Below the pieces are notes generated by a model. The model was given only the letters and a program-made list of their open reading frames with translations, ran no database searches and was not told the origin of the DNA. The translations under genes and the position numbers were made by a program. From the NCBI GenBank assembly GCA_017427265.1, contig JAFRTG010000009.1, positions 1-64,000 of the forward strand: 64,000 nt of DNA, read 5' to 3'. Source of the stretch: Oscillospiraceae bacterium (lineage in GTDB: Bacteria; Bacillota; Clostridia; Oscillospirales; Ruminococcaceae). Shown in pieces: positions 1-64,000 of this stretch (the stretch's first letter is position 1; each line of letters opens with the position of its first letter).

Positions 1-140
1 CTTGTTTTGCGTTTTTTACGTCTCGCCTTGACGTTGTATTTACTCAGTTTCCTCAGTAAATACGGAATCTTCAAGGGTTCCTCTTTGGTTGCATTGTTCA
101 ATTTTCAAGATGCTGTTCGCTGTTTCTCAACAGCTTATTT
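1..140 (-). other. Probable rRNA operon leader (left-edge)
   Basis: Read on the minus strand, this stretch follows two strong tandem promoters, has no supportable ORF, and contains a segment of the type CTTGAAAATTGAACAATG that is typical of rRNA leaders and spacers in Clostridia. It also holds a GCTGTTGAGAAACAGC-type hairpin just after the proximal start site. I infer a 16S rRNA operon begins just left of the window. The rRNA itself is not visible, so this is inference from promoter architecture and sequence style. Confidence 0.55.
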
Positions 141-169
141 ATTATAGCACATTTTCGATCGTTTGTCAA
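141..169 (-). promoter_or_regulatory. Proximal promoter P2, perfect consensus
   Basis: On the minus strand TTGACA is followed by a 17-nt spacer and TATAAT, an exact sigma-A consensus. It points off the left edge and lies about 100 bp downstream of a second strong promoter. Confidence 0.85.
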
Positions 170-245
170 GCCCTTTCGGAAACTTTTTTCAAATTCTTTT
201 CGATGTGCTTTCCTGTGCTCACCGCTCTCTCGCGGCGACTTGTAT

Positions 246-274
246 ATAATAACATATTTCCCGGAAAAAGTCAA
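246..274 (-). promoter_or_regulatory. Distal promoter P1 of tandem pair
   Basis: Minus-strand TTGACT, 17-nt spacer, TATTAT. Tandem promoters of near-consensus quality about 105 bp apart are characteristic of rRNA operons. Confidence 0.8.
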
Positions 275-375
275 GCGAAAAACGCCCTTTTTCTTTCTTT
301 TTCCGTTTTCAACAAAAGGAGTCCAAAATCACGGTCAACCGACGTTAAATATGTCACACCCTCCGGAACAAAATC

Positions 376-401
376 GCCCGGAGACATGAAAATCTCCGGG
401 C
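376..401 (-). terminator. Rho-independent terminator of mrp-prmA
   Basis: A perfect 9-bp stem (GCCCGGAGA with TCTCCGGGC, 8-nt loop) begins eight bases past the prmA stop. It is followed on the minus strand by a moderately T-rich run. It separates this operon from the rRNA-type promoters downstream. Confidence 0.75.
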
Positions 402-408
402 AATTTCC

Positions 409-1377
409 TCATTTTTTCATTAAAACTGCTGCCCAGCCCGCGCTCTGCTCAATCCGCTCCGTTTTCAGTCCAACGCCGTTCATTGCGTCAAGAACCTCAT
501 CCAAACGCTCGTCAATAATGCCGGAAAGCAGCAGCGATGCACCGTCCGCAAGATAATGCACAAACAAATTGCGCATCGCAATCAAAATATCTGCAACAAT
601 ATTCGCACAGACGACATCATATCGGGTTCCGAAATGCGCAGCCAGCGCTTCATCCTCCAGAATATTTCCGCATTCTGTATGATAGCGCTCTGCCGGCACA
701 TGATTCCGCTCCGCATTTTCCGCAGCAGCTTCGGCCGCATTCTGCTCAATGTCGATTGCATAGGCCTCATCCGCTCCAAGCAGCATGGCGCCGATAGACA
801 GAATACCGCTGCCGCAGCCGATGTCAAGCACCTTCGCACCCTGTTTCACGCATGTTTCAAGTAAGCCGAGGCAAAGTCTCGTCGTATCATGCTGACCGGT
901 TCCGAAGCTGGAGCCCGGATCAATCCGCAGCGCCGTGCGTCCCGCTGGAATCGGCTCGTCCACCCATGTCGGTGTAATCCACAGACGTTCGCCGACCGGC
1001 AGCGGACGAAAATACTGCTTCCAGTTATTCGCCCAGTCCTCCTCGCGTATGCCTTTCGATTCCAGTTTCAGCGTTCCGTAAAGTTCCGCATCCGCACTTT
1101 TGCGCAGCCGGTCAAGCAAGGAACGCACCTCTGTCATCTGCTCGGCGCCCTGTGCATTTTCCGGCACATAGACCGTGATGCGCGGCGCGCCCGATGTCAG
1201 CTGTTCCTGCAATCCCTCTTCGAGATAATCCCAATGGCCGACGCGGCCGGCCATCAGCTCATCAAAATCATCCGGATCATAGATCGAAAAGCCCTTGAAG
1301 CCCAGATCCGTCAGCATCGCACAAAGCAGATCAAGCCCCGGCTTTGCGGTTTCTATCGTTACTTCTGTCCAGTTCAC
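409..1377 (-). CDS. prmA: Ribosomal protein L11 methyltransferase PrmA
   Basis: The 322-residue protein matches PrmA, a cytoplasmic SAM-dependent enzyme that trimethylates ribosomal protein L11. The N-terminal substrate-recruiting part begins MNWTEVTIE. The C-terminal Rossmann methyltransferase domain shows PGSSFGTGQHDTTRLCL and the SAM-binding loop VLDIGCGSGILSI near residues 180-195, then a VVCANIVADIL segment corresponding to the family's catalytic N-P-P-like motif. Length is normal for the family. The start is GTG, overlapping the upstream mrp stop by 4 nt (GTGA), so the two genes are translationally coupled. Confidence 0.93.
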   Translation of the reverse strand: MNWTEVTIETAKPGLDLLCAMLTDLGFKGFSIYDPDDFDELMAGRVGHWDYLEEGLQEQLTSGAPRITVYVPENAQGAEQMTEVRSLLDRLRKSADAELYGTLKLESKGIREEDWANNWKQYFRPLPVGERLWITPTWVDEPIPAGRTALRIDPGSSFGTGQHDTTRLCLGLLETCVKQGAKVLDIGCGSGILSIGAMLLGADEAYAIDIEQNAAEAAAENAERNHVPAERYHTECGNILEDEALAAHFGTRYDVVCANIVADILIAMRNLFVHYLADGASLLLSGIIDERLDEVLDAMNGVGLKTERIEQSAGWAAVLMKK

Positions 1378-2213
1378 TGCTTTTCCCCTTCGCCGAGTGC
1401 GAGAATCGCATCCACAGCGGGGTCAAGCCAGTCGCCTTCAAACAGCTCAACCATACCCGCATCACAAGCTCCGGCCAGTTTCGGATTCATCGGAATCTTT
1501 CCGAGCACCGGCAAATTGTGCTTCAGCGCGATCTCGTCGATCTTGCTTTCGCCGAATACCTGAATATGCTTGCCGCAATCCGGACATACTGCATAGCTCA
1601 TGTTTTCGACCAGACCGAGAATCGGCACCTGCATGGTTTCCGCCATTTTGACTGCCTTTTCCACGATCATCGAGACAAGCTCCTGCGGCGTCGTGACAAT
1701 CAGGATGCCGTCCACCGGAATGCTCTGGAAAACAGTCAGCGGGACATCGCCGGTTCCGGGGGGCATATCGACAAACAGGAATTCATCGTCGCCCCAGATG
1801 ACATCCGTCCAGAACTGCTTGACCGCGCCGGCAATCACCGGGCCGCGCCAGATCACCGGATCAGACGGATTTTCCAGCAGCAGATTCACGCTCATGAGAT
1901 CTGTGCCGAGCTTGGAACGAACCGGATAGATACCCTGATCGTCTGCCTCTGCGCGTGCCGTAATACCGAACATTTTCGGAACAGAAGGTCCTGTGATATC
2001 TGCATCGAGCACGCCGACCGTGTGACCGGTACGCTGAACAGACACTGCCGTCAGCGCCGTGACAAGCGACTTGCCGACACCGCCCTTTCCGCTGACAACG
2101 GCAATCACCTTGCCGATTTTGCTGAGTTCATGCGGTTTTTCATGCAGATCCTGCGGCTCGCGGCTGGAACATGCCGCGCTGCAGCTGGAACAATCATGCG
2201 TACATTCGCTCAT
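1374..2213 (-). CDS. mrp: Mrp/NBP35-family P-loop ATPase (Fe-S carrier)
   Basis: This 279-residue protein is a Mrp/ApbC-type ATPase that carries Fe-S clusters to client proteins in the cytosol. The deviant Walker A VSGKGGVGKSLVTAL lies near residue 40, DADITGPSVPKMFG follows, and DMPPGTGDVPLTVFQS is the switch region. A CPDC pair (residues ~215-218) is the conserved C-terminal cluster-binding CXXC. The N-terminus has an extra cysteine cluster (CTHDCSSCSAACSS), resembling the Nbp35-type N-terminal motif. It is the first gene of the mrp-prmA operon, with a good promoter and an AGAAAGGAAG ribosome binding site. Confidence 0.92.
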   Translation of the reverse strand: MSECTHDCSSCSAACSSREPQDLHEKPHELSKIGKVIAVVSGKGGVGKSLVTALTAVSVQRTGHTVGVLDADITGPSVPKMFGITARAEADDQGIYPVRSKLGTDLMSVNLLLENPSDPVIWRGPVIAGAVKQFWTDVIWGDDEFLFVDMPPGTGDVPLTVFQSIPVDGILIVTTPQELVSMIVEKAVKMAETMQVPILGLVENMSYAVCPDCGKHIQVFGESKIDEIALKHNLPVLGKIPMNPKLAGACDAGMVELFEGDWLDPAVDAILALGEGEKQ

Positions 2214-2251
2214 TTCAATCTTCCTTTCTTCAGATAAAGCATTGCCTATTC

Positions 2252-2280
2252 AGTATACCACAAGCCGCCGATTTTGTCAA
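2252..2280 (-). promoter_or_regulatory. Promoter of mrp-prmA
   Basis: Minus-strand TTGACA, 17-nt spacer, TATACT, about 40 bp upstream of the mrp start. Confidence 0.8.
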
Positions 2281-2294
2281 CGGCTGAACGCAAA

Positions 2295-2322
2295 ACAGGA
2301 CGGCACGCATGTACCGTCCTGT
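2295..2322 (-). terminator. Terminator of first cohesin-like gene
   Basis: A 9-bp stem ACAGGACGG/CCGTCCTGT is followed on the minus strand by TTTTGCG. The same stem sequence recurs in the terminator of the third cohesin-like gene, so the terminators were probably copied with the genes. Confidence 0.8.
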
Positions 2323-2424
2323 CGTATGGATCAGATTTTTGTCAACTGCCGGAAGCCAGAGCAATCCTTCGTTGTGCACGCAGCTTCCGTACTGCCAAAA
2401 CCGGCCGGCAGTTCTGATGTATTC

Positions 2425-3264
2425 TTATCTGCGTCCCGGCTTACCCGGTGCAGCCGGATGATGACCCGGACGAACCGGCTCATGATGTCCGCCGGGCTTT
2501 CCCGGGAAATTGTGGTGCTTGGCATGGCCGTGATTGCAGCAGCAGCTGCACTGACAGCCGCCCTGGTGGGGATCCTCAGCGGGATCCGGATCTTCGATCG
2601 GGTCAGGATCTTCGATCGGATCGGGGTTGTCGATCGGGTCAGGATTGTCGATCGGATCCGGCTCATCAATGGGATCCGGCTCAGTCTCAGAGCCGACAAC
2701 CTCAATGTAGCCATCCACGACGTTGTACTCAATTTCCGTATCATTTTCGTCAATGATACTTTCAACATCCCATGTCACGAGGAACTTATCGCCCGCCTGG
2801 GCGTCGGACGGAATAACAAAATCTACTGTGATGTATCTGCCGTTGTCGGTAATTACGTCCATTCCGGCTGCGCCGCAGCCGATCCGGCACTGCTTGAGGT
2901 TTTCCTTGACGATGCAGATATCGTTTCCGGCCTCGCCCTTTTCATAGGCAAGCGTATCGCCGTAGCGAACCGGTGAGATTCTTTCGTCATACTTGATCGC
3001 AGCGCCGAGAGAAACATAGCCTGGATTGTTTGCCAGCTCGACCGAATAGCGGACAACATAACCGGACGTTGCAGCCTGAACATCTGCTTCGTCAACAGTC
3101 ATTCTGGTCGCCACGAAATTGATAACATCATCCCGCAGCTCCGGATAGTTGTCCGGATTCACTTCTCGAACTGTCTCAGCTGCACTTGCATATAAGCCAA
3201 CGGCTGCAAGTGAAACCGCGCTGCAAAGAATTGCAGCGGCCTTGATTAAGATGGATCTGTGCAT
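2425..3264 (-). CDS. Secreted cohesin-like protein with Cys/His-rich tail
   Basis: The ATG is preceded by AGAAAGGA and gives 279 residues. A Sec signal peptide (MHRSILIKAAAILCSAV..., cleavage near ASA-AE) is followed by a ~150-residue domain closely paralogous to its two neighbours. It contains VRYSVELANNPGYVSLGAAI and a KYD turn, the strand pattern of cohesins, the receptors for dockerins. Then come about six DPI[D/E]xP hexapeptides and an unusual tail rich in Cys, His, Gly and Pro (GGCQCSCCCNHGHAKHH, then HHEP/GHHP/PGK). Unlike its neighbours it has no TGD-type anchor or terminal hydrophobic segment. The tail suggests metal binding or disulphide cross-linking, but that is inference. Cohesin assignment is by pattern only. 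Confidence 0.7.
   Translation of the reverse strand: MHRSILIKAAAILCSAVSLAAVGLYASAAETVREVNPDNYPELRDDVINFVATRMTVDEADVQAATSGYVVRYSVELANNPGYVSLGAAIKYDERISPVRYGDTLAYEKGEAGNDICIVKENLKQCRIGCGAAGMDVITDNGRYITVDFVIPSDAQAGDKFLVTWDVESIIDENDTEIEYNVVDGYIEVVGSETEPDPIDEPDPIDNPDPIDNPDPIEDPDPIEDPDPAEDPHQGGCQCSCCCNHGHAKHHNFPGKPGGHHEPVRPGHHPAAPGKPGRR
2571..2682 (-). repeat. 18-bp tandem repeats coding DPI[D/E]xP
   Basis: Roughly six units of 18 bp with the core GATCGGGTCAGGATC (plus strand) encode the acidic Asp-Pro linker of the cohesin-like protein. The units differ by a few bases, so this is an in-frame linker array that can change length by slippage or recombination. Confidence 0.8.
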
Positions 3265-3305
3265 GTGTATCGTCCTTTCTGTAGAAAATTGGGTCACCCT
3301 TGACC

Positions 3306-3334
3306 AGTATACCATAATTCAGATATTCTGTCAA
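3306..3334 (-). promoter_or_regulatory. Promoter of first cohesin-like gene
   Basis: Minus-strand TTGACA, 17-nt spacer, TATACT. Six bases beyond the -10 lies GGGTGACCC, a near-palindrome also present at the same place in the second cohesin-like gene. Confidence 0.85.
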
Positions 3335-3633
3335 CGCTTTTTTAACAAAAATACAACATTGTCCATACGGCTTTGAACATTTTCAATACATTTTTTAATC
3401 ATATTTTTATAGGCGGTGCTTACACTTTTTTGATTTTGTTATAAAACAAGAGGAAAGCGAGGACGATATTCTGCACAACGCTCTGTTAAATAAGCACATA
3501 ATATTACTATATGTCAGAAAAAAACCGGTCTTTCTCCCGGTTGATCGCCGCAATATCCGACCAAAAATCCGGCGCTCCGAACAGCGCATTTCATCCCCGT
3601 TATTCCGGTTTCGCGGCTTCATTCAGGCATAAA
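3335..3633. other. Intergenic stretch without a gene
   Basis: AT-rich to the left (3335-3480), no supportable ORF. The only structure is an orphan terminator-like hairpin at 3523-3542 on the minus strand. Confidence 0.5.
3523..3542 (-). terminator. Orphan terminator-like hairpin
   Basis: Minus strand AACCGG, 8-nt loop, CCGGTT followed by a run of Ts. It lies about 90 bp past the terminator of the second cohesin-like gene. It could be a backup terminator or the remains of a lost gene. Confidence 0.5.
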
Positions 3634-3667
3634 AAACACCGGCGGCACAGATATACCGTCGGTGTTT
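3634..3667 (-). terminator. Terminator of second cohesin-like gene
   Basis: A 12-bp stem with one mismatch (AAACACCGACGG on the minus strand) is followed by TTTTTTATG. It lies 37 bp past the stop codon. Confidence 0.8.
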
Positions 3668-3704
3668 GAAATCAGATTTTGTTACCTATCGGCAAAGGAG
3701 GAGA

Positions 3705-4610
3705 TCAGTCCTTCTTCTTCTTGCCGGCAGCAACAGCAGTACCGGCTGCGAGGAGCAGAGCAGCAGCAGCTACGCCGGCGCCTGCATCTCCGGTCTTGGT
3801 AGAGTTGGTATTGTTACCGCCGTTCGCAGCCTTCGTGGTGGTTGCCTTTGCGGTAGTATTGGAAACGGTCGTGTTGGTTGTGCCGGAAACAGTTACGGCT
3901 GTGGTCGTCGCGCTGGTGGTCACGATCGTTTCAACCGGCTTTGAGGTCGTCGGAGTGGTCACAGTCGTGGTCGGGACTGTTGTGCTCGTGGTCGTCGTTG
4001 TAGTCGATGTCGTCGCGCTGGTCGTTGACGGACCCGTAAAACCAATCTGGATATAACCGTCAACTTCATTCCAGGACACATCCTCATCATTTGCATCAAT
4101 GACGCTGTCGATATCCCAGCTCATCGCAAACTTGTCGCCGTTCTTTGCATCCTTCGGCAGCATGAAGTCAATGGTGATGTACTTGCCGTTTGCAGTGACG
4201 TTCTCCATCGTGGAAGCGCCGCAGCCAACCAGATGCTTGCTGAGATTCTCCTTGACGACGCCGATACCGGAACCTGCATCGCCCTTTTCATACTTGACAT
4301 TCTCGCCGTTCATAACAGGCGTGAGTCTCGAGTCATAAACAACAGCAACACCGGCAGATGCATAGCCGGTGTTATTTGCAATCTCGACGGAATAGTGAAC
4401 AATATAACCGTCCGCTGCTTCCTTAACGTCAAATTCAGGCACAGTGACTCTGGTTGCAACGAAGTTCAGCTGGCCGTCCTTGATTTCCGGATAGTTTGTC
4501 TTGTTGACTTCAAGAACCGTTTCCGCCGCCACAGCGGTCAAGCTCAAAGCAGCAAACGATGCTGCACCGCAAATCACGGCAGCGACTTTGGAAAAAATAG
4601 ATTGTTTCAA
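3705..4610 (-). CDS. Cohesin-like surface protein, Thr-rich linker, TGD anchor
   Basis: Signal peptide, a ~150-residue cohesin-like domain (VHYSVEIANNTGYASAGVAV with a YDS turn), then a Thr/Val-rich linker of TTST/TTTVTTPTT repeats. The C-terminus has a sorting-signal layout: STKTGDAGAG, a hydrophobic Ala/Leu stretch and GKKKKD. TGD replaces LPXTG, so a non-standard sortase substrate or simple membrane anchoring is inferred. I choose TTG at 4610 rather than the ATG three codons upstream. The ATG sits one base from AGAAAGGA, whereas TTG aligns with the ATG of the downstream paralogue and has the same 9-nt spacing. The gene has its own promoter and terminator. It probably displays dockerin-bearing enzymes on the cell surface. 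Confidence 0.72.
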   Translation of the reverse strand: MKQSIFSKVAAVICGAASFAALSLTAVAAETVLEVNKTNYPEIKDGQLNFVATRVTVPEFDVKEAADGYIVHYSVEIANNTGYASAGVAVVYDSRLTPVMNGENVKYEKGDAGSGIGVVKENLSKHLVGCGASTMENVTANGKYITIDFMLPKDAKNGDKFAMSWDIDSVIDANDEDVSWNEVDGYIQIGFTGPSTTSATTSTTTTTTSTTVPTTTVTTPTTSKPVETIVTTSATTTAVTVSGTTNTTVSNTTAKATTTKAANGGNNTNSTKTGDAGAGVAAAALLLAAGTAVAAGKKKKD

Positions 4611-4649
4611 GTGTTTCATTCCTTTCTGTTTTCTCGGGTCACCCTATTC

Positions 4650-4678
4650 AGTATAGCACAAAGAAACATGTTTGTCAA
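4650..4678 (-). promoter_or_regulatory. Promoter of second cohesin-like gene
   Basis: Minus-strand TTGACA, 17-nt spacer, TATACT. GGGTGACCC follows the -10 as in the first cohesin-like gene. Confidence 0.85.
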
Positions 4679-4689
4679 TATTCGCATAA

Positions 4690-4722
4690 AAACAGGACGG
4701 CACAAAATGTACCGTCCTGTTT
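4690..4722 (-). terminator. Terminator of third cohesin-like gene
   Basis: An 11-bp perfect stem AAACAGGACGG/CCGTCCTGTTT is followed on the minus strand by TTTATGCG. It is nearly identical to the terminator at 2295-2322. Confidence 0.85.
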
Positions 4723-4759
4723 GAAATCAGATATCGCTATCTGTCAGCAAGAGATCGAA

Positions 4760-5674
4760 TTAGTCCTTCTTCTTCTTGCCGGCAGCAACAGCAGTACCAG
4801 CTGCGAGGAGCAGAGCAGCAGCAGCAACGCCGGCACCTGCATCGCCAGTCTTGGTAGAGTTGGTGTTGTTACCGCCGTTAGCAGCCTTCGTGGTGGTTGC
4901 CTTTGCGGTGGTGTTGGAAGCGGTCGTGTTGGTCGTACGGGAACCAGTTGCACCGGTGGTGGTGGTAATGGTGGTGGTCACGATCGTATCAACCGGCTTG
5001 GAAGTGGTCGGAACAGTCACAGTCGTGGTCGGAACTGTGGTGCTCGTGGTCGGAGCCGGAGTCGTGGTGGTAATAACAGTTGTGGTGATAGGAGTCGGAT
5101 CCTTAACGATCTCAATGTAACCGTCAACTTCATTCCAGGTCACATCTTCATCATTTGCATCAATGACGCTGTCGATATCCCAGGTCATCGGGTACTTATC
5201 GCCAACCTTTGCATCCTTCGGGAGCTTGAAGTCGATGGTGATGTACTTGCCGTTTGCAGTGACGTTCTCCATGGTGGAAGCGCCGCAGCCGACCAGATGC
5301 TTGCTGAGGTTCTCCTTGACAACGCCGATACCGGAACCTGCATCGCCCTTTTCATACTTGACATTCTCGCCGTTCATAACAGGAGTGAGTTTCGAGTCAT
5401 AAACAACAGCAACACCTGCCGAAGCATAACCGGTGTTATTTGCGATCTCAACGGAATAGCTGATCACATAGCCGTCTGCAGCTGCCTTAACGTCAGACTC
5501 ATCAACCGTAACTCTGGTTGCAACGAAGTTCAGCTGGCCGTCCTTAATTTCCGGATAGTTGGTCTTGTTGACTTCAAGAACCGTCTTTGCTGCAGTTGCA
5601 GTCACGGTCAAGACAGCAACAGAAGCTACGCCGCATGCGATTGCAGCTACCTTAGATAAGATAGATTTGCTCAT
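4760..5674 (-). CDS. Cohesin-like surface protein, Thr-rich linker, TGD anchor
   Basis: This 304-residue paralogue of the preceding gene has a signal peptide (MSKSILSKVAAIACGVASVA), a cohesin-like domain (ISYSVEIANNTGYASAGVAV), a Thr-Pro-rich linker and the same C-terminal STKTGDAGAG-hydrophobic-KKKKD module. Long blocks of the domain are identical in both copies (for example MNGENVKYEKGDAGSGIG), pointing to recent duplication. The ATG is set by AGAAAGGA 9 nt upstream; a longer in-frame extension exists but has no binding site. It differs from its neighbours in having a ~195-nt structured leader, so its expression may be controlled separately. Confidence 0.75.
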   Translation of the reverse strand: MSKSILSKVAAIACGVASVAVLTVTATAAKTVLEVNKTNYPEIKDGQLNFVATRVTVDESDVKAAADGYVISYSVEIANNTGYASAGVAVVYDSKLTPVMNGENVKYEKGDAGSGIGVVKENLSKHLVGCGASTMENVTANGKYITIDFKLPKDAKVGDKYPMTWDIDSVIDANDEDVTWNEVDGYIEIVKDPTPITTTVITTTTPAPTTSTTVPTTTVTVPTTSKPVDTIVTTTITTTTGATGSRTTNTTASNTTAKATTTKAANGGNNTNSTKTGDAGAGVAAAALLLAAGTAVAAGKKKKD

Positions 5675-5869
5675 GTGTTTCAATCCTTTCTGTTTTTTGG
5701 CGGAAACTGTTAGATTGAATTCAGTTTCCAAAACTGTTCGGCTCGTCCGTGCACAGCCCTGACAAGCAATACCCGTCGAGCCAACTGGCATTCAGAACTC
5801 TGCCTGAATCACCCTTGCAGCCGTATGCGCCCGCCTGACACAGGAGCATCGCTACAATATCAGTGATAC
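5675..5869 (-). promoter_or_regulatory. Long structured 5' leader of third cohesin-like gene
   Basis: Between the promoter and the start lie about 195 nt able to form three hairpins on the minus strand. One is ATTCAG/CTGAAT (5790-5809), one GGCTCG/CGAGCC (5740-5782, large internal loop), and one GGAAACTG/CAGTTTCC (5702-5729). I could not match it to a riboswitch family I know. Confidence 0.45.
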
Positions 5870-5875
5870 AACTGT

Positions 5876-5904
5876 ATTTTATCACAAAAATCATTTTTAG
5901 TCAA
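5876..5904 (-). promoter_or_regulatory. Promoter of third cohesin-like gene
   Basis: Minus-strand TTGACT, 17-nt spacer, TAAAAT. The inferred start of transcription is near 5869. Confidence 0.8.
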
Positions 5905-6242
5905 GCCATAAGCAACTTTTTCATTGCCAATTCGGCTGTGTTTTTCAGTATGATTTTTGTGTAAAATGCACATTATACAAATATTTCATCAAAAATGTTC
6001 AGTTTTTTCTTTGGATGCGCCCTGTTTTTGGGGGCAAAGCATCTGAAGGAGACGCAATGCATCAATTTCCGCATTCTGCGCGGCTATTGCGCCGCGCTGC
6101 GGAATCCACAGGGCAATTTGTCTGCCTTCTGCGTGAAATGTGTCTATTTGTGAATATTGCCGAAAATCAGGTTTTTGCATATTTTGCACAGCCCTTCCGG
6201 ATAAAATGGCATTTTGCAGCAATATTATCTTATGCAAAACCC
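5905..6242. other. Intergenic, no convincing gene
   Basis: An 82-codon minus-strand frame (5989-6237) exists but starts immediately after the typA terminator hairpin, without a ribosome binding site. Its composition is unlike its neighbours. It may be a relic or a small hypothetical protein, but I do not call it. Confidence 0.3.
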
Positions 6243-6256
6243 GGTCTGCGCAGACC
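6243..6256 (-). terminator. Short hairpin after typA
   Basis: A perfect 14-nt palindrome GGTCTGCGCAGACC just past the typA stop is followed on the minus strand by GGGTTTTGC. It is a plausible but short Rho-independent terminator. Confidence 0.5.
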
Positions 6257-6260
6257 CTTC

Positions 6261-8081
6261 TCAGGCTTTGCGGAACTTCTGCTTCATACGCAGGCTGTTG
6301 TCCAGAATCCGTTTGCGGATTCTGAGATTTTCCGGCGTCACTTCGAGCAGCTCGTCCTCAGCCAGATATTCCAGGCAGTCCTCAAGGCTCATGTCCTTCG
6401 GCGGAATCAGGCGGAGTGCATCGTCGCTGCCGCTTGCACGGGTATTGGTCAGATGCTTTCTCTTGCAGACATTGACGACGATGTCCTCTGCCTTCGGAGA
6501 ACATCCGACGACCATACCCTCATAGACCTGCGTGCCGGCCGGGATGAAGAGGCTTCCGCGCTCCTGCGCGTTGTAAAGACCGTAGGTCACAGCCTCGCCG
6601 GTTTCGTAGGAAATCAGCGAACCGATGGAACGGCGCTCAATATCGCCCTTGTACGGATCGAAGCGCTCAAACACGGAGGACATGATGCCCTCGCCCTTGG
6701 TATCGGTCAGGAACTCGCTCTTGTAGCCGAACAGGCCGCGGGACGGAATCAGGAATTCCAGACGCATTCTGCTGCCCTGCGGATGCATCTCCTGCATCTC
6801 GCCCTTTCTGGAACCGATCTTTTCCATGACCGCGCCGACGGCAGTTTCCGGAACGTCAATGACCAGACGCTCGATCGGCTCGTACTTTTTACCGTCAATC
6901 TCCTTGAAGAGCACACGCGGCGGCGAAACAGCCAGCTCATAGCCTTCGCGGCGCATGTTCTCGATCAGAATCGAGAGATGCATTTCGCCTCGTCCTGCGA
7001 CCAGGAACGAATCCGTTGAATCCGTATCGGTCACACGGAGCGAAACGTCCTTCAGCAGTTCTTTATAAAGACGCTCACGCAGCTGGCGGGAGGTCACAAA
7101 CTTACCCTCTCTGCCGGCCAGCGGGCTGTCATTGACGGAGAATGTCATTTCGACGGTCGGCTCACTGATCTTGGTGAAGCTCAGCGGCTCGTAGCTGCCT
7201 GCTGCACAGATCGTATCGCCGATGTTGATGCCGTCGATGCCGGAGATCCAGACGATATCGCCGACCGTTGCGGACTGCGTCGAAACACGCTGCAGCTGCT
7301 CAATCTGCAGCAGCGTAACCAGCTTTGCATTGACCGGCTTTTCCTCGCTGTGGAAGTTGCCGACCTGCACCTGCTGACCGACCTTTGCCGTTCCGCGGAT
7401 GATTCTTCCGATGCCGATTCTGCCGACATATTCATTGTAGTCGATCGAGGAGATCAGCATCTGCAGCGGCTCCTCCGGCTCGCCCTGCGGCGGCTCGATG
7501 TAGTCGAGAATCGTATCAAACAGCGGCTTCAGATCCTTGCCGGGTTCATACTGCGAAAGCGACGCTGTACCGCTCCGGCCGGAGCAGAACAGCACCGGAC
7601 TCTCCAGCTGCTCGTCATTGGCATCCAGATCAAGGAGCAGTTCCAGCACCTCGTCGCCGATCTGGTCAAGCCGCGCATCCGGGCGGTCGATCTTGTTGAC
7701 GACAATGATGATCTTCTGACCCATTTCCAGCGCCTTGGAAAGCACGAACCGCGTCTGCGGCATCGGACCCTCTGCTGCATCGACCAGCAGCAGCACGCCG
7801 TCCACCATATTGAGCACGCGCTCCACCTCGCCGGAGAAATCGGCGTGGCCGGGCGTGTCAATGATGTTGATCTTGACGCCGTTATACATAATGGAAGTGT
7901 TCTTTGCGAGAATCGTAATGCCGCGCTCGCGCTCCAGATCGTTGGAGTCCATCACGCGCTCTGCAACGGACTGATTCTCACGGAATGCGCCGCTCTGCTT
8001 GAGCATCTCATCGACCAGCGTCGTCTTGCCGTGGTCAACGTGCGCGATAATCGCAATGTTTCTCAGATCATTTCTTACCAC
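6261..8081 (-). CDS. typA: Translational GTPase TypA/BipA
   Basis: The 606-residue length and sequence are those of TypA/BipA, an EF-G-like ribosome-binding GTPase involved in ribosome assembly and stress adaptation. G1 is [15 protein letters not shown], switch and G3 include [16 protein letters not shown], and G4 is [19 protein letters not shown]. The C-terminal TypA-specific domain carries [19 protein letters not shown]. The start is GTG; the GAGGG ribosome binding site overlaps the stop codon of the upstream Sel1-repeat gene, so the two are probably coupled. Confidence 0.97.
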
Positions 8082-8090
8082 TTTGCACCC

Positions 8091-8879
8091 TCACTTCTTT
8101 TTCTTCTTGGCCTTCGCAGCGCGTTCGGCACGCAGTCTGCGCTGTTCCTCATTCTGCATGCGCTGCAGCAGCTGCTCCCGGCGGATCCGGAACATCGGCA
8201 CCTCCGCAAGTCCGGTGGCACGGCAGACGAACTGCTCACCCGTCCGGATTATGCGCATGGCCGCATTCAGATCGCGCTTTGTCCCGATGCCGTCCGCATA
8301 GCAGTCCGCAAGGAAAAATGCGGTCCGCGTATGGGCAGCAAGGAGCTCCTTCTGCTTCTGCGCAAAATCAACAAAGTTTTTCTGCGTATAGAACGCCCAG
8401 TAAATGCGGATCATCCGCTCCTCCTGCAGCGCCCACTGATACGCCTTTTCGTGATCGACAGGAAAGCCGGCCTTTCCGGAGCGGAAGCACCGTGCGAGCT
8501 TTTCCATCGCATCATACGAACCGTTTTCCGCGGCAGTTTCCAGCCATTGCTGACACTTCTGCGGATCCGGCGCAAGCAGTCTGCCGTTCAGATAGAATCC
8601 GGCCAGCAGGGACTGTGCATCCTGCACGCCGAGCTCTGCGGCCTTCAGAAGATAATCATAGGCCTTCTGATTGTCCTGCTCCGCACCGAGCGTTCCGAAA
8701 TAATACCGCTGACCGAGCTCCAGCAGCACGCCGCGCTCGTCTTCCTGCGCATGGCGCTCCAGGTCTGCAAGCGGAAACGCTTCATAAGGACGGTATACCG
8801 TTACCGGATCGCCGCCGTTTTCCGGCACAAACTGCACGGCCGCAGCCGGAAGATAGGACGGCATGATCTGTTCTTTCAT
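8091..8879 (-). CDS. Sel1-repeat (SLR) protein
   Basis: 262 residues with at least three Sel1-like helical repeats. Examples are KAYDYLLKAAELGVQDAQSL followed by LAGFYLNGR, and CQQWLETAAENGSYDAMEKL followed by ARCFRSGK. These repeats form solenoids that bind other proteins. No signal peptide or enzyme motif is visible, so it is a cytoplasmic adaptor of unknown partner. A Lys-rich tail (AERAAKAKKKKK) is odd and could bind nucleic acid or ribosomes, which would suit the coupling to typA. AAGGAGG with 6-nt spacing fixes the ATG. Confidence 0.75.
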   Translation of the reverse strand: MKEQIMPSYLPAAAVQFVPENGGDPVTVYRPYEAFPLADLERHAQEDERGVLLELGQRYYFGTLGAEQDNQKAYDYLLKAAELGVQDAQSLLAGFYLNGRLLAPDPQKCQQWLETAAENGSYDAMEKLARCFRSGKAGFPVDHEKAYQWALQEERMIRIYWAFYTQKNFVDFAQKQKELLAAHTRTAFFLADCYADGIGTKRDLNAAMRIIRTGEQFVCRATGLAEVPMFRIRREQLLQRMQNEEQRRLRAERAAKAKKKKK

Positions 8880-8907
8880 CCAATATCCCTCCTTTTCGCA
8901 ACATCTG

Positions 8908-8937
8908 ATTATAACACCGCCGGGCGCCTTCTGTCAA
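8908..8937 (-). promoter_or_regulatory. Promoter of the SLR-typA operon
   Basis: Minus-strand TTGACA, 18-nt spacer, TATAAT. Confidence 0.8.
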
Positions 8938-9143
8938 GTTTTCGTCTGATTTTTTCCGGATTCGGAGCAAATTTCAGGCATTCGCCCTGATTTTTGTAAC
9001 ATTTATCAGGAACCGCTGCGCAAAAAATACCGTTTGCAGAAAAAATTTCCAATCGCATGTAACCTTTCCGCGCAGCTGCGGTCTATATAGACAGAAGCAA
9101 TCAGATACGCACACCGGTTCACTGACCGAAAGGAGAATCAGCC

Positions 9144-10202
9144 GTGAAACACTCACACCGTTTATTATCCGTACTGACCGCTGCAGCCGCAGCAATCAGC
9201 ACACTCCCCTGCATGTTCCCCGTATCTGCCGAAACAGAACAGACTGAGGCTGCACAGCCGCAGGTTATCATGCGGGAACCCGCCCCGCCGATGTTTATCC
9301 CGTGGCACGCGGTCAACGATTATACACCTTCAGAAGAAGCGGCGGATCTGTATCCGCTGGCTGACGGCGGCATGTACGGCGGACAGGTCTATTCAGACGG
9401 CACCAGCGCTTGTCTGATCTCGCCGCTGCGGGACTGCTTTGCGCTCAGAATCAAGCGCAATATCCTGGCCGGAAAGCCGATAGCGGATTCGGACACGCAG
9501 AAGCGTGTGGATGCACTCCTTGAAGAATACACCGAACGCACCGGCTTCAATATCAACGGCTCGCTTGTCATTTTCCAGAACGCCGCCGCATTTACGCCGG
9601 ATGAAATAGATGCGGTACGCGACAGATTCTGCAAAGCCGGGCTGATCGACGGCTTCTATTATCCCGGCGAGGTCGCATATATCAGCGGGCTTCGGTATGA
9701 CCGCACATCGCTCCTGACCTACGCGCTCGCAGAACAGGTTGACACAGAGGCTGTTCAGAACTGGCTGGACGGGACACATCCCGGCTGCACCGTCAAAACG
9801 CTTGAGGCCAATCCGGAGGACGGTTTTCCGGAAGGAAATGTGCCCGGTTACCGCATCGAAACGGAGGCAGAGCTGACATTCGAGGAGCAGTTCCGCATCG
9901 CCGTTGAGATCTGGCAGAACTTTGACATCAAGCCCTATGAGGAATATCTTCATATTTTCGATCCGCTGAAGGCCGTCCATATCAACAGTCTGGAGCAGTA
10001 CGGCGACCTGAACCTCGACGGTGAGACCGATGTCACGGACGCTGTGATGATGGCGAAGTTCATCTCCGGCGATTCCACGCTGCAGATCTGCGACACCGGC
10101 CTGAAAAATGCAATGCGTTATTCGAGGGACAATACCCTTGACGCTGATGACCTGACGCTCCTGCTGCAGTTCATCTGCAAGCTCGTATCTATCTGCGAAT
10201 AA
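9144..10202 (+). CDS. Secreted dockerin-bearing protein, unknown N-domain
   Basis: 352 residues with a Sec signal peptide (MKHSHRLLSVLTAAAAAIST..., cleavage after VSA). A ~260-residue region follows that I do not recognise. The C-terminus has two dockerin calcium-binding repeats. The first is GDLNLDGETDVTDAVMMAKF; the second (YSRDNTLDADDLTLLLQFI) is degenerate at the first loop positions. Dockerins plug into cohesins, so this protein is a likely ligand of cohesin-like surface proteins such as those at the left of the window. The start is GTG after AAAGGAGA. No glycoside hydrolase signature is visible, so the cargo could be structural or regulatory. Confidence 0.8.
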   Translation: MKHSHRLLSVLTAAAAAISTLPCMFPVSAETEQTEAAQPQVIMREPAPPMFIPWHAVNDYTPSEEAADLYPLADGGMYGGQVYSDGTSACLISPLRDCFALRIKRNILAGKPIADSDTQKRVDALLEEYTERTGFNINGSLVIFQNAAAFTPDEIDAVRDRFCKAGLIDGFYYPGEVAYISGLRYDRTSLLTYALAEQVDTEAVQNWLDGTHPGCTVKTLEANPEDGFPEGNVPGYRIETEAELTFEEQFRIAVEIWQNFDIKPYEEYLHIFDPLKAVHINSLEQYGDLNLDGETDVTDAVMMAKFISGDSTLQICDTGLKNAMRYSRDNTLDADDLTLLLQFICKLVSICE

Positions 10203-10574
10203 ACAGAAAGATCAATCATCCGCCTTCTTCATAAGGGATTCCTTCTTTGATACAGCAATACGCCGCCGGTGTGCCTGACAAACCGGCGGCGTATTGCGTA
10301 CAGGATGATTTGCTTATCATGCACGGGAAAGAATCCGTCTGACGGCGTATGCAGAAAAGCATGTATCTGCGTCCTTCCCGCTGTATCATTCTGCTCAGAA
10401 AACAGATATACCGGACGGAACAGCATTCGCCGCTCCGGCCGGCATTCCCCCTAAATGGCCTTGCGCATATTTCTATATATATTATAGCAAATTCTCCCGT
10501 CAATTACAATGTGCTTTTGTCACCGGTACATGTCCGATTGCGCACTCATGTTCTTTTTCGGCATGAAAAAATAC
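10203..10574. other. Intergenic between dockerin gene and scfA operon
   Basis: Contains a strong 15-bp hairpin (10256-10296) and no credible ORF. Minus-strand frames here lack ribosome binding sites and cross the hairpin. Confidence 0.5.
10256..10296 (+). terminator. 15-bp perfect hairpin after dockerin gene
   Basis: CAATACGCCGCCGGT pairs perfectly with its complement around a short loop. It lies 54 bp past the stop. Neither side has a T-run, so it is either a non-canonical terminator or an RNA 3'-end stabiliser. Confidence 0.5.
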
Positions 10575-10603
10575 TTGACTTATATGAGAAAGTGTGCTAT
10601 AAT
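10575..10603 (+). promoter_or_regulatory. Promoter of the SCIFF operon
   Basis: TTGACT, 17-nt spacer, TATAAT, about 85 bp upstream of scfA. Confidence 0.85.
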
Positions 10604-10687
10604 GTACAGGAGATTCTGTGCCCGATTCAAAAGGCACGCTCATGCTGCGGTTTTCCGCAGACATCCCATTGTAAGGAGGTTCCTGTT

Positions 10688-10837
10688 ATGCGTCATATCC
10701 AGACGATCGAAACCCGCAATCTTTGCGAAAGCGCAAAGAAGGGCGGCTGCGGCGAGTGCCAGACTTCCTGCCAGTCCGCCTGCAAGACCAGCTGCGGCAT
10801 TGCAAATCAGCAGTGCGAGAGCAAGAAGCAGAAGTAA
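10688..10837 (+). CDS. scfA: SCIFF peptide precursor (six-cysteine RiPP)
   Basis: This 49-residue peptide matches the SCIFF (six cysteines in forty-five) precursor nearly universal in Clostridia. It begins MRHIQTIETRNLC and has the Cys pattern C-x2-C-x3-C-x3-C-x3-C-x6-C from residue 21 to 43, plus one cysteine at 13. The radical SAM enzyme ScfB installs thioether bonds on the peptide; the final function is unknown. The GGAGG site 9 bp before the ATG is strong. A hairpin directly downstream probably lets the short transcript accumulate in excess over the maturase. Usual family length. Confidence 0.95.
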   Translation: MRHIQTIETRNLCESAKKGGCGECQTSCQSACKTSCGIANQQCESKKQK

Positions 10838-10858
10838 TTGCTTCCAACAGTGCAAGCG

Positions 10859-10885
10859 AAATGCCGCCCGTATGTGGCGGCATTT
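10859..10885 (+). terminator. Intra-operon hairpin (attenuator) after scfA
   Basis: A 10-bp perfect stem AAATGCCGCC/GGCGGCATTT with a 7-nt loop and weak T content after it. Placed between the peptide gene and its downstream enzymes, it probably gives partial termination. Confidence 0.65.
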
Positions 10886-10922
10886 GCTGTCTTTCGATCC
10901 CATTTGAAGGAGTTTGAACCTC

Positions 10923-11879
10923 ATGAAAAAAGTATTGAAGCGCATCGGCATCGTGCTGCTTGTTTTTCTGCTGATTGATGTGCTTGCGCTGGCAGGGCTC
11001 TTTCTGTTCCACCGGTACAAGCTGAAACAGGAACAGCCGATCCGGGGACGGACAACCGGCACACCGGTTTCCGTGGATGGCAAAACGATGTATGTCTACA
11101 GCGAAGGCGCGGGACCGCATACCTTTGTATTCATGTCCGGCTTCGGCACAGCCTCCCCGATCTACGATTTCAAGCCGCTGTATTCGATGCTGAGCACCGA
11201 CTACCGCATTGCCGTCGTGGAAAAATTCGGATACGGCTTCAGCGATGAAAGTGATTCGCCGCGGGATCTCAAGACTATGCTCTCCCAGACGCGCACTGCA
11301 CTGACCGGCGCCGGCATCGAAGCGCCGTATATTCTGGTGCCGCATTCGGCATCCGGCATGGAGGCACTCTACTGGGCACAGCAGTACCCGGAAGAAATCG
11401 AAGCAATCACTGCATCGGATATCGTCATGCCGGGCGCCTATGAAATGCAGGATATGTCGCTGATTGCAGACAGAACAATGGCATTGTGTTCGCGGCTCGG
11501 CATCACACGGCTGATTGACATCCGGCAGGTTGAGCCGTGCCTGAACAGCACCCTGCTCACAGATGCCGAGAAGGAAACCGTCAAGGCCCTCAGCTACGCA
11601 CGCAAGAACAATCCGACCGTCATGAACGAAGCATTCATCTGCGTACAGAATATGCAGACGGTCACGGACGGCGGCGTGCCGGACGTTCCGATGCTGTTCT
11701 TTTCGTCAGACAATTATGTTCCCGAAAAGCGCGCGGACTGGCACTACCTGCCGCGAAAGTATACCAATAATGAAGCGGAATACGTGGATCTGCACTGCGG
11801 ACACTACTGCCATGTCGAGGAAGCAGAAAAAATGAATGCGGAGATCCGCCGCTTCGTCAGCGAACTGGAAGGAGACTGA
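10923..11879 (+). CDS. Membrane-anchored alpha/beta hydrolase
   Basis: 318 residues. One N-terminal membrane segment (IGIVLLVFLLIDVLALAGLF) is followed by an alpha/beta-hydrolase fold on the probable outer face. The oxyanion/N-terminal strand is FMSGFGTAS. The nucleophile elbow is PHSASGMEALYWAQ, with Pro replacing the usual Gly, and the catalytic His is in HCGHYCHVEEAEKM. An acidic partner is likely in the DVPMLFFSSDNY region. The gene sits between scfA and scfB in the same operon, so a role in SCIFF processing is possible. It could equally be a co-transcribed esterase. GAAGGAG lies 10 nt before the chosen ATG. Confidence 0.75.
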   Translation: MKKVLKRIGIVLLVFLLIDVLALAGLFLFHRYKLKQEQPIRGRTTGTPVSVDGKTMYVYSEGAGPHTFVFMSGFGTASPIYDFKPLYSMLSTDYRIAVVEKFGYGFSDESDSPRDLKTMLSQTRTALTGAGIEAPYILVPHSASGMEALYWAQQYPEEIEAITASDIVMPGAYEMQDMSLIADRTMALCSRLGITRLIDIRQVEPCLNSTLLTDAEKETVKALSYARKNNPTVMNEAFICVQNMQTVTDGGVPDVPMLFFSSDNYVPEKRADWHYLPRKYTNNEAEYVDLHCGHYCHVEEAEKMNAEIRRFVSELEGD

Positions 11880-11882
11880 CCT

Positions 11883-13262
11883 ATGATTCATCAGTATCAG
11901 CTCGGCGGCTACAACATCGTACTGGACGTCTGCTCCGGCTCCGTCCATGCCGTTGATCCGCTCGCATACGATATGATTGCCATGTATGAGGAGCACCCGC
12001 GGGATGCGGTGATCGCAGCCATGCAGGAAAAATACGGCAATGACGCGGAAATCACCCCGCAGGACATCGAAGAATGCTATGACGATATCACAACGCTCAA
12101 AGAGCAGGGCAAGCTCTTTGCCCCCGATACCTTTGAGCCGATGGCCGGCAAGCTCAAGGAGAAAACCGCCGGCGTCGTCAAGGCACTCTGCCTGCATATC
12201 GCGCACACCTGCAATCTCAACTGCTCGTATTGCTTTGCAAGTCAGGGCAAATATCACGGCGAACGTGCCGTCATGAGCTTTGAGGTCGGCAAACAGGCGC
12301 TCGATTTTCTTGTCGCCAACTCCGGCACGCGCCGAAATCTTGAAGTCGATTTCTTCGGCGGTGAACCGCTCATGAACTTTCAGGTCGTCAAGGATCTGGT
12401 CGCCTATGCGCGCAGCATCGAACAGGAAGCGGGCAAGAACTTCCGCTTTACGCTGACCACGAACGGCCTGCTGATTGACGACGACGTCATTGATTTTGCC
12501 AACCGCGAATGTCACAATGTCGTGCTGTCGCTGGACGGCCGGCAGGAGGTGCATGACCGCTACCGCGTCGATTACGCCGGAAACGGCAGCTGGAGCAAAA
12601 TCGTACCGAAATTCCAGCAGCTGGTCAAGGCACGCGGCGGAAAAGGCTACTACATGCGCGGCACCTTCACGCACGCAAATCCCGATTTTCTGAACGATAT
12701 CAAAGTGATGCTCAAACTCGGCTTCCGGGAGCTGAGCATGGAACCGGTCGTTGCGGCTGAGGGCGATCCCGCCGCACTGACCGAGGACGATCTGCAAATC
12801 GTCATGGATCAGTACGAAAAGCTCGCAGAATTGATGATTGAGCAGCGCAAGAAGGGCGACCCGTTCACATTCTATCATTACATGATCGACCTGACCGGCG
12901 GCCCGTGCATCTACAAGCGGATCTCCGGCTGCGGCTCCGGCACGGAGTACATGGCTGTGACGCCATGGGGCGATCTTTACCCATGTCACCAGTTCGTCGG
13001 CGAGGAAAAATTCAAGCTTGGCGATATCTGGAAGGGCGTCGAAAACAAACGCATTCAGGATGATTTCATGGCATGTAACGTCTACGCGCGGGAAGAATGC
13101 CGGAACTGCTGGGCAAGACTTTACTGCTCCGGCGGCTGTGCCGCGAATGCCTATCACGCGACCGGTTCGGTGCGCGGCGTATACGAATACGGCTGCAAGC
13201 TGTTCCGCAAGCGCATGGAATGTGCCATCATGGCGGAGATTGACCGCCAGTTCTCAAAATGA
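11883..13262 (+). CDS. scfB: Radical SAM SCIFF maturase
   Basis: 459 residues. An N-terminal peptide-recognition (RRE-like) region (MIHQYQLGGYNIVLDVCSGS) precedes the radical SAM core with the CX3CX2C cluster motif HTCNLNCSYCFASQ and the GGEPL motif. A C-terminal SPASM domain follows with Cys-rich segments (CGSGTEYMAVTPWGDLYPCH, then CRNCWARLYCSGGC). The family forms thioether crosslinks in the ScfA peptide. The gene starts 3 nt after the hydrolase stop, and its own stop overlaps the decarboxylase start by 4 nt. Confidence 0.95.
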   Translation: MIHQYQLGGYNIVLDVCSGSVHAVDPLAYDMIAMYEEHPRDAVIAAMQEKYGNDAEITPQDIEECYDDITTLKEQGKLFAPDTFEPMAGKLKEKTAGVVKALCLHIAHTCNLNCSYCFASQGKYHGERAVMSFEVGKQALDFLVANSGTRRNLEVDFFGGEPLMNFQVVKDLVAYARSIEQEAGKNFRFTLTTNGLLIDDDVIDFANRECHNVVLSLDGRQEVHDRYRVDYAGNGSWSKIVPKFQQLVKARGGKGYYMRGTFTHANPDFLNDIKVMLKLGFRELSMEPVVAAEGDPAALTEDDLQIVMDQYEKLAELMIEQRKKGDPFTFYHYMIDLTGGPCIYKRISGCGSGTEYMAVTPWGDLYPCHQFVGEEKFKLGDIWKGVENKRIQDDFMACNVYAREECRNCWARLYCSGGCAANAYHATGSVRGVYEYGCKLFRKRMECAIMAEIDRQFSK

Positions 13263-14590
13263 CAACGCCGGTTTATGATTTCGCAAGAAAATACGCGGAT
13301 TCCGATGCGGTCAGAATGCATATGCCCGGCCACAAGGGAAAGCCGTTTCTCGGCTGCGAGCCGCTTGATCTGACAGAATTTTCCGGTGCGGACGAACTGT
13401 TTGCCCCGCATGGAATCATCGCGGAAAGTGAAGCAAATGCAAGCGAAATCTTCGGCTGTCAGACGGTTTATTCCGCAGAGGGCTCCTCGCTCTGCATCCG
13501 TGCGATGCTCTGGCTGGCAATGCGCGATGCAGTCTCAAAGGGCAGGAAGCCGGTCATTGCGGCCGGACGCAACGCGCACAAGGTCTTTCTGACGGCTGCC
13601 GCTTTGCTGGATATTGAGATTCTCTGGCTGCCGCAGACAGGCTCCTACCTGGAAAGCGCGCAGACATGGGAACAGTGTCTTTCAGCCGTGGACAGGCCGG
13701 CCGCGCTCTATCTGACCAGCCCGGATTATCTCGGCAATCTCGCGGATATCCGCGCAGCTGCTGCGTTTTGTCATGCACATGATATGCTGCTGCTGGTTGA
13801 CAATGCACACGGCGCCTATCTGAAATTTCTGCCGGAATCGCTGCACCCTTCCGATCTCGGCGCTGATCTCTGCTGTGATTCCGCACACAAAACGCTGCCT
13901 GTTCTGACCGGCGGCGCCTATCTGCACATCGGCGGCAGCGCACCGGAAACCGTCCGGAAAAACGCGAAAAATGCGATGAGCCTGTTCGCTTCGACCAGTC
14001 CGAGCTATCTGATTCTCGAATCGCTTGATCTTTGCAATAAATATCTGAAAAAGCAATATCATACAGATTTGCATACACTGACCGGCAAAGTCAGCCGTCT
14101 CAAGGAAGCGCTGATAAGCCGCGGCTGGCAGCTGTCGGGAACAGAACCGGTCAAGCTGACAATCTGTCCGAAGTCCTGCGGATACACCGGGACAAAGCTC
14201 GCCGGCATCCTTGAAAAACACAGTATTTTCGTCGAATTTGCGGATCCGGATTTCACTGTACTGATGATGTCGCCGCAGAATACCGACGACGATCTGCAGG
14301 CTGTGCAGGACATTCTGCTGCAGCTGCCGAAGTTGCCGCCGATCACAGAAAAGCCGCCCGCGATTCCGAAACCGGAGCGGATCCTGACACCGCGGCAGGC
14401 CATGCTGGATTCCGATACGGAAGCGTGCCCTGTTATGCAGTGCAAAGGACGCATCTGCGCGGAATTTGCGATTTCCTGTCCGCCGGCAGTTCCGATTGTC
14501 ATGTGCGGGGAGCGCATCTCCGCCGAGGCCGCTGCCTGTATGCAGTATTACGGCATCACGCACTGCACTGTTATCAAAACTGAACGATAA
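13259..14590 (+). CDS. Orn/Lys/Arg decarboxylase-family PLP enzyme
   Basis: 443 residues of a fold-type I PLP enzyme in the small Gram-positive arginine/lysine decarboxylase group (YaaO/SpeA-like). MHMPGHKGKPFLG at the N-terminus and the PLP-lysine motif CDSAHKTLPVLTGGAYLHI are diagnostic. LLLVDNAHGAYLKFLP carries the Asp that contacts the PLP ring. The substrate (Lys, Arg or Orn) cannot be read from sequence. ATGA overlap with scfB places it in the SCIFF operon, which I consider unusual. A strong terminator follows. Confidence 0.85.
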   Translation: MTTPVYDFARKYADSDAVRMHMPGHKGKPFLGCEPLDLTEFSGADELFAPHGIIAESEANASEIFGCQTVYSAEGSSLCIRAMLWLAMRDAVSKGRKPVIAAGRNAHKVFLTAAALLDIEILWLPQTGSYLESAQTWEQCLSAVDRPAALYLTSPDYLGNLADIRAAAAFCHAHDMLLLVDNAHGAYLKFLPESLHPSDLGADLCCDSAHKTLPVLTGGAYLHIGGSAPETVRKNAKNAMSLFASTSPSYLILESLDLCNKYLKKQYHTDLHTLTGKVSRLKEALISRGWQLSGTEPVKLTICPKSCGYTGTKLAGILEKHSIFVEFADPDFTVLMMSPQNTDDDLQAVQDILLQLPKLPPITEKPPAIPKPERILTPRQAMLDSDTEACPVMQCKGRICAEFAISCPPAVPIVMCGERISAEAAACMQYYGITHCTVIKTER

Positions 14591-14593
14591 GAA

Positions 14594-14622
14594 AAGGCGC
14601 TGATTGCTGCATCAGCGCCTTT
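14594..14622 (+). terminator. Terminator of the SCIFF operon
   Basis: An 11-bp stem AAGGCGCTGAT/ATCAGCGCCTT with a 6-nt loop followed by TTTTC. The converging gene on the other strand may also use it. Confidence 0.9.
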
Positions 14623-14639
14623 TTCATGCTTCATTTGTA

Positions 14640-15116
14640 TCAGTCGGGAATGATCTCCACGGTCTTCATGACCTGCGGCTGCAGCGGCTTGTCGGAATAA
14701 TCCGTCTGCACGCCTGCAATCTCGTCCACAACATCCAGACCCTCAACGATCTCACCGAACGCAGCATAGTTGCCGTCCAGATACGGCGCATCTGCGTGCA
14801 TAATGAAGAACTGCGAGCCTGCGCTGTCCGGGTTCTGCGCGCGCGCCATCGAGAGCACGCCGCGGGTATGCTTCAGCGGGTTGTTCACGCCGTTTGCGAG
14901 GAACTCGCCCTTGATGTGCCAGCCGGGGCCGCCCATGCCGGTTCCATCCGGGCAGCCGCCCTGAATCATAAAACCGGAGATGATTCTGTGGAAGGTCAGG
15001 CCGTTGTAAAAGCCTTCCTTTACGAGCTTTTCAAAGTTCTCGCAGGAGATCGGAGCACAGTCCGGACGCAGGCGGAACTTCATCTGCTTGCCGTTTTCCA
15101 TTGTAATAACGATCAT
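14640..15116 (-). CDS. Cyclophilin-type peptidyl-prolyl isomerase
   Basis: 158 residues from the ATG that follows AGAAAGGA. FHRIISGFMIQGGCPDGTGM is the cyclophilin catalytic Arg/Phe/Gln region, and FFIMHADAPYLDGNYAAFGE is the C-terminal signature. There is no signal peptide, so it is a cytoplasmic folding catalyst that isomerises Xaa-Pro bonds. Length is standard for single-domain bacterial cyclophilins. It lies 42 nt downstream of the AAA+ gene, probably in the same transcript. Confidence 0.93.
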   Translation of the reverse strand: MIVITMENGKQMKFRLRPDCAPISCENFEKLVKEGFYNGLTFHRIISGFMIQGGCPDGTGMGGPGWHIKGEFLANGVNNPLKHTRGVLSMARAQNPDSAGSQFFIMHADAPYLDGNYAAFGEIVEGLDVVDEIAGVQTDYSDKPLQPQVMKTVEIIPD

Positions 15117-15158
15117 AATACTATCCTTTCTCACACAGACTTTCGTCTGATCTTGCAC

Positions 15159-16721
15159 TCAATTCAGTTCGATGCCGGTCACATCGTCAATGGTCAGTGT
15201 TTCAAGCTGACCGTTTGTCGGAGAATCAATCGCGGCAAGGCGGTTTGCCTGATTCGTAATCGCGCGCTCGTAGAAGTTGCGGATATCACGCGCATTTGCG
15301 AATGTTTTGAGGTTCTGGCCGCAGCGCTCGATGAAGAATTCGAGCACAGCCTTTTCGGCCTCCTCCGTCACCTTCATACCGGATTTCGTGCAGATGCTCT
15401 TGAAGATATCCAGCAGCTCGTCCGGCATATAGTCCTCAAATGTAATAATCTTGTTAAAGCGCGAACGCAGACCCGGATTGCTGTCGAGGAATTCCATCAT
15501 CAGATCGGAATAGCCCGCAACAATGACAATCAGGTCGTCGCGGCTGTCCTCCATCGCTTTCAGCAGCGTATTGACGGCCTCCTGACCGAAATCACCCTTG
15601 CCGGTGTTCGATGTCAGCGCATAGGCCTCGTCGATAAACAGCACGCCGCCCATTGCCGAATCAATGACCTCTTTGGTCTTGATCGCGGTCTGGCCGACAT
15701 AGCCGGAAACGAGACCGGAGCGGTCTACCTCGACCAGCTGTCCCTTGCTCAGAACGCCGAGGCTCTTGTAGATCCCGGCGAGAATACGCGCAACGGTCGT
15801 TTTACCGGTACCCGGATTGCCGAGGAACGCCATATGCAGCGTCATGGCACCCTGCGGCATACCTCTGTCCTCACGCATCTTGCGGACGCGGATCAGATTG
15901 ATGAGGCTGTTCAGATCCTGCTTCACGGCCTGCAGACCGGTCAGATCCTCGAGCTTCTGCAGCTGTTCCTCCAGCGTCAGCTCCTTTTCTTCCTGCTTCT
16001 GTTCAGCCTGCTGGTTCTGCTGCTGATTCTGCTGCTGGAACGGATTGATCGGTGCACCGTTCTGGTTCTGCGGCGCATTGTTCTGCGGCTGATTGTTATT
16101 GAACGGCACCGAACCGTTCGGAATATTCACCGGCGGAACCGGATTGCCCCACGGAGAATTTCCGCCCTGTCCGGGGAAGAACGGACGCTTCGCCATCTCC
16201 TCGCGGCGCTTCTGCTCACGGATCATGTTCTCCCAGTTTGTGATGTACTCCATGCGGAAATTGCGGAGTGCAAGCACCAGTGCGCCGAGGTCGCGCATGA
16301 CAAAACGGTCTGCGACGCCGTTGTCGATCGTCATGAATTCCAGACCTGCCTGATTGACAAATTCAATGAAAGCCAAACTGGTCGGGCCGATCGGCGATGT
16401 TTCGAGATCCATTTTCAGAAACGGCATCATCATCGTAATCATACTGTCCTTCAGACTGTACTTCGTGATCTTGCTGCTGACATTGAATCGGTCAATCTGA
16501 TCGGCCGACATCGTATAGCCGAGCGCATCATTCAGATAGGCAATCTCCGCCATGGAGATATTGCCGTTGCTGCTGCTCAGATACACATAAAATTTCAGCA
16601 TGGTGAAGCGGAGATAATCCTGCATGGATTTCCCCTGCACGCCGACATGATACCCTTTTTCGTCACAGCGTGCACAGTTATCATAAACCTGTGCCAGCTG
16701 TTTTGCGACTGCGTCCTGCAT
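15159..16721 (-). CDS. CbbX/SpoVK-type AAA+ ATPase with N-terminal domain
   Basis: 520 residues from the ATG behind GGGAGGA. Residues ~1-170 form a helical domain of unknown family. Residues ~200-250 are a Gln/Asn/Pro-rich low-complexity linker (QQQNQQQNQQ). The C-terminal AAA+ module of the CbbX/SpoVK/EccA group has Walker A LGNPGTGKTTVARI, Walker B GVLFIDEAYAL and arginine-finger segment NPGLRSRFNKII. Relatives remodel protein complexes, in sporulation or type VII secretion; no such partners are next to this gene. The Q/N-rich linker is unusual in bacteria. Confidence 0.8.
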   Translation of the reverse strand: MQDAVAKQLAQVYDNCARCDEKGYHVGVQGKSMQDYLRFTMLKFYVYLSSSNGNISMAEIAYLNDALGYTMSADQIDRFNVSSKITKYSLKDSMITMMMPFLKMDLETSPIGPTSLAFIEFVNQAGLEFMTIDNGVADRFVMRDLGALVLALRNFRMEYITNWENMIREQKRREEMAKRPFFPGQGGNSPWGNPVPPVNIPNGSVPFNNNQPQNNAPQNQNGAPINPFQQQNQQQNQQAEQKQEEKELTLEEQLQKLEDLTGLQAVKQDLNSLINLIRVRKMREDRGMPQGAMTLHMAFLGNPGTGKTTVARILAGIYKSLGVLSKGQLVEVDRSGLVSGYVGQTAIKTKEVIDSAMGGVLFIDEAYALTSNTGKGDFGQEAVNTLLKAMEDSRDDLIVIVAGYSDLMMEFLDSNPGLRSRFNKIITFEDYMPDELLDIFKSICTKSGMKVTEEAEKAVLEFFIERCGQNLKTFANARDIRNFYERAITNQANRLAAIDSPTNGQLETLTIDDVTGIELN

Positions 16722-16825
16722 GATCTGTTCCTCCCTGTACTGCACCGTCAATACGGCATATGCTGCGCAGACGGTTTGATATGCGGTTTCCCCGTATCCC
16801 GGTAAACGGAAATATCCTGTCCGGA

Positions 16826-18046
16826 TTAAGCCTTTGTGACCTTGTGAAAGACCTTCTTGCCCTTCTTCACAATCAAATCGTTTTCAAGGGTAAACTGTGC
16901 CTTCGGATCGGTGACCTTTTCGTCATTGACGGTCACACCGCCCTGCTGCACGAGTCTGCGTGCCTCGGAAATGGACGGGCAGAGCTTCGTTTTGACGAGC
17001 AGCGGCAGAATCCCGATTGCACCGTCTGTCAGATCGTCAGCGGTGAGTGCCGTGGTCGGCATATTCTCACTGACGCCGCCGCCTGCAAAGATTGCACGGG
17101 CAGCCTCACGCTGCTTTTCCGCTTCCTCCTTGCCGTGAACCAGAGCGGTCAGTTCGTAGGCAAGGATTTCCTTGGCATTGTTGTATGCAGCGCCGGAATC
17201 GAGATGCTGTTCCATCTCCTCGATCTCCTCGATCGGCAGGAAGGTCAGCATTTTGAGGCACTTGATAACATCGGCGTCGCCGACATTTCTCCAGTACTGG
17301 AAGAAGTCATACGGCGAGGTCTTTTCCGCATCCAGCCAGACAGCGCCCTTTTCGGTCTTGCCCATCTTCTTGCCCTCAGAGTTGAGCAGCAGGGTGATGG
17401 TCATCGCATAGGCGTCCTTGCCGAGCTTCTTGCGGATCAGCTCCGTACCGCCGAGCATGTTTGCCCACTGGTCATCGCCGCCGAACTGCATGTTGCAGCC
17501 GTAATCCTGATAGAGCTTGTAGAAATCGTAGCTCTGCATAATCATGTAGTTGAACTCAAGGAAGGTCAGGCCGCGTTCCCAGCGCTGCTTGTAGCACTCG
17601 AACGAAAGCATCTTGTTGACCGAGAAGCATGCGCCGACCTCGCGGAGCACATCAACATAGTTGAGGCTGAGCAGCCAGTCGCCGTTGTTGACCATCAGCG
17701 CCTTGCCGTCGGAGAAGTCGATGAAGCGGCTCATCTGCTTTTTGAAGCATTCGCAGTTGTGCTGAATCGTCTCCGGTGTAAGCATTTTGCGCATATCGGA
17801 CTTGCCGGAAGGATCACCGATCATGCCGGTGCCGCCGCCGACCAGTGCGATCGGCTTGTTGCCCGCCATCTGCATGCGCTTCATCAGGCAGAGTGCCATG
17901 AAGTGACCGACATGCAGCGAATCCGCGGTCGGGTCAAAACCGATGTAGAAGGTTGCCTTGCCGTTGTTGATGAGCTCGGCAATCTCTGCCTCGTCAGTGG
18001 TCTGCGCAATCAGTCCTCTGCGCTTGAGTTCCTCGTAAAGAGTCAT
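16826..18046 (-). CDS. tyrS: Tyrosyl-tRNA synthetase
   Basis: 406 residues, the usual TyrRS length. The HIGH motif region is [19 protein letters not shown], the KMSKS loop is [14 protein letters not shown], and [12 protein letters not shown] is the tyrosine-pocket signature. A C-terminal S4 RNA-binding domain shows [20 protein letters not shown]. It charges tRNA-Tyr in the cytosol. Many Firmicute tyrS genes carry a T-box leader, but I see no T-box specifier/GGTGG sequence in the 160 bp upstream. Confidence 0.97.
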
Positions 18047-18207
18047 TTTTCATTCTCCTTTATTTCGTATCCGCACAGCGTCCGCCGCACAGATGGATTT
18101 TCAGTATTTCGCTCGGAATGCGGGTATGCCCCGCTCCGTATATCGCACATCCTCCAGCGGAAGATGCAGCCAGTGCCAGACCGCAGCATGGCATAGTATC
18201 CGTATAT

Positions 18208-19089
18208 TCATTCTGATTCCTTCAATTCACATTCTACTTTCAGAGCGCCGTTCTCAAGATAGAAGGCATTGACATCATACAGCGCAAGCTCCTGCCCGTC
18301 AGCACCGATCAGCCGGATCTCATACTCTCCGGGCTTTCGTACAGCTACATCCATATGATCTTCTTTCAGCTCTTCCGTATCCACAGAAACATGATCCGGA
18401 TCAGAGACCAGAACCTCCGTGATATCCGTGCCGCTGACTGTTTCCGGCAGCGGAAAGCTGACTGAACCGGCGCTGGTACGGCACTCATAAAATATATCTG
18501 CGGATGTCAGCAGAGCCGTCAGCAAAACGGCAGTGATCCGCTGCTTTTTCTCTGTGAGGAGCACCGCAAGAAACAAAACGATCACCGCAAAGCAGAAAAT
18601 GCCGGAAAGCAGCTCATACGGAAATGCGTGTACCGTCGTGCGAAAATAGCTGCAGCCGCAGCTCGCGAGCAGAAAAAGCATCGGCGTCAGAATCACGCCG
18701 GAGAGAATTCCTTTTTTCCGGACATGCCAGCCGATCCACGCGCCGGGAAGCGTCAGCAATGTATAAACAAACCACGGCGGATAATACCCGAAAAGTCCCC
18801 ATCCCAGTGCCGAAAACGGCACCTGAAACAGATAAATCAGCGGCTGACTGATGAGGAAGAATACAAAGGTTTTCGCGGATGCTTCCTTCGCTGTTTTACA
18901 GTTTGCAATAATCATCACCGCAAAAAGAATCCAGCAGGGAATATCGCCGCCGATGTCGCGGAACGATGTGTTTTTCGTACACGGAAGCAGCAGCATCAGC
19001 GCTGTATACGCTGCGATGACGACTGCGGAGACAATGACGCGCTTCCATGTCATTTCAATGCCGCCGAACAGCTTTCGCAATATTTTCAT
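18208..19089 (-). CDS. Membrane protein of unknown function
   Basis: Up to 293 residues with about six membrane helices in the first two thirds (for example VIVSAVVIAAYTALMLLLP). A soluble C-terminal ~85-residue tail rich in Asp/Glu/Val follows, looking like a beta-sandwich (RKPGEYEIRLIGADGQELAL). The start is uncertain; the ATG 4 bp after the hisF stop lacks a clear ribosome binding site, and a second ATG lies 12 codons on. Its position suggests co-transcription with the his genes, but nothing ties it to histidine synthesis. Confidence 0.6.
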   Translation of the reverse strand: MKILRKLFGGIEMTWKRVIVSAVVIAAYTALMLLLPCTKNTSFRDIGGDIPCWILFAVMIIANCKTAKEASAKTFVFFLISQPLIYLFQVPFSALGWGLFGYYPPWFVYTLLTLPGAWIGWHVRKKGILSGVILTPMLFLLASCGCSYFRTTVHAFPYELLSGIFCFAVIVLFLAVLLTEKKQRITAVLLTALLTSADIFYECRTSAGSVSFPLPETVSGTDITEVLVSDPDHVSVDTEELKEDHMDVAVRKPGEYEIRLIGADGQELALYDVNAFYLENGALKVECELKESE

Positions 19090-19093
19090 GCTG

Positions 19094-19849
19094 TCATCGC
19101 ATCGGAATTCCCTTGCTGCGGCAGTCTGCCTTGACCTGCGGGATCGTCAGCTCCCCGAAATGGAACAGCGAAGCCGCAAGCGCAGCCGTTGCATCCGTAT
19201 TCTGGAACACGGTCGCAAAATCCTCCAGTTTTCCGGCGCCGCCGGATGCGATCACAGGGATGCGCACCCGCGCACAGACGGCCTTCAGCATCTCCAGATC
19301 AAAGCCGCCGCGCACGCCGTCGGTGTCGATCGAGTTAAGGCAGATCTCGCCTGCCCCGCGCTGTTCGATCTCCTCGACCCATTTCAGAAGATCGACATGC
19401 ATATCAATGCGGCCGCCGTTCGCGTAGACCGTATAGCCGCCTTTTCCGTCCCGTTTTGCGTCGATTCCGACCACAATGCACTGTGAGCCGAAGATCTCCG
19501 CGCCGTCGGAAATCAGCTGCGGATTTTTGACCGCAGAGGAATTGATGCTGACCTTGTCCGCACCGGCGCGCAGCGTATTGCGCATGTCCTCAACCGAGGA
19601 AATGCCGCCGCCGACCGTCAGCGGAACGAACACCTGCTTGGCAGTTTCCCGCACAACGTCAAGGAACGCGCCGCGCCCCTCATGAGATGCAACAATATCA
19701 TAAAAAACGATTTCATCCGCCCCCTGCCGGTTATATTCAGCGGCACAGGCAACCGGATCACCGACATCTTTGACGCCCTCAAAGTTGACGCCCTTAACGA
19801 CCTTGCCGTGCCGGACATCCAGACACGGAACAATTCTTTTTGCAAGCAT
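19094..19849 (-). CDS. hisF: Imidazole glycerol phosphate synthase, cyclase subunit
   Basis: 251-residue TIM barrel. [20 protein letters not shown] carries the catalytic Asp11, and the second catalytic Asp is in NSIDTDG. Phosphate loops include VGGGI and ASGGAG. With HisH it converts PRFAR plus ammonia to imidazole glycerol phosphate and AICAR. It is the last his gene of a B-H-A-F block. Confidence 0.97.
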
Positions 19850-19860
19850 ATTGCTCTCCT

Positions 19861-21033
19861 TCAGCAGTAATCCGGATCAATCCGGACCATATCGGTCAAT
19901 GCAAGATTCCGGTAATTCAGATCCTCACGCAGCGTAAAGCCCTCGGCCTCCCAGAAAGCATTGCCGAGCGCATTTTTCTTGAATGCAACCAGTGCGACCT
20001 TGTGGATGCCCTCCGTCCTGAGTGCAGCAAGCGCGGCATCTACGAGCCTGCGCCCGATACCGCGGCGACGGAACTGCGGATCCACGCACATGTGCTGGAT
20101 ATACCCGCGTCTGCCGTCATGGCCGCAGAGAACCGCACCGGCAATCACGCCGTTTTCCGCTTCTGCAACGAAGGAAGTCTCCGGATTGCGCTTCAGATAT
20201 TTTTCGATGCCCTCGCGGGAGTCATCAAGATTGTTGAGCCCGTTTCCGCAGGCAATCCACATCTGATAGAGCGCATCGTAATCTTCTATTTTCATCCGGC
20301 GGATTTTCAGTGTATCCGCCTCGCGGATGGCCTCGCTGAGATCCAGCGTGCCCTGATAGAGCGATTTTCCGGCGATCGTGCCGTAAAGGCCGAGATCCCG
20401 GCAGATACGGATATCCTCAATCGTATGCACACCGCCGCTTGCAACGATATTGCACTGACCGGCTGTCGCCTCCGCCAGCTTCCGGAGCTGCTCTGCGTTG
20501 ACGCCGGAAAGCGTGCCGTCCTTGGAAATATCCGTGAAGATAAAGGTCTTGACGCCGGCCTTGATCATTTCCTTCGCAAGATCAATATAATTGACCTCGC
20601 TTGTCTCAAGCCAGCCCTCTGTTGCGACCATCTCGTTTTTGGCGTCAATCCCGACGACAATTTTATCGGCGCCGAACTTTGCAACAGCATCCGCAACCAG
20701 CTGCGGATTTTTCAGCGCAACCGAGCCGAGAATCACGCGCGCGATGCCGAGATCCAGATAAGCCTGAATGGTTTCCAGCGTGCGGATGCCGCCGCCGACC
20801 TCGACCTTGAGGTGCGTGTTCTGCGCAATATTTCTGTAGATTTCTGTGTTGACCGGATATCCGGCTTTTGCGCCGTCCAGATCGACCATATGAATCCATT
20901 CGGCTCCGGCGGCTTCAAATTTTCTTGCGGTTTCCAGCGGGTCCTCCGCGACCTTCGATGCGGTCGCATAATCGCCCTTTACGAGCCGGACGCACTGTCC
21001 GCCGATGATGTCGATTGCCGGAAATATAATCAT
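19861..21033 (-). CDS. hisA: HisA isomerase fused to a GNAT acetyltransferase
   Basis: 390 residues against ~240 for ordinary HisA. Residues 1-~238 are a full ProFAR isomerase barrel: FPAIDIIGGQCVRLVKGDYA with the catalytic Asp8, VEVGGGIR, the second catalytic Asp in FTDISKDGTLSG, then IVASGGVHTIEDI. Residues ~241-386 are a complete GNAT domain with the acetyl-CoA loop DPQFRRRGIGRRLVDAALAA and a VALVAFKKNALGNAFWEAEG motif. There is no stop or frameshift between the parts. The first carries out step four of histidine synthesis; the substrate of the second is unknown. The start overlaps the hisH stop by 4 nt. Confidence 0.93.
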   Translation of the reverse strand: MIIFPAIDIIGGQCVRLVKGDYATASKVAEDPLETARKFEAAGAEWIHMVDLDGAKAGYPVNTEIYRNIAQNTHLKVEVGGGIRTLETIQAYLDLGIARVILGSVALKNPQLVADAVAKFGADKIVVGIDAKNEMVATEGWLETSEVNYIDLAKEMIKAGVKTFIFTDISKDGTLSGVNAEQLRKLAEATAGQCNIVASGGVHTIEDIRICRDLGLYGTIAGKSLYQGTLDLSEAIREADTLKIRRMKIEDYDALYQMWIACGNGLNNLDDSREGIEKYLKRNPETSFVAEAENGVIAGAVLCGHDGRRGYIQHMCVDPQFRRRGIGRRLVDAALAALRTEGIHKVALVAFKKNALGNAFWEAEGFTLREDLNYRNLALTDMVRIDPDYC

Positions 21034-21635
21034 TTTGCCAACTCCTCAAAATTGCGCAGCATCTGCAGTCCCTTTTCACCCGACTTCTCCGGGTGATACT
21101 GCGAACCGAACACAAATTTTCCGTCCGTGACAAGCGCCGGCACCTTGCCGTCATAGTCACAGTATGCGATGATGCTTCTGTCATCGCAGAACGCCTGATA
21201 AGAATGCACAAAATACGTATATACAGGCGTTTCAATATGTTTCAGCAGCGGGCTTTCCTGGGTAATGACCAGTTCGTTCCAGCCCATATGCGGAATAATC
21301 ACGTTTTGAGAGGGAATGCGGTGCACCTCGCCCGGAATCAGGCCGAGGCCCTCGCAGTCGCCGTTTTCGTCGGAGCGCTCAAAGAGCATCTGCATACCGA
21401 GGCAGATACCGAGCAGCGGTTTTTTCTGCGCATTCTCTTTAATTTTATCAACAAGGCCGGTCTCCTGCAAAGAGGCCATTGCCGCCGGAAACGCACCGAC
21501 ACCCGGCAGAATCACCGCGTCTGCGCGGTCGATTTCCGCAGCATCCTTGGTGACCGTATGCGCAATATTGAGGTATTTCAGCGCGTTGCAAACCGAAAAC
21601 AGATTGCCTGCGCCGTAATCAATGACCGCGATCAT
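21030..21635 (-). CDS. hisH: Imidazole glycerol phosphate synthase, glutaminase subunit
   Basis: 201 residues from the ATG after GAAAGGGG. Class I glutamine amidotransferase: MIAVIDYGAGNLFSV, nucleophile elbow LLGICLGMQMLFERSDE (catalytic Cys) and the His-Glu pair in FGSQYHPEKSGEKGL. It supplies ammonia to HisF. Overlaps with hisB and hisA (4 nt each) show tight coupling. Confidence 0.97.
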   Translation of the reverse strand: MIAVIDYGAGNLFSVCNALKYLNIAHTVTKDAAEIDRADAVILPGVGAFPAAMASLQETGLVDKIKENAQKKPLLGICLGMQMLFERSDENGDCEGLGLIPGEVHRIPSQNVIIPHMGWNELVITQESPLLKHIETPVYTYFVHSYQAFCDDRSIIAYCDYDGKVPALVTDGKFVFGSQYHPEKSGEKGLQMLRNFEELAK

Positions 21636-22216
21636 GCAAGCACCCCTTTCGTCGAAAGCACCGTACCGTCTGCATTTTCCTGCACAGCGGTTTTCAGTGC
21701 ATGTGCAAAGGCCTTGAACAGCGCCTCGCATTTGTGGTGATCGTTTTTGCCGTAGCACATATCGAGATGCAGCGTAATGCCCGCGTTGACCGCGAGTGCA
21801 CGGAAGAATTCCTCTGTCAGACAGGCATCGTAGCTGCCGATCATCTGATTGGTAAATTCACCGCGGAATACCAGAAACGGACGGTTCGAGAGATCCAGCG
21901 AGCAGAACGAAAGCGCCTCGTCCATCGGAATATACGCACTGCCGTAGCGCGCAATGCCCGATTTGTCACCGAGCGCCTGCATGAGCGCCTGTCCGAGGAC
22001 AATGCCGGTATCCTCAACGGTATGGTGGCCGTCCACATGCAGATCGCCGTTTGCACGGATCTGCATACTGATGCCGCTGTGCCGTGACAGAGCCGTCAGC
22101 ATATGGTCAAAAAAGCCGATGCCGGTTGCAATCTCGCTTTCGCCCCTGCCGTCGAGCTTCACGCTGACGGTAATCTGCGTTTCTCTTGTATTGCGGGTAA
22201 CAGTCGCCTCTCTCAT
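21632..22216 (-). CDS. hisB: Imidazoleglycerol-phosphate dehydratase
   Basis: 194 residues from the ATG behind CGGAGG, the normal monofunctional length; a longer in-frame extension upstream has no support. Metal-binding motifs FFDHMLTALSRHS, DGHHTVEDTGIVLGQAL and GKNDHHKCEALFKAFAHAL are all present. It dehydrates imidazole glycerol phosphate to imidazole acetol phosphate. It heads the B-H-A-F run; hisG, D, C and I are not in the window. Confidence 0.97.
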   Translation of the reverse strand: MREATVTRNTRETQITVSVKLDGRGESEIATGIGFFDHMLTALSRHSGISMQIRANGDLHVDGHHTVEDTGIVLGQALMQALGDKSGIARYGSAYIPMDEALSFCSLDLSNRPFLVFRGEFTNQMIGSYDACLTEEFFRALAVNAGITLHLDMCYGKNDHHKCEALFKAFAHALKTAVQENADGTVLSTKGVLA

Positions 22217-22316
22217 TATGTGCCTCCGTTTCAGGTGTCCGCACATGCGGACGGAATGATCATGAGCTGCGCACATTTCGCAAAGCAAAACTGCGCCGAA
22301 GGGATAAACTCCTGTT

Positions 22317-22808
22317 TCAATCAAAACGGAAATGTCCCTGTGCCTCTGCCAGCGTTCGGAAAAAACGCTGCATGGCAAAAACAGAGTCAGAAAGATAACT
22401 CTGGTCGAGCTGCATATCAATCTGTATGCCGCTCTGATATCTGCTGTCAGCATTCAGGAAGCTGCCTTTCAGCTCACAGCGGCCTCTTTTGTCAAAGCTG
22501 ACGCGGAGCGAAGTCCGTTCCAGCGTACCGTAATTGACAAGCTGCGCCTTCCTTGTGACTGCAAGCCCGTCAAAGATGTCATCCAGCGCGTTGTAAAACG
22601 CATACAGATTTCCGGCTGTGATGTCACAGCCGAAGCAGGCATTCAGCCCGCTGCCCTCGTATACGATACCGAATTTGCAGTATATACCGCCCTGCCTAAT
22701 CGTATATTCCGTCTGATTCTCCGGGATTTCCGTACAGAGAAACCGGAAATGTTCGCCGCCGCTGCAAATGTCGATCAGCGGGTACGGCAGTTCAATGTCC
22801 GGCAGCAT
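22317..22808 (-). CDS. Hypothetical 163-residue protein
   Basis: No signal peptide or membrane segment, predicted mixed alpha/beta. The pattern of a central NALDDIFDGL helix, alternating strands and a late MQLDQSYLSDSVFAMQRFF segment recalls WapI-like immunity proteins, but I am not sure of this. The gene lies 13 nt below the CPBP protease gene in the same transcript and above hisB, separated from hisB by a small palindrome. Confidence 0.5.
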   Translation of the reverse strand: MLPDIELPYPLIDICSGGEHFRFLCTEIPENQTEYTIRQGGIYCKFGIVYEGSGLNACFGCDITAGNLYAFYNALDDIFDGLAVTRKAQLVNYGTLERTSLRVSFDKRGRCELKGSFLNADSRYQSGIQIDMQLDQSYLSDSVFAMQRFFRTLAEAQGHFRFD

Positions 22809-22820
22809 GGCCTCACCTCA

Positions 22821-23519
22821 TCAGGCAGCAAAGAATTCCAGCATAAAATCATAGAGCATGTGCAGCCAGACCGGCAGCAGCAGGTTTTTATGCTTCAGGA
22901 AGCTGAAGCTGAACAGCACACTGACAAAAATGATGCTGACAAAACCGAACTGCGCAAACGCCGCATGAAGCTGCCCGTGCAGAATCCATGTCGGAATGTG
23001 AATGCAAACAAACATGACCGCATTCAGCAGAAGCATTTTCCAGTCCTTTTCACTCTTTGCCGTCGCATTGAGCATCCAGCCGCGGAAAACCGCCTCCTCG
23101 GTGATACCTACAAAAAGCAGCCACTGATTGTTCGTCAGCGTAAATTCCGGATTGATATGCAGTGTGCCGCCGCGCAGTCCTTTAATCAAAGTGCCGCTGC
23201 CGAGCAGGCAAAAAATCAAAGACCAGAACAGCACCGATTTCAGCGGTACTTTTTCGGTGAACATCTGCTTCGCCCCGACATACATGTCAGGCTCAAACCG
23301 CTTGACCAGCAGGATGGCCGGAACAAACCAGACCAGCATCTTGACGGCAGAACCGAACAGTTCAAACAGCAGCGAGCCGTTCATCGCCTCCTTGATCGGC
23401 GGCCGGAGCCAAAGGGTCCAGCACGCCCAGAAGGCATAGAAAATCACAGCATGGATGATGAGCGCCGGTATCTTACCCGATGCCCGGCGCGTCATCATGT
23501 TTTCTTGAACTTCACTCAA
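22821..23519 (-). CDS. CPBP-family intramembrane metalloprotease
   Basis: 232 residues, about six membrane helices. The CPBP (Abi/CAAX-like) motifs are all present: EEAVFRG, then the His of HIPTWILHG and the final HMLYDFMLEF. In bacteria the family cleaves membrane proteins or peptides, often in bacteriocin immunity or signalling. Its start overlaps the xylB stop by 4 nt. Confidence 0.85.
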   Translation of the reverse strand: MSEVQENMMTRRASGKIPALIIHAVIFYAFWACWTLWLRPPIKEAMNGSLLFELFGSAVKMLVWFVPAILLVKRFEPDMYVGAKQMFTEKVPLKSVLFWSLIFCLLGSGTLIKGLRGGTLHINPEFTLTNNQWLLFVGITEEAVFRGWMLNATAKSEKDWKMLLLNAVMFVCIHIPTWILHGQLHAAFAQFGFVSIIFVSVLFSFSFLKHKNLLLPVWLHMLYDFMLEFFAA

Positions 23520-25039
23520 AGCTTTGCAAGCTCCTTATACTGCTCCTTCAGTGCAGGATAAATCCTGCGGTAGAGCTGATAGTAGTTTTCATAGACCGGA
23601 ACGGCCTCTGCCTGCGGTGCGCAGGTCTTGTCCGTGCCGATAATTGCGGCGCATGCTTCCGGAACGGATGCATACTCGCCGGTACCGACCATTGCAAGGA
23701 TTGCAACGCCGAGCGCCGGGCCTTCCTTGGACTTTGTGGTCTGAATCGGGCAGTTGAAGAGGTCTGCGAGCATCTGACGCCACAACGGGGACGATCCGCC
23801 GCCGCCGCAGGCCATCATGTCGTCAACCGTGATATTCATTTCGCGGAACACCTCAAGGCAGTCACGGAGCGAATAGGTCACACCCTCCATGACAGCTCTG
23901 AGCATATCGCGCTTCTGATGCATTGCGGAGAGTCCGAAGAATACGCCGCGTGCGTCCGCATCGAGGTGCGGTGTGCGCTCGCCCATCAGGTACGGCAGAT
24001 ACAGCATTCTGTTTGCACCGATCGGCGACTTTTCCGCTTCCTTATCCATGAGATAGTATTCATCGACGCCCATGCCCTTTGCGGTCTGCTTTTCGGCATC
24101 GCAGAAGTTGTCGCGGAACCATTTGAGTGAAAGGCCTGCGCCCTGGGTCACGCCCATGACATGCCAGCAGCCCGGAACCGCGCAGCAGAATGTATGCACT
24201 CTGCCCTTCGGGTCAATCGAAATCTTGGAGCTGTGTGCAAAGACCACGCCGCTCGTGCCGATCGTCGTAAATGCCTTGCCGTCCGAAGCAACACCGGTAC
24301 CGATTGCAGCAGCGGCATTGTCGCCCGCGCCGCCGACAACCGGCGTACCCTCTGCAAGACCCGTGAGCTTTGCAGCCTCAGCCGTCAGCTTTCCGGTAAT
24401 CTCCGGGGATTCGTAGACCTTTGCAAGCAGGCTCTTGTCAATATCCAGCTTTTCGAGCACTTCATCGGACCAGCAGCGGTTCGGGATATCGAGCAGCTGC
24501 ATACCGGATGCATCGGAAACCTCCGTTGCATATTCGCCGGTCAGGATGTAGCGGATATAGTCTTTCGGCAGAAGGATATGTGCGCATTTTGCGTAGTTTT
24601 CCGGCTCATTGTTGCGCACCCAGAGAATCTTGGATGCGGTGAAGCCGGTCAGTGCCGGGTTTGCAGTGATCTCGATCAGACGCTCTGCGCCGACCTTTGC
24701 AGTGATCTCCTCGCACTCCTTTGCGGTACGCTGATCGCACCAGATGATCGACTTGCGGATGACCTTGTTATCCTTGTCCAGCATGACAAGGCCGTGCATC
24801 TGGCCGGAAAGACCGATGCCCTTGACGTCATTCTTATCCACGCCGCTCTTTTCGAGCACGGCAGCCATCGTATGCAGCACGGCATTTGCCCAGTCCTGCG
24901 GATCCTGCTCTGCATAGCCGTTCTGCGGCTGATAGAGCGGATATTCCTCTGTCGCCGAGGCAATCACGCTGCCCTTGCTGTCAAACAGAACGGTTTTGGT
25001 TCCGCTTGTGCCGATATCTGCGCCAAGATAGTAGTTCAT
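23516..25039 (-). CDS. xylB: Xylulokinase
   Basis: 507-residue FGGY carbohydrate kinase. GADIGTSGTKTVLFD is the N-terminal phosphate-binding motif, GLSGQMHGLVMLD the substrate-site motif of xylulokinases, and ACGGGGSSPLWRQMLADLF the C-terminal ATP motif. It phosphorylates D-xylulose to xylulose 5-phosphate. No xylose isomerase or transporter is adjacent; instead the gene is joined to a CPBP protease. Confidence 0.92.
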   Translation of the reverse strand: MNYYLGADIGTSGTKTVLFDSKGSVIASATEEYPLYQPQNGYAEQDPQDWANAVLHTMAAVLEKSGVDKNDVKGIGLSGQMHGLVMLDKDNKVIRKSIIWCDQRTAKECEEITAKVGAERLIEITANPALTGFTASKILWVRNNEPENYAKCAHILLPKDYIRYILTGEYATEVSDASGMQLLDIPNRCWSDEVLEKLDIDKSLLAKVYESPEITGKLTAEAAKLTGLAEGTPVVGGAGDNAAAAIGTGVASDGKAFTTIGTSGVVFAHSSKISIDPKGRVHTFCCAVPGCWHVMGVTQGAGLSLKWFRDNFCDAEKQTAKGMGVDEYYLMDKEAEKSPIGANRMLYLPYLMGERTPHLDADARGVFFGLSAMHQKRDMLRAVMEGVTYSLRDCLEVFREMNITVDDMMACGGGGSSPLWRQMLADLFNCPIQTTKSKEGPALGVAILAMVGTGEYASVPEACAAIIGTDKTCAPQAEAVPVYENYYQLYRRIYPALKEQYKELAKL

Positions 25040-25152
25040 AGTGCAAATCCCCTTTTCTATATATTTCAGTTTGGGTTTTCTGCCGGTTTCCCGGCTGCTT
25101 TATGCTTCATCCGCAGCAGAGCGCCGCGGAATGAATACCGTTTTATGCCGAA

Positions 25153-26538
25153 TCAGGCTGCGTTTTCAGAGCTTTCTTCGGATGACTCATCCTCTTCATC
25201 CGTTGTGGTAGTCGTAGTCGTTTCTTCCTCTTCTTCCTCGTCAGTTTCCGCAGGCTTGGTGGTCTGTGCCGCACGGATAGCCTCGATATCAAGTCCCTCC
25301 GGATGTACCGGCGGCAGCGTATTGGATTCGAGGAACGCAGTCAGCTCACGGTTGTCCGGATCGAAGATCCGCTCAAGCATTGCGACATATTCGCGGAACA
25401 CGACCTTGCCGTTGACAGTCAGAACCTCATTCTCCTCCGGCACGCCCAGCGCCGCAAGATTCTCGTCGCTCATGCGGGAAAGACGGAGATCGTAGGTCGG
25501 ATTCAGACCGATCGAAACCATTTTGTCAAAATCAAGCGAGACCTTGAATTCCGGCTCGACCAGCGAAACGCGGAAGAACTTTGCAAGGCGCGAATCAATC
25601 GGATCCTTCTCCGAACCGTAGCCCAGCTTGTGGCGCTGCTTGCGGGTCAGGTCACCGATCTCAAAATCCTCTGCATAACCGACATTCAGACCGAGCAGCT
25701 TCATCTGCTCCGCATCCAGCGTAAAGGTCGTATTCGGGTTGTGCGTAATCAGCTCTCTGGTAATCTCGGAACGGGTTTGCAGGCTCCATTCTGCATGGAA
25801 CTCATCGAGCGGACGCTCATGATAAACCTCACGGGCATAGCCCTTTGCATACCACGTAGAGTGCTTGTAGCCGATGTCCTCTGTATTCGGCTCAATGGAA
25901 ACATACGTATTTCCGAGACCCTGATCGAGCACCTGTACGATAGAGTAACGGTAGTTGCCGTGCGGTGTGACGGCGCGCTCCACGACGGTTTCCTGCGTAG
26001 CAGGCTGCAGGATGCTCTGCACCATCAGAAAGACAAATGCGCCAAGCACGTAGATCATCAGGAAAACCGCGCCGAAGATCGTCTTGGGTCCTTCGCCCGT
26101 GCCGCTCGCCAGATACGTGACTGCGACCATCAGCATCAGCGGAACCAACAGCACCGGATGCTGATAATTGAACAGAATCACAGGCAAGTAAAACGGCATG
26201 GAGAACATGATGACCAGCCGCGTGATGATCTGCCGCCGCGAGAACAGCATGACCGCACCGAAGAAGATGCAGCAGACCGTCACAAGGAAGCCGTAAGTGC
26301 CCTTGCTGTCAGCGGGAATATCCAGACGGTAAAACACACTGTAATAGGCCAGCTTCAGAACCCCGCGGAAATAGAGCAAAGACAGAAGCGAGACAAGAAA
26401 TTTTGCAACGCCCAGAAAGAACTGTCCGTTTCTGGTGCGGACAGCGTCTCTCGCGTTTTTCACAAACGCACGGAACTGCTCCGCGGGCGCTTCCTGTCTG
26501 CCGCGTGCAGCGGCAATTTTTCTTACATTTGTACTCAT
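25153..26538 (-). CDS. Membrane protein of unknown function, acidic Thr-rich tail
   Basis: 461 residues. About five hydrophobic segments occur in residues 45-180 (GVAKFLVSLLSLLYF, LLVPLMLMVAVTYLA). A ~240-residue soluble region with no motif I recognise follows. The tail is extremely acidic and Thr-rich (EEEEEE with TTTTTT, then Glu/Ser). The ATG overlaps the pcrA stop by 4 nt, so it is translated from the helicase transcript. Confidence 0.7.
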   Translation of the reverse strand: MSTNVRKIAAARGRQEAPAEQFRAFVKNARDAVRTRNGQFFLGVAKFLVSLLSLLYFRGVLKLAYYSVFYRLDIPADSKGTYGFLVTVCCIFFGAVMLFSRRQIITRLVIMFSMPFYLPVILFNYQHPVLLVPLMLMVAVTYLASGTGEGPKTIFGAVFLMIYVLGAFVFLMVQSILQPATQETVVERAVTPHGNYRYSIVQVLDQGLGNTYVSIEPNTEDIGYKHSTWYAKGYAREVYHERPLDEFHAEWSLQTRSEITRELITHNPNTTFTLDAEQMKLLGLNVGYAEDFEIGDLTRKQRHKLGYGSEKDPIDSRLAKFFRVSLVEPEFKVSLDFDKMVSIGLNPTYDLRLSRMSDENLAALGVPEENEVLTVNGKVVFREYVAMLERIFDPDNRELTAFLESNTLPPVHPEGLDIEAIRAAQTTKPAETDEEEEEETTTTTTTDEEDESSEESSENAA

Positions 26539-28913
26539 GATGACACCTTTCGGATTCGGGCATATTTTGCCATGATTTTTTTTGTGCCGACATTATCAAA
26601 GGCGATCTCCAGCATCGAGTCGCCGCCCATCGGCGTAACACCGAGCACGGTACCTTCTCCGTGCACAAAGCTCTTGACGCGGTCGCCGGGAGCAAACTGA
26701 TCCGGCATCTCCTGCGGCTTGCTGCGCTGTCTCAGCCACGGATCCGTCTGCACCGGCTGCCTGCCGGGCTTGCGCAGCGTATCTGCTTCGCTGCTGCTGC
26801 CTGCCTTTTCCAGCACAGCAGGATCCATCTCCCGCAGAAAGCGCGACGTCCCGTTGGAAGCCGTCTGGCCGTAGAGCATCCGGTAAGCCGCGGTGGTGAC
26901 GGAAAGCTGCTGCTTGGCGCGCGTGATCGCCACATACGCAAGCCGCCGCTCCTCTTCGATTTCTTCGGGACTGTCGATGCTCCGTCTGCCGGGGAACACG
27001 CCCTCTTCAAGACCCACAAGAAATACGCGCTCAAATTCCAGACCCTTTGCAGCATGAACTGTCATCAGCGTGACAGCATCCTGCGAATCCTCTGCGCGGT
27101 CCTGATCGGTATAGAGGGAAATTTCCTCGAGAAAGCCGTTCAGCGTCGGTTCCTCGCCTTCGTTTTCGGCCTGATTGATGTAAGAAAGGATGCTGGTTTT
27201 CAGCTCGCGGATATTCTCGACGCGCCCCTCGCCCTCTTCTCCGAGCGCCTGCAGCATATCGAGATAGCCGGTCACATCCAGCAATGTATCGTAAAAATCG
27301 TCGAGCGTCTGCTCGGAGGCTGCATCTGCAAGCTCCTCAAACACGGCAGCGGCCTGCCGCAGTGCGGATGCTCTGCGCTGCAGCACCGGATAGGAATCCG
27401 CCGTGCGGAGCACCTCAACCGGCGAGATGCCGAGATCCAGCGCAATCCCGGTAATATCCGAGAGCGTCTGTGCCCCGATGCCGCGCTTCGGCTCGTTGAT
27501 GATCCGCGTAAACCGCAGCAGATCGGAGGGATTGTTGACCACGCACATATACGCGATGACATCCTTGATCTCCTTGCGGTCAAAGAAGCGCAGTCCGCCG
27601 AAGATCCGGTACGGGATACCGGCATGTGCAAGCTGGCGCTCCAGCGAATTGGAAAGCGCATGTGTCCGGTAAAGCACGGCATAATCGCTGTACTTTCCGC
27701 CGTTTGCAACGCCCTTTGCGATCGTCTCCGCAACATAGCGCGCCTCGTCGTTCTGATCGGCAGCGCGGTACCATCTGACCTTTTCGCCTTCCGCAAGATC
27801 GGACCAGAGAGTCTTTTCCTTGCGGCTCTCATTGTGCCGGATGACTGAATTCGCCGCCTGCAGAATCTTCTTTGTGGAGCGGTAATTCTGCTCCAGCCGG
27901 ATGACCTTGCAGTCCGGGAACTGCGACTCAAACGACAGAATATTCTCGATCGTCGCGCCGCGGAATTTATAAATGCTCTGATCGTCGTCGCCGACGACAC
28001 AGAGATTGTGATGCTTTTCCGCAAGCAGATGAATCAGCTCATACTGCGCGGGGTTGGTATCCTGATACTCGTCCACGAGCAGATACCGGCATTTGTTCTG
28101 ATATTTTTCCAGCACATCCGGATTTTCGCGGAACAGCTGCACCGTCAGTGCGATGATATCGTCAAAATCGACTGCATTGGATTCCCGCAGCCGCTGCTGA
28201 TAAAGCGCATAGATCTGCGCGATCTTGCTGCGCCGGAAGTCGCCTTCCGCTTCCCGCAGCAGATCCTCAGGAGAAAGCAGCCTGTCCTTTGCACGGCTGA
28301 TCTCATGTGCGACAGCCTTCGGCGGAAATGCCTTTTCCAGCGAATAGCCCCTGCTGCGCTCCTGCAGCGCGGGATCCTGCAGACAGGCGCTCACGACGCG
28401 CTGACTGTCATCCGCATCATAAATCGTGAAATCACCGGAAAAGCCGAGCCGGTCGATATGCTGCCGGAGGATCCGGACACATGCGCTGTGGAATGTCGCC
28501 GCCCAGACATCGCCGGCATTTTCGCCGAGCATGGTTTCCAGACGGGCTTTGAGCTCTGCAGCCGCTTTATTCGTAAACGTGATCGCAAGGATCCGCCAGC
28601 CCGGAACCGGCGCAAAGCCCAGCAGTTCTGTCAGGCGCTGTTCATCCGGCGCCGCCGTTCCCGCAGCCACCTGCTGCAGATACGCTGCATCCTCAGGTGC
28701 ACAGGGCGGAATCTCTCCGTAATATGCATCCCCGAAGCGCATCATAAACGCGATCCGGTTGACGATCGCGGTCGTCTTGCCGCTGCCCGCACCTGCCAGA
28801 ACGCTCACCGGACCGTTCACAGTCCGGACTGCATCCTGCTGCTGCGGATTCAGCCCCTTTGCATCCAGATACCGCGTCAGAGCGGCCTGTTTGATCTCCG
28901 TCATGCTCTGCAT
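26535..28913 (-). CDS. pcrA: ATP-dependent DNA helicase PcrA/UvrD
   Basis: 792 residues of an SF1A 3'-5' helicase for repair and replication fork clearance. Walker A LAGAGSGKTTAIVNR, motif II LLVDEYQDTNPAQYEL, motif III DDDQSIYKFRGA, motif V TVHAAKGLEFERVFLVG and motif VI YVAITRAKQQL are intact. The C-terminal GDRVKSFVHGEGTVLGV segment is the Tudor-like RNA polymerase-binding tail typical of PcrA. An AGAAAGGA sequence lies rather far upstream, so a start at the fourth codon (Met) is also possible. Confidence 0.95.
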   Translation of the reverse strand: MQSMTEIKQAALTRYLDAKGLNPQQQDAVRTVNGPVSVLAGAGSGKTTAIVNRIAFMMRFGDAYYGEIPPCAPEDAAYLQQVAAGTAAPDEQRLTELLGFAPVPGWRILAITFTNKAAAELKARLETMLGENAGDVWAATFHSACVRILRQHIDRLGFSGDFTIYDADDSQRVVSACLQDPALQERSRGYSLEKAFPPKAVAHEISRAKDRLLSPEDLLREAEGDFRRSKIAQIYALYQQRLRESNAVDFDDIIALTVQLFRENPDVLEKYQNKCRYLLVDEYQDTNPAQYELIHLLAEKHHNLCVVGDDDQSIYKFRGATIENILSFESQFPDCKVIRLEQNYRSTKKILQAANSVIRHNESRKEKTLWSDLAEGEKVRWYRAADQNDEARYVAETIAKGVANGGKYSDYAVLYRTHALSNSLERQLAHAGIPYRIFGGLRFFDRKEIKDVIAYMCVVNNPSDLLRFTRIINEPKRGIGAQTLSDITGIALDLGISPVEVLRTADSYPVLQRRASALRQAAAVFEELADAASEQTLDDFYDTLLDVTGYLDMLQALGEEGEGRVENIRELKTSILSYINQAENEGEEPTLNGFLEEISLYTDQDRAEDSQDAVTLMTVHAAKGLEFERVFLVGLEEGVFPGRRSIDSPEEIEEERRLAYVAITRAKQQLSVTTAAYRMLYGQTASNGTSRFLREMDPAVLEKAGSSSEADTLRKPGRQPVQTDPWLRQRSKPQEMPDQFAPGDRVKSFVHGEGTVLGVTPMGGDSMLEIAFDNVGTKKIMAKYARIRKVSS

Positions 28914-29255
28914 GGTTTGCTATGAATCCGTTCCTTTCTGCCAGCTTCCGGCCGGAATCCCCGCAGCAGGCGGAACTGTCGCTTCTGCAGACGGATATAC
29001 TTCCGGCAATACCACTTTATTATATCACAAATCTTCCGAATTGAAAAGTCCCCAAAGAAAAATTTTCGATATTTTTCATATTTTCCCGCTGCCCGTATCC
29101 GATATTCCCGCAATTTGCCGGATTTGCCTGAATGTTTCATGATTCTTTTCTTAATTTTTGCAAATAGGACTTTCTTTTTTTCCGTTTTTCTTGTATAATA
29201 GAATAGAATACGAATATTATCTGTTGTTTCAGACGAAAGGAAGCATTCTGATACT
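28914..29255. other. Divergent intergenic region with two promoter -10s
   Basis: A minus-strand TATAAT (29019-29024) with a weak TTTTCA -35 probably serves pcrA. A plus-strand TATAAT (29194-29199) with a poor -35 probably serves the AI-2E-type transporter. No ORF is credible. Confidence 0.45.
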
Positions 29256-30614
29256 ATGAAAATACGCTTGAATGAGCATCAGCAGGGCATCGCACGGATT
29301 GCCGTCTGGACGTTTTCCGTCTGCCTGCTGATCGGCATTGCAGTCTGGCGCTTTGATGCGCTCGCAGGAATTTTCCGCAAGGTGGTTTCCGTGCTCGCAC
29401 CGGTTCTCGTGGGACTTGCGACTGCTTATCTGCTCAGCCCGCTGCAGAACTGGGCCGAGCGGAAGATCAGCATTCTCACCGACCGGAAAAAGCCGCATCC
29501 GCGGCTCAGGCGCGGACTATCCGTTGCGGCAACCATGCTTGTGCTGCTGATTGTCATTGTCGGACTCGTTGCAGCCATCGTTCCGGAACTGATTACGAGC
29601 ATCAAAAATCTGCTTGTCAATCTGCCGGAATACCTGACCAATATGACCGACTGGATCAATGCGCATATCGCCTCTCTGAAGGACGATCAGCCGCAGCTCT
29701 ATTCGCTGTTGGTCTCTGTGTGGGATACTGCACAGAATTCCCTCAACAATTTCGCTGACCAGTTCGAGCCGAAGCTCGACAGCATTGCAAGCGGCGGCGC
29801 CGATCTCATCAGCATTGTCACGACCAGTGCCGTTTCCGTTTTCAAGGGCTTCACCAATTTCCTGCTCGGCCTGATTATCACGGTATACCTTCTTTATAAC
29901 AAGGAGCGCTATCTGGCACAGGCGCGCAAGATTCTCTACGCCACAATGCCGCAGGAGCGTGTTCACGGATTTCTCCGCATCGGCTCGCATGTCAGCTATA
30001 CCTTCATGCACTTTTTCTCCGGCAAAACGCTGGATTCCATCATCATCGCACTGCTCTGCTTCATCGGCATGACGATTCTGAAAATGCCGTATATCACGCT
30101 GATTTCGATTCTGGTCGGCATCACGAACATCATTCCGTTCTTCGGCCCGATTATCGGCGCTGTTCCGAGTGCGCTGCTGATCCTGCTTTCTGAGCCGCGC
30201 AAGGTCATTCCGTTCGTCATCTTTATCCTGGTGCTCCAGCAGTTCGACGGAAACTTCCTCGGCCCGAAAATCCTCGGCGATACGCTCGGCCTGCCAATGT
30301 TCTGGATTCTCTTTGCAATCACGATCGGCGGCGGTCTGTTCGGCTTCGCCGGCATGGTCGCATTCGTACCGCTGTTCGCCGCGGTCTACGCGCTGTTCTC
30401 TGACTTTCTCAGCGAGCGCCTGCATAAAAAAGGCCTGCCGCCGGAAACCGAATGCTATATGACAAATGAGATTCTTTTTGCCGCCGCAAAGCCGCCGGCG
30501 GATCCCGAAACAGAGGATCACGCCGGTGATACGGAAACACCGGAACCGGAGTCTTCTGATCCGGAGGCCGCTCCGGAAGCTGCCGGCACGGATGATGAAG
30601 AAGCAGCCGGGTAA
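29256..30614 (+). CDS. AI-2E/PerM-family transporter
   Basis: 452 residues with the AI-2E transporter fold: eight predicted helices, a large extracytoplasmic loop region after residue 110 (TNMTDWINAHIASL), and the conserved GITNIIPFFGPIIGAVPSAL core. Members include YtvI, YdiK and the Na+/H+ antiporter-like PerM proteins; the substrate cannot be assigned. The Glu/Pro-rich C-terminal ~60 residues are a disordered extension not usual in the family. Confidence 0.85.
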   Translation: MKIRLNEHQQGIARIAVWTFSVCLLIGIAVWRFDALAGIFRKVVSVLAPVLVGLATAYLLSPLQNWAERKISILTDRKKPHPRLRRGLSVAATMLVLLIVIVGLVAAIVPELITSIKNLLVNLPEYLTNMTDWINAHIASLKDDQPQLYSLLVSVWDTAQNSLNNFADQFEPKLDSIASGGADLISIVTTSAVSVFKGFTNFLLGLIITVYLLYNKERYLAQARKILYATMPQERVHGFLRIGSHVSYTFMHFFSGKTLDSIIIALLCFIGMTILKMPYITLISILVGITNIIPFFGPIIGAVPSALLILLSEPRKVIPFVIFILVLQQFDGNFLGPKILGDTLGLPMFWILFAITIGGGLFGFAGMVAFVPLFAAVYALFSDFLSERLHKKGLPPETECYMTNEILFAAAKPPADPETEDHAGDTETPEPESSDPEAAPEAAGTDDEEAAG

Positions 30615-30737
30615 GACGATCACAGATCCGCAGCTGCAGGCGCATGGAAAACCGGTTGCCGGCAGATGCCGCCTGTCTCTTTTCTGCGGCAATCCCACGA
30701 TTTCTATGGATGACTGAATCCGCACGGAGGATGCAAA

Positions 30738-31442
30738 ATGAAACAATTTGAACAGGATGATATTATAGATGTCGCCTTTCAGACGGCAACCGACGACGAG
30801 CTGCTCAGCTCCGGTCAGCAGGAGGCCGCACGGCAGACCGATGAGGAAGCCCTCGCCGAACTGGCCGCCGAGGTCATGAACGACCCTGAACGCTGCTTCT
30901 GCCGGAACTGCGGCAAGCCGATCTATAAAAATGCGAGCGTCTGCGTGCACTGCAACTATGTGACAAACCCGCTTGCGCTCCAGCAGGGGCAGCGGCTCGT
31001 CCGTGCCAGACGGGAACGCTATGAAAAGGGCAGCCGCATCCGCAACTTTATCACAAATCTGACCGGCATTGATCTCGAATCGCCGGATCAGAAGGCACGC
31101 TGGGCAATCCGCCCGCAGAATTATCACTACCAGACAACCGGCAGCGTCTACTGCACAAACTGCGGCTGTGAGGTCGATCCCGGCGCAAGCGTCTGCGTCC
31201 GCTGCAACTATGTGCTGAACCCGCTGGCTGTCCGCCGTGCGCAGATGGCCGTCAGCGACCGTACCGCCAAGCTTTCCCGCAAGGATCTGATCAAGAGCTT
31301 TCTCATTCCGGGTTACGGCCACAAGCTCTACAAGCTCTATGCGGAGCGCCGCCCGCAGATTGCAAAGCCCTGCCGGCTCGCCGGGCTCGCCAATCTCGGC
31401 GCACTGGTCACGGCAGCGATCATCCTGCTCAGCCAGCTCTGA
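30738..31442 (+). CDS. Double zinc-ribbon membrane protein
   Basis: 234 residues with two near-identical zinc ribbons, CRNCGKPIYKNASVCVHC (~residue 55) and CTNCGCEVDPGASVCVRC (~140), both followed by NYVxNPLA. A hydrophobic C-terminal helix (LANLGALVTAAIILLSQL) anchors it in the membrane. The pairing suggests internal duplication. A GGAGG site is 7 nt before the ATG. No function is known to me. Confidence 0.7.
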   Translation: MKQFEQDDIIDVAFQTATDDELLSSGQQEAARQTDEEALAELAAEVMNDPERCFCRNCGKPIYKNASVCVHCNYVTNPLALQQGQRLVRARRERYEKGSRIRNFITNLTGIDLESPDQKARWAIRPQNYHYQTTGSVYCTNCGCEVDPGASVCVRCNYVLNPLAVRRAQMAVSDRTAKLSRKDLIKSFLIPGYGHKLYKLYAERRPQIAKPCRLAGLANLGALVTAAIILLSQL

Positions 31443-31477
31443 CGGCAGCCGCATACAGACAAAATCCACACAGTTCA

Positions 31478-31508
31478 TCAGGGAGAAGGCACCTGTCCTT
31501 CTCCCTGA
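31478..31508 (+). terminator. Terminator of zinc-ribbon gene
   Basis: A 12-bp stem TCAGGGAGAAGG/CCTTCTCCCTGA followed by TTTTG. Confidence 0.9.
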
Positions 31509-31595
31509 TTTTGTCCAGTATCCGCTTGAAAACCAAACGATTCCCATGGAATCGGCGGAAGGTGCTAAAAATCGCGCAGAGTTCAGTATTCTGTA

Positions 31596-31624
31596 TTGAC
31601 TTTTTTGCAAGGATGTTGTAAAAT
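31596..31624 (+). promoter_or_regulatory. Promoter of the ATP-grasp pair
   Basis: TTGACT, 17-nt spacer, TAAAAT. A short GGGTGTTGACCC inverted repeat follows the -10. Confidence 0.8.
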
Positions 31625-31678
31625 AAACAGGAAGGGTGTTGACCCGATGAATCATTTCTGCTCCGGAGGATAAAGAAT

Positions 31679-32572
31679 ATGGAGATTTATAACGGCTGGC
31701 TGATCGTGAACAGCTATTACAATCCCGCAAAGTTCAATTCGCTTTACAGAGTCCTTGAGGAATCCGCGGAAAAGGCAGGACTGCATTTTTCCAAGTGGAC
31801 GTCCGAGCAGCGCCCGACTGTCGTCGGTGCCGGTGCCCGCGAACCGAAGCCCGCATTTGTCCTGTTCTGGGATAAGGACATCCAGCTTGCAAAGACAATG
31901 GAGCTTTCCGGTCTGAAGCTGTTCAACAGCGCAAATGCGATCGCACTCGCAGACGACAAAATGGAAACAGCGCTGAAACTTGCTGCTGCCGGCATTCCGA
32001 TCCCGGATACCATTCCCGCACCGACCTGCTTCCCCGGCTGCAAGCGCAATCCCGCTTCGGCAGAGCAGGCAGCCCGTATCCTCGGCTGGCCGCTCGTCAT
32101 CAAGGAGAACAAGGGCAGCTTCGGCGCACAGGTCTATCTTGCAAACAACAAGCAGGAGGCAGAGCGCATCCTGAACCACATCGGCGAGCATGACTGCCAG
32201 TTCCAGCGCTTTATCCGCGACAGCAGCGGCCGCGATCTCCGCGTCACCGTTGTCGGCGGAAAGGCCATCTGCGCAATGGAGCGTCATTCTGCATCGAAGC
32301 AGGAATTCCGTTCCAATATCGGCGCAGGCGGCACCGCATCTGCACGCGCAATCACCCCGCTGGAGGAAAAGCTCGCTGTCGAGGCTGCAAATACGCTCGG
32401 CCTTGATTTTGCCGGCGTCGATATCCTCATGGGCAAGAACGACGAGGAGCGCTATGTCTGCGAGGTCAACTCCAATCCGCAGCTGCAAAGCACCATTGAT
32501 ACCTGCGGCATCAATCCCGCAACCAATATCATGTGGCATATCCGCAATCAGCTCAAGGGCGATACTGAATGA
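31679..32572 (+). CDS. RimK-like ATP-grasp ligase 1
   Basis: 297 residues of an ATP-grasp carboxylate-amine ligase. An N-terminal pre-ATP-grasp domain is followed by PLVIKENKGSFGAQVYLANN (ATP lysine and flexible loop), FIRDSSGRDLRVTVVGGKAI and the Mg-binding ending VDILMGKN/CEVNSNPQLQST. Family members join amino acids to peptides or coenzymes using ATP. The substrate is unknown. The gene is translationally coupled to a second, diverged ATP-grasp enzyme. A GGAGG site lies 8 nt before the ATG. Confidence 0.85.
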   Translation: MEIYNGWLIVNSYYNPAKFNSLYRVLEESAEKAGLHFSKWTSEQRPTVVGAGAREPKPAFVLFWDKDIQLAKTMELSGLKLFNSANAIALADDKMETALKLAAAGIPIPDTIPAPTCFPGCKRNPASAEQAARILGWPLVIKENKGSFGAQVYLANNKQEAERILNHIGEHDCQFQRFIRDSSGRDLRVTVVGGKAICAMERHSASKQEFRSNIGAGGTASARAITPLEEKLAVEAANTLGLDFAGVDILMGKNDEERYVCEVNSNPQLQSTIDTCGINPATNIMWHIRNQLKGDTE

Positions 32573-33420
32573 GCCCCCCGAACGGGATTCTGCTCTATAC
32601 GCCGGAGGACGCCAAACGCAACAGATGGTTCATTGAACAGCTATGTACGTATGCAGAGTCGGAGAATTTATCTCTCCGGCTCTGTCTGACTGATAGCCCG
32701 AAAACGCACAAACTTGTGATGCAGGATGCGGATTTCATCGTGAACCGCTCCCGGAGCTATATCCACAGCTCCGTCGCGCAGAATGTGCGGCATATCCCCT
32801 GCTTCAACAGCGCAGAGGTCACGGGCATCACCAATTCAAAATATCTGACCTATTGCGTTCTGCACGGCGAACACGGCATTCCGATGGCAAAAACATGGCA
32901 GTTCAGCCGGAGCAATCCGCAGCCGGAGCTGCCATTCCCGCTGGTCGCAAAGCCCGCAGACGGACACGGCGGCGAAGGCGTCGCATGGATTGCAGACAGA
33001 GCCGCGCTGGAACAGTACGCCGCTGCATTCGATGCAGCACATCCCGAACCGACTTACCCGTTTCTGCTGCAGGAGCCGGTCGTGACGGGATGGGATGTCC
33101 GCATCTATATGCTCGGCGGTGAGATTTATGCAGCAGTGCTCCGCACTTCGGATTCCGATTTCCGCAGCAATTTTTCGCTCGGCGGTCACGCGGAAGTGAT
33201 CGAACCGGATGCAGACATGCATGCACTGGTATCGCGTGTACAGCAGATCATGCCGCTGGATTTTGCCGGTGTCGATCTGCTGCGGCATCCGGACGGCGGA
33301 TATGTGCTCGGTGAAATCGAGGACGCCGTCGGCTGCAGAATGCTCTATCAGCTGACGGAGCTTGATCCCGCAAAAGACTATATGCATCTGATTGCAGAGC
33401 GGCTCAAAGCGCAGGGATGA
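32569..33420 (+). CDS. RimK-like ATP-grasp ligase 2
   Basis: 283 residues, ATP-grasp fold, only distantly similar to its partner. PFPLVAKPADGHGGEGVAWI is the ATP loop, EPVVTGWDVRIYMLGGEIYA the central strand, and FAGVDLLRHPDGGYVLGEIE with DAVGC the metal site (the Asn of the usual E-x-N motif is replaced by Asp). It overlaps ligase 1 by 4 nt. A pair with independent substrate pockets suggests two successive ligations on one molecule, but that is inference. Confidence 0.82.
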   Translation: MSPPNGILLYTPEDAKRNRWFIEQLCTYAESENLSLRLCLTDSPKTHKLVMQDADFIVNRSRSYIHSSVAQNVRHIPCFNSAEVTGITNSKYLTYCVLHGEHGIPMAKTWQFSRSNPQPELPFPLVAKPADGHGGEGVAWIADRAALEQYAAAFDAAHPEPTYPFLLQEPVVTGWDVRIYMLGGEIYAAVLRTSDSDFRSNFSLGGHAEVIEPDADMHALVSRVQQIMPLDFAGVDLLRHPDGGYVLGEIEDAVGCRMLYQLTELDPAKDYMHLIAERLKAQG

Positions 33421-33446
33421 GGCTCTGCCGCTGACGGATACATAAA

Positions 33447-33484
33447 AAGAACACTTCCGGTTCATTTCCGCCGGAAGTGTTCTT
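33447..33484 (+). terminator. Terminator of the ATP-grasp pair
   Basis: A perfect 14-bp stem AAGAACACTTCCGG with its complement around a 10-nt loop. The flanking A and T tracts suit both directions. Confidence 0.85.
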
Positions 33485-33555
33485 CATTTATCACGTTTTT
33501 TCTTGCCGTTCAGGGCAATCTGTCCGGAATGCCGGTGTATGCATCCCAGAATCAA

Positions 33556-33918
33556 TCAAAGATCAATTTTGAAATCGTCTCCGCCTTCGCCGTTGACCGT
33601 GAAATATGCCGCATTCTCTTCCGGCTTCACATAAACCGTAAAGTCAGTGACAACCTTTCTCTTGTGAACGGACTTATATTGTTTCAGCGCCTTTTCTGCA
33701 AGTCCGGAGATATCAAAATCCTTTCCGTCAATCTGCAGAATCGTCTTCAGAACGGTCTCTGCCTTCTTTGCAGCGGCCTTCTTCGCGGCAGGTGCTTTCT
33801 TTTCTACGTCTTTTTTTGCAGCCGGTGCTTTCTTTTCAGCAGTCTTCGGTGCAGCTGCAGCCTTTTTGGCAGCAGTCTTTTTTGCGGGAGCCTTTTTTTC
33901 AGCAGCTTTGTCTGCCAT
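33556..33918 (-). CDS. Lys/Ala-rich (H1-like) protein with small C-domain
   Basis: 120 residues. The first ~55 are repeated KKAPAxKK/AAKKA units like those of bacterial histone H1-type proteins. The last ~65 (TVLKTILQIDGKDFDISGLA ... FTVYVKPEENAAYFTVNG) form a small alpha/beta domain that resembles the uncharacterised DUF6465 family, from memory. The basic repeat probably binds DNA or RNA. The ATG is 10 nt after AAAGGA. Confidence 0.75.
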   Translation of the reverse strand: MADKAAEKKAPAKKTAAKKAAAAPKTAEKKAPAAKKDVEKKAPAAKKAAAKKAETVLKTILQIDGKDFDISGLAEKALKQYKSVHKRKVVTDFTVYVKPEENAAYFTVNGEGGDDFKIDL

Positions 33919-34093
33919 TGGGAGCACATCCTTTCAATCATTTTTTCGGCATTTCGCCTTTCTTATTATATCATATCTTTTACGTTCTGTCAAGCAATTA
34001 TACAGCTGTCAGGCGGATTTCCTGCTGATTTTAAATAAAAATTCATATTTCTTCCTTTTCGGTGAATGCAGCAACATTCAAATTACATTTTTC

Positions 34094-34927
34094 TCATTCC
34101 GGCGTGAACGTCCGCGCCGCCATTTCTTCTGCAATTTCGGCATAGGAATATGCACGGCCTTCCGCGGCAGGATAGGCAGTTCTGTCCCAGCTGTGCGTCT
34201 GCAGCATGAACGTATCGTCACATAGAAAATGGGAATATGTATCCGCATCTGCATCCCATGTGCAGTCTGCATGATACCATACGCCGTCCAGCTGCACCAG
34301 ATTCCATGCATGTGCCGTGATGCCTTCCGGCTGTGTGACCGTCCCCTCAATCTGCATGACCGGGATCCCGGCCGCTTCCAGCAGCAGCGCAAATCCCTCT
34401 GCAAAGCCGGCACAGCTCGCCCGTCCGCAGATCAGTGCACCGTATGCGCTGCCGGCCGATTCCGCCGTTTCATCATAGATGCAGCTCCGGCAAAGCAGAT
34501 CATAGGCAAGCAGCACGCGGATTTCCGGCGGGAAAGCATCCGCGCGCGCCGCCCATTCCGCTGCATATGCCGCAAGCATCTCCTTCCGCGCACGAACGGT
34601 CTCCCGGTCGGTTTCATATACTGCGCGGATTTCCAGCAGCCTCCCGTGCTTCTCCCATGTAACCGAATCAACAAGCGTTCCGGTCAGAACATTTTCCTTT
34701 ACCGCATCGCGGATCCGCAATCCGGCCTCCGGATACAGCTGCGCCGGTATCGCTGCCGTAACGGATTCCGAACCCGTGCGCAGCATGTCCGCGGCAGCTG
34801 CGGTCAGCTCAAACCCGTTCTGAACATGCAGCACCGGTACAGCAGCACTCTGCACATCCGTTGCGGAATCCTGTGCGCAGCAGCCCGTCAGGAACAGAAT
34901 CAGAATCAGCAGCATCGCAAACCTCAC
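34094..34927 (-). CDS. Transglutaminase-like lipoprotein
   Basis: 277 residues from a GTG behind GGGAGGA. The signal sequence ends in a lipobox (LILFLTGCC), so the protein is lipid-anchored outside the membrane. The C-terminal half carries a transglutaminase/cysteine-protease triad: Cys in CGRASCAGFAEGFALLLEAA, His in TAHAWNLV, Asp in YHADCTWDADADTYSHFL. The family includes peptidases and cell-wall-acting enzymes. Substrate unknown. Confidence 0.8.
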   Translation of the reverse strand: MRFAMLLILILFLTGCCAQDSATDVQSAAVPVLHVQNGFELTAAAADMLRTGSESVTAAIPAQLYPEAGLRIRDAVKENVLTGTLVDSVTWEKHGRLLEIRAVYETDRETVRARKEMLAAYAAEWAARADAFPPEIRVLLAYDLLCRSCIYDETAESAGSAYGALICGRASCAGFAEGFALLLEAAGIPVMQIEGTVTQPEGITAHAWNLVQLDGVWYHADCTWDADADTYSHFLCDDTFMLQTHSWDRTAYPAAEGRAYSYAEIAEEMAARTFTPE

Positions 34928-35062
34928 AGAGTATCCTCCCTTTCCGGTACGGACAGACGGCCGCAGCACGCCCGTTCACGCTTTCTTTTTCGTCAATACG
35001 CTGAAAAGAATGCAGACAGAGTGAATTGTTTTGTGCACGTATTCATTTTTTTGATTTTGCTA

Positions 35063-35091
35063 TTGCCAAACCGACGGAAATAGTGTAGAAT
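35063..35091 (+). promoter_or_regulatory. Promoter of efp
   Basis: TTGCCA, 17-nt spacer, TAGAAT, 60 bp upstream of the efp ATG. Confidence 0.65.
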
Positions 35092-35152
35092 AATGCTATA
35101 TGGAATGACGGAGTCTCATTCAAATACACGCGATTCTTTGGAGGTTAAACAT

Positions 35153-35710
35153 ATGATTTCTGCAGGTGATTTTCGTAACGGCATGACGTTTGAGATGGAC
35201 GGTCAGGTCGTTCAGGTTATCGAGTTCCAGCACGTAAAGCCGGGCAAGGGCGCTGCTTTCGTCCGCACCAAGTATAAGAATGTCATCACCGGTGCCGTGG
35301 TCGAAACATCCTTCAACCCGACTGCAAAGTTCCCGACCGCTTTTGTTGAGCGCAAGGATATGCAGTACAGCTACAATGACGGCGATCTCTTCTACTTCAT
35401 GGATATGGAGACCTACGAGCAGATTCCGATCAGCAAGGATGTCATCGGCGATGCACTCGATTTCGTCAAGGAAGAGGAAATCGTCAAGGTGCTGTCCTAC
35501 AAGGGCAATGTCTTCGGCATCGAGCCGCCGTTCTTCGTCGAGCTGACCATCACCTCGACCGAGCCGGGCGTCAAGGGCAACACTGCTACCAACGCCACCA
35601 AGCCGGCCGTCGTTGAGACCGGTGCTGAGATCCGTGTCCCGCTCTTCATCAATGAGGGCGACAAGATCCGCATTGACACCCGTACCCGCGAGTACATGGA
35701 GCGCGCATAA
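35153..35710 (+). CDS. efp: Elongation factor P
   Basis: 185 residues, the normal length. [20 protein letters not shown] starts the KOW-like domain [21 protein letters not shown] contains the modifiable-position Lys (KPGKG). The C-terminal OB domain ends in [18 protein letters not shown] relieves ribosome stalling at polyproline. GGAGG is 8 nt before the ATG; a longer upstream frame is not used. Confidence 0.98.
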
Positions 35711-35773
35711 TTCGTCTGCGGTTTCCATGTTCCGCTGACGGAACAAACTGTTTTGTGAGAAAGGATATTCATC

Positions 35774-36331
35774 ATGAAGCTGACTGAGAAAATCGCTTAT
35801 ATGAAAGGCCTTCTGGACGGCATGGAGCTCGACGGCTCCACCAAGGAGGGCAAGGCTATTCTGCAGATGGCAGAGGTCATGGAGGAGATGGGCGTTTACA
35901 TCGACGATCTGCAGTCACAGGTTGACGAGCTGACAGAGCTCTGCGATCTGCTCGATCATGATCTCGGTGAGGTTGAAACCGACCTTTACTGCGACGGTGA
36001 CGACGATGACGATGATTTCAGCAGCGACAGCGATGACGACTCTGACGACGATTTCCGGATCGGTCAGGTTCTGCCCGCTGATTATGATGATTTTTCCTAT
36101 GATGACGACGACGATGACTATGATGATGTCCAGTACGTTGTCAACTGCCCGAGCTGTGATGAAACCGTCAACCTCAGCGAACGCCAGCTTGAGGAGGGCA
36201 GCATGGTCTGCCCGCACTGCGGTGAGCTGCTCGAATTCAACTACGACAACATCGAGACCGAATTCTCTGCCGACGCAGAGGAAGAGGCCGAAGATGATGC
36301 CGAATCCGAAAACGAGGGCGATGCTGAGTAA
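35774..36331 (+). CDS. Acidic zinc-ribbon protein (CD1247-like N-domain)
   Basis: 185 residues. The N-terminal ~65 form a helical domain (MKLTEKIAYMKGLLDGMELD) like that named after CD1247 in Clostridia. An Asp-rich disordered stretch follows, then a zinc ribbon with CPSC and CPHC pairs (~130-155), then an acidic tail. It lies 63 bp after efp with no terminator between, so it is probably co-transcribed. Function unknown. Confidence 0.75.
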   Translation: MKLTEKIAYMKGLLDGMELDGSTKEGKAILQMAEVMEEMGVYIDDLQSQVDELTELCDLLDHDLGEVETDLYCDGDDDDDDFSSDSDDDSDDDFRIGQVLPADYDDFSYDDDDDDYDDVQYVVNCPSCDETVNLSERQLEEGSMVCPHCGELLEFNYDNIETEFSADAEEEAEDDAESENEGDAE

Positions 36332-36352
36332 GCACTCCCCCGTTCCGCAAAC

Positions 36353-36468
36353 ATGTTTCAGGGCGAGGTGAAAATCCTCACCGGCGGTTAAAGTCCGCGA
36401 GCCGCTTTCGGGCGGCTGAACCGGTGTGATTCCGGTACCGACGGTTACAGTCCGGATGGAAGAAACAG
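36353..36468 (+). promoter_or_regulatory. FMN riboswitch (RFN element)
   Basis: All conserved blocks are present in order: AGGGCGAGGTGAAAATCC, ACCGGCGGTTAAAGTCCGCG, AGCCG...CGGCTGAACCGGTG, GATTCCGGTACCGACGGT, ACAGTCCGGATGGAAGAAAC. P1 is formed by TGTTTC and GAAACA. A terminator stem follows, so FMN binding should switch off ribU transcription. Confidence 0.97.
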
Positions 36469-36520
36469 ATTGCACAACACAGCTGCGGCCTTCCGCCGCG
36501 GATTTCTGCTGTTCAATCCG

Positions 36521-36553
36521 CCCGTGAAACGATCTGTTTCACGGGCGTTTTTC
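36521..36553 (+). terminator. Riboswitch-controlled terminator
   Basis: A 10-bp perfect stem CCCGTGAAAC/GTTTCACGGG, 5-nt loop, followed by CGTTTTTC. It is the expression platform of the FMN riboswitch. Confidence 0.9.
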
Positions 36554-36599
36554 TTCTGAAAGAAGCCGAAATTCTTCAATTCAGAAAGGAAAGATCTCT

Positions 36600-37352
36600 A
36601 TGAAAAAAGCAACTGCTGTTGCACAGGCTGTCCGGGCAGCCGACCGTCTCGCTGCCAACAAGGACCAGCTGAAAAAGCCTGCCGATGCCGCACTCGCCGG
36701 CAGTGCACAGAACCACTCCGCCACCCGCAAGCTCGTGATCCTTGCGCTGCTCTCTGCGCTCGGATTTGTCTCCGCGCTCGTGATCCGGATTCCGGTCATC
36801 AGCTTCCTCAAATATGAGCCGAAGGATATTTTCATCACCTTTGCAGGATTCCTCTACGGACCGCTGGCCGCCGGTGCCTGCGCGATTGTCACATCTGTTC
36901 TGGAGCTTCCGTTCGGCTCGACGGGTCTGGTCGGCATGGTGATGAATATTCTCTCCAGTGCTGCATTTGCCTGCACGGCCTCGCTGATTTACAAGAAGCG
37001 CCGCGATATTTACGGTGCCGCAATCGGCATGGTCTGTGCTGTCGCTGCCATGACCGTCAGCATGCTGCTCTGGAATTATCTGATCTCGCCGCTGTATATG
37101 GGCGTCACCCGCGAGCAGATCGTACCGATGCTGACTTCCATGTTCCTGCCCTTCAATCTGCTGAAGGCCGGTATCAATGCAGCCATTACGCTGGTGCTCT
37201 ACCGTCCGTTCCTGCGGGTGCTGCAGCTCTGCGGCTATCCGGTCGGTGAGCATCTGAACGACAAAAAGTCATCCGTCCTGCTGATGGCCGCAACCGCTGT
37301 CGTCCTGCTCGGCGCGTGTATCGCAGTCGTCATTCTGATGAACCGCGGTTAA
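36600..37352 (+). CDS. ribU: Riboflavin ECF transporter S component RibU
   Basis: 250 residues, six membrane helices. The RibU core ALLSALGFVSALVIRIPVI, FLKYEPKDIFITFAGFLYGP and NYLISPLYMG are the riboflavin-specificity segments. It binds riboflavin and works with a shared EcfA-A'-T energising module encoded elsewhere. The ~40-residue Lys/Ala-rich N-terminal extension is longer than usual. Control by the FMN riboswitch confirms the substrate. Confidence 0.95.
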   Translation: MKKATAVAQAVRAADRLAANKDQLKKPADAALAGSAQNHSATRKLVILALLSALGFVSALVIRIPVISFLKYEPKDIFITFAGFLYGPLAAGACAIVTSVLELPFGSTGLVGMVMNILSSAAFACTASLIYKKRRDIYGAAIGMVCAVAAMTVSMLLWNYLISPLYMGVTREQIVPMLTSMFLPFNLLKAGINAAITLVLYRPFLRVLQLCGYPVGEHLNDKKSSVLLMAATAVVLLGACIAVVILMNRG

Positions 37353-37353
37353 G

Positions 37354-38052
37354 CTACAGCACGCCGCTGCTTTCCGCATAGGCCGCACGCAGAACGGAAA
37401 GCGCCCGTTTTTCAATCCGTGAGACATACGACCGGCTGATGCCGAGCGAATCTGCAACCTCCCGCTGTGTCTGCGCCGGATACCCGAACAGCCCGTAGCG
37501 GTGCGCGATCACATTCCATTCGCGTTCATCCAGCCGCGTCTGCAAAAAATGATACAGCTGCTTTTCCTGCACGGACTGCTCCACCTGCGCTTCCAGATCC
37601 CCGCCGTCCGGCATGATATCCAGCAGTGTCAGCGCATTTCCGTCTTTGTCATATTCCAGAGGATCGTCGAAGAATACTTCTCCGGCGGTCTTCTTTTTTG
37701 CGCGGTAATGCATCAGAATTTCATTCTCGATGCAGCGGCTCGCATAGGTTGCAAAGCGCGCCCCCTTTTCCGGCCGGAACGACGACACCGCCTTGATGAG
37801 CCCAAGCGTTCCGATCGAGATCAGCTCTTCCTGCTCCCGTTCCGGCGAATAGAACTTTTTTGTCATATGCGCAACCAGCCGCAGATTGTGCGAAATCAAT
37901 TTCTGGCGCGCTGCATCGTCGCCCTCTGCGAGCTGCCGCAGACATTCCTCCTCCTGTGCGCGAGTCAGCGGCGGCGGAAAAGCCGCAGTATGATCGACAT
38001 GCAGCAGAAAAAATGTCATCTGTCCGAATATGCCCGATAGAATCCCCAGCAT
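37354..38052 (-). CDS. sigK: Sporulation sigma factor SigK (with pro-sequence)
   Basis: 232 residues from an ATG 9 nt after AAGGAGG. The first ~20 residues (MLGILSGIFGQMTFFLLHV) match the hydrophobic pro-sequence of B. subtilis pro-sigma-K, followed by AFPPPLTRAQEEECLRQL. Region 2 is HNLRLVAHMTKKF...LISIGTLGLIKAV...ATYASRCIENEILMHYR. Region 4 is TQREVADSLGISRSYVSRIE. SigK drives late mother-cell transcription in spore formation. The gene is uninterrupted here (no skin element). It lies 60 bp below a ClpC-like gene and ends almost against ribU. Confidence 0.92.
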   Translation of the reverse strand: MLGILSGIFGQMTFFLLHVDHTAAFPPPLTRAQEEECLRQLAEGDDAARQKLISHNLRLVAHMTKKFYSPEREQEELISIGTLGLIKAVSSFRPEKGARFATYASRCIENEILMHYRAKKKTAGEVFFDDPLEYDKDGNALTLLDIMPDGGDLEAQVEQSVQEKQLYHFLQTRLDEREWNVIAHRYGLFGYPAQTQREVADSLGISRSYVSRIEKRALSVLRAAYAESSGVL

Positions 38053-38112
38053 TGCATACACCCTCCTTGTTCAGAGCATATGCGGCGCACAGCGCATACA
38101 TGACATTCTGCG

Positions 38113-40386
38113 TTATAAATCGTCCCGCAAGGATGTCTGTTTCTCCCCCAGCGGGAGACCGGATTCCACCTGCAGCACGCCGTCCCGCACACAGAGCTGA
38201 CGGTTTCCTGTCCTGCGCCGCAGCAGACTGTCTGCCAGCAGCGGCTCCGCATACTGCGTCAGCGCTGTCCGGATTGCACGGGCACCGCCGCGGGCTGTAT
38301 CCGCCTGTGCAATCAGAAGCTGCTCTGCTTCCGGCGTCCATGTCAGGGCAGTGCCGCATTCCGCTGCACGCGACGCAAGATCCTGCAGCTGAAGCCGTGC
38401 AATCTGCGTGAAATCCGTGCCGTTCAGCTTCCGGAATACAATCGCCGCATCGAGCCGGTGCAGCAGTTCCGGCTTGACGTTTTTCCGCAGTACCTGCAGC
38501 AGCATCTCACGCTGCGCAGACTCCGTTTCCGAACGGTCTGCAAAGCCGATCACGCCGGTCTGCAGCTGCTCTGCACCAAGATTGGAGGTCAGAATCAGCA
38601 GACACTCCGAGAAATCCGCCCGGAGCCCCGTGCCGTCCGTCAGAGAACCCTCCTCCAGAATCTGCAGCAGCAGTGAGAGAATATCCGGATGCGCCTTTTC
38701 CATCTCATCAAACAGAATCAAACTGCATGGCGAACGGCGCACACGCTCCGCAAGCGTCTGTCCCTCACTGTAGCCGACATAACCGGGCGGCGCACCGATC
38801 AGCCGGGACGCCGTGTGCTTTTCCATATATTCGCTCATGTCAATCCGGATGCAGCTGCCGCCGTATAATTCATCTGCGATGCATTTGGCAAGCTCTGTTT
38901 TGCCGATGCCGGTCGCACCGAGGAACAGAAACGCGCCGACCGGTCTGCCGGGTCTGCGCAAACCTGCACGGCTCCGGCGAATCGCACGGGAAACCGCCGT
39001 GATTGCTTCATCCTGCCCGATGACGCGCTTGCGCAGCGTTTCCTCCAGACGGAGCAGTCGCTCCGCCTCCGGCTCGGTCAGTGTCGCCGCCGGTATTCCG
39101 GTTTTGGCGGAAACGGTCTGCTCAATATCCTTCCTGCAAACTGCCGGATGCGTCTCCGCATCCGCATACTCCGTCAGCCGCTTGGCAGCACAGGCCTCAT
39201 CCAGCAGGTCAAGCGCCTTATCCGGCAGCGCACGGTCATGCAGATAGCGTACCGAATACTGTACAGCAGCCTGAATCGCCTCCGGCTGAATCTCCACATG
39301 ATGAAATGTCTCGTATTTTCTGCGCAAACCGTGCAGCATGGCAGCTGCATCCGCGGCATCCGGCTCCGGAACGGAAACCGGCTGAAATCTCCGTGCCAGA
39401 GCCGCATCCTTTTCAATGTCGCGGCGGTATTCCGCCTCCGTTGTCGCGCCGATAATCTGCAGCTCGCCGCGTGCAAGACGGGGCTTGAGAATATTGGCCG
39501 CGTCGATCGCGCCCTCCGCCGCGCCGGTTCCCGTAATCATGTGCAGCTCGTCAATAAACAGGATCAGCTCAGGGGCGGCAGCCGCCTCATCCATACATGC
39601 CTTGAGCCGCTCCTCAAAATCGCCGCGGTATTTGGCACCCGCAAGCAGAGCAGTCAGATCAAGCGCAAGAATCGCCCTGCCTGCAAGCACCGCCGGAACC
39701 TCGCCGCGCAGAATCTGCTGTGCAAGCCCCTCAACGATCGCTGTCTTTCCGACACCGGCAGGGCCGGTCAGAACCGGATTGTTCTTTGTCCGCCGCAGCA
39801 GAATCTGCATCAGCTCACGCAGTTCGCGCTTGCGGCCGATCAGCGGATCAAACTGCCCGGCTGTCAGCGGATCAGTCATATGCCGCGCATACTTAGCAAG
39901 CGCCGGACAGGCCTTACGGTCAAACTGCGGAAATCCCGGCTCCGGATCATCCGGCTGCTGCCCGCAGGCTGCATACAGCAGATCCAGCGAGATGCCCATA
40001 CCCCGCAGCAGAACGGATGCCCCGCAGTGCGCATCCTCAAGGATGGCACGCAGCAGACCTTCTGTACTGACAGGCTGTTCGGGTTTGCCGCACGCTGTCC
40101 GCTGATGCTCTGCACGCAGCAGAATCCGCCGCAGTGCCGGTGTATATGCGTCCTCGCTCAGATGTGACGGTGCAGCCGTGCCGAGCTCCTGCAGAACCGC
40201 CTGCTGAAACCGCTGCAGCGAGACACGGTGCGTCCGCAGAATCGCCGCGCCGACATTGCTGCCGTCCTTCAGCATCGCCAGAATCAGATGCTCACTGCCC
40301 ACAAAGCTGTGGCCGAGCGATTCCGCTTCCTTCCGCGCACGGCTGATAATCCCGCCGGCCTTCTGCGTATAAAATGCATTCTGCAA
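38113..40386 (-). CDS. ClpC-like AAA+ unfoldase
   Basis: 757 residues. An N-terminal Clp-N repeat domain (SLGHSFVGSEHLILAMLKDG) is followed by AAA-1 (TGPAGVGKTAIVEG, LILFIDELHMITG) and AAA-2 (FLGATGIGKTELAKC, SLILFDEMEKAHPD). VIGFADRS is the IGF loop that docks ClpP, so it feeds a protease. The UVR-containing middle domain of true ClpC is missing (only ~40 residues join the AAA domains). It is therefore a shortened ClpA/ClpC relative. The start is TTG, 7 nt after CGGAGGG. It sits upstream of sigK, and a role in sporulation is possible. Confidence 0.88.
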   Translation of the reverse strand: MQNAFYTQKAGGIISRARKEAESLGHSFVGSEHLILAMLKDGSNVGAAILRTHRVSLQRFQQAVLQELGTAAPSHLSEDAYTPALRRILLRAEHQRTACGKPEQPVSTEGLLRAILEDAHCGASVLLRGMGISLDLLYAACGQQPDDPEPGFPQFDRKACPALAKYARHMTDPLTAGQFDPLIGRKRELRELMQILLRRTKNNPVLTGPAGVGKTAIVEGLAQQILRGEVPAVLAGRAILALDLTALLAGAKYRGDFEERLKACMDEAAAAPELILFIDELHMITGTGAAEGAIDAANILKPRLARGELQIIGATTEAEYRRDIEKDAALARRFQPVSVPEPDAADAAAMLHGLRRKYETFHHVEIQPEAIQAAVQYSVRYLHDRALPDKALDLLDEACAAKRLTEYADAETHPAVCRKDIEQTVSAKTGIPAATLTEPEAERLLRLEETLRKRVIGQDEAITAVSRAIRRSRAGLRRPGRPVGAFLFLGATGIGKTELAKCIADELYGGSCIRIDMSEYMEKHTASRLIGAPPGYVGYSEGQTLAERVRRSPCSLILFDEMEKAHPDILSLLLQILEEGSLTDGTGLRADFSECLLILTSNLGAEQLQTGVIGFADRSETESAQREMLLQVLRKNVKPELLHRLDAAIVFRKLNGTDFTQIARLQLQDLASRAAECGTALTWTPEAEQLLIAQADTARGGARAIRTALTQYAEPLLADSLLRRRTGNRQLCVRDGVLQVESGLPLGEKQTSLRDDL

Positions 40387-40576
40387 ATGCCATCCCTCCG
40401 AATCCGTTGTGCTGTTGATACTATATGCGGGTGTATTCCGTTTTACCCGCTGCTGTCACACAATCTCCGCTGACGCATATCATGAGACTAGGAAGCGGAA
40501 CACCGCTTCCGTAAGAAACGCCCCGCGATCCGGACGCGGCGCACCGAATACATGTCATGATAAAGGAGTGCTGACT

Positions 40577-40696
40577 ATGTGCGGTAACGATTGCAACAGC
40601 TTCTGGTGGATTATCATTCTGATTCTTCTGTTCTCCATGTTCTGCAATAACGGCTGCGGCTGCAACAACGGCTGCAACAACGGCTGCGGCTGCTGA
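40577..40696 (+). CDS. Small Cys/Asn/Gly-rich membrane peptide
   Basis: 39 residues: MCGNDCNSFWWIIILILLFS forms one membrane helix, and the rest is CNNGCGC repeats with eight cysteines in all. AAAGGAG precedes the ATG by 9 nt and a strong terminator follows. The composition recalls small spore-coat or inner-spore-membrane peptides, and it lies between two sporulation genes (sigK-clp and spoIIR). I recognise no named family. Confidence 0.7.
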   Translation: MCGNDCNSFWWIIILILLFSMFCNNGCGCNNGCNNGCGC

Positions 40697-40698
40697 TC

Positions 40699-41373
40699 TC
40701 AGCGCTGCACATCCGAGATCCCGCTTCTCCCCTCCGGAGAAGCGGGATTTTCCGTTTCCGGAAAACAGCTGCGGATCCGGCGCACGGCAGCCCGCACGGC
40801 ATCGACACATTTCAGCCTCACCTCATACCGCTCAGGTTCCGCCGCAAGCTCCGCTGAGTCCGGCGGCAGAACACCGTCCGGAAATCCGCATGATTCCGCG
40901 CCGGCTGCTGCCGGAATGCAAAGAGCCGGATACATCACACACCACCAGTTCTGTCCGGCCGCCGAACCGATCTCCACGCGCAATGCCTGATATGTTCCGG
41001 CCGGAAGCGTCAGGTCACCGTAGCTGCGCGCCGGGAAATCCGCCGCACTGAACGACACCTTCACCGAATCGCTGCAGCCTGCTTTCAGCAGCGTCTCCTC
41101 CGCAGTCTTTTGTATCTGCGGAAGCGCAGCTTTGATTGCTTCACAGCCCGCGGTAAAATCCGCTTTCTCCGGAATCCACCTGCCGGACTGCTGCAAAACA
41201 GCATCCCGCACCAGCAGCTTCTGCGTCTGATCCGCTGTCGAATCCGAATCCGCCAGAATATGCAGCCGGATGACACTGTGCTCAAGTCCTTCCAGCGCAT
41301 GTTCGGTGCCGGAAAGTGAAGCCGCCGCCCCTGCCAGCAGCAGAAGCAGCAGCATTCGGATTGCCTGTTTCAT
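40699..41373 (-). CDS. spoIIR: Stage II sporulation protein R
   Basis: 224 residues from the ATG after GGGAGG. Signal peptide MKQAIRMLLLLLLAGAAASL, then SpoIIR motifs VIRLHILADSDSTADQTQKL, YGDLTLPAGTYQALRVEIG and GQNWWCVMYPALC. The forespore secretes it to trigger SpoIIGA processing of pro-sigma-E. Its last 17 codons overlap, on the other strand, the terminator hairpin of the small Cys-rich gene, so the two genes converge. Confidence 0.93.
   Translation of the reverse strand: MKQAIRMLLLLLLAGAAASLSGTEHALEGLEHSVIRLHILADSDSTADQTQKLLVRDAVLQQSGRWIPEKADFTAGCEAIKAALPQIQKTAEETLLKAGCSDSVKVSFSAADFPARSYGDLTLPAGTYQALRVEIGSAAGQNWWCVMYPALCIPAAAGAESCGFPDGVLPPDSAELAAEPERYEVRLKCVDAVRAAVRRIRSCFPETENPASPEGRSGISDVQR
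40718..40748 (+). terminator. Terminator within the 3' end of spoIIR
   Basis: A 12-bp stem ATCCCGCTTCTC with its complement is followed by TTTTCC on the plus strand. It ends the small Cys-rich gene while being translated on the minus strand as part of SpoIIR. Confidence 0.8.
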
Positions 41374-41503
41374 ATGCAAAACCTCCCTTTGCTCTGCCCT
41401 GATTATGCTCCGGTCGGACGTATTTATACAAAGAATCTGCACATTTTTTCCATTACATACAGACCTTTGTTTCCGTTGTTTGATAATTCATTCACAATGC
41501 CTA

Positions 41504-41532
41504 TTGCTTTTTTCCGGCAAATCGTGTATAAT
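41504..41532 (+). promoter_or_regulatory. Promoter of fba
   Basis: TTGCTT, 17-nt spacer, TATAAT, 87 bp before the fba start. Confidence 0.75.
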
Positions 41533-41618
41533 GGTAAATGGTGAAATAGGCAGTGAAGTCTCTCTCACCGACACAGCCGGCTGAACCGGCTTCAAAAGGT
41601 TATTAGGAGGAATTATCA

Positions 41619-42482
41619 ATGCTGGTATCTGCAAAAGAAATGCTGAACAAAGCCAGAGACGGCAAGTATGCTGTCGGTCAGTTCAACATCAACAACCTCG
41701 AATGGACAAAAGCAATCCTGCTCACCGCGCAGGAGCTGAACTCCCCTGTGATCCTCGGTGTCTCTGAAGGCGCCGGCAAGTATATGTGCGGCTATACGAC
41801 AGTTGTCGGTATGGTCAAGGGCATGATCAATGAGCTGGGCATCACCGTTCCGGTTGCACTGCATCTCGATCACGGTACCTTCGAGGGCGCAAAGGCCTGC
41901 ATCAACGCCGGCTTCTCGTCCATCATGTTCGACGGTTCTCACTATCCGATCGAGGAGAACATTGCAAAGACCACCGCACTCGTCAACACCTGCGACGTGC
42001 TCGGCATCTCCCTTGAGGCAGAGGTCGGCTCCATCGGCGGCGAGGAAGACGGCGTCATCGGCAGAGGCGAATGCGCCGATCCCGATGAGTGCAAAGCTGT
42101 TGCTGATCTGGGCGTCACAATGCTGGCTGCCGGCATCGGTAATATCCACGGCAAATATCCGGATAACTGGGAAGGCCTCAGCTTTGAGACCCTCGCAGCC
42201 ATCAAGGAGAAGGTCGGAGATATGCCGCTCGTTCTGCACGGCGGTACCGGCATTCCGGACGACATGATCAAGAAGGCAATCTCCCTCGGCGTTGCAAAGA
42301 TCAATGTCAACACCGAGTGCCAGTGGGCTTTCCAGGAAGCAACCAGAAAGTACATCGAAGAGGGCAAGGATCTGCAGGGCAAGGGCTTCGATCCGCGTAA
42401 GCTGCTCGCTCCGGGCTTTGAGGCCATCAAGGCAAAGGTCAAGGAGAAGATGGAGCTCTTCGGTTCTGTCGGCAAGGCTTAA
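41619..42482 (+). CDS. fba: Class II fructose-1,6-bisphosphate aldolase
   Basis: 287 residues. Zinc ligands lie in PVALHLDHGTFEGAKACI and VLHGGTGIPDDMIKKAISLG; EAEVGSIGGEEDG and the phosphate-binding KINVNTECQ are typical of the class II FbaA/GatY group. It splits fructose bisphosphate in glycolysis. A tagatose-bisphosphate aldolase role is possible in this subfamily, but the isolated gene with a strong promoter and AGGAGG favours glycolysis. Confidence 0.92.
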   Translation: MLVSAKEMLNKARDGKYAVGQFNINNLEWTKAILLTAQELNSPVILGVSEGAGKYMCGYTTVVGMVKGMINELGITVPVALHLDHGTFEGAKACINAGFSSIMFDGSHYPIEENIAKTTALVNTCDVLGISLEAEVGSIGGEEDGVIGRGECADPDECKAVADLGVTMLAAGIGNIHGKYPDNWEGLSFETLAAIKEKVGDMPLVLHGGTGIPDDMIKKAISLGVAKINVNTECQWAFQEATRKYIEEGKDLQGKGFDPRKLLAPGFEAIKAKVKEKMELFGSVGKA

Positions 42483-42491
42483 TCATATTGC

Positions 42492-42522
42492 AAAGGCTGT
42501 CCGGTGCACCCGGACAGCCTTT
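42492..42522 (+). terminator. Terminator of fba
   Basis: A 12-bp stem AAGGCTGTCCGG/CCGGACAGCCTT followed by TTTTC. Confidence 0.92.
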
Positions 42523-42528
42523 TTCTGC

Positions 42529-42557
42529 TTGACAAATCTCGCAAAACTTGATATAAT
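42529..42557 (+). promoter_or_regulatory. Promoter of tRNA-Leu
   Basis: Perfect consensus TTGACA, 17-nt spacer, TATAAT, ending 21 bp before the tRNA. Confidence 0.88.
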
Positions 42558-42578
42558 ATTGTTGCGCGTTTCAAAAAA

Positions 42579-42660
42579 GCACCTGTGGCGGAACTGGCAG
42601 ACGCGATGGATTTAGGTTCCATTTCCAACCGGAGTGCAGGTTCAAGTCCTGTCAGGTGCA
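42579..42660 (+). tRNA. tRNA-Leu (anticodon UAG)
   Basis: 82 nt. The acceptor stem is GCACCTG/CAGGTGC with A as discriminator. The anticodon arm is ATGGA-TTTAGGT-TCCAT, giving anticodon TAG. A long type II variable arm and a TTCAAGT T-loop are visible. CCA is not encoded. It has its own promoter and terminator. Confidence 0.96.
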
Positions 42661-42663
42661 TCA

Positions 42664-42699
42664 AGCGGGTTCTCCATACCGGAGAACCCGCTGTTTTTT
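42664..42699 (+). terminator. Terminator of tRNA-Leu
   Basis: A 12-bp stem AGCGGGTTCTCC/GGAGAACCCGCT followed by GTTTTTT. Confidence 0.93.
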
Positions 42700-43210
42700 C
42701 TGCTTTATTTCGGAATCAAAAAATTTTCGCTGTAAAATCATTTGCTTTTTGATGCTCACAATTCTGATGCCGGAGTCTGCACATCCGAAAGCATTTTTCT
42801 GTTCTCCGTCTGATTCATCTGCGATAACTGATTTCACAAAAATCCAAGCAGCGCATCCATACAGTTCGCATATGACAATTTTATTGCATCCGAAGCGGAA
42901 GGCGCAAGATTTTTTGTTCTGATATCTGTTTTCAGTTTTGGGTCATTCCGCGTTTTATGGCACAGCACAGACATTTTCTCGTTTCTGTAAAAAACTCGTG
43001 CTGTTCTTTTCCTGATTCAGTATGATCCTTCTCTATACGCACTGAATTCCATATTGTCCATTTATACCGGCAAGATGATAATAATTCAAAGCCTCCGTCT
43101 GTTTTTATCATAGTATTTGTATATTAAAACATTAACCGTTTCTGTGTGCAAATCCGTGGCATATTTAACATATCCTACACATAAAACAAAACAGAAAACT
43201 ATTTAATGCG
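42700..43210. other. AT-rich intergenic, no gene seen
   Basis: About 500 bp with no ORF having a ribosome binding site. Base composition drops relative to the core genes to the left, marking the beginning of an accessory region. Confidence 0.5.
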
Positions 43211-43260
43211 GAGAATTCCGAAGATATCGGGAGATATCCGGAGAATTCAAGAGATATCGC
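43211..43260 (+). repeat. Five phased 10-bp iterons (operator array)
   Basis: Five head-to-tail units of exactly 10 bp: GAGAATTCCG, AAGATATCGG, GAGATATCCG, GAGAATTCAA, GAGATATCGC. Each holds a GAATTC- or GATATC-type palindromic core. The array ends 33 bp before the -35 of the next promoter, so the units lie on one face of the helix, where an activator could bind cooperatively. Confidence 0.75.
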
Positions 43261-43293
43261 ATCATATTTTATGATAAACGTCATTTTCCGGAA

Positions 43294-43323
43294 TTGACTT
43301 TTGATTCCCTGCCAAGGTATAAT
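43294..43323 (+). promoter_or_regulatory. Promoter of small secreted protein gene
   Basis: TTGACT, 18-nt spacer, TATAAT; the resulting leader is ~100 nt and very AT/CA-rich. Confidence 0.8.
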
Positions 43324-43431
43324 GACGATGCAATTGCAAAGCACATATCCTATTCTTTACACATACACTCCGGACTGTATCACTACATCACATTTACATT
43401 TCACATTACATCGAAAGGAAAGTACATCACA

Positions 43432-43776
43432 ATGAAATTCAAGAAGATTACGACAATCATGCTCGCAGCAGTTGCTGCATTCTCTGCAATCGGCGCAACC
43501 ACCGCAAGCGCAGTAACCGGTTCCTACAATAAGGGTTATTCCCGTTCTCATAACGGCATTGACTTTGTTCAGGGCTGGGGCAAAGCAAGCGGAGACTACT
43601 GGGTCAATTACGGCTACCTCGCAATCAAGGGCGGCGGACAGAACACTGCAACCGGTTCCAGAACCTATAAGATCACCGGCAAGGTTGCTGACTCCGCTTG
43701 CAACTATGGTTACGGTATGATGGAATTCTGCCGCTACTATAACGGCACAGTCTATCACTATGTCCGTGGTCTCTAA
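43432..43776 (+). CDS. Small secreted protein, possible bacteriocin-like
   Basis: 114 residues from the ATG 10 nt after GAAAGGAAAG. A Sec signal peptide (MKFKKITTIMLAAVAAFSAI, cleavage near ASA-VT) leaves ~86 residues rich in Gly, Tyr and Asn (GSYNKGYSRSHNGIDFVQGW, NYGYLAIKGGGQNTATGSRT) with two cysteines. Size, export and composition recall lactococcin 972-type bacteriocins, which also sit beside ABC transporter genes, but no diagnostic motif is present. A structural or adhesin peptide is equally possible. It has its own promoter, operator array and terminator. Confidence 0.65.
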   Translation: MKFKKITTIMLAAVAAFSAIGATTASAVTGSYNKGYSRSHNGIDFVQGWGKASGDYWVNYGYLAIKGGGQNTATGSRTYKITGKVADSACNYGYGMMEFCRYYNGTVYHYVRGL

Positions 43777-43819
43777 TTACAATCAGTCAAACCATTCTTT
43801 TTGACTGACGCATTTCTCA

Positions 43820-43849
43820 GAGGCACTGCAGCATTGACTGCGGTGCCTC
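43820..43849 (+). terminator. Hairpin after secreted protein gene
   Basis: A 12-bp stem GAGGCACTGCAG/CTGCGGTGCCTC with one G-T pair and a 6-nt loop, followed by a T/A-rich stretch. Confidence 0.65.
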
Positions 43850-43960
43850 CGAGTTATATATATTTTTATCACAGCATTACAAACAGATCTTAAACCTTAT
43901 CTTTTTTATCATTTACATATCACCGGCAGTTATTTTTTACTTTATACGGAGGAAAACAAC

Positions 43961-45025
43961 ATGCGCAAGCATTTGATATATTGTACTGCAATGATCTGCT
44001 GCTTCCTGACAGCCTGCGGTACTTCGGAAGCCCCCTTAGTTGATGTAAACAATTCTGCTGAAGAATCCGTATCTTCTGAGATTTCTTCGGCAGATTCCAA
44101 TACAGATGAAGAATCTTCAGACGATCCGTTTGAAGGACTGGATTATGACGCTTTCTACGGCTGCGGATTTGAAAACGGCACAGATGCAGACGGAAATCCC
44201 GTCATGGCCGATTATGATAATATTCCGGTTGAAAACAATACAATGAGCCTGACGCTTTTTAACCGGATCCAAATGAAGGAACCGCCTGCTGAAGGAAAAT
44301 GCCATGCATATATGCTGATGGGCATCAACGGTCAGCTCTATGATTTTACCGTTGACGGAAAAACAAGCACCAACGGAATTCTTGAAACAGACATCCCTGT
44401 GAATCAGGACGTCAGAGTTCCGTTTGAAGTGAAAGACCTTCCTGCTCAGAGCGGTGAGAATACGTTTGCATTCTATACTGTTCTGCCAGAATTCAGTACT
44501 CGTTCATATGGTATCATGAACTACACCGGCACCTTCCATGCCGATGCAGCAAATGAAGGCGTTCAGCCGGTTCCTCTGACAGCGGAAGCCGCAATTCAGA
44601 ATATTGAAACGGATACAGCAGACGGCAAAACACAGGATGAAATCATAAACCCGAACGGCGGCGTAATCCGCATGTTTGATAAAGATGCCGTGCAGTCCTT
44701 TGATGACACGACCGGCACCTGCAAGCTGAAACAATCCACGCAGATTTACTATGAGCTGGTGAACATCAATGATGACAACGGTCCGAGCAACCGCAGCGGC
44801 GTCTGCCTTGCTGTTTTCGACGGAAAGCCGCTGAATATCTGGAACGGCAGTCCGTTTGCAGCTGTCTCCATGAAGGACAATGAACTTCTGAAGCGCATCC
44901 CGATGACGTCTGATCTGAAGCCCGGCGAAAGCGGACAAATCGGCTGCATTTACTTTGATCTTTCCAACGAGACCGGCGAACTGAAAACAGCGCAGATTAC
45001 TGAAAAAATTACTGTTGCTGAGTAA
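43961..45025 (+). CDS. Lipoprotein of unknown function
   Basis: 354 residues. The lipobox FLTAC is near residue 19, followed by a Ser/Glu/Asp-rich linker (~45 residues) and a ~270-residue beta-rich region in two similar halves (each with a segment like MSLTLFNRIQ or CKLKQSTQIYYEL). It is probably surface-exposed. The DUF family cannot be named. Lower GC than the core genes. It is followed by an unrelated promoter, so it is likely monocistronic. Confidence 0.7.
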   Translation: MRKHLIYCTAMICCFLTACGTSEAPLVDVNNSAEESVSSEISSADSNTDEESSDDPFEGLDYDAFYGCGFENGTDADGNPVMADYDNIPVENNTMSLTLFNRIQMKEPPAEGKCHAYMLMGINGQLYDFTVDGKTSTNGILETDIPVNQDVRVPFEVKDLPAQSGENTFAFYTVLPEFSTRSYGIMNYTGTFHADAANEGVQPVPLTAEAAIQNIETDTADGKTQDEIINPNGGVIRMFDKDAVQSFDDTTGTCKLKQSTQIYYELVNINDDNGPSNRSGVCLAVFDGKPLNIWNGSPFAAVSMKDNELLKRIPMTSDLKPGESGQIGCIYFDLSNETGELKTAQITEKITVAE

Positions 45026-45067
45026 CGCGGAAGTCTTTAAAAAATTATTAAGAACGCTTGATAACTA

Positions 45068-45096
45068 TTGACTTATTATGTGTGTTGCACTAAAAT
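45068..45096 (+). promoter_or_regulatory. Promoter before small RNA candidate/lipoprotein
   Basis: TTGACT, 17-nt spacer, TAAAAT. Confidence 0.7.
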
Positions 45097-45102
45097 ATAA
45101 AT

Positions 45103-45251
45103 GTATATGCAACGACCGGATACAGTTTGAATTGTACTCAATAGACTTAGCAATATATTATGAGCGTCCGCCTATTTTATAAACGCATCTATTGATCTGC
45201 ATGTATACAAAGTATCTATCACGGAGCGCTGTACACAATACAGCGCTCCGT
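45103..45251 (+). ncRNA. Candidate small RNA or attenuated leader
   Basis: About 150 nt between a good promoter and a strong hairpin, with no ORF. It could be a free small RNA or the leader of the downstream small lipoprotein gene. Confidence 0.4.
45221..45251 (+). terminator. 12-bp perfect hairpin, terminator-like
   Basis: ACGGAGCGCTGT pairs perfectly with its complement around a 7-nt loop; the 3' side is AT-rich rather than a pure T-run. Confidence 0.6.
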
Positions 45252-45284
45252 ATATTACGTCACATTTTTAACGAGAATTGAAAC

Positions 45285-45527
45285 ATGCGACGCACAAAAC
45301 AAATCATAACAATTTCACTTGCGCTTTCTTCTTTCTTTTTGACTGCCTGCGGTTCAACGCAGCAGCTGATAGATACAGATACTATAGAAGAAGCAGGAAA
45401 ACCAAATGATTTTGATCTGAACGAACGGTATGACTTCACCTTTTTCTACATTGACACAAAAAACGATATACAAAATCCATTTCTGTTAATTCCAACATCT
45501 ACTGGAAGTCTGATTGCAACTGAATAA
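45285..45527 (+). CDS. Small lipoprotein, possibly truncated
   Basis: 80 residues: signal MRRTKQIITISLALSSFFLT then lipobox LTACGS, and only ~55 mature residues without a recognised domain. Its N-terminal layout resembles the larger lipoprotein upstream, so it may be a decayed or shortened paralogue. The ribosome binding site is weak (ACGAGAATTGA). Confidence 0.5.
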   Translation: MRRTKQIITISLALSSFFLTACGSTQQLIDTDTIEEAGKPNDFDLNERYDFTFFYIDTKNDIQNPFLLIPTSTGSLIATE

Positions 45528-45560
45528 CATTCCCTCACACCGCATTACGGAGCAAACAGT

Positions 45561-46694
45561 ATGAAACAAATCACAGGCATCATCACCGCAGCGGTCTGTC
45601 TGGCCGGCGCTGTCACAACATTGCTGGCCGGAACCGGTACATTTTCAACAAAGAAAACGCTGCCGGGGCAGAACCGGTTCGGCGGCTGCGGCACGGTTTA
45701 CGCGGCCAGCATCCAATATCCGTCCGCTTTTTATGATGACACGAACTTTTATTACACGGCAAATTCACCGACATGGGAATGGCGATTTTCCGAACTCTAC
45801 GCATACAATCCGGACAAGGATAGCTGCACCAGAGTCTGCGACCGCGTTTCCTGCACACACAAGGAAGATGCCTGCCCGCTGAGTCCAATCTATCAGAACA
45901 GCACTGGTGATATGATTTGCTCGGAGATGGACGGCCTGCTCTATGCCACGCGGGAAACAAGCAAGCATCTGATTCTTTTCTCGTGGAACCCGCTGACAAA
46001 TGAGACCAAAGATGTCGCCTCTTATCCGGTCAGCGAAACAATCGAAGACTCCTCCGGCATGACAAGCGAGCGGATGCTTTATATCAACTTCATCCGCCGC
46101 CTGAACAACGATCAGATCATGATGCTCCGGAACGAGGAGCTCTATATCTGCGACAACAATTTTCAGGATCTCAAGCATTTTCCGGCGCGCAATGCCATGT
46201 TCTTCCTGCAGACAGACGATATCCTCTACTGGACATCGCTGGGCTCCGGCCTGTTCTGCTATCACATGGATACCGGCGAGCTGGAAGCAGATATTCTGAC
46301 AACCGTGCTGAACGCCAAACGCACGGTCGTCATATCCGGCGGCGGGCATTTTACGGCTTTCACCTATAAGGATCTGCTGTATTTCCCCTATAACAACGCA
46401 GTCTATTCCTATAACGGAAAGACAAAGGAAGCTGTTGAAGTTACCAAAACAGACGACTGCAGCGATGCCAACCCCTACCCCTGCTTCGGGGACGGCAGCA
46501 GCCTGTATTACATGCTTGACGGCAAGGTGCGCCGCATGAACCTCGATACAAAAGAGACCGAGGAACTGCCGGAGCTGCCGCATGTTCCTGCGTCCAGATT
46601 CAAAGATTATCTGCTGGTCATGAAGGATATGCCGGACGGCAATTCCGATGACATCCGCTGCTATGATCTGAACGGGAAGGCGGTGAACCCATGA
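45561..46694 (+). CDS. Exported beta-propeller-like sensor of ABC operon
   Basis: 377 residues. An N-terminal membrane/signal segment (MKQITGIITAAVCLAGAVTT) is followed by an extracytoplasmic domain with repeated W/Y-rich blades (LYYMLDGKVRRMNLDTKETE, VYSYNGKTKEAVEV). A CxxxxCxxCTHKEDACP cysteine cluster near residue 95 occurs in clostridial proteins of the DUF5050-like type next to ABC-2 transporters. Its stop overlaps the permease start by 4 nt. It may sense or bind what the transporter handles. Confidence 0.65.
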   Translation: MKQITGIITAAVCLAGAVTTLLAGTGTFSTKKTLPGQNRFGGCGTVYAASIQYPSAFYDDTNFYYTANSPTWEWRFSELYAYNPDKDSCTRVCDRVSCTHKEDACPLSPIYQNSTGDMICSEMDGLLYATRETSKHLILFSWNPLTNETKDVASYPVSETIEDSSGMTSERMLYINFIRRLNNDQIMMLRNEELYICDNNFQDLKHFPARNAMFFLQTDDILYWTSLGSGLFCYHMDTGELEADILTTVLNAKRTVVISGGGHFTAFTYKDLLYFPYNNAVYSYNGKTKEAVEVTKTDDCSDANPYPCFGDGSSLYYMLDGKVRRMNLDTKETEELPELPHVPASRFKDYLLVMKDMPDGNSDDIRCYDLNGKAVNP

Positions 46695-47863
46695 AATTTG
46701 AATTCAAAAAGCTGCTCAGTCACAAGGAGCTGTGGATTGTTCTCGCACTTTCACTGATTGCGCTGCTGCTGCTGACCTTCCGCTATGATTTCGCAGGATT
46801 CTCCGTTCTGAAAGTCACATGGCAGAAACAGCCGCATTATTATAGTATGACCTATCAGGAGGCAGAGCCGATCCTGCAAAAGGAGCTTGCACAGCTCGGA
46901 CCGGAAGCACAGAACGAATCCTCACCCAAATTTGCGGAAGCAACGGTTCTGAAGGATTTCCAGTTCTGCATCAATGAATACAAACAGCAGGAAGACAAAA
47001 TGCGGGAACTCGTCATCCAGATGAACAAAGATCTTCAGGAAGCGCAGACCGATTTTGCACGCCGCGATCTGTCACATGCACTCAAGCTGTATAACCGTGC
47101 GTACCATTACCGCGTCTGCCCCTATAACCGCTTTCTGTTTGCATTCCTGCATATGGAATACGGCGATTATCTCCACTGGCTGTATCTGCTGCTGATTGTG
47201 ACGCTGCTCAGTCCGCTGTTCTCCGCAGAATATGAAACCGGCATGTATCAGATTTTGTTTTCCTCGAAAAAAGGCAAAAAAGCATTGTTCCGGAAAAAAA
47301 TTCTCGGCGGCGTGCTCGGTGTGAGCGCCGCGGCGTTCATCTACACATTGATCGCATATACAGCACTCTGGATTCACCGCGGACTCAGCTTTCAGCTCTG
47401 GGCGGCACCGATCCAGTGCATCGACCAGTACCGCTACTGTCCCTACGCGCTGACGGTTGCAGAATTCATTCTGCTGACAGTTCTGATGCGCATTCTGATC
47501 GGCTGCTTTGTGCTGGCAATCATAGCGCTGGTCTCCTGCTTCTGCAAAAAGTCGCTTGCCGTATTTGCAGTATCGGGCGGCGCTGCTGCAATCCCGATGC
47601 TGCTGGCCAAGCTGCTGGAGCACAATGCGGAAGGCATGACCGTTCTCAAGCGTCTCGGCCTGATGCGTCTCTCTTATCTGCGGGATTATCTGATGCGCTA
47701 TGAAACCGTCAACGTCTGCGGATATCCGGTCAGTCAGATGATGCTTTCGGTACTCTGCACAGTGTTTCTGACTGCATTTGTTCTGGTCACTGCAAACATC
47801 TTCTACACACACAACAATACACACAGAAAGCCGGTGAAAACATGCTCTGCTTCACAGACCTGA
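46691..47863 (+). CDS. ABC-2-type permease 1
   Basis: 390 residues with an N-terminal helix, a ~110-residue extracytoplasmic helical domain and five further membrane helices (HWLYLLLIVTLLSPLFSAEY, AIIALVSCFCKKSLAVFAVS). EYETGMYQILFSSKKGK is the ABC-2 coupling segment. It works with the ATPase and second permease that follow. Overlaps on both sides show one operon. Confidence 0.78.
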   Translation: MKFEFKKLLSHKELWIVLALSLIALLLLTFRYDFAGFSVLKVTWQKQPHYYSMTYQEAEPILQKELAQLGPEAQNESSPKFAEATVLKDFQFCINEYKQQEDKMRELVIQMNKDLQEAQTDFARRDLSHALKLYNRAYHYRVCPYNRFLFAFLHMEYGDYLHWLYLLLIVTLLSPLFSAEYETGMYQILFSSKKGKKALFRKKILGGVLGVSAAAFIYTLIAYTALWIHRGLSFQLWAAPIQCIDQYRYCPYALTVAEFILLTVLMRILIGCFVLAIIALVSCFCKKSLAVFAVSGGAAAIPMLLAKLLEHNAEGMTVLKRLGLMRLSYLRDYLMRYETVNVCGYPVSQMMLSVLCTVFLTAFVLVTANIFYTHNNTHRKPVKTCSASQT

Positions 47864-48708
47864 CAAAAAAATACGGCAGCTTTTTCGCGCTGGACCGGTT
47901 TCACGCGGAGCTGGACTGCGGCATTTACGCGCTGCTCGGCCCGAACGGTGCCGGCAAAAGCACCATGATGAATATACTGGTCGGACTGCTTGCGCCGACA
48001 GCCGGAACCGTCACATATGACGGCAAAAACATCGAGGAAATGGGCGACTCCTTCCGTGCACTGATTGGCTATATGCCGCAGTATCCGGGGTTCTATCTGG
48101 GATTCACGGCAATGGAGCTGATGCGCTATATGGCAGACATGAAGGGTCTGCCGCGCAAGGATGCCGAAGCACGCTGCAAAGAGCTGCTGAAATCCGTCAA
48201 TCTGGCGGATCACGCAAACGAAAAAATCGGAACATTTTCCGGCGGTATGCGGCAGCGTCTGGGACTTGCGCAGGCGCTCATCAATGATCCGAAGATTCTG
48301 ATTCTGGACGAACCGACCGCCGGTCTTGACCCGAAGGAGCGTGTCCGGTTCCGCAACATGATCCGCAGACTGTCGGATAAGATCACAGTCATTTTCTGCA
48401 CGCACATCGTCTCCGATATTGAAACGATCGCCAAGGAAGTCATTCTGATTCACCACGGCAAGCTGCTGCGGCAGGCGCCGATTCCGGAGCTCGTGCACGA
48501 TATGGAGGGTAAGGTCTGGGAGATTCTGCCGGATGCGGATGAAACGGAAACGATGCTCGATCAGTTTCCGCGTTCGAGTCTGGTCAGCCGCAACATGCAG
48601 ACGGTCATCCGGATCGTGAACGATACGCAGCCGCACCCGAAGGCCAAAGCCTGTGCGCCGGTGCTGGAGGACGTCTACCTTTATATGTTCGGAGATAACG
48701 GCGTATGA
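47842..48708 (+). CDS. ABC transporter ATP-binding protein
   Basis: 288 residues. Walker A GPNGAGKSTMMNILVGL, Q-loop IGYMPQYPGF, signature FSGGMRQRLGLAQAL, Walker B ILILDEPTAGLDPKER and switch His in FCTHIVSD. The C-terminal ~70 residues are typical of exporters of the bacitracin/lantibiotic-resistance group. It energises export by the two flanking permeases. Its start lies 22 nt inside permease 1. Confidence 0.95.
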   Translation: MLCFTDLTKKYGSFFALDRFHAELDCGIYALLGPNGAGKSTMMNILVGLLAPTAGTVTYDGKNIEEMGDSFRALIGYMPQYPGFYLGFTAMELMRYMADMKGLPRKDAEARCKELLKSVNLADHANEKIGTFSGGMRQRLGLAQALINDPKILILDEPTAGLDPKERVRFRNMIRRLSDKITVIFCTHIVSDIETIAKEVILIHHGKLLRQAPIPELVHDMEGKVWEILPDADETETMLDQFPRSSLVSRNMQTVIRIVNDTQPHPKAKACAPVLEDVYLYMFGDNGV

Positions 48709-49748
48709 AGAACAGCGGACTTTGTTTTCAATTTGAACTGAAAAAGCTGCTGATTGCGCGGAGGGGCTGGCTCATCATTCTGGCAGCGATTCTGCTGCAG
48801 ATCGGTCTGGGCTGCTTTTCCAATCCGCATCTGTATGAATACAGCTACGACACCAAGCTCTATGAGCAGTATACCGAAGTCTATTCCGGGCCGTTCAAGA
48901 AATCAAATCTGCGAAAGATGGATGCGAATCAGATTGTTCTGGACAAGATCATGAGCGAACAGACCAAGCCGGATCTTTCCTCTGTGGATGCCTACGAGAA
49001 GCAGTCACGCCGCATTGAGATGGCGTCACAGAAGAGCAGTGTCCTGATGGCAATCCGCGATAAATACGCCTCGTTTGCGGATTTCCGCGAACTGGAGCCG
49101 GAGCTGACCTATGACCTTGAGCTGACCGACTATATCAAGCGGTTCGGGATGAACTGGGCATCGCTGCTGTGCATTGCCCTGCTGGTGCCGCTGCTGATGC
49201 TCGGTGACAAAAACTGCGGCATGGAACAGATCCTGTTCCCGACGGTCACCGGACAGGCGCGCATTGTACGGGCAAAGCTGCTGGCAGCCTGTGTAACCGG
49301 CGTGGCCGTGACGGCAGTCTGTACGCTGCTGCAGTGGATTCTGTTCTCGCTGCGCTGGAATCTCGGCAAGCTGGATGTGCCCGTGCAGAGCATCACGGGA
49401 TATGCACAGTGCAGCCTGCACAGCAGCATCGGCGGAAGCCTGCTGCTTTCGGGCATCGTACAGGTTCTGGCTGTCCCGGCGGCCGTGCTGATTCTCTGCA
49501 TCTTTTCGGCGCTGATCCGCAAGGAAGTGCCGGTCGTTGCAGCATCGGTCATTACGGTAGCAATCAGTGCCCTGCTGACGGAAAAGATTCCGGGGCTGCG
49601 CGTGTTCTCGATCGCAAGCCCGCTTTCCTGTATGCAGGCGCTTGCGCAGATGAGCGGCGCCGACCTGATTTTCATGCTGTTCTTCCTCTGTCTCAAAACA
49701 ACACTTTTCGCAATGGCAGCATTCTGGCTTGCAAACCGGAAGCGATAA
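48705..49748 (+). CDS. ABC-2-type permease 2
   Basis: 347 residues with the same layout as permease 1: an N-terminal helix (WLIILAAILLQIGLGCFSN), an extracytoplasmic helical domain, then five helices, with DKNCGMEQILFPTVTGQARI as the coupling segment. The two permeases are paralogues and probably form a heterodimer. Start overlaps the ATPase stop by 4 nt. Confidence 0.78.
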   Translation: MKNSGLCFQFELKKLLIARRGWLIILAAILLQIGLGCFSNPHLYEYSYDTKLYEQYTEVYSGPFKKSNLRKMDANQIVLDKIMSEQTKPDLSSVDAYEKQSRRIEMASQKSSVLMAIRDKYASFADFRELEPELTYDLELTDYIKRFGMNWASLLCIALLVPLLMLGDKNCGMEQILFPTVTGQARIVRAKLLAACVTGVAVTAVCTLLQWILFSLRWNLGKLDVPVQSITGYAQCSLHSSIGGSLLLSGIVQVLAVPAAVLILCIFSALIRKEVPVVAASVITVAISALLTEKIPGLRVFSIASPLSCMQALAQMSGADLIFMLFFLCLKTTLFAMAAFWLANRKR

Positions 49749-50056
49749 GCCTGCGGTCTGATATCTTACAGAAATAAACAAAGATACGAAAAAAGCAGCA
49801 CGGTTCCCGCTGTTTTGAACAATCCCGCATTCCGTTTTGTATATTCAAACGAATTTCGCGGATATTGTTTACAACCCGCTGTTTTCATGGTATAATTGCA
49901 GCAGAAGGGAATATATTTCCCGCAAACGGCATTCAAACTGCCGGCCGTTCCGTTATCACAAACAAAGAGTGCACTTGCTCCGGCAAGGGCATCTCTTTTT
50001 TGTAACTATTCATCACACTACTTCATCACACCATCAGCTGCAGAAAGGAACGTATC
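49749..50056. other. Intergenic with promoter for helicase-like gene
   Basis: No ORF. It holds one promoter and, further on, a short stretch of T-rich leader. Confidence 0.45.
49868..49896 (+). promoter_or_regulatory. Promoter of UvrD-like gene
   Basis: TTTACA, 17-nt spacer, TATAAT; leader of about 155 nt. Confidence 0.7.
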
Positions 50057-51370
50057 ATGGACACATTTCAGGAAATCACCACAACTGCGCCCGAAATCGG
50101 ACACACTGTCGTGCTGGGCAAGGCAGGCAGCGGCAAAACCGCGGCCGCCTGTGCACGCGCAGCTTACTATGCTGCGCTGCCCGAGCACCCCGGCGTACTG
50201 CTGCTCACATGGAACCGCATCTCCGCAGAGCTTCTGCGCCAAAGGTTCCGCCGTGTACAGCGTCCCCCGAAAATCATGAGCTATCAGGATTTCGCCGTAC
50301 AGCGTATGCGGCAGAGAAAGGTACTCAGCGGAAGCTGCCGGATCCTGACACCGCAAAAACAGCAGAATTATCTGCGGCAGGCACTCGCATACTGCCGAAG
50401 CCATTATCCGGATGAGCCGATGTTTCAGCTCCCGGAATCTTTTTATGCACCGCAGCTTTATTCATTCCGGCAGGCTGCGGCCTCCGCGCCGGACGGCGCT
50501 GACAGCTCCGTTCCGGAAAAACTCCGCCGCTGCCTTGAAGCACTCTATATGAAATATCTGGAGCTGCGTACCTTTGACGGCTGGCACTACGACCGGGACG
50601 ATCTGGCGGAAGCGTTTTACCGCTCTGCACAGACATCGCGTCCGGAATACCGTTATGCGCATATTATTGTAGATCAGGCAGAAGAATTTTCGCCCGTCAT
50701 GCTGCAGTCGCTGCTCACATGTTTGCAAAGCGGCGGCTCCTTTACGATGTTTGCCGATCCCGCCCAGCAGATCTGCAGCTGCAGGCACGCATGGCAGGAA
50801 GCAGGCATTCCGGTCAGCCGGATCCGTGTTCTGTCGGAAAAATGCCGCGCATCTGCAGAAATCGACGCATTTCTCAGCAATATCCTCCGCCGTCTGGATT
50901 GCCGTGCGCCTGCCGCAGAGGAGTGCGATCATGCAGACAGACTTGCGTTCCGTCTGTTTCCGACGCCTTCCGTTGAGGCCGAAGCGATCATCACGCAGGC
51001 ACTGCAGATCAGCCGGCATGAACCGACGGTCATCCTCTGCCGGAACGGAAGAATGCTTGAACGCTTCCGGGAAATGCTCAGCTGCCGCCGTGCCGGCTTC
51101 ACCGTACTCAACACAGATTCCAGTACCATTCCCCAGCACCGCACAGTCTATCTTTCTGAATACCGCGATGCGAAGGGACTGGTATTTCCGCATGTATTTC
51201 TGCCCGGCCTCTCGGCGCAGGCGCAAGCCGGTGCTGAGGACAGCCGTCGGGCGGAGCTCCGCCTGCTCTATGCAGCCGCGAGCCGTGCACAAAAAACGCT
51301 GCGGCTCTCAGGCAGCGGAATGCCCTCTCCCCTGCTCTCACCGCATTGCGTCTGCGTCACAAAATGCTAA
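50057..51370 (+). CDS. Compact UvrD-like protein with altered motif II
   Basis: 437 residues, far shorter than UvrD/PcrA (~720). Walker A VLGKAGSGKTAAACARA, motif II region IIVDQAEEFSPVMLQ, motif III MFADPAQQI, motif IV LSEKCRAS, motif V EYRDAKGLVFPHVFLPG and motif VI LLYAAASRAQKTLRLSG are all in order, with the 1B/2B insertions missing. In motif II the catalytic Glu (DE) is Gln (DQ), which should weaken or abolish ATP hydrolysis. It resembles short UvrD-like proteins of unknown role. Standing alone it may be a DNA/RNA-binding sensor. Confidence 0.75.
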   Translation: MDTFQEITTTAPEIGHTVVLGKAGSGKTAAACARAAYYAALPEHPGVLLLTWNRISAELLRQRFRRVQRPPKIMSYQDFAVQRMRQRKVLSGSCRILTPQKQQNYLRQALAYCRSHYPDEPMFQLPESFYAPQLYSFRQAAASAPDGADSSVPEKLRRCLEALYMKYLELRTFDGWHYDRDDLAEAFYRSAQTSRPEYRYAHIIVDQAEEFSPVMLQSLLTCLQSGGSFTMFADPAQQICSCRHAWQEAGIPVSRIRVLSEKCRASAEIDAFLSNILRRLDCRAPAAEECDHADRLAFRLFPTPSVEAEAIITQALQISRHEPTVILCRNGRMLERFREMLSCRRAGFTVLNTDSSTIPQHRTVYLSEYRDAKGLVFPHVFLPGLSAQAQAGAEDSRRAELRLLYAAASRAQKTLRLSGSGMPSPLLSPHCVCVTKC

Positions 51371-51437
51371 AAATCATGCTTTCCGGCGATGTTTTTGCAT
51401 CGCCGGAAAATTTTTTTGCAGAAATACCGGTCAGGGC

Positions 51438-51466
51438 TTGACAAAGAACTACAAATGTAGTATAAT
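51438..51466 (+). promoter_or_regulatory. Promoter of blaI-blaR1
   Basis: TTGACA, 17-nt spacer, TATAAT; the spacer contains one operator and the second lies just downstream. Confidence 0.9.
51449..51460 (+). promoter_or_regulatory. BlaI-type operator 1
   Basis: CTACAAATGTAG, a dyad of the BlaI/MecI class (TACA-N2-TGTA) inside the promoter spacer. Confidence 0.85.
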
Positions 51467-51474
51467 ACAGTAAA

Positions 51475-51486
51475 CTACATTTGTAG
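51475..51486 (+). promoter_or_regulatory. BlaI-type operator 2
   Basis: CTACATTTGTAG, the exact reverse complement of operator 1, placed near the transcription start. Two dimers could block the promoter from both sides. Confidence 0.85.
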
Positions 51487-51505
51487 AACGAAAGGAGGTT
51501 TCTGT

Positions 51506-51895
51506 ATGGAACCCAAAAAACTGCCGGATGCCGAATTTGAAATCATGAAGGCAATCTGGCAAATGCAGGAGCCGGTCACATCCGGCATGGTCACGGAACA
51601 GCTGCGGCTGACGGTTCCCCCAAGAGAATGGAAGCCGCAGACAATCCTGACAATGCTCACCCGTCTGGAGCAGAAAGGCTTTCTGCGATCGGAAAAGCAC
51701 GGCAGAGAACGTGCATACTACGTGCTGATTCCGCAGGCAGATTATCTGCAAATCGAAGCAAGCAGCTTCCGGCAGCGGTTTTCCGGCGGCCGCTTCACAG
51801 GACTTGTCAAGGCGCTCTGCGATACCGATGATCTGACCGCAGCAGACATCGAGGATCTGCAGCGCTGGCTCGAAGAAAGGAGCAAGCAGTCATGA
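51506..51895 (+). CDS. BlaI/MecI-family repressor
   Basis: 129 residues. The winged-helix DNA-binding domain has LPDAEFEIMKAIW, the recognition helix in PQTILTMLTRLEQKGFLR and a C-terminal dimerisation helix. Family repressors are cleaved on signal from the BlaR1-type sensor encoded next. The two operators upstream imply autoregulation. AAAGGAGG lies 8 nt before the ATG. Confidence 0.92.
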   Translation: MEPKKLPDAEFEIMKAIWQMQEPVTSGMVTEQLRLTVPPREWKPQTILTMLTRLEQKGFLRSEKHGRERAYYVLIPQADYLQIEASSFRQRFSGGRFTGLVKALCDTDDLTAADIEDLQRWLEERSKQS

Positions 51896-53103
51896 TGATG
51901 AAAATTGTGCAGCATCTGTATCACGCAATCCTGAATGAAAATTTCCTGTCATATGTGATTCAGAGCATTATAATCTGCTCGCTGACGATGAGTTTCATCG
52001 CGGCATTCGTGCTCCTGATCTCCCGCCATATGAAGAACCGGCAGTCCGCCGCAGGACGCTGCCTGCTCTGGTGGGTAATCGGTTTTGGCTTCCTGATTCC
52101 GTGCAAGCCGCATCCGGCGGGCTCTATCACCGTCATCAGCGCAGACGGACTCCATGATTCACCTACTTTGGCGGATATGATCGCATACCGTCTGCACAGC
52201 CGCTGCGATCTGAGCAAAGAATTCTTTGTTCTGCTGTTCTGCGTCTGGTTGATCGGTGCCGTCGTATACGGTACTGTGACACTGAACCGTCAGGAGCAGT
52301 TCAGACGGGACATCAAACGGCTGCACAGACCCGCAGATATGCACACGCAGGCGCTCGCAGACCTGCTCTGCGATACGCTCAGCATCAGACGGCACATCCC
52401 GGTTTATACGGTTCCGGTGATTGAAACGCCCATGCTGAGCGGATTGCTGCGCCCCTGCATTCTGCTGCCGGAGCAGGAATATGACAGCGAAGAGCTGCGG
52501 CTGATCCTGAAGCATGAGCTCTGCCATTACTGCCGCGACGATCTGCTCTGCAAGCTGCTGTGGATCGGCTGCCGGACAGTTCACTGGTTCAATCCGTTTC
52601 TGCCGCTGCTGATGCAGCAGATGGAGCAGGACTGCGAGCTCGCCTGCGATGAAGCCGTCATGGAGAACGAACCGTCTGATTCCGCGAACATTTACTGCAA
52701 GGCGATTCTGCACACGGCCATGCGCCGCACCGCCGGCAAAAGAACAGATACAGTGCTTGCAACGGGCTTTTCATGCAGCAAGGAGATTCTGCGTTCCCGT
52801 CTGCAGGCAATCCTTTCCGGTGTCCGAAAGCGCTGCTGCCCGGCTGTTGCGGCTGTCGCGCTGATCCTCACGCTCCTGACAGGCAGCCTTCTCGCATATG
52901 AGGTATTCGATACCATGCCGTCGCTTGCGCCGCACAACACGTTCATATCGACCGCCGCTGCGTCCGTACCGGTTCCGGAAAACCCTGCCGAACCGCAAAC
53001 GACGCTGCCGCCTCCTGAATATCTCACGGAGCAGAATATCCCCGCAGTTGAAGAGATGCCGGATGCGGTCCATACGCAGCCGCAGATCATTCCGCTCCCG
53101 TAA
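51892..53103 (+). CDS. BlaR1/MecR1-like M56 zinc metalloprotease sensor
   Basis: 403 residues with four membrane helices and a cytoplasmic M56 peptidase domain. LKHELCHYCRDDLLCKLLWI has the HEXXH zinc site, and ELACDEAVMENEPSDSANIY carries the third ligand Glu. The extracellular C-terminal part is short (~80 residues, Pro/Thr-rich) and lacks the penicillin-binding domain of true BlaR1, so the signal is unknown. It overlaps blaI by 4 nt. No beta-lactamase is adjacent. Confidence 0.88.
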   Translation: MMMKIVQHLYHAILNENFLSYVIQSIIICSLTMSFIAAFVLLISRHMKNRQSAAGRCLLWWVIGFGFLIPCKPHPAGSITVISADGLHDSPTLADMIAYRLHSRCDLSKEFFVLLFCVWLIGAVVYGTVTLNRQEQFRRDIKRLHRPADMHTQALADLLCDTLSIRRHIPVYTVPVIETPMLSGLLRPCILLPEQEYDSEELRLILKHELCHYCRDDLLCKLLWIGCRTVHWFNPFLPLLMQQMEQDCELACDEAVMENEPSDSANIYCKAILHTAMRRTAGKRTDTVLATGFSCSKEILRSRLQAILSGVRKRCCPAVAAVALILTLLTGSLLAYEVFDTMPSLAPHNTFISTAAASVPVPENPAEPQTTLPPPEYLTEQNIPAVEEMPDAVHTQPQIIPLP

Positions 53104-53108
53104 ACACC

Positions 53109-53140
53109 AAACCGGACAGCAGACATGTGCTGTCCGGTTT
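53109..53140 (+). terminator. Terminator of blaI-blaR1
   Basis: An 11-bp stem AACCGGACAGC/GCTGTCCGGTT followed by TTTC. Confidence 0.9.
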
Positions 53141-53211
53141 TTCATTCAGCGGGGACAGAGCATTTCATCCACACCAGAGCTTTTTTTGCGCTCCGGAATC
53201 ATTCCGCACGC

Positions 53212-53240
53212 TTGTATTTTGTCTCCGTGTGTGATATAAT
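53212..53240 (+). promoter_or_regulatory. Promoter of XRE regulator
   Basis: TTGTAT, 17-nt spacer, TATAAT; the leader is ~190 nt without an evident structure. Confidence 0.65.
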
Positions 53241-53436
53241 GGTTCATGCGCTGCGATGAAATCGCACCGAACGGCAATCGGCAAATTGCTGCGATTGCGT
53301 ATCGTTTACAGCGCACTCTATGTGATATTTACACAAGACATGCCGTGTCCGGAGCCGAAAAAGCGGCATTTCTCACTTTGTGTCGTGGACTTTGGCGGGA
53401 AAAAGCAGTATGCTTGTAATGAAAGGAGGCAGCAGA

Positions 53437-54012
53437 ATGGATCAGATCAAGATCGGTCAATTTCTGAAAGAGCTGCGAAAGGAAAAGGCGCTGACGCAGG
53501 AACAGCTGGCAGAGCATTTCGGCGTATCGGGCAGAACTGTAAGCCGCTGGGAAAACGGCAACAATATGCCGGATATCAGCATTCTGATTGAGCTTGCGGA
53601 TTATTACAGTGTTGACATCCGCGAGCTGATCGACGGAGAAAGGAAAAGTGAGGATATGGATATGCAAACAAAAGAGATTGTCGAAAAGGTTGTTGACTAT
53701 ACGACCGAGGACAAGGAACAGGTCATCAAACAGACGCTGCACGAGTCGATTGCAGGTATCATAACGCTGGCAACGGGCATTATACTTGCCTTGTTTTACA
53801 CAGGGAGCAATACCGTGGTCATCAACATCCGGGACATGTGCTTCTCCTTAACAGCAGTGGCGCTGTTCTCAATTTTTCTGTACTCCAGCGGCAAGGCTGC
53901 GGAGATGAAAAAGAATAAACGCAAGCAGAAAATCTTTTTCATTACAATGATTGCAGGACTCATTCTGATCGGGTTTATCATCACAGTGCTGACATGCACA
54001 TTCAGCGCATGA
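53437..54012 (+). CDS. XRE-family regulator with membrane segments
   Basis: 191 residues from the ATG behind AAAGGAGG. HTH at residues ~6-60 (LRKEKALTQEQLAEHFGVSG then RTVSRWENG), a linker, then three membrane helices (IITLATGIILALFYT, CFSLTAVALFSIFLYSS, FFITMIAGLILIGFIITVLT). A membrane-tethered regulator of this kind probably senses envelope state; no target gene is adjacent. Confidence 0.85.
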   Translation: MDQIKIGQFLKELRKEKALTQEQLAEHFGVSGRTVSRWENGNNMPDISILIELADYYSVDIRELIDGERKSEDMDMQTKEIVEKVVDYTTEDKEQVIKQTLHESIAGIITLATGIILALFYTGSNTVVINIRDMCFSLTAVALFSIFLYSSGKAAEMKKNKRKQKIFFITMIAGLILIGFIITVLTCTFSA

Positions 54013-54053
54013 AATACGGCGCATTCCCCTGCCGGCCGGATGCTTGCATACTG

Positions 54054-54089
54054 AAAAAGGCTGAGCTGCCGGAAGCGTTCAGCCTTTTT
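54054..54089 (+). terminator. Terminator of XRE regulator
   Basis: An 11-bp stem AAAAAGGCTGA with its complement around a 14-nt loop, ending in CTTTTTG. Confidence 0.88.
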
Positions 54090-54104
54090 GATTGTATACA
54101 GAAA

Positions 54105-54136
54105 ACAGGCCGCAAACTGTTCCGTTTACGACCTGT
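54105..54136 (-). terminator. Former terminator of the target tRNA
   Basis: On the minus strand a 13-bp stem ACAGGTCGTAAAC with GTTTGCGGCCTGT (two G-U pairs) is followed by TTTTCTG. It lies 10 bp past the tRNA 3' fragment, as expected if it belonged to the tRNA gene before integration. Confidence 0.75.
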
Positions 54137-54146
54137 CTCATAAAAA

Positions 54147-54170
54147 TGGTCGAGGTGACAGGACTTGAAC
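54147..54170 (-). repeat. tRNA 3' fragment: attachment site of element
   Basis: Read on the minus strand the 24 bp are the T-loop (TTCAAGT), 3' T-stem, 3' acceptor strand CACCTCG, A73 and CCA of a tRNA. G72 and A73 fit tRNA-Pro. No 5' half follows to the right; element DNA with an integrase does. This is the att duplicate left when an element inserts into a tRNA 3' end. The intact tRNA should lie at the far end, beyond the window. Confidence 0.8.
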
Positions 54171-54265
54171 AAAATCTACCTATCACGAGTCAAACGATCC
54201 GCCTATTTGTTACAGTCAAACAGTATTATTTTATCATACATCAAGTGGAATGTCAAGATTATTTC

Positions 54266-54320
54266 AAAAAAAAGCATCCATATCAACCTGAAGCATTTGG
54301 ATTGGTATGGATGCTTTTTT
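54266..54320. terminator. Bidirectional terminator-like inverted repeat
   Basis: AAAAAAGCATCCATA and its complement, 25 nt apart, lie between the attachment site and the integrase gene. A- and T-runs on both sides insulate the element from host transcripts. Confidence 0.65.
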
Positions 54321-54380
54321 GGTCACTATGCTATAATATATGTGTCCATTGGACTACTATATATAAAAAGGAGCATACAG

Positions 54381-55010
54381 ATGCCGTTAAAACAACCTGA
54401 AAACGATCCCACATTCGATGTTCTTGCATACATGCGTTCGCTTTCCCCTATTCCGGACGGAAAGTACGAGTGTGCAACAGTTGCCGACTGGACTGTCTGC
54501 TGGTTACTCCATTATTGTTCCGGAATTAAAGAGTCCACAAAAATGGAGTACGAAAAGATCGTTCAGCAGCATATCAATCGCGTTCTCGGAAAAGTTCTTC
54601 TGACGGAATTATCACACGAGGATGTTCAGCTGTTTATCAACAGCCTGAATATGGGAATCGGTATCGACAATAAGTTAAGCCCGAAAAGCATTAAAAACAT
54701 TCATGGGACACTCCATATTTGCCTGAAAGTCGCTGTGGATTTCGGATATATCAATGCGAATCCAGCGGACAAGATCATTCTGCCGAAGAAAACCACTCCG
54801 GAGATTGTTCACCTTGAACCGGAGATTCTGCATGACTTCTTCGGTGCAATCAAGAATCATCCTAAGCGGCTTCTGTTTATTGTTTCTATTTTTACCGGAA
54901 TGCGCGAAGGTGAGATCATCGCTTTCACATGGGACTGCGTTCGGTTCGATACCGGCGATATTTACCTCTATCGCCAGCTTTCTCAAAATGTATATGGTTC
55001 GTTTTTCTGT
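54381..55010 (+). pseudogene. Tyrosine integrase, 5' part only
   Basis: The ATG follows AAAAGGAG. About 210 residues match the N-terminal and first catalytic part of a phage-type tyrosine recombinase: a core-binding domain (VADWTVCWLLHYCSGIKEST, INRVLGKVLLTELSHEDVQL), then the catalytic-domain start with the box I arginine TGMREGEIIAFTWDC. Reading is then lost in a group II intron, and box II (HxxR) and the nucleophile Tyr never appear, even past the intron. In a full element it would catalyse integration at the tRNA. As sequenced it is non-functional. The exact 3' end depends on the intron boundary, which I could not fix. Confidence 0.82.
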
Positions 55011-57382
55011 ATACATCTCATCGGTTGAAATACCATTGAGGACTTTGAAGAACTGTAATTCAAATCAAAGTCAGATTCTCTCGGTGTACGGCAGCAGCCT
55101 AAGGGCTTCACAAATAGGATAGAGATTTAGGAACGTTTGAGAGCCTGTTATCGGAGTTTTACAGAACGCTGAAGGTAACAGGAAGTCAGCCGTCCCATAG
55201 TAGTCTGAGGTTGGGAAAGCCAACCACAAAGAGCTGAAATGCTCTGCGGCGAAGGGGACGAGTCAGATTAATGATAAATTTCACGAATTGAGAACAAATA
55301 ACTCCCTGAAATATTGGGTGACGAACTATGGGGTGATACCTTATACATCTAAACGTCATGTTCTCGGACGAAAGCGACCTAAAAAGATGTCAGGATTATC
55401 TTTACCAAAAGAGCCTTGACAATGTCACTTTCACAGGATTGATTGAAGCAATGTGTAACGAGGTTACGATTGTAACAGCAATTCATGACATCAAATCCAA
55501 TCACGGCAGTAAAACGCCGGGAGTGGATGGTAGAAACATCAACCAATATCTGCAAATGGGCAAAGATGAATTAATTGCACTGATTCAGTCCAGATTTCAC
55601 AGTTATAAACCCAAACCTGCAAGACGCGAATATATCGCCAAAGCAAACGGAAAATTGCGTCCGTTAGGCATACCGACTATGCTTGACAGGATCATACAGC
55701 AATGTATGAAAATCATACTGGAACCGATATGCGAAGCAAAGTTTTACCCGCACAGCTACGGTTTCAGACCGTACAGGGCGCAGAAACATGCAATCAGAGA
55801 CATCGTAAATGTTATCAATGCAACAGGCATCCGGAAAGATAAGGCGGTATGGGCGATTGAGGGCGACATTAAAGGATACTTTGATACGATCAATCACAGG
55901 ATTCTGATGCGGAAGCTCTGGAAAATAGGAATCCATGATAAACGGGTTCTGAAAATCATAAGCCAGATGCTGAAAGCGGGATATATTGAACACGGATTGT
56001 ATCATATGACTACAACAGGAACCCCGCAGGGCGGCATATTATCGCCGCTGCTTGCAAATGTATATCTGAATGATTTTGACTGGTATGTAGGCAGAAAATA
56101 TCTGGAACCGCATAGAAAATGCCTGCGTAAAAGTAATGACACAAGAAGACTGAAAGCACACGGCGCAACACCAAAGTATAATTTCAGATATGCAGATGAT
56201 TGGGTAATACTGACGACATCAAAGGAAGAAGCCGAAAGGCTGAAACGTGAATTGACCAAATACTTCAAATACCAGCTAAAGCTTGAATTGTCGCAGGAAA
56301 AAACATATGTCACAGACCTGCGCGACAAAGGCATCCGATTTCTCGGATTTGTAGTGAAAGCGGAGCGGAAACGGAAAACACCGAATCCGAAATCATGGAC
56401 TGACAATCTTGTCGGAAAACCGTACCCAGACCTTGAAAGGCTAAAGCGGAAAACAGATAAAATTAAGGAAGCGATCAGGACAATCCAAACGTATGAAGCA
56501 CCTACTTCCAGAGCGGCAAAGATACAGGAAATCAATTCCATGATAATGGGAATTGCACAGTATTTACAGCCGTCTATCTGTTCGCACGCTTATAACATCA
56601 TAGACAGGAAAGTCAATAATACTGCATTTGCGGTATGGAAAAGAATGTACCCGCACAGCTACAATCAAATGCAGATTCCGCTGCAAAACCTTTGTAATCT
56701 CCCGCACAGACATCAGGGATATACAAGTACGACATTTGCGATCAGGGTTGAGGGGTTCTGGTTCGGTCTGACCTACGCATTCATCACGCACAGCAAGTAT
56801 GAGACCAAGCCTTTCGATCAGAAAACAACACCCTATACCGAAGACGGCAGAAAACGATATTTACAGCAATGTAAGAATAACAAGCGCCTACCATGCAACA
56901 GACCTTCAATTAACAATGCAATGACGCTTGCTTTTACGCCTTATGTAAAAGGGAAATTCTGGAAGCAGAATTTCGAGTATTACATGAATCGGGAGTATGC
57001 TTTTAATCGGGACAAAGGCAAATGTAAATGCTGTGGGAAATATTTGAGCGGAGATGCAGACGGACATTGTCATCACGTTGACAGAAAATTGCCGCTGGAC
57101 AGAATCAATAAAGTGCAGAATCTGGCATGGGTCTGTGTTGAATGTCATCATATGATTCATAACAGCCCGATTTCCAATGTTGATGTTAAGACAGAACGAA
57201 AAATCATGAAATATCGTGCAAAACTCAAAAAGTGAAATTTATCGCAGGCTGTATATCGTGAGAGTACAGCTTTGTTGAGAGAAAAGTAAGTTAATCTGAT
57301 GGAACGCTGTGTGCGGTGAAAGCTGCATGCACAGTGTGAGGTGGGGGAAAACCCGGAGATTGTCTCAAAGGGTTACCTATCA
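55000..57382 (+). mobile_element. Group II intron with complete RT and domain V
   Basis: About 2.4 kb. The 5' ~350 nt are structured RNA without ORF (segments such as GGAAGTCAGCCGTCCCATAG are typical of domain I). The RT gene follows, then domain V (ACGCTGTGTGCGG-TGAAAG-CTGCATGCACAGTGT). The tail GGGTTACCTATCAC is the usual domain VI/3' end. The 3' splice site is close to 57382; the 5' end is uncertain between about 54980 and 55060 because no clear GTGCG is seen. It is inserted in the same orientation as the interrupted genes. Confidence 0.85.
55358..57235 (+). CDS. Group II intron reverse transcriptase/maturase (LtrA-like)
   Basis: 625 residues, complete. RT motifs: KTPGVDG, RPLGIPTMLDRIIQQCMKII, SYGFRPYR, WAIEGDIKGYFDTINH, TGTPQGGILSPLLANVYLND and the catalytic YADDW. 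A maturase X domain follows (residues ~380-500), then a C-terminal HNH endonuclease with CKCCGKYL, HCHHVDRKLPLDR and CVECHHMIH. It splices the intron and copies it into new DNA sites. All catalytic residues are present, so the intron may still move. Confidence 0.95.
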   Translation: MFSDESDLKRCQDYLYQKSLDNVTFTGLIEAMCNEVTIVTAIHDIKSNHGSKTPGVDGRNINQYLQMGKDELIALIQSRFHSYKPKPARREYIAKANGKLRPLGIPTMLDRIIQQCMKIILEPICEAKFYPHSYGFRPYRAQKHAIRDIVNVINATGIRKDKAVWAIEGDIKGYFDTINHRILMRKLWKIGIHDKRVLKIISQMLKAGYIEHGLYHMTTTGTPQGGILSPLLANVYLNDFDWYVGRKYLEPHRKCLRKSNDTRRLKAHGATPKYNFRYADDWVILTTSKEEAERLKRELTKYFKYQLKLELSQEKTYVTDLRDKGIRFLGFVVKAERKRKTPNPKSWTDNLVGKPYPDLERLKRKTDKIKEAIRTIQTYEAPTSRAAKIQEINSMIMGIAQYLQPSICSHAYNIIDRKVNNTAFAVWKRMYPHSYNQMQIPLQNLCNLPHRHQGYTSTTFAIRVEGFWFGLTYAFITHSKYETKPFDQKTTPYTEDGRKRYLQQCKNNKRLPCNRPSINNAMTLAFTPYVKGKFWKQNFEYYMNREYAFNRDKGKCKCCGKYLSGDADGHCHHVDRKLPLDRINKVQNLAWVCVECHHMIHNSPISNVDVKTERKIMKYRAKLKK

Positions 57383-57383
57383 C

Positions 57384-59395
57384 CATGCTTCGTCACGACA
57401 AAAATGACAAATGTTTCCGGTGTTACGACAAAGGCATCCGGCATTGCAGATGACATGCAGATGAAGTGCGATTACTTCAACGAGGAACTCGGTGACGGTC
57501 ATATTCTTTTTAGTACCGGCACACCGGTATCGAACTCGATGACAGAACTCTATGTCATGACAAGATACCTTCGCTCCGATCTGCTTGCGATGACCGGCAC
57601 AGAACGATTTGACGATTGGGCAGCGACATTCGGAAATGTGACGCAAAAGAACAAGATGAATCAAGCAGGACAGATGCAGCTCAAGACGAGTTTCAGCTCG
57701 TTCAAGAATATGCCGGAACTCATGCAGATGTATAAAGAGTTTGCCGATCTGGTATCTGCTGACAAACTTGCTGAAACGACCAAGCGTCCGGATCTGATTA
57801 CCGGTCAGCCGCAGATCATCGCTGTGGAAGCATCGCCGGAACAGAAAGCATATGTCGAACAGCTTGCTGAAAGGTCGCTTGCTTGCCAGAACGGTTTTGT
57901 CGATCCGCATACAGACAATCCGTTGAAGATCACACATGAAGCGAGATTGGTCGGACTCGGCAACCGTGCAATCGCAGCATTGTACCGGCAGAAGGACGGC
58001 GAAAAAGGCGAACTCCCTGACGGGTTTATCGAAGATCATGACAGCAAGATTGATGCCTGCCTTGAAAATGTCAAGAAGCTCTATGACAAGACCGCGCCTG
58101 AAAGCGGTGTCCAGATTATCTTCTCGGATATCGCTGTCAATGATGACAAGGGTAACTTCTCCGCTTATAAGTACATGCGTGATAAGCTGGTCGCTATGGG
58201 TATCCCGGAAAAGGAAATCGTCTTTGCTCCGAAGGCAAGTGCAAGAAACCGTGAAGATATTTTCCGTGACATTAACGAAGGAAGATACCGCGTGGTAATT
58301 GCTTCAACCAGTACGCTCGGCACCGGCGCGAACATTCAGAAGAAACTTTACGCGCTCCACAATTTCGACATTCCGTGGAAGCCAAGCGACTTTGAACAAA
58401 GACAAGGAAGAATCCTGCGGCAAGGCAACAGCTATGATGCAGTTGAGATTTTCAACTACGTTACAAAAGGAACACTTGACAGCTTCCTCTATCAGATCGT
58501 GACAGACAAGGCACGTTATATCGCGCAGCTCTGGAACGATGAATGCCCGGCTCGTATCATGGAAGACTGTGACGAAACTGTACTTACTTACGGTCACTTC
58601 CAAGCAGTCGCACAGGATAATCCCGATCTGCTGCATCATCTGGAATTGCAGAATAAGGTTGATGAGCTGAAACTCCTGCGCAGCGAATATCGCAAAGAAA
58701 CTTCTACGCTTCAGCGCAGAGTGGCGCAGATTCCGGATTTGCTTGAACAGACAAAGCAGAGAATCGAAGCAACGAAAAAGGATATTGACAGCGTTTCTGC
58801 AATGCGTGACAAGCAGACCGGAAAGATCAGCGAACTGTCCGTCCGGAAAAATGCCGGTCACGGAGAGGTTATACGCGACCACGGCGAAATCAATAAATAC
58901 CTGCTTTCCAAGATTCAGAGCAAGGCAAAGGCTCCGTTCGATGAACAGCCCGGTTTCACGATTGGGAACTTTACTGTTACAGTTCAGAGCAGTCACAGGT
59001 ATGCCGGAGAATTTGAATTTGTCATCAAGGGCGAATGGGACAAGGTGTATTATGTGGATGCTGCCAATGACGAAAAAGCTGATAACTGCCGCCGCATCTC
59101 CAATTTCTTCGATACCGGTTTGGAGAAAGAGTTGGCTAGAGCAGAGCAGAAAATCGAAGACCTTAACATGGAACAGAAGCAATCGCAGGAGCGCATCGAC
59201 AAGCCGTTCCCGGCACAGGACGAGCTGGATGAAGCAGAACAGGAACTCGCAGATCTGGACATTAAGCTGACGCAGAACGGACTTTTGACAGATGGCGCAG
59301 AATATGCAAACGGCGAGGAAGGCAACGACCAGACTTTCATTCCCGATAATGACGAAGACGAGGAAGATACCTATTTCGCTGACCATTCATTATAA
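57384..59395 (+). pseudogene. SNF2-type helicase of mobile element, C-terminal part only
   Basis: The 3' exon of the intron reads ~670 residues of the second helicase lobe of the very large methylase-helicase proteins common on clostridial integrative elements. Examples: HILFSTGTPVSNSMTELYVM, VFAPKASARNREDIF, IASTSTLGTGANIQKKLYAL and the Arg-finger motif FEQRQGRILRQGNSYDAVEI. A C-terminal coiled coil follows. The N-terminal lobe and methylase part are absent; the upstream exon is an integrase. It cannot therefore be expressed as a normal protein, even after splicing. Confidence 0.85.
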
Positions 59396-59466
59396 GACGT
59401 AATAACAGATTGAAGCTGCCCTTTTCGGAAGGGGAGGGCAGCTTCTTTCAAAAAGGAGGATAGAAA

Positions 59467-60492
59467 ATGACGAACGATGAAATTATTGAGAGTGCCAGAC
59501 GTAAAAATCTGGTCGAGTATTTTCAAGCCTGTGGCTATACGTTACAGAAAAAAGGAACTGAGTTTTATGTCAACGAGATCAAAGGTCTGACAATCAACCC
59601 GAACAGCAATGCATGGTATCACCATTACCAGCGAGCTGGCGGCTACAACGCGATTGATTGTCTTTGCAAAGTATTCGACATGGACTTCAAAGAAGCTGTC
59701 CATGCTTTGACCGGAGAATATTTGCAGTCCGGCAAGCAGAGTCAGCAGACCGGTTGGTTTAAGAAAAAGAACACACAGGCAGCTTCGCCGCAGCAAACAC
59801 CGACAGAACCGGTGAAGCAAAAGAAGGAAATTGAGATGCCGGAGAAAGCAGCAGCGAATGCTCCGCTGTTTGCTTACCTTCACAAGACCAGAGGGATTCC
59901 GTATGATGTTATAAAAGAGTTCACAGATTCCGGATTGCTCTATCAGACGAATAAAAAATTCGGAAATGGCTTCAAGGCTAATGCTGTTTTCGTTCATCGG
60001 GATCGTGAAGGCACTCTTGTCGGCGGTGAGCTGCAAGGTCTTGATCCGGTTTATCGGTTCAAGGGAATGGTTGCCGGAACCGGTGATACCGCTTTTCAGT
60101 TTGTGCCTGTTCCTGCAAAGGACGGCAAACTGAAACGGGCATATATCTTTGAGAGTTCAATCGACCTGATGAGTTTTTATACCATGTTCCGTAAGGAACT
60201 GAAACTTGAAGGGACAGCATTTATTTCTCTCGCCGGACTGAAACCGACTGTACCAAAGCATCTGCAAGCTGAGGGAGTCGAAATCATTTCCTGTGTTGAC
60301 AATGACACAGCCGGTCAGAATTTTGAGGTCGATAACGGATTCAGGAGATCAGATTTCGTGAAGGAGCATCTCGACGTAAAAGGTTTGAAAGACTGGAACG
60401 ATCTTCTTCGGTATCCTGATGTTAAGCCTGAACCGGCTCGGACTATTACACCTGTCAATGAACAATATGCAGTAAGGAGTATGATGCACTGA
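59467..60492 (+). CDS. Toprim-domain protein (DUF3991-like), element-borne
   Basis: 341 residues. An N-terminal ~95-residue zinc-finger-like CHC2/DUF3991 part (SNAWYHHYQRAGGYNAIDCL, with the primase-type cysteines mostly lost) is followed by a linker and a toprim domain. The toprim core has the Glu in YIFESSIDLMSFY and the Asp pair in IISCVDNDTAGQNFEVD. Such proteins act with the methylase-helicase in DNA processing of integrative elements. AAAGGAGG precedes the ATG. Confidence 0.82.
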   Translation: MTNDEIIESARRKNLVEYFQACGYTLQKKGTEFYVNEIKGLTINPNSNAWYHHYQRAGGYNAIDCLCKVFDMDFKEAVHALTGEYLQSGKQSQQTGWFKKKNTQAASPQQTPTEPVKQKKEIEMPEKAAANAPLFAYLHKTRGIPYDVIKEFTDSGLLYQTNKKFGNGFKANAVFVHRDREGTLVGGELQGLDPVYRFKGMVAGTGDTAFQFVPVPAKDGKLKRAYIFESSIDLMSFYTMFRKELKLEGTAFISLAGLKPTVPKHLQAEGVEIISCVDNDTAGQNFEVDNGFRRSDFVKEHLDVKGLKDWNDLLRYPDVKPEPARTITPVNEQYAVRSMMH

Positions 60493-60809
60493 TGGATAAG
60501 ACCAATGAACCGAAGCCCAAGAAGAATGATCCGGTGATTCATGTTTCCCTTCATGAAGATGAACTGAAAGCACTTCTTTCGATTCTAAATCTCTTTAAGG
60601 AAGAAGATATATCGGAGCCACGAAAAGACGGAAAGCAAGCAGAAAAAATAATGGACGTTATCTTCAAATACAGAAAAGCATATAAGAGGAGTGACGGAAC
60701 GCACTACACGATATGCTTTTTTGAATCGCAAGCGGCAGCAATGATGAAGTTCTTTGCAAAGACTGTCCGAATGATAAAGCCGCTGAACGATAACAGTAAC
60801 GAAACGTAA
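60492..60809 (+). CDS. Hypothetical 105-residue element protein
   Basis: Coupled to the toprim gene by a TGATG overlap. Charged, no signal peptide, no known motif; a middle helix-turn segment (DGKQAEKIMDVIFKYRKAYK) precedes a final hydrophobic strand. Small proteins here in related elements are also uncharacterised. Confidence 0.6.
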   Translation: MDKTNEPKPKKNDPVIHVSLHEDELKALLSILNLFKEEDISEPRKDGKQAEKIMDVIFKYRKAYKRSDGTHYTICFFESQAAAMMKFFAKTVRMIKPLNDNSNET

Positions 60810-60819
60810 AAAAGTCAAG

Positions 60820-61070
60820 GGTTTGGGATTATCCCAATCTGCGGAGCAGACCGGAAGTTCCGTATTCATGATTTCTGATATAAAATCCGAGAAATCTGAA
60901 ATGGGTACGGAACTTCCAAAGCCGTCAAGGTCGCAGACTTTGCACATAGCTGGGTGTATACCCGGCGGTCTGTTTTGTATATCGCGTGAAACAGCGACGT
61001 ACAAAACAGAAAATGTGTTACCTCTCTCTTTCCAAAGTGTACGAAGTACGCTTGGAATAGAGAGAAAACG
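60820..61070. other. Candidate oriT with nested inverted repeats
   Basis: A 12-bp perfect inverted repeat GGAAGTTCCGTA (60853-60864 and 60906-60917) encloses a second one, GATTTC/GAAATC. Next come a GGGTGTATACCC palindrome (60951-60962) and an imperfect repeat at 61022-61064. No long ORF crosses it with a proper start. Position directly upstream of the relaxase genes fits an origin of transfer. Confidence 0.5.
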
Positions 61071-61113
61071 AACAAAACCGACTGCCAAACTGAAAAAAGA
61101 AAGAGGAACGACT

Positions 61114-61962
61114 ATGCAGAAATTCAGCGTTTCATTCTCACTCGGCAATGGTGCAGAGATTCATGGCGGAGACACTGACCATTATTTCAATGTATATCTT
61201 GCCGAAAAAATCAAGAAAAACCAGCATGATCCTTGTATTGTGTTCATTATGAAGAACATAAAAGATACTTATCACCAGTTGTTTGATGAAGCACTTGAAA
61301 AATACAATTCCACGAAAAAACCATGTCGCAAAATTAAGGATTACTATGAGCATATCTCGTCCGGAAATCGTGAATCGCCGTTCTATGAAGCAATCGTTCA
61401 GTTTGGTGACAGTATCAATGCGCCTGTCGGCTCAGAGCGCGGAAAGATCGCAAAGCAGTTGTTGACAGAGTATATGAAAGGCTTTCAAGAAAGAAATCCT
61501 AATTTGCATGTATTTTACGCTGTGCTTCATATGGACGGGGCAAGCCCACGTTTAAGAATTGATTTCGTTCCATTCTATAGCAAAAATCATAAAAATGGAT
61601 TGGTAAAAGGTGTTTCGATGCGAGCTGCATTGGAGGAAATGGGATACATTTCAAAAGGATACAGAGAGAATCATCTATCACTTTGGGAACAGGCGGAGAG
61701 AAAAGTTATGAATCAGCTTCTCAAAGTGCATGGATATACCCGTGAGGACAAGCATGTGAAACACAAGCACATGAGTGTATATGAATACAAAGAAATGCTG
61801 CGCAGAGATGCTATGATGAAAAATGCGAGAGCGAAAATCTTTCAGGAAGGAGATCTGCAAGCGATTAAGGAATTGCAGATCAAGTTGGCATCAGCTGAAC
61901 AACAAGTTGAGCAGCAAGAAGCTGAAAGAAAAGAAAGGTGGAAAAAACATGGAACAGTTTAG
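61114..61962 (+). CDS. MobV-type relaxase, truncated copy with lost His
   Basis: 282 residues of the Pre/Mob family: N-terminal strand FSVSFSLGNGAEIHGGD, the motif II region (NRESPFYEAIVQFGDSINAP), then HMDGASPRLRIDFVPFY where active members have HLDEASPHLHIDFVPYY. Both metal-binding histidines of the PHLH segment are Arg (PRLR), so nicking is unlikely. It ends soon after the relaxase domain. Two stretches of 59 and 48 bp are identical to the next gene at the same 838-bp offset. It may be a decoy, dimer partner or decaying duplicate. Confidence 0.85.
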   Translation: MQKFSVSFSLGNGAEIHGGDTDHYFNVYLAEKIKKNQHDPCIVFIMKNIKDTYHQLFDEALEKYNSTKKPCRKIKDYYEHISSGNRESPFYEAIVQFGDSINAPVGSERGKIAKQLLTEYMKGFQERNPNLHVFYAVLHMDGASPRLRIDFVPFYSKNHKNGLVKGVSMRAALEEMGYISKGYRENHLSLWEQAERKVMNQLLKVHGYTREDKHVKHKHMSVYEYKEMLRRDAMMKNARAKIFQEGDLQAIKELQIKLASAEQQVEQQEAERKERWKKHGTV

Positions 61963-63817
61963 TATCAGTTTTGCTCTAGGGAAAGGTAGCGCACCTCATG
62001 GTGGAAATATTGAACACAACAATAGAGAGTTTCTCGCTAGCAACGTGAATGAGATTAAATCGCCATTGAATGTTGTTTTCACAAGAACAGATATTGAGGA
62101 TGCTTACCATCAACTGTTTGATGATGCACTTGAAAAATATAACGAAAAACAAAATAGACCATGCAGACGGATTCAGAATTACTATCAACACGTAGCGTCT
62201 GGAAATCGTGAATCGCCGTTCTATGAAGCAATCGTTCAGTTTGGTGACAGTATCAATGCTCCGGTTGGATCTGAACGCGGCAAAATTGCCAAAGATATGC
62301 TGATAGAATTTATGAAAGGCTTTCAAGAAAGAAATCCCAATTTACATGTCTTCAACGCTACACTCCATCTGGATGAAGCAAGTCCGCATCTTCATATCGA
62401 CTTTGTGCCTTATTATACAAAAGGACGAAAGAACGGATTAGAAAAGGGTGTGTCAATGAAAGCTGCATTAGAAGAAATGGGCTTCCGTGCGCAAGGAAAA
62501 ATGAAAAATCAATTAGTCCTTTGGGTTCAGTCAGAGAAAAAAGTAATGGATCAGATTCTTAATTCGCATGGATATACCCGTGAGGACAAGCATGTGAAAC
62601 ACAAGCACATGAGCGTAGCCGACTACAAGACAATGGTAAACAGTCAAAAGACGATGCAAAGAATCGCAGCAAGACTTGGACTGTCCGGAGAAGAACAGCG
62701 TTCACGGCAAGAGCTATATGCAAAACTGGCAGCATCCGAGAAGAAGGTTGAACAGTTGGAAGCTGAAAGAAAATCTCCTTACGCTTGTTTTTATTACTCA
62801 TCGCCGGACAAACAGATTTTCGTTCAGGACGTAATGCGGCAAGAGGGCATCCACTTCCGAGAAACAGACAACGGTTTTGAAGTGCAGGAATGCTTCGCCA
62901 GACGGATCAGGGAAATCGAGAAGACATATCAGGCTCCGGCGTCCACGATCCGCGACAGGCTTCGGGATGATATTGATAGTTTCCTCTATCAGTCAAAGTC
63001 ATTTGACGAGTTCATCCAGAAGATGAAAGCCGCAAACTACGAAGTCAAACAAGGAAAATATATTTCTGTCAAGCCGCCTTACGGTCAAAGGTTCACCCGA
63101 TTGAAGTCGCTTGGAGAACACTATGACGAGTTTTCGCTAAAAAAGCGAATGAAGATCAAGGCGCGTTTTGAAGCACGCCTTGATAAACGCATCAAAGAAC
63201 TGGAAGCTGAAAAGGCTACGAACCTTTGCGTTCTGCAAGAGGTTCGGCGGTATATTGTTGTAGTCGAAAAGGGCGATCTTCCAATCAGAAAGAAAGATAA
63301 AACGCAGCCATTCAGTTGGAGCAACGATCCGGAGATTGACAAGCTGCTTGCGTTAAACAACATGCTGAATCAAGGGATGACCGTAGAAACGATCCGTAAA
63401 AAGGCAGAAACGCTTGAAGCAACCGCACAGACAAAAGGTGCTGAACTGGAACAAGCTGAGAACGATCTGCGTCAGTATCTGGAGATGAAAGAGAAAATCG
63501 AAATCGTCTTTGAAGGCAAAGCATCCGATGCATTTTCGCTGGAACAAGCAAAAGCTGCCGTCCGGCAATATCCGGATATTAACGCATCAAACTATAGGAA
63601 TATTGATAAGGTTGTCGATCCGGCGAAGGTGAAAGTTCAGGAACTTGCAGAGGAACATCGAGCTATCCGTTCAGAATTGAAAACCGTTACAGAAGCATTA
63701 AGCGTTATCGAAAAAGCAACCAATCACACCTATGTCGATCATTTGCTTGCAGATCAGCGCCGCATTGCCGCGTCGGAAGTGCTTATGAATGGTATCTATT
63801 CAGGAGAGTCGTTATGA
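61949..63817 (+). CDS. MobV-type relaxase, full-length
   Basis: 622 residues from the ATG after AAAGGTGG, overlapping the first copy by 14 bp. The relaxase domain is intact: ALGKGSAPHGGNIEHNNREF, the NRESPFYEAIVQFGDSINAP segment and the metal site HLDEASPHLHIDFVPYY. A long C-terminal region (residues ~250-620) contains coiled coil (RAEEE/KAEA-type heptads). It would nick the oriT and pilot the strand during mobilisation. Its stop overlaps traX by 4 nt. Confidence 0.92.
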   Translation: MEQFSISFALGKGSAPHGGNIEHNNREFLASNVNEIKSPLNVVFTRTDIEDAYHQLFDDALEKYNEKQNRPCRRIQNYYQHVASGNRESPFYEAIVQFGDSINAPVGSERGKIAKDMLIEFMKGFQERNPNLHVFNATLHLDEASPHLHIDFVPYYTKGRKNGLEKGVSMKAALEEMGFRAQGKMKNQLVLWVQSEKKVMDQILNSHGYTREDKHVKHKHMSVADYKTMVNSQKTMQRIAARLGLSGEEQRSRQELYAKLAASEKKVEQLEAERKSPYACFYYSSPDKQIFVQDVMRQEGIHFRETDNGFEVQECFARRIREIEKTYQAPASTIRDRLRDDIDSFLYQSKSFDEFIQKMKAANYEVKQGKYISVKPPYGQRFTRLKSLGEHYDEFSLKKRMKIKARFEARLDKRIKELEAEKATNLCVLQEVRRYIVVVEKGDLPIRKKDKTQPFSWSNDPEIDKLLALNNMLNQGMTVETIRKKAETLEATAQTKGAELEQAENDLRQYLEMKEKIEIVFEGKASDAFSLEQAKAAVRQYPDINASNYRNIDKVVDPAKVKVQELAEEHRAIRSELKTVTEALSVIEKATNHTYVDHLLADQRRIAASEVLMNGIYSGESL

Positions 63818-64000
63818 AGAAAAAATGCTCTGCTTCTGCTCTGAAATTACTGGCAATCATCGCTATGACGGTCGATCATACCGCGCTGATGTTCGTTCCG
63901 CAGGAGAGTTTGCTCTATTATCTTATGCGACTTTTCGGTCGGCTGACCGCGCCGATCATGGCATTTTTCATTGCCGAGGGCTTTCAGTACACGCGCAGCC
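63814..64000 (+). CDS. TraX-family membrane protein, 5' part
   Basis: The first 62 codons match TraX: KLLAIIAMTVDHTALMF is the first helix with the family's DH motif, followed by LMRLFGRLTAPIMAFFIAEGF. TraX proteins are acetyltransferase-like membrane proteins associated with conjugative elements. The rest lies beyond the right edge. Overlap ATGA with the relaxase gene. Confidence 0.85.
   Translation, partial: MKKKCSASALKLLAIIAMTVDHTALMFVPQESLLYYLMRLFGRLTAPIMAFFIAEGFQYTRS

What the first reader, a model, noticed from the sequence alone, without database searches (positions are those of the whole stretch)
54381..59395. Group II intron whose two exons come from different genes
Upstream of the intron lies the 5' third of a tyrosine integrase (up to the box I Arg); downstream is only the C-terminal half of a SNF2-type methylase-helicase. 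A self-splicing intron normally interrupts one gene. The simplest explanation is two copies of the intron, one in each gene of the same element and in the same orientation, which recombined and deleted everything between them (rest of integrase, helicase N-lobe, other genes). The intron would then have acted as a portable homology for deletion and locked the element in place. An assembly join through a repeated intron is a real alternative.
Basis: partly seen in the sequence, partly recalled or inferred. Interest (0 to 1): 0.85.

Follow-up and report, generated by a model that had tools for sequence, protein, structure and literature searches.

The report
Integrase–intron junction is a deletion scar
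A mobile DNA element in a gut bacterium appears to have lost a large stretch of DNA from the middle of its integrase gene to the middle of a self-splicing intron, which makes the intron look as if it sat between two unrelated genes; this is ordinary decay of a mobile element, with one clear cause and no exotic mechanism needed.

Summary
The integrase 5' part, the intron and the helicase C-terminal half are present in order, but the integrase is not the intron's upstream exon. A same-genus genome (G026) carries the same intron complete (2,768 nt) with the helicase N-lobe as 5' exon; another (G019) has the uninterrupted empty site. The window lacks the intron's first 368 nt, including the 5' splice site: integrase sequence is joined to intron nucleotide 369, 13 nt before EBS1. 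The held genome has one intron copy, and the lost intron 5' part is not elsewhere in it. Recombination between two intron copies is therefore not supported. Best account: one illegitimate deletion, about 38 kb judging by a diverged complete element on contig C29, inside an element inserted at tRNA-Pro. attL is in the window; the intact tRNA-Pro on contig C48 is probably attR, though the contigs are not joined. The remnant is CIME-like. Similar integrase-anchored truncations occur in three congeners (two share one event). The intron lineage sits in conjugation ATPase genes: of 35 relatives, 25 have both exons in the same helicase, and the 33 whose 5' side is held keep the intron 5' end. An assembly error is not fully excluded.

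The parts
54147..54170 (-). attL core: 24-bp copy of the 3' end of tRNA-Pro(CGG)
   Evidence: Pattern with up to 3 mismatches occurs at 2 places in the own genome, here and at C48:6773-6796, both exact; the C48 copy is the end of an intact tRNA-Pro. A 22-bp core is shared, with 0-1 mismatches, by G002, G003, G016, G024 and G028 upstream of their integrase.
54381..54986 (+). 5' part of tyrosine integrase gene (about 200 of 354 codons; core-binding domain and Arg box kept, rest of catalytic domain lost)
   Evidence: 77% protein identity to residues 1-202 of the full-length G003 integrase; Phage_int_SAM_3; G003 full length has Phage_integrase domain at 155-322. The reading frame runs on into the intron and stops at 55028.
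54983..54986 (+). deletion junction; 4 bases that cannot be assigned to either side
   Evidence: integrase homology to four relatives ends at 54982, intron homology to G026 starts at 54987
54987..57386 (+). group II intron remnant, nucleotides 369-2768 of the complete G026 intron; 5' splice site and first 368 nt absent
   Evidence: 95.1% identity (2282 of 2400) to G026; 5' limit; 3' end from RF00029 and the empty site
55000..55005 (+). EBS1 (CGTTTT), retained
   Evidence: pairs fully with IBS1 in 26 of 27 related introns with 13 different hexamers; next best position averages 0.81 against 0.99
55358..57235 (+). intron-encoded reverse transcriptase/maturase, 625 aa, intact frame
   Evidence: dN/dS about 0.084 against G026 (dN 0.019, dS 0.230)
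57302..57386 (+). intron domains V and VI
   Evidence: RF00029, model 1-77 of 77
57387..59395 (+). 3' exon: C-terminal part of the methylase-helicase, starting just after the DEAH motif
   Evidence: Helicase_C; 54% identity over 627 aa to the C29 helicase, which has N6_Mtase, DEAD and Helicase_C domains in 4188 aa
59467..60492 (+). element gene: DUF3991/Toprim_2 protein
   Evidence: same place after the helicase in C29
60823..63817 (+). two overlapping Mob_Pre relaxase-like genes (60823-61962 and 61823-63817)
   Evidence: the second is 76% identical to a G024/G016 gene and 48% to a C29 gene

Best explanation
An integrative element of conjugative type had inserted at tRNA-Pro with its integrase next to attL and its methylase-helicase far downstream on the same strand. 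A group II intron had homed into the helicase gene just after the DEAH motif. One illegitimate deletion then joined the integrase gene (about codon 200) to nucleotide 369 of the intron and removed everything between: about 38 kb by the C29 yardstick. What is left is a remnant with attL, a dead integrase fragment, a 5'-truncated intron that cannot splice in cis, an intact maturase frame, the helicase C-half and the mobilisation genes. Shown: order, truncation, the true 5' exon and empty site in relatives, EBS1, single copy, absence of the lost intron part. Inferred: that it was a single deletion, its size, its few-base or no homology, loss of splicing, and the identity of attR.
For: Complete intron with helicase N-lobe 5' exon in G026, 132..2899 of the reversed contig. 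Uninterrupted exon join in G019:C133, 96.6% over 292 nt, the 32-nt join identical. A second genome, G028:C41, has the same intron 5' end behind a helicase DEAH motif. In the window the integrase meets intron nt 369. The lost intron part has no match in the own genome apart from the window's retained part and a C29 helicase exon stretch; one maturase, one domain V. C29 has integrase, helicase, toprim and mob in the order that a deletion needs. 25 of 35 relatives have both exons in the same helicase, and one has both in VirD4. Integrase-anchored truncations also in G024/G016 (joined next to mob) and G002.
Against: No reads were seen, so a chimeric join in this 49-contig assembly is possible. No genome with the undeleted form of this very element was found: the C29 element is only 42% identical in its integrase. 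The own genome has one C-terminal integrase-like stretch (C44, 32% identity to residues 208-339); it is far too diverged to be the lost piece, but was not examined. The four bases at the junction cannot be assigned, so the amount of microhomology is unknown.
Confidence: 0.85

Rival explanations
1. One reading: two intron copies, one in the integrase and one in the helicase, recombined and deleted the DNA between them.
For: Would explain two genes on either side of one intron; integrase and helicase are co-oriented in C29.
Against: No intron 5' end behind the integrase: the first 368 nt are missing. Junction bases do not match IBS1. One copy in the held genome. None of the 35 related introns was found in an integrase: 25 in helicases on both sides, 2 more in helicases on the one side held, 6 in VirD4 or VirB4-like genes, 2 not identified. 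A later second deletion that removed exactly the intron start could rescue the model, at the cost of an extra event.
Confidence: 0.04
2. Assembly artefact: two loci falsely joined.
For: Draft assembly, 49 contigs; no reads available; G026 is a fragmented MAG with an N beside its intron 3' end.
Against: The junction lies inside unique sequence: the 3.4-kb query finds only itself and a C29 helicase stretch, so there is no second intron copy to collapse onto. The left side is tied to chromosome (M56 gene) and the right side to further element genes in the expected order.
Confidence: 0.07
3. Abortive retrohoming: the intron RNA inserted into the helicase, reverse transcription stopped at intron nucleotide 369, and the unfinished cDNA end was joined to the integrase gene, deleting the DNA between.
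For: The break lies inside the intron; the maturase frame is intact and under purifying selection against G026; the intron is more alike (95.1%) than its 3' exon (70.3%), so it has moved.
Against: All 33 of 35 related introns whose 5' side is held keep the intron 5' end, so 5' truncation is not usual for this lineage. G024/G016 and G002 show the same style of truncation without an intron at the joint.
Confidence: 0.04

Closest known systems
CIME (cis-mobilizable element: a decayed ICE that keeps attL and attR; PMC5704250, passages read)
   Same: attL core kept, integrase broken, large internal loss, full tRNA gene at the probable other end
   Different: mob and toprim genes remain in frame; attR lies on another contig and is inferred; no circularisation or transfer data
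Mobile group II introns in conserved motifs of conjugation genes, e.g. Ll.LtrB / Ef.PcfG in relaxase genes (PMC5072309, passages read)
   Same: intron much more alike than its exons, same conserved site in diverged genes of conjugative elements
   Different: target is the DEAH motif of a methylase-helicase (also VirB4/VirD4-like ATPases in relatives), not the relaxase; this copy is 5'-truncated
Fragmented bacterial group II introns (RmInt1-like remnants; PMC5894124, passages read)
   Same: a decayed, splicing-dead intron piece left in a bacterial genome
   Different: the passages describe loss of the 3' end with the maturase; here the 5' end is lost and the maturase frame is intact
Trans-splicing bipartite introns (Ll.LtrB split experimentally, including within domain I; PMC3410883, passages read)
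   Same: the break lies in the 5' region, upstream of EBS1
   Different: the other half is not in the held genome

Membership tests
Functional group II intron | 5' splice site with consensus intron start | tested here: not met
   GTGCGAAACG start of G026 and G028 is absent; window begins at nt 369
Functional group II intron | domain V/VI | tested here: met
   RF00029 over its cut-off
Functional group II intron | EBS1 matching the upstream exon end (IBS1) | tested here: not met
   EBS1 CGTTTT kept, but the bases before the junction are TCTCAA
Functional group II intron | maturase/reverse transcriptase | tested here: met
   TIGR04416 319.7 bits, cut-off 300
Functional group II intron | splicing in vivo | not testable with these tools
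   needs RNA
Recombination product of two intron copies | complete intron between the two foreign exons | tested here: not met
   368 nt missing at the 5' side
Recombination product of two intron copies | other copies in the genome | tested here: not met
   one maturase and one RF00029 match; a lost copy cannot be excluded
Bipartite trans-splicing intron | missing half elsewhere in the genome | tested here: not met
   the assembly is 99.34% complete, not closed
CIME | attL retained | tested here: met
CIME | attR retained | tested here: inconclusive
   intact tRNA-Pro on C48 and an empty M56-gene/tRNA-Pro site in G011 fit, but C5 and C48 are not joined, and sequence left of attL (54083-54170) also resembles the left flank of tRNA-Pro in C48 and G028
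CIME | integration genes lost | tested here: met
   integrase cut at about residue 202 of 354
CIME | transfer genes lost | tested here: inconclusive
   two Mob_Pre genes remain; I did not search C5 beyond 64 kb or C48 for secretion-system genes with profiles

The most novel reading that the evidence does not exclude
The intron itself caused the loss: during retrohoming into the helicase, cDNA synthesis stopped at intron nucleotide 369 and the free end was joined to the integrase gene, so that a group II intron immobilised its own carrier element in one step.
Probability: 0.05. Interest if true: 0.65.

Novelty: new member of a known kind. Interest (0 to 1): 0.3.

Why it matters
It shows how a mismatched-exon intron can arise without intron-intron recombination or trans-splicing: a plain deletion that ends inside the intron. 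It gives a clear test for such cases (look for the intron's own 5' end and for IBS1). It also shows that elements with this integrase repeatedly lose the integrase from its middle onward while keeping attL, and that one group II intron lineage keeps to ATPase genes of conjugative elements across Clostridia-like bacteria.

Tried and rejected
Rejected: two-intron recombination (missing 5' end, no IBS1, single copy); trans-splicing from a second locus; inversion or translocation (lost intron part not found elsewhere). Led nowhere: phage records, no match; plasmid records, only weak matches, best 6% of the query covered; viral contigs, no confirmed relative; a search for EBS2 gave no clear position (best mean 0.74); the direct search for a second att core in C5 found none other than a 5-mismatch tRNA-Leu end; no structure was predicted. 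The difference in truncation between this integrase group (3 events among 5 distinct insertions, G016 and G024 counted once) and the 40-43% identical group (0 of 4) is too small a sample to claim a trend. G003 keeps a full integrase but the rest of its element seemed shortened too; not followed up.

Rows left out of counts: the EBS1 test used 27 of the 35 loci; L122 and L129 are cut by contig starts, L124, L125, L130 and L138 lack an alignment from nucleotide 1 in one piece, L134 and L137 resemble L133 and L136. Of the 35 loci, L116 (downstream) and L122 (upstream) show only one exon, and L129 and L142 were not identified. VirB4 is supported by profiles for the upstream side of L135 and L136 and by a P-loop_TraG match for L133; L134 and L137 rest on resemblance; the downstream 77-aa piece of L136 hit no profile. 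L109 is the same contig as the G026 locus, so it is not independent of it.

Full report
What is there. On the + strand of the window lie an integrase 5' part (from 54381), an intron-encoded maturase (55358-57235), domain V/VI of a group II intron (57302-57386) and a helicase C-terminal part (to 59395), followed by a DUF3991/toprim gene and two Mob_Pre genes. The window is the first 64,000 of 86,881 bases of contig C5 in a 3.82-Mb assembly of 49 contigs, 99.34% complete. The nearest named record of the intron (L109, the same contig as G026:C3) is an uncultured Ruminococcus sp..

The true 5' exon. Of 61 genomes searched with 54381-57700, one other, G026, holds the intron, at 93% identity from 54987 on. 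There, upstream of that point, come 368 further nucleotides of intron starting GTGCGAAACG, and before them the helicase N-lobe ending at the DEAH motif. G019:C133 has the same helicase uninterrupted: 96.6% over the 292-nt exon join, and the 32 bases about the join are identical. The complete intron is thus 2,768 nt. G028:C41 shows the same intron start behind another helicase's DEAH motif before the contig ends.

The junction. Integrase homology to G003, G028, G016 and G024 stops at 54982; intron homology starts at 54987, which is intron nucleotide 369. Four bases between cannot be assigned, and the window's closest integrase relative, G002, is itself cut too early to help. EBS1 was located by pairing with the 5' exon ends of related introns: 26 of 27 pair fully at one position, with 13 different hexamers, mean 0.99 against 0.81 for the next position. 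In the window EBS1 is kept at 55000-55005 and asks for an exon ending AAAACG, as the G026 helicase exon does. The integrase side ends TCTCAA. So the integrase was not the intron's target.

Copies. The own genome has one match for the maturase and one for RF00029. The 660-base query with the G026 exon and intron start finds only the window's retained part and a short C29 helicase stretch. No other integrase copy in the own genome resembles the lost C-terminal part closely; the nearest are C29 (42%, full length) and weaker ones, among them a C-terminal-only stretch on C44 at 32%.

The order before the loss. C29 carries a diverged element with integrase (97351-98352, minus), and on the same strand a 4,188-aa methylase-helicase (N6_Mtase, DEAD, Helicase_C), a toprim gene and a mob gene. 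From the equivalent integrase codon to the helicase DEAH motif is about 38 kb. A single deletion in such an element gives the window's order.

The site. The 24 bp at 54147-54170 are an exact copy of the 3' end of tRNA-Pro(CGG), whose intact gene is on C48. In G011 a gene like the window's left neighbour (M56, 73% to 51740-52902) lies directly beside tRNA-Pro, so M56 gene-tRNA-Pro looks like the empty site and C48 like the far end. Against certainty: C5 and C48 are not joined, and the sequence just left of attL also resembles the left flank of tRNA-Pro on C48 (78%) and in G028 (76%), which could mean a tandem insertion.

Other truncations. In 30 genus genomes this integrase group (identity over 70%) occurs in six: full length in G003 and G028; residues 1-202 in G000, 1-26 in G002, 1-235 in G016 and G024. 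G016 and G024 have the same letters at the joint, next to a mob gene 76% identical to the window's second, so they count as one event. The right side of the G002 joint was judged by reading only.

The intron lineage. Of 35 loci in genome contigs, 25 have both flanks in the same helicase (upstream match ending at residue 3510 in 23 of 25, downstream starting at 3512 in 22 of 25); two show one flank only; one has both flanks in VirD4; five lie in VirB4-like genes with the support told in Tried and rejected; two are unidentified. The intron start is present in 33 of 35; the other two are cut by contig starts. Retained intron identity to G026 is 95.1%, 3' exon identity 70.3%, as expected of an intron that homes between diverged genes (compare PMC5072309). 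The maturase is under purifying selection against G026, dN/dS 0.084 for this one pair; this says little about the time after the deletion.

Verdict. A deletion scar in a decayed element, CIME-like in the sense of PMC5704250 (passages). Five literature searches were used for context; I make no claim about what is or is not in print.

Noticed in passing
60823-61962 and 61823-63817: Two Mob_Pre relaxase-like genes overlap head to tail, the first short; C29 shows one mob gene at this place.
   Followed up: partly
L131, L133, L135, L136 (genome contigs): Relatives of the intron sit in VirD4 and VirB4-like ATPase genes of conjugative elements, so the lineage is not confined to the helicase.
   Followed up: partly
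L131, L133, L136, L139 downstream of the maturase: The exon frame seems to resume some 50 nt beyond the usual intron end, which recalls introns with a 53-56-nt 3' extension (PMC3261151, seen in a search listing only).
   Followed up: no
L034 ~9838, L035 ~7180, L036 ~6840: Other integrase genes of the same group cut off in mid-gene behind the same att core in G024, G016 and G002.
   Followed up: partly
L110 6640-6790: Helicase frame behind the intron stops after about 48 aa, another decayed copy.
   Followed up: no
contig C5 82753-83259 and 86034-86540: Two ORFs of 168 aa with nearly the same start lie near the contig end; a repeat may be why the contig stops.
   Followed up: no
36350-36471: FMN riboswitch (RF00050, 114 bits).
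   Followed up: no
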